From the NCBI GenBank assembly GCA_903857795.1, contig CAIOGM010000084.1, positions 1-38,291 of the forward strand: a DNA stretch of 38,291 nt, read 5' to 3'. A model generated the notes under the pieces. That model was not told the origin of the DNA. It did not search any database and saw nothing but the letters and a program-made list of their open reading frames with translations. Numbering within the stretch: position 1 is the first letter of the stretch; each line of letters starts with the position of its first letter. This document shows, one piece after another, positions 1 to 38,291 of the stretch. The translations under genes and the position numbers were made by a program. Source of the DNA: an uncultured Geobacter sp. (lineage in GTDB: Bacteria; Desulfobacterota; Desulfuromonadia; Geobacterales; CAIOGM01).

Positions 1-3728
<3,728 letters not shown>

Positions 3729-3732
<4 letters not shown>

Positions 3733-4016
3733 GTTCTCCCTCCACTGCCGACTCTAGCGGGATCGGCCTTGTCCCCACCGGCCCGATCGGCGTTGCGATT
3801 TCTCATCTCTTGATGCCGACAGTGGCGGCAGAGGTAGATAGCACCGAACAGCATGGCATACCGACATACCGGCCGGTTCATGAGGCATTCGGAATGCAGC
3901 GCGGTCACGGCCCTGGTGCCACACTCTTCGCCGCACAGGTCGGGCCTGAGTTCGGCAGGGACGCGGCTCTTCAACTTAAGCACACTGTCATTAACGGGGG
4001 GAGGTTCTTTTTTCAT
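3729..4016 (-). CDS. Small cysteine-rich protein coupled to the sensor kinase
   Basis: 95 residues with no membrane segment or signal peptide. The central part contains CGEEC, two further spaced cysteines and a YLCRHCRHQE stretch, so a bound metal ion is plausible. The gene's stop shares bases with the kinase ATG (ATGA, 3729-3732), which is the main argument that it is translated. No strong ribosome-binding site precedes ATG 4016. The last 25 residues are Arg/Gly/Asp-rich and look disordered. I do not recognise the family. The Cys spacing could mean a zinc knuckle. A regulatory role toward the kinase is inference from position only. Confidence 0.55.
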
Positions 4017-4108
4017 GAAGAGAGCATGCCGGAAGCGAAGGGAAGAAGATATAAGCCATTTAGGAAGTGGCAGGTAAAAATTCCTTATGGGGAATATCCT
4101 TAAATCGC

Positions 4109-6526
4109 CTAGCTGCGCGAGGTCAGCCCTTCGCGGATGGCGTACTTGGTGAGTTCGGCGGTGCTATAGAGGTCGAGCTTGGTCATGAGGCTGTGTCGCT
4201 GACCATCAACGGTCTTGCCGCTGATCTCCAGGGCAAAGGAGATATCTTTGGTGCTCTTGCCGTCGGCAATCAGTTGCAGCACTTCCCGTTCGCGCGGGGT
4301 CAAGGTTTCGCAGCAGAGCGTCTCGAAGTCGGGAACCCGTTGCAGGTACTCCCGGATGATGATTTCCGAGATCCGCGGCCCCAGATAGGTCTCACCGCCG
4401 GCCACCGTCCGGATGGCGGCGGCCAGGACGGTAAAGCTGGAATCTTTGAGGACGTAGCCGCTGGCGCCGGCTTTCAGGACTTCGACGATGAACCGCCGGT
4501 CCGACTCCACGGAAAAGGCCACTACCCGCACCCCCGGCAGCTCGGTCGTGATGATCCGGGTGGCGTCGATGCCGTTCATGTCGGGCATGTTCAGATCCAT
4601 GATCACCACGTCGGGGCGCTGTTCCCGAGCCAGGGCGATGGCGGCCCGTCCGCTCCCCGCCTCCGCCACCACCTGCAGGTCCGCCTCCAGTTCGATGAGC
4701 GCCCGCAGCCCTTCCCGGACAAAGCTCTGGTCATCCACCAGGAGGATCTTCAATCTCCCGGGAGCATCCCCTGGGGCGTCCGACCCCTTCAGGGGCATCC
4801 TGATGGTCGCCCTGGTCCCGGTGCCGACGTGGGAATCAAGCTGGAACTCTCCGCCCAGGTATTGGATTTTTTGCCGGATATTGAAGAGGCCAAACCCGCC
4901 GGAACGACTCTTGCGGGAGTGCGCTTCATTCAGATCGAAACCGGCGCCGGCGTCAGCAACGGTGATGACCAGCTGACGTCCCTCCCGCCGCAACTCCACC
5001 CGCGCCTGAGAGACACCGGCATGCTTGGCAACATTCACCAGCAGTTCCCGGATTGCCTGGAAGAGCGTGGAGCGGATGTCGTACTCCAGGACCTTGGACT
5101 GGTGGTCGTCACAGAGCTCCAGCCGGAGGCCGTACTGTTCATGCAGCTCCTCCCCCAGCCACTGCACCGCCGCCTCCAGGCCGGCGCCGGCCAGGAGCGG
5201 CGGCCGGATCTGCGCCGTGAGGGAGCGGGTGTCCTGGATAGTCTGGTCCAGCAGGTCGCAGATCCCCTCGGCAGCCGTTTGCACCGCGGGGATTCTCCGC
5301 CCCAGCGCCTCCACCTTCATCCGGGCCAGAACCAGACGCTGGCTGACCCGATCATGCAGGTCGACGGCGATCCGGTCCCGTTCCCGCTCCTCCGTCATGG
5401 CCAGCTCCTGCCCCATCTCCTGCAACCGCTGTTGCTGCTCGAGGATCTCCTGTTCGATACCTAACCGCTCCTCGATCTCGTAGGTGAGGCTCGTGTTGAT
5501 GGTCGTCAACTCCGACGTCCGTTCCATCACCTGTCGTTCCAGCTTCTCGTTGAGGTCGGCCAGCAGCGTCTCCGCCGCTTTATGGTCGGTGATGTCGCGC
5601 CCCACTGACTGGGTCTCCAGCAGCTCCCCCTCCTCGTTGAAAAAACCGCGGTTGATGAACTGCATCCAGCGGATGTTGCCGGCGGCATCATGCACCCTAT
5701 TCTCGATGACGACGGACCGATTCGTCGGGGAGAGCTTTCGGAGACAACTCTCGATATGGGGCAGATCCTCGGAAACCACTTGCGGCAGCCACTTGCTGTC
5801 GACTACCTCATGGTGGAGCTTGCCGAAGAAACGGCAGAAGACCCCGTTGGCGAAGGTGTATCTGCCGTCGGGCAGAAAGCGGGTGATGATCTCGGTTTGA
5901 TCTTCCACCACCCCCCGATAGCGTTCCTCGCTCAACCGTAGCGCCTTCAGGGAGTGCATCAGCTGTTCAGTCCGCTCCGTTACTCGCCGTTCCAGAGCCG
6001 TCCGGTTCATCAGGATGACACTTTCCGCATGTTTGCGTTGGGTGATGTTCTCGAATGTTCCGGCAAAATGGCCGGGGGCCGTGCGGTAGAGCGATAGCGA
6101 GAGCCAGATGCCCGGGGAGATAAAATAGAGCTCGGCCTGTTCCGGAATGCCCGTGGTTACCACCCGTCCGATAAGTTCCAAGAGTTCCGGGTTCTGCTCC
6201 TTGACCAGGGGGATGACTTGGGTGACCCGTCTGCCGATCACCTCCGTCAATCCGGTCAACCGGGCAACGGCGCCATTCACCTCAAGAAAAACGAAATCAT
6301 CCGGCCGCCCCCGCTCGTCATAGAGCACCCGGCAGTAGGCTAATCCGTTCAGCATGTTGTCGAAGAGCAACCGCCATCTCCGCTCGTCGGAGTCGTGGTT
6401 CGCCTCGTGGCATTCATCAAAAATCGGAGATAAATCAAGCCCCGAACCGCCGTTCAACATCTGCGTCATCTGCTTCACCGAGGGGATGGAGTAATTGGGA
6501 GCCGCTCTTGCGCGTTGCGGGTACAT
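4109..6526 (-). CDS. Hybrid histidine kinase with fused NarL/LuxR-type response regulator
   Basis: 805 residues with no membrane segment, so probably cytosolic. Two PAS domains (about 50-165 and 195-315) are followed by a coiled coil (about 320-375). A HisKA_3 dimerisation helix carries the motif AVDLHDRVSQ, with the phosphorylated histidine at residue 391. The HATPase has RELLVNVAKHA, DAGAGF and GGFGLFNIRQK boxes. From about residue 594 a complete receiver domain follows (VDDQ acidic pair, VIMDLNMPD with D644, K in YVLKDSS). It ends in a LuxR-type helix-turn-helix (LTPREREVLQLIADGKSTKDI, about 735-800). The polypeptide therefore contains sensor, kinase, receiver and DNA-binding output. NarL-family systems normally split kinase and regulator into two proteins. 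ATG 6526 is used; Met20 is an alternative start. Target genes are not visible from the sequence. Confidence 0.92.
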   Translation of the reverse strand: MYPQRARAAPNYSIPSVKQMTQMLNGGSGLDLSPIFDECHEANHDSDERRWRLLFDNMLNGLAYCRVLYDERGRPDDFVFLEVNGAVARLTGLTEVIGRRVTQVIPLVKEQNPELLELIGRVVTTGIPEQAELYFISPGIWLSLSLYRTAPGHFAGTFENITQRKHAESVILMNRTALERRVTERTEQLMHSLKALRLSEERYRGVVEDQTEIITRFLPDGRYTFANGVFCRFFGKLHHEVVDSKWLPQVVSEDLPHIESCLRKLSPTNRSVVIENRVHDAAGNIRWMQFINRGFFNEEGELLETQSVGRDITDHKAAETLLADLNEKLERQVMERTSELTTINTSLTYEIEERLGIEQEILEQQQRLQEMGQELAMTEERERDRIAVDLHDRVSQRLVLARMKVEALGRRIPAVQTAAEGICDLLDQTIQDTRSLTAQIRPPLLAGAGLEAAVQWLGEELHEQYGLRLELCDDHQSKVLEYDIRSTLFQAIRELLVNVAKHAGVSQARVELRREGRQLVITVADAGAGFDLNEAHSRKSRSGGFGLFNIRQKIQYLGGEFQLDSHVGTGTRATIRMPLKGSDAPGDAPGRLKILLVDDQSFVREGLRALIELEADLQVVAEAGSGRAAIALAREQRPDVVIMDLNMPDMNGIDATRIITTELPGVRVVAFSVESDRRFIVEVLKAGASGYVLKDSSFTVLAAAIRTVAGGETYLGPRISEIIIREYLQRVPDFETLCCETLTPREREVLQLIADGKSTKDISFALEISGKTVDGQRHSLMTKLDLYSTAELTKYAIREGLTSRS

Positions 6527-6665
6527 GCCGGCCTACGATAACACCTTTAACCCGAACTTACCCGCAATGAATTGACACCCGCCCATATCGTTGTCAACTC
6601 TTGCATTCCACCCTCATCCCCCCTATAATCCCGCCGATTCCAAATTCCCCGACCATCGAGCGTTC

Positions 6666-7703
6666 ATGACCTCACTCCCCTTCACCCCCGATCTCATCGA
6701 CAGCCACCTGGTGGTGGACGTCCGGACTCCCCTGGAGTTTGCGGAGGATCACCTCCCCGGCGCATTCAACGTGCCGCTCCTCTCCGATGAGGAGCGAGTA
6801 GAGATCGGCACCCTCTACAAGCAGGACGGACCGCATCCGGCCCGGGTCCGGGGGCTGGAGCTGGTGGCGCCCAAGCTCCCGGCCCTGGTAGCCGAGATCG
6901 CCCTGGCCGCCGCCGATCGCCCCATCCTGGTCTACTGCTGGCGCGGGGGGCTCCGGAGCCGGACTGTGACCGCGGTGCTGGAGCTTACCGGCTATCCGGC
7001 GGTGCAACTGGCGGGGGGGTACAAGAGCTACCGTAACCATCTGGTCGGTTATTTCGACCGGTTCCAGCCCCCCGGTCCGCTGGTGGTGCTTCACGGGCTG
7101 ACCGGCATCGGCAAGACCACCTTCCTGGAGCTGCTCCACGGCAACGGTCCCTGGTCGGTGGTGGATCTGGAGGGGCTGGCCGGTCACCGGGGGTCGGCCT
7201 TCGGGATGCTCGGCCTGGAGCAGAACCTCTCCCAAAAGCGGTTCGAGAGCCTCCTCTGGGATGAGCTGCGGCGCGTCCCGGCCGGGGTACCGATCCTTCT
7301 GGAGGGGGAGAGCCGCCGGATCGGCCGGGTGGCCCTGCCGGGTGATTTCTACGAGACCATGCGGGAGGGGATCAAGATCTGGTGCGAAGCGTCCCTGGAG
7401 ACGAGGGTCTCGCGACTCCTGGAAGATTACGGCCGCGAGGAGTACCGGGAGGAGATCATCGCCTCCCTGGTGCGGATCAGGAAGAAACTGGGAGGCGAGC
7501 TGTATGCGGAGCTCTCCGGCTACCTGGAGCGGTGGGAGCTGGCCCCCTTCGTCCGGAAGCTCTGCGTCGCCTACTATGACCGAAATTATTACAAGTTTCG
7601 GGATTGGACCGAAGAGATGGTCCTCTCTCTGGAGGAGTACGGCGAGGCGGCGGAGAGCCTGAAGGGGTATCTCTCCCAACTAAATGGAGGCGGATGTGGG
7701 TAA
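6666..7703 (+). CDS. mnmH: tRNA 2-selenouridine synthase (SelU/MnmH)
   Basis: Replaces sulfur by selenium in 5-substituted 2-thiouridine at the wobble position of certain tRNAs, using selenophosphate and a geranylated intermediate. The N-terminal rhodanese domain begins with VVDVRTPLEF and carries the catalytic cysteine in VYCWRGGLRSRT (Cys91 from this start). A P-loop ATPase-like domain follows with GLTGIGKTT (about 144-152). The length, about 345 residues, is normal. ATG 6666 is chosen because family members start just before the rhodanese domain and a GAG lies 5 bases upstream. A TTG at 6591 would add 25 residues unlike the family. The last codons overlap the start of the GrpE-like gene. 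The gene implies a selenium pathway elsewhere in the genome. Confidence 0.92.
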   Translation: MTSLPFTPDLIDSHLVVDVRTPLEFAEDHLPGAFNVPLLSDEERVEIGTLYKQDGPHPARVRGLELVAPKLPALVAEIALAAADRPILVYCWRGGLRSRTVTAVLELTGYPAVQLAGGYKSYRNHLVGYFDRFQPPGPLVVLHGLTGIGKTTFLELLHGNGPWSVVDLEGLAGHRGSAFGMLGLEQNLSQKRFESLLWDELRRVPAGVPILLEGESRRIGRVALPGDFYETMREGIKIWCEASLETRVSRLLEDYGREEYREEIIASLVRIRKKLGGELYAELSGYLERWELAPFVRKLCVAYYDRNYYKFRDWTEEMVLSLEEYGEAAESLKGYLSQLNGGGCG

Positions 7704-8187
7704 TTTTTTGAAACGGCTCTTCGGTGCAGGGCCTGAGCCGGTGGCCGGGGTGACCCCGGAAGAGTTGAAACAGGAGCTGACCGACCTGAAAAAAATCATG
7801 CGCAAGCAGACGATGGCCATGGAGATGCACAAGGAGGAGATTCTCGACCGGATGAGCACCCTGGCGCCGAAGGATCTTTCCCAAGAGGCGTTGCAGGAGA
7901 TGGCCGACAGCTTCTTTCACCTGGAGGCGGCCATCAGGGAGAGCTGTCAGTTGTCGGATGGGCTGCGCCACTCCTTCGCCATCTCCTGGCAAAAGATCGA
8001 ACAGCTGCTGAAAGGGTGCGGTATCCAGCAGGTGAGGGAAGCCGGTGTCCCCTTCGACCCCCGCCTCCACGAGGCGGTATCGACCATTAACGGGGGGGAC
8101 GGAACCTTACAGGTGCTCCGGATCCTGCAGCCCGGCTATCTGTCCCGGGGCAAGGTCGTCCGCCCGGCGAAAGTCGCGCTGGGATAG
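7696..8187 (+). CDS. GrpE-like nucleotide exchange factor of accessory Hsp70 system
   Basis: About 163 residues. The N-terminal part has a helical, heptad-like pattern. The C-terminus is a GrpE beta-domain signature: AGVPFDPRLHEAVST, a VLRILQPGYL segment and RGKVVRPAKVALG at the end. GrpE-family proteins promote ADP release from Hsp70. This one lies directly before an Hsp70-like gene, with a J-like gene downstream, so it likely serves that Hsp70 rather than housekeeping DnaK. GTG 7696 is chosen because GGAGG (7686-7690) sits 5 bases before it and the product begins MGNFLKRLFG. ATG 7684 in the same frame would add four residues. The start overlaps the 3' end of mnmH, so the two are probably co-translated. 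Confidence 0.8.
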   Translation: MGNFLKRLFGAGPEPVAGVTPEELKQELTDLKKIMRKQTMAMEMHKEEILDRMSTLAPKDLSQEALQEMADSFFHLEAAIRESCQLSDGLRHSFAISWQKIEQLLKGCGIQQVREAGVPFDPRLHEAVSTINGGDGTLQVLRILQPGYLSRGKVVRPAKVALG

Positions 8188-8323
8188 TTGGAAGAGCGGC
8201 GTTAATCCCATGTTGCGTTCAACTTAGAGACTGATTGCCCCCTCACCCTGTCCCTTTTAGGCTCGCTACTGGGTCCTCCCACGAGGGGAGAGGGGACATT
8301 GCGCGAGCAGCGATGTTGAAATT

Positions 8324-8587
8324 GTAGGGGCGCCGCTTGCCGCGCCCTGATTACGTGAAAAACCGGTTGCGGGAAATACGGGGGCAGCAAAATGCGGGCG
8401 CAGTAAGCGGCGCCCTGATTACGTGAAAAACCGGTTGCGGGAAATACGGGGGCAGCAAAATACGGGGGCAGCAAAATGCGGGCGCAGCAAGCGGCGCCCT
8501 GATTACGTGAAAAACCGGTTGCGGGAAATGCGGGGGCAGCAAAATGCGGGCGCAGCAAAATGCGGGCGCAGCAAGCGGCGCCCCTAC
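8324..8587. repeat. Tandem-repeat block bounded by a 16-bp perfect inverted repeat
   Basis: Three direct copies of a 68-84 bp unit start at 8342, 8410 and 8494. Each begins GCGCCCTGATTACGTGAAAA and includes the palindrome AACCGGTT. Within units a roughly 16-bp motif around GCAGCAAAATGCGGG recurs a variable number of times. The block is framed by GTAGGGGCGCCGCTTG (8324-8339) and its exact reverse complement (8572-8587). Outside this lie C-rich 'CCTCTCCCCTC'-type tracts (about 8235-8296 and 8600-8630) that also face each other. It fills the 500-bp gap between the GrpE-like and Hsp70 genes (8188-8691). Reading frames across it encode only the repeat and are probably not translated. It resembles non-autonomous palindromic elements; no transposase is present. 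Confidence 0.85.
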
Positions 8588-8691
8588 AGACCTTTACCAA
8601 TCCTCCCTCTCCCCTCAGTTAGGGGTGGTCCGATGTAATCTTGAAACAAATAAGGAATGATGAATTTTTATACCACTGAAGGAGTACACAC

Positions 8692-10419
8692 ATGCATAAC
8701 GAACCGATCTGCGGCATTGACCTGGGGACGACGAACTCCTGCCTGGCGCTGCTCCGTGACGGCACACCTGAACCGCTCTGCATGGAAGAGGGGAGCGCCA
8801 TCGTCCCCTCCATCGTCAGCCGCGACGACGCAACCGGCCGGATCATCGTCGGCCGGGAGGCGCTCAACCGCTTCGCCGCCTTTCCCCACCACACCGTCCG
8901 CTCCATCAAACGGCTCATGGGAAAAGAGACCACCGTCTTCCTGGGAGAGCAGGGGTATTCACCCGAGGAGATCTCATCGTTCATCCTCAAGTACCTGGTG
9001 ACCAAGGGGGGAGAGGCCATCGGCCGCGAGATCCGCCGGGTGGTCATCACCGTCCCCGCCTATTTCAACGACGCCCAGCGCCGGGCGACCATCAAGGCCG
9101 GCGAGCTGGCCGGGCTCGAGGTGGTCCGGATCATCAATGAGCCTACCGCCGCGTCACTCTTGTATGAAAATGTGGAAGACGAAGACGCCGGAGATGAGGC
9201 GGCGTCCCCCTATATCCTGGTCTATGACCTGGGAGGCGGCACCTTTGACGTGTCCATCCTGGAAATCAAGGGGGAGATCAAGGAGGTGCTGGCCTCGTGC
9301 GGGGATTCGGCGCTGGGAGGAGACGACTTCGATGAGCGACTCATCGCCTTTTTCCTCCGGCAGATCCGGGAACAGTACGGCCATGACTTCTCCGATGACG
9401 GAGACCGGGCCCTGCATACCCGCCTGAAGGCGATCGCGGAGCAGACCAAGATAACCCTCTCCGACGCCCCTTTCGCGCGGATCAGCGAGGTGGCCGTCAC
9501 CGTGGTCAACGGCGAACCGGTAAACCTCGACCTGGAGCTGACACGCAAAGAGTATGAGGAGATGATCGCCGACCTGGTGGAGCAGACCGTGGTAAAGGTC
9601 AATGAGGCTCTGAAAGAGGCGCACCTGGAGTGCGATGACATCGGACGGATCGTGCTCGTGGGGGGCTCCAGCCGCACCCCCCTGGTTCAGGAACGGCTGG
9701 AGCAGCTGTTCGAGCGGACGGTCTCCTTCTCCATCGACCCCGACCTCTGTGTGGCCCTGGGGGCTTGTGTGCAGCACGGGCTCATCGTCGGGGAACCGCT
9801 GGGGCATATCCTCATCGACGTGACGGCCCACTCCCTGGGGGTGAAGACCAGCGACTCCTTTGACCCGGAGAGCGGCGACGCCGACTTTTTCTCCACCATC
9901 ATCAGGCGCAACACGGCCATCCCGACGCGCAAGGCCGAGCTCTACTACTCAAACGTGGACAACCAGAAGATGGTGAAGGTGGAGGTCTTTCAGGGAGAGA
10001 GCGAGTCGTGCAAGGAGAACAGCTGCATCGGCTCCTTCCCCTACTCCCTCAAGCCGGCGCCGGCCGGCTCACCGGTGATTACGGAGTTCGCCTATGACAA
10101 GGAGGGGCTCATCCATATCACCCTGGAGCAGAAGGGGTTCGACAACCGGAAAGAGGTGACCCTGGATATCCGGAGCAACCGGCTCATCGATCCGGAGGAG
10201 GCGGCCGGGGAGGAGAAGATCGTCAATTACATGGTCTCCAAGGGGAGAAAGCTGGCGGCGCGCAGCGATACCCCCCAGAAGCTGCGGGATGAGCTCTCCG
10301 CCCTGCTGGACGAGTACGTGGCGGCGCTGGGGGAGGGAAACGAAGCGTCCATCGATTCCCTGGAAGAGCGGTTGCTGGAGCTGATGGATGAGATCGAAGA
10401 GGGGGCAGGAGATGAATAG
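8692..10419 (+). CDS. Hsp70-family chaperone (short DnaK-like protein)
   Basis: 575 residues, against about 640 for housekeeping DnaK. The ATPase domain is complete, with GIDLGTTNS near the N-terminus, the ITVPAYFNDAQR segment, DLGGGTFDVS and VGGSSRTP. A substrate-binding beta-domain follows with linker-like ILIDVTAHSLGV. The C-terminal lid is shortened and ends in an acidic tail (MDEIEEGAGDE). GAAGGAG (8678-8684) precedes ATG 8692. CTTGAAA at 8640-8646 resembles the -35 half of a heat-shock promoter, but I see no convincing -10. Neighbours are a GrpE-like protein upstream and an unknown acidic protein plus a J-like protein downstream. The set suggests a specialised Hsp70 rather than the main DnaK. 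HscC-type chaperones are similar in size; orthology to HscC is not established here. Confidence 0.92.
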   Translation: MHNEPICGIDLGTTNSCLALLRDGTPEPLCMEEGSAIVPSIVSRDDATGRIIVGREALNRFAAFPHHTVRSIKRLMGKETTVFLGEQGYSPEEISSFILKYLVTKGGEAIGREIRRVVITVPAYFNDAQRRATIKAGELAGLEVVRIINEPTAASLLYENVEDEDAGDEAASPYILVYDLGGGTFDVSILEIKGEIKEVLASCGDSALGGDDFDERLIAFFLRQIREQYGHDFSDDGDRALHTRLKAIAEQTKITLSDAPFARISEVAVTVVNGEPVNLDLELTRKEYEEMIADLVEQTVVKVNEALKEAHLECDDIGRIVLVGGSSRTPLVQERLEQLFERTVSFSIDPDLCVALGACVQHGLIVGEPLGHILIDVTAHSLGVKTSDSFDPESGDADFFSTIIRRNTAIPTRKAELYYSNVDNQKMVKVEVFQGESESCKENSCIGSFPYSLKPAPAGSPVITEFAYDKEGLIHITLEQKGFDNRKEVTLDIRSNRLIDPEEAAGEEKIVNYMVSKGRKLAARSDTPQKLRDELSALLDEYVAALGEGNEASIDSLEERLLELMDEIEEGAGDE

Positions 10420-10469
10420 AGTTCATGATCCGGCCGCTCTTCCCGGCCGGAGGAGAGACGGAGCGCCTG

Positions 10470-12533
10470 ATGGGGATCAATAAGGGGAAACTGAAGCGGG
10501 AGAAGAAGGAGCTGGAACGGCTGTTCAACCTGGGGCGTCACGGGGAGTTTCTCCAGGCGGTGGAACGGGAGGGGCTGGCCGAGGCATTCCCCCAGGAGAC
10601 GGGGAAGGCGTGGCGGGCGCTGATCCGCTCCGCCTTTACCACACCGGAGGGAATGACCGCATTCTTCCTCCTGCGCCGCCGGTTGCCGTCGCCGCCGGAG
10701 CTCCCTGACCTCCGGTTTCTCGAACTGGTGGAACGGTTTCTCCAGGGCGACGACGTGGCGGCGGAGGCGGCGGCCCTGAAGGATCTGACGCCGGCGTCCC
10801 AGAGCATGGCGCGGCAGCTGCTCCGGTGGAAGCCCTCCGCTACCGATACCCGGGAGATCGAGGCGCTCTTCGCCCAGTTCGTGAACTCACCGGAGAAGGT
10901 GAGTCACAAACAGCTGGAGGCGGCGACCAGTCACTTCTTCGACCGGTTCGACGGGGCTCTGCAGTTCCTGCCGCTCTTTTTTGAGCTCCTGCGCAAGGGA
11001 AACCTGAAAGGCGCGGTGGCGAAGAAACGGCGGGGGATCGATCTCGACCGGCTCTCCGCCCTTGACCAGGAGGTGAAGGAGGCCGCCAGGGTCGTGCCGG
11101 TGGCTCTCATGGATATCTTCACGGCACCGCTCATGTGGCAACTGGCCCGGCTGTATGAGAACTACTGCGGGGAGGACAACCGGTTTGCCCTGGAGCTGGC
11201 AACCGCCACCCCGTGGCTCTCCTCGCAGCTGGCCGGCAGCCGGTGGGAGGAGGTGGCGCAGCAGCTGGATAAGGACGATCTGTCGGACCGCTACGACGAC
11301 GATCCGAAGTATGTCCGGAAGAAGATCGCCGGCGCCGATTTCCCGGAAAAGGTCCGGCTCCTCGGTAGCCTGGCGGCCACGCTCCACACGGTCATCAATG
11401 CTGAAGACGATGACGATTTCGACCTCGATTTTGATGATGATGACGATGATGAATCGGATCCCTGGGATGATCCCTCCCGGGAGGAACGGGAAAAGCTGAT
11501 CCGGGCGGACTACCTGCTCCTCTACAAGGAGGTGCTGGCGGAGATCGGCCGAAAGCGGCAGGGGCTCTCCTCCCGGGAGGAGCGGGAGCTCGACCGGATC
11601 ATGGGTGAGTTCCTGGAACGGGATTTCACCACCTTTTTTGCGGAACCCGGACAGTGCATCGAGTTCCTTCAGGCTACGGCCAAGGCCGGTCTGCTGAATA
11701 CGAAACTGGCCCTGGCTTCGCTGTTCATCTCCCGCCCCACCGCGAACCGGGCCCTGCGGGAGAGGGCGGAGCAGGCCCTCGCCACCCTCCCCCTCCCGGT
11801 GAAGGGTGACATTCAGTGGCTGTTCAAGTACTTCGGCTTCCTCAGTTATCCCGCCATCTCCGCGTTTGCCCCCCTGATCAAGCTGGTGAAAGATGATGAG
11901 GCGTTGCTGAGGGTGATCTCCGACCTGGTCGCCATACAGGTGACCCGCACCCTGGTGGAGAACCAGCTGGGGAATATCCCGGGCCCGGACATCTTCAAGA
12001 CGCTGATGAAAGCGACGTCCCGGGAGATGAAGCAGGAGATGACGAGCTTTCGCAATGATCTGAAAAATTTCAGTGACATAGCGGCATTCTCCGGCCTTTT
12101 TCTCCTGGCGGAGAGCTATCCTGATGGAGTGATCACCGAGAGCGGCTTCAAGAAGATCCTGGCCGATCAGTACGCCCGGTCGGGGATTGCGGGGGTGATC
12201 AGGAAGATACAACTACTCCCCTCTCCGCCGCCGTGGATGGAGGATGTCCCCACCGCCCTCCTGGGGATGGAGCTGCGAGCCTCACTGGAGCTGCTGAAAC
12301 AGCATCTGGACGACCTCCGGAGCGCGCCGCTGGAGAGCCTGGTCACGCTGGTGGAGGTCCTGGAACAGCTGGGACCCACGTCGGTGGAGGCCGGTTTCCT
12401 GGTCCGGCTGAGCAACCTGCTTCAGGAGCGGCGGGACGGAGGGGAGAAGGAGCCCGCATTGCTGGGGTTGAGAATCGAGGCGCTGATCCGGAGAGCCGCC
12501 GGAATACCCGGCAGGAGAGGAAGACGACGATGA
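10470..12533 (+). CDS. Unknown acidic helical protein of the Hsp70 cluster
   Basis: About 687 residues; I do not recognise the family. It is largely alpha-helical and begins with a basic stretch (KGKLKREKKELERLF). A striking Asp-rich low-complexity segment (NAEDDDDFDLDFDDDDDDE, bases about 11398-11455) divides the protein in two. Leucine-rich helix pairs across the rest could form HEAT- or TPR-like solenoids. No signal peptide or membrane segment is seen. ATG 10470 has GGAG and AGGAGAG close upstream. ATG 10425, six bases after the Hsp70 stop, is possible but has a poorly placed Shine-Dalgarno. The stop overlaps the J-like start as ATGA, so the three genes form one translational unit. A substrate, adaptor or scaffold for the Hsp70 is inference from context. 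Confidence 0.85.
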   Translation: MGINKGKLKREKKELERLFNLGRHGEFLQAVEREGLAEAFPQETGKAWRALIRSAFTTPEGMTAFFLLRRRLPSPPELPDLRFLELVERFLQGDDVAAEAAALKDLTPASQSMARQLLRWKPSATDTREIEALFAQFVNSPEKVSHKQLEAATSHFFDRFDGALQFLPLFFELLRKGNLKGAVAKKRRGIDLDRLSALDQEVKEAARVVPVALMDIFTAPLMWQLARLYENYCGEDNRFALELATATPWLSSQLAGSRWEEVAQQLDKDDLSDRYDDDPKYVRKKIAGADFPEKVRLLGSLAATLHTVINAEDDDDFDLDFDDDDDDESDPWDDPSREEREKLIRADYLLLYKEVLAEIGRKRQGLSSREERELDRIMGEFLERDFTTFFAEPGQCIEFLQATAKAGLLNTKLALASLFISRPTANRALRERAEQALATLPLPVKGDIQWLFKYFGFLSYPAISAFAPLIKLVKDDEALLRVISDLVAIQVTRTLVENQLGNIPGPDIFKTLMKATSREMKQEMTSFRNDLKNFSDIAAFSGLFLLAESYPDGVITESGFKKILADQYARSGIAGVIRKIQLLPSPPPWMEDVPTALLGMELRASLELLKQHLDDLRSAPLESLVTLVEVLEQLGPTSVEAGFLVRLSNLLQERRDGGEKEPALLGLRIEALIRRAAGIPGRRGRRR

Positions 12534-12865
12534 CCGATGGGAGTGCGCTGGAGAGCCTGGGGCTGGGGAGAGAGGCCTCCCCTGAAGAGATCGAAAAGGC
12601 ATACCGCAAGCTGATCAACCGCTATCCGCCGGAATTTCATCCCGACCGGTTCCGCCGGATCGATGAGGCGTACCGGTTTCTGACCTCCTTTCCCCGCCGG
12701 GTGGCGTCGCTCTTTGCCCCCGATACGGCCAGAAAGGGGGTTGACGCGGCTCTCTTCCGTTACCCGGAGCGGAACAGGGACGAACTCCTGGTTGAGGGGG
12801 TCCGTGAACTCCGCCGGTCGGCACGACTCCGGTATCTCTGGGAGACCGGTGGAGGTAAAAATTGA
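12530..12865 (+). CDS. J-domain-like protein with displaced HPD motif
   Basis: 111 residues. Residues 7-51 match a J-domain outline: helix I (LESLGLGREAS), helix II (PEEIEKAYRKLINRY) and helix III (RRIDEAYRFL). The loop where canonical J-proteins have Y-H-P-D reads Y-P-P-E (32-35); an HPD triplet occurs a little later (37-39), and the loop is shortened. The C-terminal 60 residues are unassigned, with no zinc finger or client-binding domain. ATG 12530 overlaps the stop of the upstream gene (ATGA) and is preceded by GGAGAGG (12513-12520). It probably serves the Hsp70 encoded two genes upstream. Whether it can stimulate ATP hydrolysis with this loop is open. Confidence 0.8.
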   Translation: MTDGSALESLGLGREASPEEIEKAYRKLINRYPPEFHPDRFRRIDEAYRFLTSFPRRVASLFAPDTARKGVDAALFRYPERNRDELLVEGVRELRRSARLRYLWETGGGKN

Positions 12866-12883
12866 GAAATCCTGCAATAGGTA

Positions 12884-12912
12884 TTGATTTTTTTTATAAC
12901 GCCGTTTAGTAT
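12884..12912 (+). promoter_or_regulatory. Predicted sigma-70 promoter of frdCAB
   Basis: TTGATT (12884-12889) and TAGTAT (12907-12912) are separated by exactly 17 bases, in an AT-rich patch directly after the J-like gene. It would give a 5' leader of about 200 bases before frdC. Confidence 0.55.
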
Positions 12913-13005
12913 ACGCAAGATTTTATCCCGGCTCTGGAGCCTCATTCCCTGCGGTCGGGTTGATATTCGGCTTTTCACCCACTCTCTTATAAAAGGAGGA
13001 TCACG

Positions 13006-13053
13006 ATGTACCGCTCTCGAACGTGGCGCGCACCCCCCGGTTTCTTCACGTGA
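13006..13053 (+). CDS. Possible 15-residue leader peptide upstream of frdC
   Basis: ATG 13006 is preceded by a strong Shine-Dalgarno, AAAGGAGGATCACG, at ideal distance. The frame encodes MYRSRTWRAPPGFFT and stops at TGA 13051-13053, 69 bases before frdC. The peptide has three arginines and a Pro-Pro pair, which can slow ribosomes. It could control frdC translation or be a chance frame behind a decayed start. No attenuator hairpin is obvious. Confidence 0.35.
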   Translation: MYRSRTWRAPPGFFT

Positions 13054-13122
13054 CGCTGTTTCCCTTCTGATGTCGCCGTCTCTCACGGCATACCGACACC
13101 ACTCTACAAAGGAACGGAAATT

Positions 13123-13776
13123 ATGAACTTCTTGAAAAGCTCAGTTGGCAGAAAGGTGCTCATGGCGATCACCGGACAGCTTATGGTCCTGTTCGTCGTC
13201 GTCCACCTCCTGGGGAACTCCACCATCTTCATCGGTCTCATCAACTCCTACGCCGAGCATCTCCACAGTCTCGGACCCTTCGTCTGGTTGTTCCGGCTGG
13301 TTCTCCTGGCGATGGTCCTGATCCACGCCTTCTTCGGCATCCAGGTTACCCTGGAAAACCGGGCGGCCACCCCCCAAAAGTACGCCGTGAACCGGACCCT
13401 CAAGGTATCGCTGGCCAGCTCCTCCATGATCTGGACCGGGCTGACGCTGGTCCTCTTCATCGTCTATCACCTCTGTCACTTCACCGCCCGTCTGACCTCG
13501 GATGTGGCGAGCTATGCCGGCCAGGTGCCGGGTGACGTCTACAAGATGGTTCTCGGCAGTTTCCAGCACGGGCTCATCTCCTTTGTCTATGTGGCGGCCA
13601 TGTGCGCCCTCTGTCTCCACCTTTATCACGGCATCCAGAGTTTCTTCCAGACCATGGGGTGGAACAATGACACATCATTGCCGCTCATCAGCTGCATTGG
13701 CAGGGCTCTCGCCGTGATCTTCCTGCTCGGCTACAGCTCCATCCCGGTCTTCATCCTGACCGGCATCCTGTCTTAA
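13123..13776 (+). CDS. frdC: Fumarate reductase/succinate dehydrogenase cytochrome b subunit
   Basis: 217 residues with five hydrophobic segments (about 12-38, 52-75, 104-125, 150-170, 190-212). Conserved-type histidines lie in VVHLLGN, LIHAFFG, YHLCHF, SFQHG and LHLYHG. This matches the di-haem type B membrane anchor of the Bacillus/Wolinella/Geobacter complex, which binds menaquinone. GGAA precedes ATG 13123. The product anchors FrdA and FrdB, encoded directly downstream. In Geobacter sulfurreducens one such complex works in both directions, as fumarate reductase and succinate dehydrogenase; that is family knowledge, not visible here. Confidence 0.93.
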
Positions 13777-13787
13777 GGGGGTTTAGA

Positions 13788-16468
<2,681 letters not shown>

Positions 16469-16492
16469 TTTCTTTCAGTGAAATATCCACAG

Positions 16493-16528
16493 AAAAAGGC
16501 CGGGAGCGGATTCGCTCCCGGCCTTTTT
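16493..16528 (+). terminator. Rho-independent terminator of frdCAB
   Basis: A perfect 16-base stem, AAAAAGGCCGGGAGCG and CGCTCCCGGCCTTTTT, with a 4-base loop (16509-16512), ending in a T-run. The symmetrical A/T ends could also work for the convergent gene on the minus strand. Confidence 0.95.
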
Positions 16529-16555
16529 CTGTCTGCGGCACCACCACATTGAAGC

Positions 16556-17047
16556 TTACCCCTGCGCAGGGGGCGGATGCTCTCCCTCTTTATGGCGGGA
16601 CTGCGGCCCGGATTTCCGGTAAAGGTGGAGTTCCTCTTGGGCGGTAATCAGTTCAGACACAAGCCGCTCTTCGTTCAGGACGAGTTTTCTGATTCGGGAC
16701 AGGGTCATACTCGTGGTGAGAAACGAGGCGAGACGCATGAATGTTTCCCAATAGACGAAATAGGCCCGGGAATAGGGATGGTTGGTAAGTCGGTCGGATA
16801 TATACCAGCAGACAGCGGCGCATACCGCCATGGCGACACCTTGGCTGCAGCCTCCGTACCATGCCGCAATGGCTACGGGAATGAAGTAGAAAATGAAAAA
16901 ACCGAATTCGTATCCGGTAATATAATCCAACCAACCAAAGATAAGCAGGATGGCGGCGCTAGCCAACATGACAATGGCCCTATGACGCTCAAAGACCAAC
17001 GGGTGCGCATAGTTCCACCCTTTTACGAAATGATGTGTTTTTTCCAT
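16556..17047 (-). CDS. Small multi-pass membrane protein of unknown function
   Basis: 163 residues. Three hydrophobic segments near residues 27-45, 50-66 and 70-86 are followed by a weaker one at 100-115. A charged helical tail (LSRIRKLVLNEERLVSELITAQEEL) and a disordered Pro/Gly end follow. The motif FGWLDYITGYEFGFFIFYFIPVA resembles N-terminal membrane sensor regions found in front of GGDEF or kinase domains, but here no output domain follows. It may be a free-standing sensor or a truncated one. No Shine-Dalgarno is clear at ATG 17047; the start overlaps a possible upstream small frame by 25 bases. Confidence 0.6.
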   Translation of the reverse strand: MEKTHHFVKGWNYAHPLVFERHRAIVMLASAAILLIFGWLDYITGYEFGFFIFYFIPVAIAAWYGGCSQGVAMAVCAAVCWYISDRLTNHPYSRAYFVYWETFMRLASFLTTSMTLSRIRKLVLNEERLVSELITAQEELHLYRKSGPQSRHKEGEHPPPAQG

Positions 17048-17280
17048 ATGTTTTCGGTAATGTGTGCTTCATTGGCAATGCCGGCGGTAAAAGCCTTGCG
17101 GGAGATGATACTGTCATAGGAGTGGCGGGCCTTGCGTATGGACACGGTAACAGAGGGCGACTCGGGGCAGCAGACGCCACCCCAGGCCGCAATTTTTCGC
17201 ACTGTAACAGATTTTCCAAAATATATCCAGCAGCTGCGTGGAAAAGCAGTTAAAACCGGAGCAAATTTAACAATTGCCAA
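17023..17280 (-). CDS. Possible small protein overlapping the membrane-protein start
   Basis: An 85-codon frame whose last half has balanced, gene-like codon use (RKARHSYDSIISRKAFTAG) and ends 25 bases inside the next gene. No family is recognised and the first 40 residues look unconvincing. It could be a remnant, a coupled small gene, or a structured 5' leader that happens to be open. The 17048-17373 interval otherwise holds only a TATAAT (17287-17292) and the Shine-Dalgarno of the divergent gene. Confidence 0.25.
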   Translation of the reverse strand: MAIVKFAPVLTAFPRSCWIYFGKSVTVRKIAAWGGVCCPESPSVTVSIRKARHSYDSIISRKAFTAGIANEAHITENIWKKHIIS

Positions 17281-17373
17281 TTAAGTTATAATATGGTACG
17301 GATGTCTGCATGCATTGGTAAACAACAACCATGTCCCGCTCTTGATCGACAAAAAATGGGGGAGGTTACGACT

Positions 17374-20300
17374 ATGAAGCGCATTGTTGCAAAAATAGCA
17401 TGTTTCTTCCCGGTTTTTCTTTTTATTACAAGTATCTCCACCGAAGTGGCAAACGCCGCACCTTTCGCCTACATCGCTAATTTTAACGACAACAATGTTT
17501 CAGTGATAGACACTGCGACCAATGCAGTTGTGGGAAGCCCGATTGCGGTGGGAACTAAACCCAGTTCCTTGGCGGTCGACCCCGCTGGCGCTTTCGTCTA
17601 CGTCGTCAACTACGGGAGCAATACGGTTTCGGTACTGAGCACTGCCACCAACACGGTTGTCAGCACCATCGCGGTTCCAGGCCCCGGTGGGATCGCAGTT
17701 CATCCTGCCGGCACCTCTGTTTATGTCACCAACTATAGCAGCAGCAAGGTTTCGGTAATCGATACGTATGACAATACGGTTGTCCAGACGATCGCAGTCG
17801 GGACCGATCCCCTGGGCATTGCAGTCAATCCTGCCGGTACCCTCGTATATGTTGCAAACTCTTCAAGCAACACTGTCTCAGTAATTGACACGGACACAAA
17901 TTCCGTAGTTACCAGCATCCCGGTTCAGACCGCTCCTTTCGGCGTCGCACTTGATTCCTCGGGCGCCAGATTATATGTCTCGAACAGGTCAAGCGGCACC
18001 GTTTCGGTGATAGATACCGCAACCAACACCGTTGTAGCAACTGCAGGAGATTCCGGCACGGCCGGAGCAAAACCTGTAGGTGTGGCAGTACATCCGTCCG
18101 GCGCTCGGGTATATGTGGCAAGCTATGCCTACGATTGTGTCTCGGTGATAGATACAGCCACCAACACTATTGTCGGCAACCCGATTTATGTCGGAACCTC
18201 TCCTCTTAGTGTGGCGCTCAACCCTTCGGGCACATTACTGTATGTAACGAACAATGGCAGCGCGAATGTTTCGGTGATAGACACGGCCAGCAATACAGTC
18301 GTCAAAACTGTTACAGTGGGAAACGCCCCCACGTCTGCGGGGCTGTTTATCGGTCCTGATGCAGTTAACGGAGCTTGCGGCAGTGACAACACTCTGACTC
18401 TAAGCACCGAACCCGGCAATTTGTGCACAGCAGGCGCCCCGAGCAGTATCAAGGCCGGCGCCACCAGTTATACCTGGAGTTGCAATGGCAACGGCGTCGG
18501 CGCCACGGCCGCCTGTTCGGCGCTGCGCCTCTACGAAGTTTCCACCAGCGTCAGCGGCGACCACGGTATCATCGACACCAGTCGGTATGTGCCCTACAAC
18601 GCCACTCCCACCTTCACCATAACCCCTAAAACCGGCTACCTGCCAGGACCCGTTTCCGGTACCTGCGGTGGAACGCCGAGCGGAAATAATTTCACAACAA
18701 ATGCGGTTACCGCCAGTTGTACCGTTGCAGCAACGTTTATCCCGGCTGCGACTACCCCCATATCCTTTGGTTTTATTGCGCAAAAAGGCATAGCCCCGAA
18801 TTCTGTGGCGACATCCACGACCATTACCGTTTCCGGTATCGCTGCCGGCGCAGCACCAATTGCAATTGCGGGTGGTACCTATTCGATTAACGGTGGGGCC
18901 TACAGCGCACTGGCCGGGACCATTAAAAATGGCGATACGGTGACATTACGCCAGACTTCGTCGGCGACTCCCGGGGTAATGACCACCGCAACAGTGAACA
19001 TCGGCGGGATTAAAGGTGACTTCTGGGTAACCACCTCGGGCGCCGGTTGCCAACTCTCCCCCGTCTTGAATAGTGGCACCGGATCATATTACACATCGAT
19101 CCAGAACGCCTACGATCATGCGGGCAGTGCTGATGTCCTGGAGATCCTCGCATTCAGCTTCGGGGAAGATTTACTCCTCAACGGACATAAGAAGGTAACC
19201 TTGAAGGGTGGTTTTAACTGTGCCTATGCGACGAATGCGAACCAGTATACAACTGTCCGCACTCTTACCGTGAGCGGAACAACGGGGCAGGTAATCGCTG
19301 CCAACCTGATTATCGGCGGTATCGACGATGCAACTTCCAAATCTTCTTCCTCAGGGATACTTACCCTTCCACAAGGGATCGTAATTTCTCCGCATAGCCT
19401 CACGATCACCTCGGCCACCGGAGATGTAGCAGTAGGGGCGGATGGCAATTTCAGGGTGGCCGAACCCCAGGGGGGTGGCCTGGCAACGTTAAGCGTTACT
19501 GACAGTAACGGTAAACTCGTACTGCTTGGCTATCTGGACGGCGATCATCCGGAAAAAAACGCTGCTAATCCTACAACTACTGCGGTGGAGTTACTTTTCT
19601 GGTCGACGTTGTCGTTCATGTTTCCGCAGGAAGAGTGGCCACGGATATATGATCTTCTGACAGCGGCCCCGGAGACCGCGACTCTTGCCGACGTGATTGC
19701 GGCCAGAATGATCATCAATCCAACCGCAGTCGGGGATCGGGATCCGGCGATCACGGCCGCCTTAACTGCTGCGACCAACTCCCTCCGGAACCCGAACAGA
19801 AACCAGGCCAAGGCTACACAACGGGCAGTTTCTGAAAGCATCATCGACCCGAAAATTGTTTCCAACAGTGCGAGTTCCGATAAGGTTATGGTCTCAGTAC
19901 TTACCGGGAATTTTTACGGGTTGTCGGTTCTACCCAGCCTCGACGATCTGGGGATCATAATTCAAAACCGTTGTCGTATTCACCGACGCTACGTGCTGTT
20001 CCGTACCGGTTTCATTCCGAATACAGGCCATTTCAGTGATCCTCCGACACTGCTGCCGAAATGGATACAGGAGGATAACGGCTATATTTCGGCTACTACC
20101 GGAGTTACGGCGGTAATCGGAGGATACATAGACGCCTTTTCAGGAAATAGAAAAATTGCCTGGGCGCCCAAAATAACTCCCACAATACCTCTCCCAATCT
20201 CCCCGACAGACGCCAAGGCGAGTATTTTCAGAGTGTATGTCGTTGGACCCGGTATCGGTGATCTTCTCGGCAGCATACCAGCTGACCTGATGAATCAACC

Positions 20301-21399
20301 TGAAGCAAAGAGTGCGGTCGTTCATGCTTTTGATGAAGCAGGAATGCTGACCCTCGGGAAGGAATTGCTTTGGCCGATGTTTTCAAAAATATTACCGGCA
20401 GCTTTTCCCATTCCCGATTCTGATTCAATGTTGTCTTTGATGACGAATCTCGCGGGTCAATTGACTACGTTTGGCCTCAACCTGGACCCTTATATTGAAA
20501 AAAATGATTTGAACGGCGCTGTTACCGAGTTGGTAAAGCTCCTGACAAGCAATCCTCAGGCAAGGACGATTGCTTTCCAGTTGGTGTCCAATGTGCTCGT
20601 CAAGATGAGTCCGAATGCTGCAACCGCCGGTAAATGCCTGGAGAAAACTTTTGCAAACATATGCAAAGCGCTAAATTTAGCGGATATAATCCTGCTTGGA
20701 TCTGACATGAATCTTATTCTCTATGATGTAAAGAATTCCAACATGATAAATCAGTGGGATGTGAAGGCGATTTCCGGGACCACCACACTCAAACCAGCAA
20801 TTGCCAAAGTCAGCAAAGCAACGCCGAAAGCCACGTTTACCTTGAGAGTAATGGGCGTTCCCGGTACGGAACTGCCGCTCTACTATATGTGGTATGGAGT
20901 CAACAAGGGCGTTTTTGATGATCACAAAAATCCGCCAAATGACATTCTCCTTACCGATCAGTCAATTGTCACATACAACGCTTATGCTCCAGTTCCGACG
21001 AGCGGAACCGATACCGTATTGGTTGATATTTTTGATGCGCATAAGGTAGTTATTAAAACTGCAACTGCAACCGTGCAATTCAGAGATTATGTGGGTAGTG
21101 ATTGGTGGGGAGTATGGGTGGGAACGTTTACCTCAACCTGTGGTGGAGGTTGGGGAGGAGCAGACCTTCAGGTAGGTGGTGATCCAACAAATCCCGAAAA
21201 TGGATTGTTCGTCTTAGTGGCAAGCACATGGTACGCTTGGACTATCTCAGAATTCATGGCAACCGCCTCCGGAGACACGGCGGTGTCGACGGATGGTTCA
21301 GTTGTCATGAAACTCTCGGGTGATGGTGCTATACAGGCCACGTTTACACTTGATAATTCGTGTGAGCAAAGCGGCGTCTTTACCTATTCCCATCGCTGA
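17374..21399 (+). CDS. Large secreted protein with seven-blade YVTN beta-propeller
   Basis: 1341 residues. ATG 17374 gives a clear signal peptide (MKRIVAKIACFFPVFLFITS, cleavage after ANA) and has GGGGGAGG 9 bases upstream; ATG 17293 would place 27 hydrophilic residues before it. After cleavage, seven repeats of about 42 residues follow (VSVIDTATNTVV ... G..LYVTN), forming one seven-blade propeller (about residues 30-330). A Cys-containing module follows (ACGSDN ... CSALRL), then a second (STSVSGDHGIID ... CTVAATF), then a beta-rich module (SFGFIAQKGIAPNSVATSTT). The remaining 750 residues are unassigned and include a W-rich C-terminal domain (DWWGVWVGTF). Such proteins are usually exported or surface-attached; no sorting motif or anchor is visible. 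The T-rich TATAAT at 17287-17292 may be its -10 box, with a weak -35. Confidence 0.85.
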   Translation: MKRIVAKIACFFPVFLFITSISTEVANAAPFAYIANFNDNNVSVIDTATNAVVGSPIAVGTKPSSLAVDPAGAFVYVVNYGSNTVSVLSTATNTVVSTIAVPGPGGIAVHPAGTSVYVTNYSSSKVSVIDTYDNTVVQTIAVGTDPLGIAVNPAGTLVYVANSSSNTVSVIDTDTNSVVTSIPVQTAPFGVALDSSGARLYVSNRSSGTVSVIDTATNTVVATAGDSGTAGAKPVGVAVHPSGARVYVASYAYDCVSVIDTATNTIVGNPIYVGTSPLSVALNPSGTLLYVTNNGSANVSVIDTASNTVVKTVTVGNAPTSAGLFIGPDAVNGACGSDNTLTLSTEPGNLCTAGAPSSIKAGATSYTWSCNGNGVGATAACSALRLYEVSTSVSGDHGIIDTSRYVPYNATPTFTITPKTGYLPGPVSGTCGGTPSGNNFTTNAVTASCTVAATFIPAATTPISFGFIAQKGIAPNSVATSTTITVSGIAAGAAPIAIAGGTYSINGGAYSALAGTIKNGDTVTLRQTSSATPGVMTTATVNIGGIKGDFWVTTSGAGCQLSPVLNSGTGSYYTSIQNAYDHAGSADVLEILAFSFGEDLLLNGHKKVTLKGGFNCAYATNANQYTTVRTLTVSGTTGQVIAANLIIGGIDDATSKSSSSGILTLPQGIVISPHSLTITSATGDVAVGADGNFRVAEPQGGGLATLSVTDSNGKLVLLGYLDGDHPEKNAANPTTTAVELLFWSTLSFMFPQEEWPRIYDLLTAAPETATLADVIAARMIINPTAVGDRDPAITAALTAATNSLRNPNRNQAKATQRAVSESIIDPKIVSNSASSDKVMVSVLTGNFYGLSVLPSLDDLGIIIQNRCRIHRRYVLFRTGFIPNTGHFSDPPTLLPKWIQEDNGYISATTGVTAVIGGYIDAFSGNRKIAWAPKITPTIPLPISPTDAKASIFRVYVVGPGIGDLLGSIPADLMNQPEAKSAVVHAFDEAGMLTLGKELLWPMFSKILPAAFPIPDSDSMLSLMTNLAGQLTTFGLNLDPYIEKNDLNGAVTELVKLLTSNPQARTIAFQLVSNVLVKMSPNAATAGKCLEKTFANICKALNLADIILLGSDMNLILYDVKNSNMINQWDVKAISGTTTLKPAIAKVSKATPKATFTLRVMGVPGTELPLYYMWYGVNKGVFDDHKNPPNDILLTDQSIVTYNAYAPVPTSGTDTVLVDIFDAHKVVIKTATATVQFRDYVGSDWWGVWVGTFTSTCGGGWGGADLQVGGDPTNPENGLFVLVASTWYAWTISEFMATASGDTAVSTDGSVVMKLSGDGAIQATFTLDNSCEQSGVFTYSHR

Positions 21400-21492
21400 C
21401 TGAAAAACGAGTCGAAACCCTCATCCCTGCCCCTCCTGTTACGGGAAACTCTGACCGGTAGGGCGAGTCTTGATCTCTGCTTCAAATATGTC

Positions 21493-22059
21493 TCACCTCG
21501 ATTCCGCTGCTTTCAGCTCGTTGGCAATGTTGAAAAATATGGTGGCGAGCATCAGGTCGCTTATCGCACTGAGGACCACCCCGACCAGAATCAGCAGCAG
21601 TGACGCGACACATAACCCTGTCGCCATATTCAGGTAACAGAAAGGTTTGAGCAGTCCGCCAAAATTATTCGGCGCCTTGAGCAACAGATACCCGAACCGG
21701 ATTTGCACTACCCCTTGAAAGACCATTATCACCACTGCGGCCTGACCCGCCGTCTCCCGTATCTCCGGGAAGCAGAGCCCTCCAAGAACGAACAGGGCTG
21801 CAACGATATTGGCCATTACCATCAAGTCGATACTCTTGTCCGTGTCATGGAACCCGAAGAACCGGTTCAGGAACCGTTTGAGGAGCAGGGTAATAATCAC
21901 ATAGAGCGCCGTTCCCGCGACCTGCATCCCACCTTGCATGATAGCGCCGACAGTATCGACCCGCCCTTCCAGGGTGAATGCCAGATACGCCATGGGGATT
22001 GAGGCGAAGGCGCTGATCATGGCAAGCCAGCCGGAGATAGTGAATATCTTTCGTATCAA
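21493..22059 (-). CDS. Membrane protein of unknown function, five hydrophobic segments
   Basis: 188 residues. Hydrophobic stretches lie near 6-28, 40-62, 80-98, 108-128 and 145-172. The frame is clean and the codon use matches the GC-rich flanks better than the AT-rich neighbours. It is convergent with the propeller gene, with a 93-base gap lacking an obvious terminator. I do not recognise the family and see no catalytic motif. The bases upstream (22060-22190) contain no clear promoter. Confidence 0.7.
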   Translation of the reverse strand: MIRKIFTISGWLAMISAFASIPMAYLAFTLEGRVDTVGAIMQGGMQVAGTALYVIITLLLKRFLNRFFGFHDTDKSIDLMVMANIVAALFVLGGLCFPEIRETAGQAAVVIMVFQGVVQIRFGYLLLKAPNNFGGLLKPFCYLNMATGLCVASLLLILVGVVLSAISDLMLATIFFNIANELKAAESR

Positions 22060-22193
22060 TGCTATGCTCCTCGGCAGTACGAGATATCAATCCGCAATTG
22101 GTTGCATAACGCTATAGTTCCATTATCACAGAAGGAGACGTACCGGGTAACGAAAATCCAGTGATCTCAGAGAGTTGGTGGAAACAATTACCT

Positions 22194-22236
22194 GTGTCGG
22201 AATTCTTTACACTTCAGGTGTCGAAATTCTTTACAC
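22194..22236 (+). promoter_or_regulatory. Pair of 19-bp dyads upstream of PEP-CTERM gene 1
   Basis: GTGTCGGAATTCTTTACAC (22194-22212) and GTGTCGAAATTCTTTACAC (22218-22236), start to start 24 bases. Both are imperfect palindromes with GTGT/ACAC ends. They lie 70 bases before the sigma-54 site. The same paired motif stands before the second PEP-CTERM gene, so it is probably an activator-binding (enhancer) site. Confidence 0.8.
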
Positions 22237-22305
22237 TTCGTCAAACTCAGCGCCCATGATAAGCGGATCGTTGTTGATAAAGCAGCGCATTATAAGGCAC
22301 AGTTG

Positions 22306-22321
22306 TGGCATGATATTTGCT
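22306..22321 (+). promoter_or_regulatory. Sigma-54 (-24/-12) promoter of PEP-CTERM gene 1
   Basis: TGGCATGATATTTGCT matches the RpoN consensus TGGCACG-N4-TTGC at all but one base, with GG and GC exactly 10 bases apart. The predicted transcript starts near 22332, about 38 bases before the gene. Confidence 0.85.
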
Positions 22322-22369
22322 GGGTTCTAAGTATTCAATTCAATGCATGAAGGACTCCAAGGAGTAACC

Positions 22370-23071
22370 ATGAAAAAACAGATTCTGTCCCTAATCACCC
22401 AAACAGTTCTCACTCTTGCACTGTTTTCCGCTGCATCGGCAGCCACGACTATTGATGACTTCAGAACAAGCACCAAGCTCAATACTCCGCATGACATTAC
22501 AGAAGGATATATTTCTGAAGATTTGTTCCATAATGATGCCGGAACCAATATCATTGCAGGAGCAGGAGGAGAGAGGAGCGTTGATATCTTCGCCGGTTCG
22601 ACTGATAGTGGCGGAAAAACCACTACGCAAATACTGAATGGCGTCACATTTGGAGTAAATCTGAATAATGAAGAAAGTACGGCTTCAATCGGTTTTCGCT
22701 ATGATGCTGGAACCAGCTTTGATTTATTGAGTGGTGGAAACACCACAATCTGGATGAATATACTTGGGGCGTCAGGACCATATAAATTTCAAGTTAATTT
22801 ATGGGATGACAATCAAAACAGTGTTGTCTATAAAGAGATGTCTGGTGCTGGTTTAGCTGGAATATCTTTGAATTCATTCACTGGAATAGATTTGCACGAT
22901 ATTGACATCATAATGATATCATTAATACAGACATCGCACTCTGAAGGTAACTACAAGATAGACAGCATTTATCTTGACAATGTTAGCAGTGTCCCCGAAC
23001 CTTCAACCTTCCTTCTACTTGGCGCAGGTTTCAGTGGTTTGGCTCTTATCAGAAGGAGATCCAAGAAGTAG
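22370..23071 (+). CDS. PEP-CTERM sorting-domain protein 1
   Basis: 233 residues. ATG 22370 follows AAGGAG and gives a signal peptide (MKKQILSLITQTVLTLALFS, ending ASA-A). The body is Ser/Thr/Asn/Gly-rich and beta-type, with no recognised catalytic domain. The C-terminus is a full sorting signal: VPEPSTFLLLGAGFSGLALI, then RRRSKK. Such proteins are exported, cut at the PEP motif by an exosortase and often sent to exopolysaccharide matrix or the cell surface; no exosortase is in this window. The promoter is sigma-54 type with upstream dyads, and the 3' end is shared with the second PEP-CTERM gene at 28998. ATG 22343 is an earlier in-frame start, less likely because it would precede the ribosome-binding site. 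Confidence 0.92.
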   Translation: MKKQILSLITQTVLTLALFSAASAATTIDDFRTSTKLNTPHDITEGYISEDLFHNDAGTNIIAGAGGERSVDIFAGSTDSGGKTTTQILNGVTFGVNLNNEESTASIGFRYDAGTSFDLLSGGNTTIWMNILGASGPYKFQVNLWDDNQNSVVYKEMSGAGLAGISLNSFTGIDLHDIDIIMISLIQTSHSEGNYKIDSIYLDNVSSVPEPSTFLLLGAGFSGLALIRRRSKK

Positions 23072-23097
23072 TGACCGCATTCACCGCCAAATCATAT

Positions 23098-23136
23098 GAG
23101 CCCTGACGGATTCATTTCCTTCAGGGTTCTTTCTTA
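23098..23136 (+). terminator. Terminator of PEP-CTERM gene 1
   Basis: Stem GAGCCCTGA (23098-23106) and TCAGGGTTC (23121-23129) with one G-T pair, followed by TTTCTTA. The same sequence module follows the second PEP-CTERM gene. Confidence 0.8.
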
Positions 23137-23150
23137 TCCAATATGCAGAA

Positions 23151-23200
23151 GACAAAGACCGTCGCGACAGTGGGGTTTCCCCGTTTCGACGGTCTTTGTC
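23151..23200. repeat. 14-bp perfect inverted repeat between convergent genes
   Basis: GACAAAGACCGTCG (23151-23164) and CGACGGTCTTTGTC (23187-23200) with a smaller GGGG/CCCC hairpin in the loop. It sits between the PEP-CTERM gene and the small minus-strand gene. It may be a terminator for the minus strand (TTCT follows there) or a small palindromic element. Confidence 0.75.
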
Positions 23201-23246
23201 ATTCACCTTCACTCTTCGATCTGGCCAGTCGTCCGGTAGCCTTCTC

Positions 23247-23522
23247 CTACTTGGTGTTCTCTGAAAGGGGCGCAGCGTGGCCTGCTGACTTCCTGGCCTT
23301 CTTCATATGCTTCTTCTTGGTGTGTTTTTTCTTGGCAGGCTTGCATTCGCACTTTTTGGCAGGTTTGGCAACGGCAGGAGCCACCTCAGCGGGTACCGCA
23401 GCAGGAGCAGCGGTAGGGGTGGCTGCAGGGACAACTGCTGGAGTAGGATCAGCAGCACAGACTATTCCAGCAAAGGAAAGTGCTACGAGTGCGGCGACGA
23501 TCGAGGACAGAATTTTCTTCAT
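23247..23522 (-). CDS. Small exported Ala/Pro- and Lys-rich protein
   Basis: 91 residues. ATG 23522 follows AAGGAGA. A signal peptide (MKKILSSIVAALVALSFAG, ending CAA) is followed by an Ala/Pro/Val linker. A basic tail follows with one C-x-C (KKCECKPAKKKHTKKKHMKK). Low complexity prevents family assignment. Acid-shock-like or cell-envelope polycation proteins have similar composition, but I have no real evidence for that role. The signal peptide and good ribosome site support expression. Confidence 0.7.
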   Translation of the reverse strand: MKKILSSIVAALVALSFAGIVCAADPTPAVVPAATPTAAPAAVPAEVAPAVAKPAKKCECKPAKKKHTKKKHMKKARKSAGHAAPLSENTK

Positions 23523-23684
23523 CTTAACTTCTCCTTGGTTGGTGGTTCGTGGCTTGGATGCATAGAGAGTCTATCGTACATAACATTCTTAAGCTTGTAG
23601 ATATCATCGAGTAACATCTATTTGTACTCATGTAATTCTGTATCGTCACAATATACGAATGAAATGATGGGATTTCTGGATACA

Positions 23685-24206
23685 TCAATGCCCGTTCCCA
23701 TGCCCTTCGCCACGATCCTTGTCATGTCCCTTACCATGATCATCACCGTGATCTCTACCGGAGTTCCCGCCGTGGTCCCCTTGATTCTTATGACCTTGGT
23801 CGTGCTGGTTGTGCTCTTTCTTCCACTGCCCATATGGTATATGCTTTTCGTGCCCATACACGGTGCGGTAGTCATGCGGCACCCGCATTACGGGCTGCGG
23901 AACATAGCGGCGATCTACCACACCCCATGGGCCACTGTAATCGCGTGACCGATACCATTGGCTGCCTCGGGGGCTCCACCAGTAGCCACTGAAGTAAAAG
24001 ACATCCGCTGGTGCTGCTGGCGCAAAGTAGACCTGACTCTGAGGAACCAGCACTATTGAAGGTGGAGCAACAGTAAGGGAAGGTGGGCCAATGTTGATAT
24101 TGATACCGACGTTGACTCCTCCTACAGCTTCACTTGCCAGTAGGCAGGTTAGCAGAACTACGAGAACGAGGTAGCTGCCCGTTGACCTATACAATCGTTC
24201 ACTCAT
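23685..24206 (-). CDS. Exported protein with His/Asp/Gly-rich tail
   Basis: 173 residues. ATG 24206 follows TAGGAGGT. A signal peptide (about 1-28) precedes GVNVGININIGPP and a Pro/Val region. A Tyr/Trp-rich block follows (FYFSGYWWSPRGSQWY). The last 50 residues alternate His, Asp, Gly and Lys and could bind metal ions. Short exported proteins with a similar Y/W block are common in Geobacter relatives, but the function is unknown. It lies alone, 223 bases after the MucR-like gene, on the same strand; no promoter is clear. Confidence 0.75.
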   Translation of the reverse strand: MSERLYRSTGSYLVLVVLLTCLLASEAVGGVNVGININIGPPSLTVAPPSIVLVPQSQVYFAPAAPADVFYFSGYWWSPRGSQWYRSRDYSGPWGVVDRRYVPQPVMRVPHDYRTVYGHEKHIPYGQWKKEHNQHDQGHKNQGDHGGNSGRDHGDDHGKGHDKDRGEGHGNGH

Positions 24207-24429
24207 GGTGGACCTCCTAATGAAACGTATGCCTGCGAGCTACAATGGCACACCAATAGAGCGTACCATACGTACCTCCCTCAGGTTCTCCTCGTATCAG
24301 TTAGTTGTGGTCTCTGACCTCAGTAGCGTCAGTACAAACTCATCACTGCGGGCATCACCTGAGCAACTACCATCACGGCACCAAAGCCGAGAAAAGAGCA
24401 TACAAGAAGACCACAGCTTTAGGGGCACG

Positions 24430-24885
24430 CTACTTCTTCTTTCCCTTACTCTTCCCAAGATTTACCTGCCTCGCGGCTCGTGCTTTCTCCAGATTAGCTC
24501 CCAGATCCATGCCTGCCGCAATTTCCTTCCTCCTGGCGGAATATGCCTTGGACATCAGGGGTTGAGTCTTCGGAATGCCAAACTGTTTCCGATAGGCGGT
24601 TGGTTTCATCTCATGGGCCTGATTGAGATGCCTTACCAGTGTCTTCATTCCACCTTTGCCGCAGATCATGCAAACAACTTCGTTGGTCCTGAATGCCTGC
24701 TTGAGGGTGATAACTGGTGCGGTTGATTCGTCTGCGACTGACTCCGAGACCATCTCTCCCGCTTCCAATGATTGCAATGCAGTATAGACCTTCTGGATCT
24801 CTGCTAACAACTCAGTAGTGGTCATTGGTGTTGTTGCTGCGTGAGCTGTGACGATCTGTTGTGCCATCTCCAAGAGTGTTGCCAT
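24430..24885 (-). CDS. MucR/Ros-family zinc-finger transcriptional regulator
   Basis: 151 residues. The central segment CMICGKGGMKTLVRHLNQAH is the C2H2-type zinc finger of the Ros/MucR family, followed by the family's TAYRKQFGIPKTQPLM motif. The tail is basic (GKSKGKKK). These proteins bind AT-rich DNA and control exopolysaccharide, motility or virulence genes. AAGGAGA precedes ATG 24885. The gene begins 19 bases after the stop of the hemerythrin gene at 24905 on the same strand, so it is probably the last gene of the hemerythrin operon. Targets might include the nearby secreted-protein genes, which is inference. Confidence 0.88.
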   Translation of the reverse strand: MATLLEMAQQIVTAHAATTPMTTTELLAEIQKVYTALQSLEAGEMVSESVADESTAPVITLKQAFRTNEVVCMICGKGGMKTLVRHLNQAHEMKPTAYRKQFGIPKTQPLMSKAYSARRKEIAAGMDLGANLEKARAARQVNLGKSKGKKK

Positions 24886-24904
24886 TTGATATTCTCCTTA
24901 ACAT

Positions 24905-25288
24905 TTAAGCAGCCAGTTTTCTGTCTACGACGAGTATGTGATTGAGCAACCATTCCCAAAGAAACTCGATCAAATCATTGCTAATCTTGCTTCTGTCATT
25001 TTCGCTCAGCCGAGCCAAATCATTTACATTCGTTCTGAAGCAGTCATGCTCAGCAATATGACTTTCGGCATGGCCGTATCCGATCTCCTGCATATATGCT
25101 TCTTCTGCACTAAAGTGTGTTCCTGTGTAACTATTAAGTTCGTCTATGGCATCTGAGACAATACGGCTGACACGCTCACCGGAGATACTGTCGTATAATC
25201 TGTTAAGAATGACAAGTAACTGCTCATGCTGGGCGTCTAGTTCTGGTATCCCGATACAATAATCGTCTGACCATATCAAAAGCGGCAT
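24905..25288 (-). CDS. Bacteriohemerythrin 1
   Basis: 127 residues, the normal single-domain length. All di-iron ligand positions can be seen: DAQH near residue 21, the pair THFSAEE (H-x3-E), SHIAEH (H-x3-H) and NHILVVD (H-x4-D). It should bind O2 reversibly at a non-haem di-iron centre, for oxygen sensing, storage or delivery. AAGGAG precedes ATG 25288. It stands upstream of the MucR-like gene by 19 bases and 75 bases after hemerythrin 2, in a run of same-strand genes. Confidence 0.93.
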   Translation of the reverse strand: MPLLIWSDDYCIGIPELDAQHEQLLVILNRLYDSISGERVSRIVSDAIDELNSYTGTHFSAEEAYMQEIGYGHAESHIAEHDCFRTNVNDLARLSENDRSKISNDLIEFLWEWLLNHILVVDRKLAA

Positions 25289-25363
25289 CGCAGGCTCCTT
25301 CTGTCGATTACTCTAGTTAATGTATTGTCCAACGTGTCAGAGAGCAAGGCTAAGCTCGTAATG

Positions 25364-25759
25364 CTAGACAACTACATCCTGTTCAACAAACTTTCTATCC
25401 TCTTCTATCTCATGACTTAGAAGCCAGTTACCGAGCACAACAATTAGTTCTCTGCAACAGTCATTGTCGGTAACGACACAACAGTTTTGCAGCTCTTTGA
25501 TTTTGTTGGCAAATGTTTGGTGCATCTCTAGGTGGGCTTCGATGTCTGCGTAATTGATATCCCTCATGTATTGCTCTTCTGAAGACATATGCTGCTCAGA
25601 ATACATCAAGAGATCGTTGATAGCCAGAGCATAATCAATCTCATCATTTGCCATGCATTTATCGTACAGTCGGTTGAACGTTTCGAACAACATCTTATGT
25701 TGACTATCTATTGCCTCGTTCTTGACTGAGTAAAAACTGTACCATTTGATGATTCCCAT
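25364..25759 (-). CDS. Bacteriohemerythrin 2
   Basis: 131 residues. The ligands are DSQH, EQHMSSEE, AHLEMH and SHEIEED, so the di-iron site is complete. The N-terminus (MGIIKWYSFYSVKNEAID) and an extra Cys-Cys pair (CCVV, CC) before the last helix distinguish it from its neighbours. It is therefore a diverged paralogue rather than a recent copy. AGGAG precedes ATG 25759. It lies between hemerythrins 1 and 3 with gaps of 75 and 92 bases. Confidence 0.92.
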   Translation of the reverse strand: MGIIKWYSFYSVKNEAIDSQHKMLFETFNRLYDKCMANDEIDYALAINDLLMYSEQHMSSEEQYMRDINYADIEAHLEMHQTFANKIKELQNCCVVTDNDCCRELIVVLGNWLLSHEIEEDRKFVEQDVVV

Positions 25760-25851
25760 TGATTACTCCTGTGAGCTCACTAGAGTTAAGCCTACCATAC
25801 ATAAACTATGTCACTAAATAATGTTTTGGCTAATACAGTATAGCTTTTTAA

Positions 25852-26235
25852 TCATATTGCATACTTCTTATCTTCCTCAGTAACGTGCTGTATCAGCCAG
25901 TTGCTCAAGAACTCTACGAGTTTGTTATCAGTATCAGGCCTGTACTGTGCCTGCCTTCTTTTGGCGAACTTGATCTCATTCGTGAAGTAGTTATGGTAGG
26001 TGATATGTTTGTCTAGGTCTTTGTACTCTGCGTCTCGCATGAGCTGCTCTTCGAACTTGAAGTGGTAATGAGTATATGATTCTAACTCTTCAGTAACTGA
26101 CTCGACTGAGTCGACGTCATTTTTACTTACACATATATCGAATAGCCTGTTTAGAATGTCAAACAGCTTCTTATGCTGAGTGTCTATCTCTTCGTTACCA
26201 ATATAATACTCATCCGACCAAGCGAATAGTGGCAT
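25852..26235 (-). CDS. Bacteriohemerythrin 3
   Basis: 127 residues with a complete ligand set: DTQH, YHFKFEE, KHITYH and QHVTEED. The N-terminus MPLFAWSDEYYIGNEEID closely parallels hemerythrin 1, so these two are the nearest pair by eye. GAGGAT precedes ATG 26235. It starts 45 bases after the membrane J-domain gene and probably shares its transcript. Confidence 0.93.
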   Translation of the reverse strand: MPLFAWSDEYYIGNEEIDTQHKKLFDILNRLFDICVSKNDVDSVESVTEELESYTHYHFKFEEQLMRDAEYKDLDKHITYHNYFTNEIKFAKRRQAQYRPDTDNKLVEFLSNWLIQHVTEEDKKYAI

Positions 26236-26280
26236 ACAATCCTCAATATACGGAAATATGAATTACTATGTTAATTTTAA

Positions 26281-26883
26281 TTACTTCTTAACATGCCTAC
26301 CAAGATATCTAATTACTCTAGTTTGTGCAAGCGGGAGCACCATAATAGCATGGAATATGAGCAGTAGACCAACGTAACCGCTTCTATCGAATCTGTATGT
26401 CAACAGAGTGTGGCGAACTAGATAGCATCCCCTCACAAACATGACTACTTCTATGATCAGCATTACCGACCTGAATGTATATATATAGCCTTCAGTGACC
26501 CATTTACTTTTGGTTCTAGTTTGCTGATGTCTACTTGCCTTGCTGTTAGAGTATCGTTCTTTTTGCGAGTATGATTGCCTACCACTATCAGCCTGCTTAC
26601 TGTTTACCTCTTCGGTACGAGAACTTCCAGTGTCTTGATTCCGACCATCGTGATTATTTTCACTTGTGACATGCAAATCTTTACCAATATAGTATTTATG
26701 GACCACTTCCCATGCTGCATTCACTTCCTTCAGTTTCTCAGTAGCTTTATATTGAAGCCGTTCATTGCTGGCATATTTATCAGGATGCCAGACATTGATC
26801 AAATCTCGGTGCGCCTGCTTGGCCTCGTCAAAGGTGGAATCAGGATTGATCTCCAGTATTTCAAAAGAGCGACTCACATCCAT
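26281..26883 (-). CDS. J-domain protein with C-terminal membrane segments
   Basis: 200 residues. Residues 1-65 are a canonical J-domain with intact HPD (INVWHPDKY). A polar, Ser/Gln/Asn-rich linker (about 75-130) follows. Two hydrophobic segments (about 137-157 and 167-187) end in a basic tail. The J-domain would face the cytosol and recruit an Hsp70 to the membrane. It heads the hemerythrin 3-2-1/mucR run, 45 bases ahead of hemerythrin 3. The linker's codon use is AT-rich like the rest of this segment. The client is unknown. Confidence 0.82.
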   Translation of the reverse strand: MDVSRSFEILEINPDSTFDEAKQAHRDLINVWHPDKYASNERLQYKATEKLKEVNAAWEVVHKYYIGKDLHVTSENNHDGRNQDTGSSRTEEVNSKQADSGRQSYSQKERYSNSKASRHQQTRTKSKWVTEGYIYTFRSVMLIIEVVMFVRGCYLVRHTLLTYRFDRSGYVGLLLIFHAIMVLPLAQTRVIRYLGRHVKK

Positions 26884-26935
26884 TTTGAACTCTCATGGTC
26901 CGGGACTACATCGTATCTCATCAGCACTCTGTTTC

Positions 26936-27222
26936 CTACTCGGCCTTGATCGTTTCAGTGGCAGCAGGCTTATCTGGAGCGGCAGGGTTCGCAACGTTCT
27001 CTGCAGTTGAGTTCTTTGTCTCTGGCTTACCCTGAGCGGATGATGATGACTGCACTACTCTTTGATGAAATCATATGTCCCGACACCCTGAACCAGAATA
27101 TACGCCGACCTGTCACCATGGACACTTACCACCCGATGGATACGCGGCGCTTTGACCTCTGCCGTCTCACCGGTGCGTAAAGTGGAAGTTTCATTCGGAT
27201 TCCGAGTTTCCACGCTAACCAT
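26936..27222 (-). pseudogene. Frameshifted remnant of an unidentified gene
   Basis: Two abutting frames in the 360-bp gap between hemerythrin 4 and the J-protein. The first (27222-27055) reads MVSVETRNPNETSTLRTG and ends GTYDFIKE with TAG; it stays open further upstream (DYFVCLTG). The second (27055-26936) begins where that stop lies (TAGTG) and encodes a Ser/Ala/Pro/Lys-rich linker-like tail. The text is protein-like in both parts. The likely history is one gene broken by a frameshift. A FecR-like beta domain is a weak guess. Confidence 0.4.
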
Positions 27223-27245
27223 TCCTGTAAGACAGACGAAGTAAT

Positions 27246-27647
27246 CTATGATATGACCTTTGGTCCAAATAAATGTTTCAGCTTCATATCTTCTGTAAGT
27301 ATATGATTAACCTTCCAATCTAAAACGAAGTCGATGAGCTTCTTCCTCTGCTCGATATCTTTATCGTCTATTTCTGCCTTGATTTTGCTCAACTTTCTCA
27401 ATAGCTGGCGATGTGATTCGACGTGTTGCTCTATTCCCTCATAACAGTTATCGACCATGAGGATACGTTCTGTCCTGAAATGAGATTTTGCAAATTGCTC
27501 TAGGTATGTGATGTACACAGCGTTATATGACCTATTGTATATCCCTTTGTCGTTATTCATCATGTCGAGAACATCAAATAAACGTCTATGCTGATCATCA
27601 AGCACTTCGTTGCCAACAGAATGGCTTTCGTCCCATTTGAAATCCAT
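27246..27647 (-). CDS. Hemerythrin-domain protein 4
   Basis: 133 residues. The ligands are present: DDQH, SHFRTE (H-x3-E), QHVESH and NHILTED. The sequence diverges most from the other three, with a DMMNNDKGIYNRS insert in place of the usual first loop. AGAGGTGAT precedes ATG 27647, and the 10-bp palindrome CTTACGTAAG (27660-27669) overlaps the ribosome-site region. It is separated from the other hemerythrins by the gene remnant and the J-protein. Confidence 0.9.
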   Translation of the reverse strand: MDFKWDESHSVGNEVLDDQHRRLFDVLDMMNNDKGIYNRSYNAVYITYLEQFAKSHFRTERILMVDNCYEGIEQHVESHRQLLRKLSKIKAEIDDKDIEQRKKLIDFVLDWKVNHILTEDMKLKHLFGPKVIS

Positions 27648-27788
27648 AGAGTATCACCTCTTACGTAAGAGTAGCAGTCAATAGCCAATAATATTAATCA
27701 TCTATCTCGACTGGCCATTTTATTTTTAAACTAATAAAGCCATCCTAAAGAAACTGTTTGGCAAGTTTACAGACCATTCCGCGCATAC

Positions 27789-27833
27789 AAAAAACTCCCC
27801 ATGTGCACAAAATTGTGTACAAACACGGAGAGT
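27789..27833 (-). terminator. Probable minus-strand terminator
   Basis: On the minus strand ACTCTCC pairs with GGGGAGT around an inner CACAA/TTGTG hairpin and is followed by six T. It would end transcripts from the 28274-28519 gene. Confidence 0.55.
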
Positions 27834-28273
27834 CTATTGTTATTGCTCAAAACTTACTGTATTCCAGTAGGTTAGAAAATTTTTGGGTGGCTGGTGGGAT
27901 GGTAACCTGATTTCCTAAAGCCCCGAAAACTCTCATATGTGTGCGATTCCAAACGATTATCCGGTGTACGATATTGAGTATCCTACACTTCTCGCCCAAA
28001 CACAAGACCGTTTTCAAAATTCCATCAGCACATTACTGACAGCATCATAACTTTAGCGTTATAAAACGGCACTCTACTTACAGTTATCACCAACATCTTT
28101 CAGCAGCATCGTCTGTGCCGCCCTACCCTTCCCTATGATCGCCTACAAGCGCAGTCCGTAGATGTGCACCCCCAGACAACCACGCCAACTGGGATCCAAA
28201 GGACCTCTCCCGTTGTATTCCTCGCCATCGATTCTCATTTCAAAGAGAACTCGCTCGACCCGTCATGGATTGC
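27834..28273. other. Intergenic stretch without recognisable gene
   Basis: About 440 AT-rich bases. No frame with gene-like codon use, no tRNA and no strong repeat are seen. Confidence 0.5.
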
Positions 28274-28519
28274 TCAGGCATAGCCATCTTCGTTCCGCCC
28301 ACCCCCACCATGAGCGCATACGGATATTTCTCGGGGCGTCAATACATACTGTTCAACTTCGAGTAGGCCATCTTCACAATCATCTCTCTCCGCACGACTG
28401 GCAGACATAAGTCTCTGGAAGGCGTACACAGGTCGGTACTGATGTCGATAGTTCCGGACCGGATTCATTTGCCCATTCAATCTACCCATCTTTCGAGTGC
28501 AGTATTCGCATTGAGACAT
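28274..28519 (-). CDS. Small protein with N-terminal C-x2-C motif, unknown
   Basis: 81 residues starting MSQCEYCTRKMGRLNGQ. The CxxC near the start and another cysteine pair later (DDCEDG, VCAHGG) could bind a metal. An AAGGAGA ribosome-binding site lies 10 bases before ATG 28519. The C-terminus is Gly-rich. No family is recognised. The good ribosome site is the main support; the overlapping plus-strand frame looks like a shadow. Confidence 0.45.
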   Translation of the reverse strand: MSQCEYCTRKMGRLNGQMNPVRNYRHQYRPVYAFQRLMSASRAERDDCEDGLLEVEQYVLTPREISVCAHGGGGRNEDGYA

Positions 28520-28779
28520 TCTGGATAATCTCCTTTTTGTCGGGCAACAGAAAAAGTTCCTAACTTAAACTAAGAGACACGTATTACCAATATCAACTAG
28601 ATTAAAAACCAATAGGGTGGCATGCCTTACATATAGAAAGTGCCGCAGAACCTTTTTTAAGGCGTTCCAAGACTATGCTTAAGAGACAGCTAATATTTTT
28701 AACTGGTAGGGAATATCGACTTCAATGATGGTGGTGTATCTGGTAAAGCTGTTGCGGTTGATACGGGGAACTGGAGGTA

Positions 28780-28830
28780 GTGTCGGAAAATTTTACAGTT
28801 GATGGAGTAAAGTGTCGGAAAACTTTACAA
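28780..28830 (+). promoter_or_regulatory. Pair of 19-bp dyads upstream of PEP-CTERM gene 2
   Basis: GTGTCGGAAAATTTTACAG (28780-28798) and GTGTCGGAAAACTTTACAA (28812-28830), start to start 32 bases, 115 bases before the sigma-54 site. They match the pair at 22194-22236. The remaining bases 28520-28779 hold nothing I can identify. Confidence 0.8.
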
Positions 28831-28944
28831 CAACTTGCTGGAGGTGCATTCATTCCAAGTATAAACGTGAAATATGCGTCAATTGCAACCGCTAACACTC
28901 TGAAATCTTGTGTATATCATTTTTGCTATTTTCCGAAAAGCATT

Positions 28945-28960
28945 GGGCGCAAATATTGCA
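28945..28960 (+). promoter_or_regulatory. Sigma-54 (-24/-12) promoter of PEP-CTERM gene 2
   Basis: GGGCGCAAATATTGCA keeps GG and GC 10 bases apart and most of the RpoN consensus (GGC at -24, TTGCA at -12). The transcript would start near 28971, 27 bases before the gene. Confidence 0.75.
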
Positions 28961-28997
28961 TAATGTCTTTAGTAGACAAAATATCTGGAGGTTTCCT

Positions 28998-29642
28998 ATG
29001 CGAAAAGTCATCCTGTCATTCGTTATCATTTTTGTCATCACCTTACCCTTGGCATTCACGGCTACTGCTTCACTTGTTACCCTTGATGTAACTGGCGTCT
29101 TGTCTTCTTCTAGCTATTTGGGAACTACGCGCCTTGCCGATAACACACCATTCTCATATACGGCCACATTTGATTCATCCAGTGGTGCAGGTTATTACCC
29201 AGTAAGCAGTCTAGTGTTTACTCTTACTGGATACGGTACATACCATATGGTATCAGGAACAACCATGAATGTCTTCGCCAGAGATAAAATTCAAACATAT
29301 GGCACATATCAAGCAGGACTAGAAAGTGGATATAACAAATATTTCTATACTAACTATAATAATTCAACTCCTTCACCTTGGTTTACAACTGATCCTTTTG
29401 TTTCGGTAACTTTTTCTAATATGTACGCACCAAGTGCCTCCCAAACACTTGTTATACCGTTTACCGAAGGAGTGTCTCTTACCGGTATAGATTGGGGTAG
29501 CAATACGACTGCTGAAGCACCAAACAGAGTAGAGCCGACTGCGGTCTATGATGCTGCAACCGTCCCCGAACCATCTACGTTGCTGCTCCTCGGCGCAGGT
29601 TTCGGTGGCCTAGCCCTCCTGAAGAGAAGATCTAAGAAGTAG
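28998..29642 (+). CDS. PEP-CTERM sorting-domain protein 2
   Basis: 214 residues. ATG 28998 follows GGAGG and gives a signal peptide (MRKVILSFVIIFVITLPLAF). The mature body is rich in Ser, Thr, Tyr and Gly and predicted beta-type. The C-terminus, VPEPSTLLLLGAGFGGLALL then KRRSKK, is a complete exosortase signal. The body shows no visible similarity to PEP-CTERM protein 1, yet sorting signal, terminator and promoter architecture match. Likely exported and processed at the cell surface under sigma-54 control. Confidence 0.92.
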   Translation: MRKVILSFVIIFVITLPLAFTATASLVTLDVTGVLSSSSYLGTTRLADNTPFSYTATFDSSSGAGYYPVSSLVFTLTGYGTYHMVSGTTMNVFARDKIQTYGTYQAGLESGYNKYFYTNYNNSTPSPWFTTDPFVSVTFSNMYAPSASQTLVIPFTEGVSLTGIDWGSNTTAEAPNRVEPTAVYDAATVPEPSTLLLLGAGFGGLALLKRRSKK

Positions 29643-29668
29643 TAACCGTATCATCACCAGAGTCATAT

Positions 29669-29710
29669 GAACCCTGTCGGATTCACTTCCCACAGGGTTC
29701 TTTCTTTTTT
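29669..29710 (+). terminator. Terminator of PEP-CTERM gene 2
   Basis: Perfect stem GAACCCTGT (29669-29677) and ACAGGGTTC (29692-29700) followed by TTTCTTTTTT. The following 29711-29940 bases show no gene. Confidence 0.9.
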
Positions 29711-29948
29711 TATCACCCCCCCATCACCGCCAACGCCTCCTTCTCAGCAGACTGCATTTTCCCTCGCCAGCACCCACGGGCATCTCCTGACCCTTCCCTC
29801 GTAAGCAGAATCGATAGCCTCCGGTTCAAGCGTCCCTCCTCTCCAGAAGATCTCTCCTTGATGGAAGGGAAGATGCAGACCGATAGAGATCCTGCCCTTC
29901 CAGTTCATTTGCAGTACGGTATACTTCTCTTGAGGGAGGTGATTCCAA

Positions 29949-30064
29949 TGCTACTCGAAGACGTTGCATTCCTGATGGTTCTTGCCGTTCTGATCTTCAT
30001 CGTTACCGCTCATTACATTCACAGATTCGATGAGCACCACGATCATGAATTCTGGGGAGAATGA
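29949..30064 (+). CDS. 38-residue single-pass membrane protein
   Basis: ATG 29949 follows GGGAGGTGATT, a near-ideal ribosome site. The product is one hydrophobic segment (LEDVAFLMVLAVLIFIVTAH) and a His/Asp/Glu-rich tail (YIHRFDEHHDHEFWGE). An upstream ATG at 29858 would add 30 residues with no ribosome site. First of three tiny genes in a row. Function unknown. Confidence 0.55.
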
Positions 30065-30094
30065 GACGGAAACCTGTGAAAGGAGGTGCCGATA

Positions 30095-30238
30095 ATGTAC
30101 CCATACCGTGAATACATCGTAATTGGGTTCATGATGGCCGCTTATTGGTTTATCAGGGCGAATTATCCTGAGATCAGGAATCTGTGCCAGAAGATTGCAG
30201 CGCATCTGCACTGGAACTTCCCACATCACCGGCACTGA
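30095..30238 (+). CDS. 47-residue membrane-associated small protein
   Basis: ATG 30095 follows AAAGGAGGTG. The sequence starts MYPYREYIVIGFMMAAYWFI, one possible membrane helix, and ends in a His-rich NFPHHRH. The gap to the previous gene is 30 bases. No family recognised. Confidence 0.5.
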   Translation: MYPYREYIVIGFMMAAYWFIRANYPEIRNLCQKIAAHLHWNFPHHRH

Positions 30239-30265
30239 CGTTCTTTCCGTATAGAGGAGTCCGCA

Positions 30266-30451
30266 ATGGACATCTTCAAGCCGCGTATGTGGTCTATCTG
30301 GGAGATCGCTTCAGCCAAGTGGGGTTCGATCCTCTTTGGAGCAATCGTCGGGATGTATTTTGCGGACTATCTTAAAGGCTACGTCTGGTTACTGGTTCTT
30401 GGTTGCGTGATCCTCTCCGTAAAGCCGATACTGAAAATGGTCAAAGAGTAG
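30266..30451 (+). CDS. 61-residue membrane protein
   Basis: ATG 30266 follows GAGGAG. The product has two short hydrophobic stretches (WGSILFGAIVGMYF and YVWLLVLGCVILSV) and a basic end (KPILKMVKE). It lies 27 bases after the previous small gene. The last of the trio; function unknown. Confidence 0.6.
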   Translation: MDIFKPRMWSIWEIASAKWGSILFGAIVGMYFADYLKGYVWLLVLGCVILSVKPILKMVKE

Positions 30452-30474
30452 TGGCTCACCCTTCATTACTCCAA

Positions 30475-30864
30475 GAGAACGATCCCAGCGACAACTACGG
30501 CTCTCCTGAACCTGTCCCGTGGCTGCTAGTCCGACAACCATTGCACTCCCCCCGATTGACTCGCTACCATCTACCACTTAGACGTTACCACCTCAATTGA
30601 GGAGTTGGCTGGAGCAAGGGAGGCATGAGCCCAGTGCTACACCACAACCGGTTGGCTATGCCTACGCTCCCCCACCGGCTCCGGTAAGAGTGTATAGCAC
30701 AGGATCCAGACTCATATGCACCGGCAGCATGCTACGCACCAAGATATTCTTATCCGCAGGCAACAAATACTTACTATGCACCTGCTCCTCGATCGTACAA
30801 CCGGCAGAGAGTATATGTTACACCGGCTGACTCTTTTACACCGCCCTACTATGTAGTGAGGTGA
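30475..30864 (+). pseudogene. Decayed gene for a Pro/Tyr-rich exported protein
   Basis: Successive frames read like pieces of one protein. First comes PATTTALLNLS, then in another frame CPVAASPTTIALPPIDSLPS with a stop, then QPVGYAYAPPPAPVRVYSTG. After a further shift comes DSYAPAACYAPRYSYPQATN and a tail ending TPPYYVVR-stop (30862-30864). The composition suits an exported or lipoprotein-type Y/P-rich protein. At least two frameshifts and one stop break it. Confidence 0.45.
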
Positions 30865-31350
30865 GGTCTGGTAAAAGTTGTCAACCACCCCGTGATTGGT
30901 ATTGTTCTGGTGTTAGATTGCTTTTTCGGGAAGATTCCACAACCGGATCATCTAAACTCCCTCGATGATCTTAGTGAATGGCAGGGGTCAGAGGGGGTCA
31001 GTTCGGTGGATAGTTGTTTGGGATTTGTTGCCAGCGGTCAGGTGGGTTCATAGTTCACCGGCGGTAACGTACCATTCAGACCACCACCATCAACGGAGTA
31101 AAGTTCGGAATAAGGTTGAAGGAATTAAGTTTGTTAAAAATTGCTAGCCTATATTTTAATGGCACATCGATTACTTGGTGCATGTAAACGTAATTTTGCA
31201 CTCACCTTTAGGCTTGGCCTGCGTAACAATGCTCACGATATCGTGATATGCGACTCCTTCTATTTTTCCGAGCGACTTGATTATCACTCGTTTTTTATTG
31301 CCGTTTTGACGCCATATTGCGACCATGAATTATCAAGGGGGTATCATGAT
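30865..31350. other. Intergenic region upstream of toxin-antitoxin pair
   Basis: About 485 AT-rich bases with no convincing gene. They contain the palindrome listed at 31233-31246 and a second one, TATCATGATA, touching the antitoxin start (31342-31351). Confidence 0.5.
31233..31246. promoter_or_regulatory. 14-bp palindrome, likely antitoxin operator
   Basis: TCACGATATCGTGA is a perfect palindrome 105 bases before the antitoxin gene. Ribbon-helix-helix antitoxins usually repress their own promoter through such sites; binding here is inference. Confidence 0.5.
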
Positions 31351-31632
31351 ATGGCACGGACAGTCACAGGAGAAAGAATCCCGGCCCGTATGCCCACGGC
31401 AGTGTATGACCGTATTGTGGAAGCTGCTCAGGCTGTCGGCGCTACGCTCAATCAGTTTCTGGTTCAATCGGCTCTGGAAAAGGCCCATGAAATTCTCGAA
31501 CGAGAGCGAGTTATCAAGCTATCCGCCACATCGGCCAAGTCACTTTTTGATCTTATGGAAAATCCCCCTGCGCCAAATGAATGTCTAATAACAGCTATGA
31601 AGCGGCATCAGGAACTTCTGTGCCCGAAATAG
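31351..31632 (+). CDS. TacA/DUF1778-family antitoxin
   Basis: 93 residues. It begins MARTVTGERIPARMPTAVYD, a ribbon-helix-helix DNA-binding start, then a helix (AAQAVGATLNQFLVQSALEKA). The C-terminal part (RVIKLSATSAKSLFDLMENPP) is the toxin-neutralising segment of this family. AAGGGGG precedes ATG 31351. The long upstream extension to 31141 is unlikely to be coding. The gene overlaps the following acetyltransferase gene by 52 bases, as typical for tacAT pairs. Confidence 0.88.
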   Translation: MARTVTGERIPARMPTAVYDRIVEAAQAVGATLNQFLVQSALEKAHEILERERVIKLSATSAKSLFDLMENPPAPNECLITAMKRHQELLCPK

Positions 31633-32111
31633 TAGCGTTATCAAAGGAGCATGACCGTTTCGGCTTTGATTGTGGTGTCGCGGAGCTGAATACTTTTCTC
31701 AAGTAAACGGCACGGCAGCACGGCGACAAGGAGATATCCCGTACTTTTGTCCTGACCGACCATGGCGCTCCTGCCATCCTGGGATTTTTCACTCTTACTT
31801 TATGCGAAGTTATTGCCGAAAAACTTCCGGCCGGATACGCAAAGAAATATCCCCAACATGATCTTCCGGCCGTACGATTGGCACGTCTGGCGGTTTCTCG
31901 TAAGCAACAGGGGAAGAAATATGGTGAACTTCTGTTGACTGATGCCATACATCGCACGGTTCTGATTGCAGAACAGGCCGGTGTTATCGGCCTGTTTGTT
32001 GATGCAAAGGGTGATTCTGCCAGATCCTTTTACGAACGCTACGGTTTTGTCACACTTCTCAACCAGTCACTTCATCTGTTCCTGCCGATCGCAACAATTC
32101 GGACGCTGTAG
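31581..32111 (+). pseudogene. TacT-type GNAT toxin interrupted by one stop codon
   Basis: The frame from ATG 31581 (MSNNSYEAASGTSVPEIVAL) to TAG 32111 has 177 codons and is a full GNAT toxin, apart from TAA at codon 42 (31704-31706). Before the stop: FDCGVAELNTFLK. After it: TARQHGDKEISRTFVL, exactly where family members continue, usually with Gln at this place. The acetyl-CoA loop (RLAVSRKQQGKKYGE) and the SFYERYGF motif with its catalytic tyrosine are intact. Active relatives acetylate charged tRNA and stop translation. Here the toxin should be off unless the stop is read through. Confidence 0.88.
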
Positions 32112-32167
32112 CCTCTCCTCAAAACAACACCCCCCTGCTACTTCAGACATCGTCAACTGCCCAAAGT

Positions 32168-32965
32168 TCAGCCGTCCCGCTTGACCAGGAGTGGATCGAG
32201 GAGATGCCGGGGGTGGACATTCCCCAGGGCGGAGAGGAGGCTCTGCTTGATGAACGGGATCTCCTGCTCCAGCTCCTTGAGCAGCCCCTTGATCCGCTTG
32301 CGCTTCATGTCGGCGACCCCGCAGACCGGACAGCGACAGCAGACCACGGGGAATTTCTGCTCCCGGGCAAAGGCGATGATCTCCTCTTCGGCCACATAGA
32401 CCAGCGGTCGGATCACCGTGGTGTGACCGTTGTCGGCCAGCATCCGGGGGGCCATGGCCTTGAGGGAGCCCACATAAAATTGATTGAGAAGCAGGGTTTC
32501 CACGAAGTCGTCCCGGTGATGCCCCAGGGCGAGCTTGTTGCAGCCGAAGCGCTGGGCCAGCCCGTACAGCGTCCCCCGTTTGAGCCGGGCACAGAAGGAA
32601 CAGTATGAAGAGCCGGGGCGACGTTTCGCCTCGATAATCTGGTAATGCTCGGTGGGTTCGATATGGAACGGAACGCCGCTCTCCTGAAGATACTCCCGGA
32701 TGATGTCGGTGCGAAAACCGGGGTACCCCGAATCGATGGTGACCGCCAGCAGTTCATAGCCGATGGGCGCCCGCTTCCGGAGCAGCTGCAGCTGCTGCAG
32801 CATGGTATACGAATCCTTGCCGCCGGAGACGGCGACCATGATCCGGTCCCCCTCTTCAATCAGGTTAAAGTCGGCCACGGCGCGCCCGACGGCGCGTTTT
32901 ATCCTGTTACTGCGGTTGATTTCGCTGCGGGGCACGCTGCTCCTCCGGATCTTTTTGTGGTTCAA
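32168..32965 (-). CDS. ttcA: tRNA 2-thiocytidine synthetase TtcA
   Basis: 265 residues. The PP-loop SGGKDSYTML (about 47-56) binds ATP. The pair CSFC in SYCSFCARLKRG and the later CRCPVCG supply the cysteines of the iron-sulfur site. The enzyme puts sulfur on cytidine 32 of some tRNAs. The basic N-terminus (RSNRIKRAVGRAV) fits tRNA binding. It starts 23 bases after the L,D-transpeptidase stop, so the two are probably co-transcribed, without an evident functional link. Confidence 0.92.
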   Translation of the reverse strand: MNHKKIRRSSVPRSEINRSNRIKRAVGRAVADFNLIEEGDRIMVAVSGGKDSYTMLQQLQLLRKRAPIGYELLAVTIDSGYPGFRTDIIREYLQESGVPFHIEPTEHYQIIEAKRRPGSSYCSFCARLKRGTLYGLAQRFGCNKLALGHHRDDFVETLLLNQFYVGSLKAMAPRMLADNGHTTVIRPLVYVAEEEIIAFAREQKFPVVCCRCPVCGVADMKRKRIKGLLKELEQEIPFIKQSLLSALGNVHPRHLLDPLLVKRDG

Positions 32966-32988
32966 CTCTCAGCAAAAACCCTTCTTCG

Positions 32989-34092
32989 TCAGGGGAGAGA
33001 TCCCTGGCTTTTCGCCACCGATTCACGGCCGATCTCCTCCGGGATGCCGCTCTTCTTCTTGAGCAGGAGGGTGATCTTGTTCCAGTCGACCCTCTCCTCC
33101 ACCTTGCGCCGGGAGATCAGCTTGCGCACTTCCCCCTCAAGGTTCCCCTTGTAGAGGTCATAGACATCCCGGTTGACCTCCAGAAAGATCCTCCCGTTTG
33201 ACGAGAGCGCCAGCTTCACCGGCTGATAGACGATGATTCCCGAACTCCGTGACTCCACCGCCGGGAAGAGGAGCTCCATATGTTCGGGCATCACCCGGAT
33301 GCAGCCGTGGCTGGCGTAGGAGTTGATGGACGACGGCGCGTTGGTGCTGTGGATCACGATACCGGAGAGAGACGTCTTCAGGGCGTACTTGCCGAGAGGG
33401 TTCCCCTTCCCCGCCGGCAGCTCCTTGATCGGCTGCTTGCCATGCTGTTCCATCTCATCCTGAATCGATTGGGGGACCCTCCAGATGGGGTCTTTGCTCT
33501 TGGCGGTGATGGTGAAGCGGCCGGTGGGGGTAGACCAATTCTCATCCTCATCCGGTTTGGGCGGCTTCCCCAGCGCCACCGGATAGGCGCTCCTGACCTG
33601 GCCGTTTCGCAGGAGATAGAGAGTCCGATCCGCGATATTGACGACGATACCATCCCGCAGGGCGCTGGGGACGATCTTCCGGTTATCATAGGCGATGACC
33701 TGGCCGGGGATCAACGGTTCCTGGGGATCCAGGTTGTTGCTCTTGGCCAGACGGCGCCAGTCAACCCCGAGCCGCGCACCGACCCGTTTCAGCGCTTCCC
33801 GCTTCTTGACGGTGTAGTAGCCGCGGCTGCCGATAAAGCGCTTCATGTCGGCGGTCGGCTCTTCCACTCCGGTAAGGAGGGGCGCCGGCTCGGGGAGCGG
33901 TTCCGGTGGGACCGAACCCTGCTCCCGGAGGGGGGGGGGAGGAGGAGGCGGCTCCTGAATCGTTACAGAAGCGGGGTCCAGGGAATCGGAACCGGCGCCG
34001 GGGATGACGTGAGCCCGTGATAAAGATGCGGCGCCGGTCCCGACGATGAGGAGGGCTGGGGCCAGTATGACGAGGCGCTGAAAAAAATTCAT
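32989..34092 (-). CDS. L,D-transpeptidase with LysM domain (ErfK/YbiS family)
   Basis: 367 residues. A signal peptide or anchor (MNFFQRLVILAPALLIVGTG) leads to a Pro-rich linker, then a LysM motif (YYTVKKREALKRVGARLGVD, about 95-140) that binds peptidoglycan. The YkuD catalytic domain (about 150-300) carries the signature IHSTNAPSSINSYASHGCIRV with nucleophile Cys264. It should form 3-3 cross-links or attach proteins to the wall in the periplasm. About 65 extra residues follow the domain. It lies 180 bases after the UbiB-like gene on the same strand. Confidence 0.93.
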   Translation of the reverse strand: MNFFQRLVILAPALLIVGTGAASLSRAHVIPGAGSDSLDPASVTIQEPPPPPPPLREQGSVPPEPLPEPAPLLTGVEEPTADMKRFIGSRGYYTVKKREALKRVGARLGVDWRRLAKSNNLDPQEPLIPGQVIAYDNRKIVPSALRDGIVVNIADRTLYLLRNGQVRSAYPVALGKPPKPDEDENWSTPTGRFTITAKSKDPIWRVPQSIQDEMEQHGKQPIKELPAGKGNPLGKYALKTSLSGIVIHSTNAPSSINSYASHGCIRVMPEHMELLFPAVESRSSGIIVYQPVKLALSSNGRIFLEVNRDVYDLYKGNLEGEVRKLISRRKVEERVDWNKITLLLKKKSGIPEEIGRESVAKSQGSLP

Positions 34093-34272
34093 GGGTGTAG
34101 GTCCCGAACGGCGTACCGCTCTATCCCGAGTCGTCTGGAGTTAAAGTTTGTCATTTTCGTCCCTTCCCTCCCCGATGTCAACAGCATGTTGCTCCCCCCG
34201 GCTCCCCGTCATATCTCAGGACTCCCCCGTCACTGTTCACCGCGCCCCGGCTCCCCACCCGCTCCCCGCCGT

Positions 34273-35955
34273 TCACAACCGGCCCGAGCGGAAGATGGCC
34301 AAGACCAGCCAGAGTCCGATGATTCCGGCCACCGCATACCCCAGGAACGCCAGGAACGGGAACCCCAGGAGCTTCGGCCCCTTGTCCGAGTTGACGATAA
34401 TGGCCGACCCGACCAGCAGGGCGGCGATGATCAGCCCGGACGTCAGGCGGTTGCTGGCCTTGTCCAGCTCAGTTATGAGCCGGTCGAGCCCCCGGTGTTC
34501 CAGGTCGATCTTCATCGTCCCCCGATTGATCCGGGTGACGATCTCCTTGAGCTCACGGGGGAGGTTCCGGGAGAGCTGGAGGAGCGCCAGCAGTGAAGAG
34601 CGGAGCTCTTTCGCCACCTCCGCCGGAGCCAGCTTTTCCTTGAGGGACTCCGCGACAAAGGGACGGATGCGGGACATCATATCGAATCCAGGATCCAGGG
34701 TGCGCCCCACCCCCTCGATACCGACCAGCGCCTTGATCAGGAGCATCAGATACGGATCCAGCCGGATCCGGTAGGCGATGATGATCTCCACGAATTCGGT
34801 GAGCAGCCGCCCCACCTGCAGCTCTTTCAGGGGGAGATCACAGTAGCTGTCGATGAATTCAGCCAGCTCCCGGCGGAGAGGCTGTTTCTGGGCCGGATCG
34901 GTCACCAGCGCCCAATCGTCGAGGGCCTCCACCAAGTCGTCAGGACTCCGGTCGATGACCCCCTTGAGTAGTTGGAAGAGGAGCTGCTTCGTCTCCCCCT
35001 CCACCCGACCCACCATGCCGAAATCGATGAGGCCGATGACATTGCCAGGAAGGATGAGGATGTTCCCCGGGTGAGGATCGCCATGGAACAGCCCGTGATA
35101 GACAACCTGCCTGAGATAGGCGTCCGCTCCCCTGGCGGCGATGAGGGAGCAGTCAGCCCCGGCACCCTTAAGCGCCGCCAGGTCGGAGACCTTGATCCCC
35201 TGGAGATATTCGAGAGTCAACACCCCCGTGGAGGTCAACTCCCGGTAGACCCGGGGGAAGTGGAGGGTCACGTCCCCGGCGAAATTTTTCCGGAACTGCT
35301 CGATGGTCCTCCCCTCTCTTCCCAGGTCCATCTCCCGCCGGATGGTCCGGGCGAACTCCCGCACCACTCCCGATGGGTCGTAGGGGACGCTGGCAGGGAG
35401 GCGCCGTTCGGCCCAGGCGGCCATTCCGGAGAGAATATCAATGTCCCTCTCCACGGTCTCGACGATCCCGGGGCGCCGGACCTTAACTACCACTATCTCG
35501 CCACCATGCAGTCGAGCGCGATGGACTTGGGCGATGGAGGCCGCAGCCAGAGGTTCGGGATCAAACCAGGCATAGAGCGTCTCCATGGGCGCGCCGAGCT
35601 CCAGCTCCACCTGCTCCCTGATAGCGGAGCACGGCAGAGACGGCACACACTCCTGGAGGGAGGCAAACTCTTCGGCGAAGCTGCGGGGGATCAGGTCGGG
35701 GCGGGTGGAGAGAAGCTGTCCCAGCTTGATGAAAGTGGGGCCCAGCTCTTCAAAAGCCAGCCGGAGTCGCCGCGCCGGGTGGAGCCGCTCTACCTGCCGT
35801 TTCGTATGGCGGAAAAGACGGCGAGGCCGCAACGATGCCGGGATGTTGAAGCTTTCCAGTAGCTGGTCGAACCCGTAGGAGGCGAGGACACCGATGATGG
35901 TGCGGCTGCGCCGGATTCCCCTGAGATTGCGATTGAGCCTCACGACATTGAACAT
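34273..35955 (-). CDS. UbiB/AarF-family atypical kinase
   Basis: About 560 residues. Family motifs in order: FIKLGQLLSTRPDLIP (the KxGQ motif), AAASIAQVHRA (A-rich loop), VVKVRRPG (lysine), HGDPHPGNI (catalytic loop) and IDFGMVG (metal-binding DFG). Two C-terminal hydrophobic helices end the protein. Such proteins support quinone biosynthesis; here that would be menaquinone or another lipid pathway, by inference. ATG 35955 is preferred; a TTG at 35973 would add six residues. No quinone genes are adjacent. Confidence 0.92.
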   Translation of the reverse strand: MFNVVRLNRNLRGIRRSRTIIGVLASYGFDQLLESFNIPASLRPRRLFRHTKRQVERLHPARRLRLAFEELGPTFIKLGQLLSTRPDLIPRSFAEEFASLQECVPSLPCSAIREQVELELGAPMETLYAWFDPEPLAAASIAQVHRARLHGGEIVVVKVRRPGIVETVERDIDILSGMAAWAERRLPASVPYDPSGVVREFARTIRREMDLGREGRTIEQFRKNFAGDVTLHFPRVYRELTSTGVLTLEYLQGIKVSDLAALKGAGADCSLIAARGADAYLRQVVYHGLFHGDPHPGNILILPGNVIGLIDFGMVGRVEGETKQLLFQLLKGVIDRSPDDLVEALDDWALVTDPAQKQPLRRELAEFIDSYCDLPLKELQVGRLLTEFVEIIIAYRIRLDPYLMLLIKALVGIEGVGRTLDPGFDMMSRIRPFVAESLKEKLAPAEVAKELRSSLLALLQLSRNLPRELKEIVTRINRGTMKIDLEHRGLDRLITELDKASNRLTSGLIIAALLVGSAIIVNSDKGPKLLGFPFLAFLGYAVAGIIGLWLVLAIFRSGRL

Positions 35956-36131
35956 GGCTGTCTCTTTTGTCAAAAATTTCCGTGGAGCCGACTTTATATT
36001 AAAAATAGTTGAAGCGCAACTCTGATTGATGTTGTTGGGGGCGATGACGGAAGATGTTTGCGCCGCTTAAAGAGCCCCAACGGGTCGTCGGGGTGGGGAG
36101 TGCTCCCCATGGCGGAACAGAAAGGAGTCGA

Positions 36132-37433
36132 TCAAAGAGTTGTACGGGACGCTGCCTCGACGACGATGGCCCGAATCTCGGAGAGCCGTCGTGTCAGCTC
36201 TTCCTTGGAAAAATCCTTACACGCCACCGTCTTATCGACGGCGACCCCGTTGAGACAGGTGATCCGCAGCTTGAAGTTGGAGCCCCTCATGGAGACCTCG
36301 ATGCGGTTCATCTCGGTTGACGCCGCGCTGCTGCGCCCTCTATTCCCCTCACAGAGCAGCCACCGTTCGTTGCGGGTAAGAATTGAGTAGTTATGACGCC
36401 ACGGCAGGTTTCTCCCCCAGAGCGATGTGCCGAGCTTATGCAGGGAACGCTTCACCATCGGGGAGAGGGAGTTGAACCTCTGCAGGCGCAGCTTTCCTGT
36501 CCGGTCCAGAAAGAGTGATTGGATGAGACGGCTCCCCTTCACCGCCAACCAGTACGTAGCCGCCAGGAGAACCCCAAGGAGGAGCAGTCGCAGGGCGAGT
36601 TTTGCGGAGCCCTGCAGCGGACGGCTCGGCGCAGGGCTCTCCGGCTTCCCTTGAATCGACTCGTTCTGATAGTCACGGAAATGACGTCCAAAATACTCCC
36701 TGCGGGCGATGCCGAGGGCTTTTTGCTGCCAGACGGAATCATGCATGATCTGGGCGGCAAATTGATCCATCCGCAGGGGGTTTGACTGGCTCAGGAGTTT
36801 ATAGGCGTCATTGAGGATCGCCGTTTCAACCGAATCGCTCGCGGTTCTCCTGTACCCCGGAACCGAGAGGATCCTCTCTGCATCTTCCTTGATGGCAGGA
36901 ATGGCAGCCTTGGAAAAAGTAGAGAGGGACGGATTGATCCGGTCGATGAGCACGGTAACCGAACTTACCCCGTCGGAAAGGGTGATCTGCCCCTGACCCG
37001 GCAGGATGGTGATCGTGAACAGGCCGCTCTCCCTGAAACTCTCCACTGTCAGGTCGCGGTTGAACTTGGCGGAAAAATTCTTCTGCAAGAGCAGCGTGCC
37101 CGTACCACCATCATACGTGGATCCGGGGTAGAGTTCGTCGAGCCTCCTCCGAAACTGCGCCTGCTGCTGTACGCTGTCGCCGGGTCTGCCGACCTCGACC
37201 TCTGCCTGGATTTTCGATAACAGGGCGCGGAGTTCTCCCCCTTTTTTTTCGTACAGCGTAAAGGCCGCGTAGCTCCGCTGATAACCATCGCTAGCGCCGC
37301 GAAGAGAGGAGGAAGAGTAGGTACCTGTCGACAACAGTTCCAGGGGAGAGTTCTCCTGGAGGGGGGCGGCAAAGGCCGGGATGGAGGTCGACAGCACGAA
37401 AAAAAGAGTACAGCGGCAGGAGAGAGAGGTCAT
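36132..37433 (-). CDS. Exported membrane-anchored protein of unknown function
   Basis: 433 residues. A signal peptide (about 1-23, ending AFA) is followed by an acidic/Ser-rich extracytoplasmic region of about 250 residues. One membrane segment (LALRLLLLGVLLAATYWLAV, about 280-300) follows. A basic domain of about 130 residues ends the protein (KLRLQRFNSLSPMVKRSL onward). ATG 37433 follows AGGGTGG. I do not recognise either domain. The domain order suggests a signal crossing the membrane, but no catalytic motif is visible. Confidence 0.72.
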   Translation of the reverse strand: MTSLSCRCTLFFVLSTSIPAFAAPLQENSPLELLSTGTYSSSSLRGASDGYQRSYAAFTLYEKKGGELRALLSKIQAEVEVGRPGDSVQQQAQFRRRLDELYPGSTYDGGTGTLLLQKNFSAKFNRDLTVESFRESGLFTITILPGQGQITLSDGVSSVTVLIDRINPSLSTFSKAAIPAIKEDAERILSVPGYRRTASDSVETAILNDAYKLLSQSNPLRMDQFAAQIMHDSVWQQKALGIARREYFGRHFRDYQNESIQGKPESPAPSRPLQGSAKLALRLLLLGVLLAATYWLAVKGSRLIQSLFLDRTGKLRLQRFNSLSPMVKRSLHKLGTSLWGRNLPWRHNYSILTRNERWLLCEGNRGRSSAASTEMNRIEVSMRGSNFKLRITCLNGVAVDKTVACKDFSKEELTRRLSEIRAIVVEAASRTTL

Positions 37434-37630
37434 TGCACCACCCTTTTAGTTATATCTGGACGACAGCGCTCCTCATGAGCTTACAAACTACTATCATGGA
37501 GCACTCCCGAAATCAAGTTAGGATATAAAGTGAAAATAGCGCTGATTAGCAGACCGCATCGCCCCGCCCGCTGCACCGGCGACAGATGCTACGGGGAGGA
37601 TAGATGGGATCAGGAGGAAAGGGGGAGAGG

Positions 37631-37666
37631 CTGTCACCACGCCGCCATATCGCGGCATGGTGACAG
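37631..37666. other. Stem-loop in the 690-bp divergent region
   Basis: CTGTCACCACGCCGC (37631-37645) pairs with GCGGCATGGTGACAG (37652-37666), one mismatch, loop of 6, then TTTT. It may be a terminator on the plus strand or a remnant. The rest of 37434-38125 carries no gene I can support apart from the promoter at 37954. Confidence 0.65.
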
Positions 37667-37953
37667 TTTTGGGCACACCACAACGCGCCGTAGAGCGTCA
37701 GCAGCACTCTTTAGCCAACGACAACAGAAACCTGATCCGCATTAGGGAACCGAAGCCCACCGCCTGGAGCAGCGCTTCGTGGCGCCACTGCCCGAACGTT
37801 GGTAAATGCTATATAATAAAATTTAGTCCCATCAGCTAGTTTTCGACTGAGCACAACATTAACTGCAGCAGACTAAAGTATTTCAATTAAAATATATTTA
37901 ATAATTTAAAATACCATCGCATACCCGCTCCAAAACGGTCAGTGTCAATTATT

Positions 37954-37969
37954 TGGCACGAATCACGCA
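37954..37969 (+). promoter_or_regulatory. Sigma-54-type promoter before the response regulator
   Basis: TGGCACGAATCACGCA has a perfect -24 element and GC at -12, with GG and GC 10 bases apart. It lies 156 bases before ATG 38126, leaving a leader of about 145 bases. The -12 TT is replaced by AC, so activity is less certain. Confidence 0.6.
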
Positions 37970-38125
37970 ACAACTCTCAGCACAAAGCAGATCAAAACCT
38001 TATTCCACTCATAATTTACTTATCGGCAGGAGCGGCAAAATACTTTAGAAAAAAAATTACACCCTGACGTTTTTTTTCTCAAGCGCTCCCAACGACACCA
38101 ACCAGACCGGAAAGGATCTCCCGCC

Positions 38126-38291
38126 ATGCTAACCAAGACAGTGCTTACCAAGAGTATTCTGGTCGTCGATGATGATGCCAAATGTCGGGGGTTCCTCCAC
38201 GCCTTTCTCGCTTATAAGGGATATCGGGTCTCTCAGGCTTCTGACGCAGCCGAGGCGCTGGGGCTCATCAGCGGCACCCCCTTCGACCTGG
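38126..38291 (+). CDS. Response regulator, N-terminal part (cut by window edge)
   Basis: 55 codons are present, open to the right edge. After MLTKTVLTK comes SILVVDDDAKCRGFLHAFLAYKGYRV, the acidic pocket and first helix of a receiver domain, then ASDAAEALGLISGTPFDL leading to the phosphorylation strand. GGAAAGGATC precedes ATG 38126. The output domain is outside the window; an NtrC-type AAA+ or a diguanylate cyclase are possible. A sigma-54-type promoter lies upstream. Confidence 0.88.
   Translation, partial: MLTKTVLTKSILVVDDDAKCRGFLHAFLAYKGYRVSQASDAAEALGLISGTPFDL

Follow-up and report, generated by a model that had tools for sequence, protein, structure and literature searches.

The closest described counterpart of the locus reported here is the PEP-CTERM/exosortase (EpsH) system with PrsK-PrsR and sigma-54 (Haft et al. 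2006, PMC1569441). As far as that account describes it, the two are alike in the C-terminal PEP motif, membrane helix and basic end of the proteins, in the presence of dozens of such proteins whose bodies belong to no recognised families, and in the TTTACA box and sigma-54 site upstream of the genes. PEP-CTERM is already known to be a module that has expanded in a lineage-specific way and turns over fast, and the turnover of the proteins has been attributed to duplication and loss (PMC1569441); in a text search of that article, neither gene conversion nor recombination nor terminators came up. In the present analysis, we trace the shared unit in the DNA beyond the stop codon and into a terminator and propose a replacement of bodies with junctions in the tail, which distinguishes it from what that article sets out. 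A literature search found no report of tail-mediated body exchange and none of a DNA-level boundary at the PEP-CTERM tail together with a shared terminator. In cassette-type variation of surface proteins, for instance of pilin and other surface antigens, a variable part lies between constant flanks. The genes considered here are similar in that a variable part would be swapped between constant flanks, in tandem copies with converted ends and in truncated copies. They are unlike those systems in that neither phase variation nor silent copies serving an expression site were seen, and in that the changes are between species and not between cells.

The window, i.e. the whole stretch of 38,291 nucleotides that was analysed, corresponds to contig C84 of G000, a draft genome of 4.05 Mb and 179 contigs. 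This genome has 47 matches to PF07589, of which 44 are above the cut-off and make up the gene set used below (the three left out are all below it), and, also above the cut-offs, three exosortase matches (PF09721) and one PrsR match (TIGR02915). Two PEP-CTERM genes, Wa and Wb, lie in the window with the following features.

22195-22211 and 22219-22235, + strand: two PrsR-box-like sites upstream of Wa (pattern TGTCGGAANNNTTTACA, 0 and 1 mismatch)
22306..22321, + strand: likely sigma-54 promoter of Wa, GG-N10-GC, found by eye
22370..23071, + strand: Wa, PEP-CTERM protein of 233 aa; its only body relative is the remnant C177a
22988..23071, + strand: PEP-CTERM tail of Wa including the stop codon (PF07589)
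23072..23137, + strand: shared 3' segment of Wa, spacer and terminator hairpin (23098-23129) with T-run
28781-28797 and 28813-28829, + strand: two PrsR-box-like sites upstream of Wb (both 0 mismatch)
28945..28960, + strand: likely sigma-54 promoter of Wb, GG-N10-GC, found by eye
28998..29642, + strand: Wb, PEP-CTERM protein of 214 aa; body relative C33:41441
29559..29642, + strand: PEP-CTERM tail of Wb including the stop codon (PF07589)
29643..29708, + strand: shared 3' segment of Wb, spacer and terminator hairpin (29669-29700) with T-run

Both proteins belong to the family by PF07589 (26.9 bits for Wa and 27.7 bits for Wb; cut-off 20.7) and by TIGR02595 (25.7 and 30.8; cut-off 16), and both N-termini have a hydrophobic start by eye. 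Wa and Wb are predicted to be secreted PEP-CTERM proteins with different bodies on homologous 3' ends. Between them on the minus strand are four similar-looking ORFs of 127-133 aa (24905-25288, 25364-25759, 25852-26235 and 27246-27647), which by eye are hemerythrin-like.

A blind search for direct repeats of at least 25 nt between 20000 and 32000 returned a single family, 22991-23135 and 29562-29706 (145 nt, 77%, ungapped), in agreement with the initial annotation, in which 22990-23137 and 29560-29710 had been described as aligning closely from the PEP motif to the terminator. The similarity of Wa and Wb extends from the PEP codons to the T-run of the hairpin, with 59/78 nt identical from the PEP codons to the stop and 54/65, with two gaps, in the first 66 nt 3' of the stop; by part, the last 18 coding nucleotides match at 16/18, the spacer at 21/26 and the hairpin with T-run at 33/39. 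The local score over 80 nt downstream is 37 versus a shuffled maximum of 15 in 946 comparisons among the 44 PEP-CTERM genes, and the two hairpins fold with z of -6.9 and -6.6 relative to shuffles. The bodies had been said to look unrelated, and indeed 400 nt of body DNA gave no alignment (score 14; shuffled maximum 18), blastp gave no match at E<=0.01, and the 46 body codons adjoining the tail agree, ungapped, at 50/138. Thus, the similarity is uneven, and the equal similarity throughout the genes that would have meant simple duplication is not seen. Moreover, Wa and Wb resemble each other more closely in the spacer than at the synonymous sites of the PEP/membrane part (Fisher p=0.008), as do Wb and C177a (p=0.0006) and, less clearly, Wa and C177a (p=0.08). 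Tail and spacer may, therefore, differ in history; the Wa-Wb spacer is either under constraint or was common to both genes more recently than the tail.

The 3' segment is not common to most PEP-CTERM genes of G000. A lack of similarity 3' of the stop in other copies, which the initial annotation had named as a refutation, applies to most of the 44 genes; 24/946 gene pairs score above the shuffled maximum. Searching the 4.05-Mb genome with the segment of C177a gave ten matches with E up to 10. Eight of them follow PEP-CTERM genes, four with E<1e-12 and four with E 0.02-2.8; the ninth is a PEP-CTERM site read on its reverse strand, and the tenth lies elsewhere (C84:26719, E 0.8). A covariance model built from nine segments matched only its nine training sequences at E<0.01. 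An origin as dispersed repeat or generic terminator is rejected for the strong copies because these lie only behind PEP-CTERM genes. Deep conservation is likewise rejected, as a search of 57 other genomes of the order, including three from the same genus, did not find the Wb segment at E<=0.001. Within the nine aligned segments, 3/11 hairpin pairs are changed on both sides, and 93.9% of the cells pair. Beyond the window, the strong copies are C177:219 (C177a) and C140:62646 (C140b), and the weaker ones are C177:29370, C77, C22 and the C178 pair. C177a retains only about the last 46 body codons, and C140b lacks an in-frame start and a signal sequence. Both are 5'-truncated remnants, which leaves Wa and Wb as the sole strong pair with intact genes. 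By eye, the DNA 3' of the C177a terminator resembles the end of a transposase gene.

Wa and C177a have diverged 3' of the stop as much as Wa and Wb have (54/65), and they match at 65/78 in the tail and at 114/138 in the adjoining body. Whole-gene duplicates should have bodies as alike as those of another pair with equal 3' divergence, and 114/138 versus 50/138 makes a simple duplication of Wa and Wb unlikely. A test of C177a as a mosaic of the two genes did not reach significance (permutation p 0.18). When 141 genomes of the order were searched, the Wa body had no match except C177a. The Wb body matched C33:41441 of the same genome (43%, E 1.1e-5) and, weakly and in part, two sequences of other genera (E 4e-4 and 6e-4); with signal and tail included, the full Wb protein is 35% identical to C33a and 29% to C33b. 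The C33 genes have a different tail type and no such terminator. Because the nearest relative of the Wb body carries another 3' end, the body and the 3' end of Wb have separate histories. No orthologous locus of Wa or Wb was found in the genomes searched. Recent gene conversion of the two genes is rejected, as 12/21 same-residue tail codons differ, and the share of identical codons is near the mean of unrelated-body pairs within genomes (0.44).

The same questions were followed in four genomes of the genus (G000-G003), all of them drafts and one per species. From the three further genomes, the loci of 113 PF07589 matches were retrieved, and 153 genes of the four genomes, found by regular expression, were analysed after removal of two false positives in G001; this set lacks a fourth G000 match (C51), at least two of the 51 matches of G002 and at least one of the 16 of G003. 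Same-residue codons number 12 or more in 1415 within-genome pairs, and in four of these pairs all of them are identical. One is a plain duplicate in G002, and the other three (C129 in G000, C219 and C414 in G001) are tandem neighbours with unalignable body DNA. In the C129 pair, the 84 nt up to the stop have one mismatch and 23/23 codons are identical, while the body DNA adjoining the tail is unalignable and the body proteins show a weak relationship (48% over 27 aa). The two C129 genes (L011/L012) also have about 150 nt of nearly identical upstream DNA, which includes a palindrome also found at other places. Neighbours account for 15 of the 1415 pairs. Of pairs with unrelated bodies, neighbours have a median identical fraction of 0.64 (12 pairs) and others of 0.43 (1356 pairs), with one-sided p=0.001 for pairs that are non-independent, and 5/15 neighbour pairs are at 0.53 or less and, thus, not above background. 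These data support gene conversion of tails in tandem pairs such as C129, so that the earlier suggestion that conversion keeps the ends alike finds support in some tandem pairs but not in Wa and Wb. Some of the high downstream scores in G002 (L114-1317/2171, L089/L130) seem to reflect tandem units or intergenic repeats, and we left them out of the cassette cases. Outside the genus, eight PEP-CTERM-bearing genomes with 38 matches were searched (seven single-contig, G048 in three contigs; the false positive L176+1512 was left out); they contain two within-genome pairs with similar 3' ends, both in G048 (scores 27 and 18) and perhaps alike due to a palindrome. Two neighbouring gene pairs were noticed among these genomes, in G026 and G029.

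Body segments bounded by conserved DNA are found in arrays and at syntenic loci. C82 of G000 and C173 of G002 are 98.9% identical over 1.3 kb to about five bases past the stop of the first gene and are then unlike, until similarity is back from the tail of the last gene onward (92% over 304 nt). Between these junctions, which fall in the PEP-tail repeat, there is a single gene in G000 and a pair of genes in G002, this pair being a tandem duplication from tail to tail (80% over 993 nt), and the C173 array has a fourth tail in a frame of just 56 aa. The bodies are distant paralogues, mostly 25-31% identical in amino acids, and bodies termed unrelated are in part distant paralogues. The 98.9% stretch (L034, rc 1705-3022; L114, rc 2-1322) is far above the figure of about 67-91% at other loci among the matches listed, a difference that could stem from recent between-species exchange or from mis-sorting of contigs in the drafts.

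At the syntenic loci, among the matches listed, similarity resumes 5 nt before the PEP codons in OG1 and OG3, 6-7 nt before them in OG2 and 37 nt before them in OG4. In OG5 it starts 10 nt before them, but 68% of the body is covered too, so that OG5 is no case of exchange, and other syntenic pairs among those listed align through most or all of the body, e.g. G002 and G003 in OG1. In OG1, the closest match of G001 is G003 once the tail is reached (86% of 400 nt), and G001 is the outlier in the body (33-38% versus 43-57%); its branch is 1.18 in the body tree (others 0.21-0.59) and, at 0.08, the shortest in the 3' tree. The tree of the 3' segment groups G001 with G003 (maximum-likelihood support 89; distance 874/1000). 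For the body, maximum likelihood groups G001 with G002 (support 81) and distance groups G002 with G003 (705/1000), so that the two body trees disagree with each other and both disagree with the 3' tree. In OG2, G003 stands apart, and only in the body (37-44% versus 55-67%), and G000 has kept body and 5' flank and has a different 3' flank (42-44%). At C82/C173, OG1, OG2 and OG4, a single locus thus has conserved flanks around a variable body. The idea in the initial annotation that a body was swapped in front of a fixed 3' cassette agrees with the replacement indicated at these loci and with the separate kin of the Wb body and end; for the window pair, we infer it. Its broader claim that signal and terminator travel as one unit did not hold in general. 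The tail is the constant element; the terminator accompanies it in the window family and at C129 and does not at C82/C173, where the tail is shared and the terminator is not; between Wa and Wb, spacer and tail also differ in likeness.

Based on these data, we lean, with modest confidence, towards an old exchange of bodies between paralogous PEP-CTERM genes, at or near the tail, as the origin of Wa and Wb; more generally, PEP-CTERM tails are probably crossover points for body exchange. In this model, the tail-coding DNA would often be the sole stretch common to two PEP-CTERM genes, and homologous recombination or template switching would resolve there. As a consequence, a gene could gain another body before its existing tail, or an existing tail with its terminator behind its own body. 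In some tandem neighbours, the same process would copy the tail by gene conversion or duplicate tail-to-tail units. For the window pair, the event would be old; the tail codons would have drifted, with spacer and terminator kept by constraint or by a later, smaller conversion. Counting against exchange are the non-significant mosaic, the neighbour pairs at background, the split of tail and terminator at C82/C173, the conflicting OG1 body trees, loci that align through much or all of the body such as OG5, the distant paralogy of some bodies termed unrelated, and at most two weak cases outside the genus.

The main rival is a whole-gene duplication followed by extreme divergence of the bodies, with selection keeping the sorting tail and terminator, which we consider unlikely but worth serious attention. 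Syntenic or orthologous pairs between species (L056/L061, L062/L123 and L053/L121) have strong 3' similarity with bodies at 28-37% amino acid identity, the C129 and C82 bodies are distantly related proteins, and PEP-CTERM proteins have been ranked among the most rapidly evolving sets of their genomes in the account of Haft et al. 2006 (PMC1569441). As cross-species pairs keep their 3' ends at bodies of about 30-40%, fast bodies with slow ends could yield much of the pattern without exchange. Against this, Wa and C177a have the same 3' divergence and yet similar adjoining bodies, the relative of the Wb body carries a different tail and 3' end, and OG1 and OG2 each have one species that is outlying in the body only. 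Moreover, protein selection cannot produce tails that are identical even at synonymous codons on unalignable bodies. This rival of very fast body divergence is, together with draft genomes, short sequences and one genome per species, a main weakness of our interpretation, and the drafts may contain misjoins at repeats.

Spacer and terminator could also be conserved, whatever the body, because the 3' RNA itself has a role as a strong terminator, small RNA or binding site. The spacer is more alike than the synonymous tail sites, the hairpins fold far better than shuffles and some of their pairs have changed on both sides, all in line with such a function. However, the lack of a match at E<=0.001 in the 57 other genomes of the order makes any function of the exact sequence young, and identical tails and array junctions are left unexplained, so that we regard an RNA function as improbable as the explanation, although it can coexist with body exchange. 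Finally, strong terminators might be alike by chance. The weaker members (the C178 pair and C22) have little in common beyond the hairpin, as would be expected from convergence, but the strong members agree in the spacer and the loop as well (genome search, E 1e-13 to 1e-19), which refutes it for them, and no terminator behind other kinds of genes matches comparably; overall, we judge convergence very improbable.

PEP-CTERM proteins are numerous and variable and have few relatives, and Haft et al. 2006 (PMC1569441), as far as its text goes, offers no mechanism for this beyond duplication and loss. If bodies swap at tail-coding DNA, this variability gains a mechanism that is testable in cultured relatives and across strains. 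Body and tail would then be separate lineages in any family tree, and truncated copies and orphan tails in such genomes would be accounted for. We tentatively speculate, without expecting it to be the likelier outcome, that in PEP-CTERM-rich bacteria sorting-tail DNA doubles as a recombination hinge. In this scheme, paralogous surface proteins would swap whole exposed bodies before a fixed tail, often with its terminator, conversion would keep the hinges alike, and the exosortase signal would enable a rapidly renewed surface repertoire.

The upstream regions of Wa and Wb fit PrsR/sigma-54 control as judged from sequence, in that both have a 17-nt box ending TTTACA and a GG-N10-GC promoter, and PrsR is encoded in the genome. 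The boxes of Wa resemble motif 1 of Haft et al. 2006, which ends TTTACA, and the -24 GG and -12 GC of its promoter are as reported there; the Wb promoter is 116 nt from the nearer box versus a maximum of 92 in that account (PMC1569441). At least one box-like site within two mismatches lies upstream of 13/44 PEP-CTERM genes of G000, two of the 44 having little or no upstream sequence. In the whole genome, 24 box-like sites have at most one mismatch, versus one for a reversed-pattern control, and a comparison of the PF07589 and site lists places 16/24 upstream of PEP-CTERM genes. One site with one mismatch (20727-20743, minus strand) is within the large ORF 17293-21399. Others have no PF07589 gene nearby (C87:34261-34297, C123:17572, C159:93569-93639, C110:5966 and C40:13507), and such distant sites possibly mark members of the PrsR regulon without PEP-CTERM. 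Among the 44 genes (L001-L045), the boxes occur mostly with tails of the LLLGAGL kind and never with those of the YALFSLGLGG kind; given the three exosortases, the tail kinds may be served by different enzymes.
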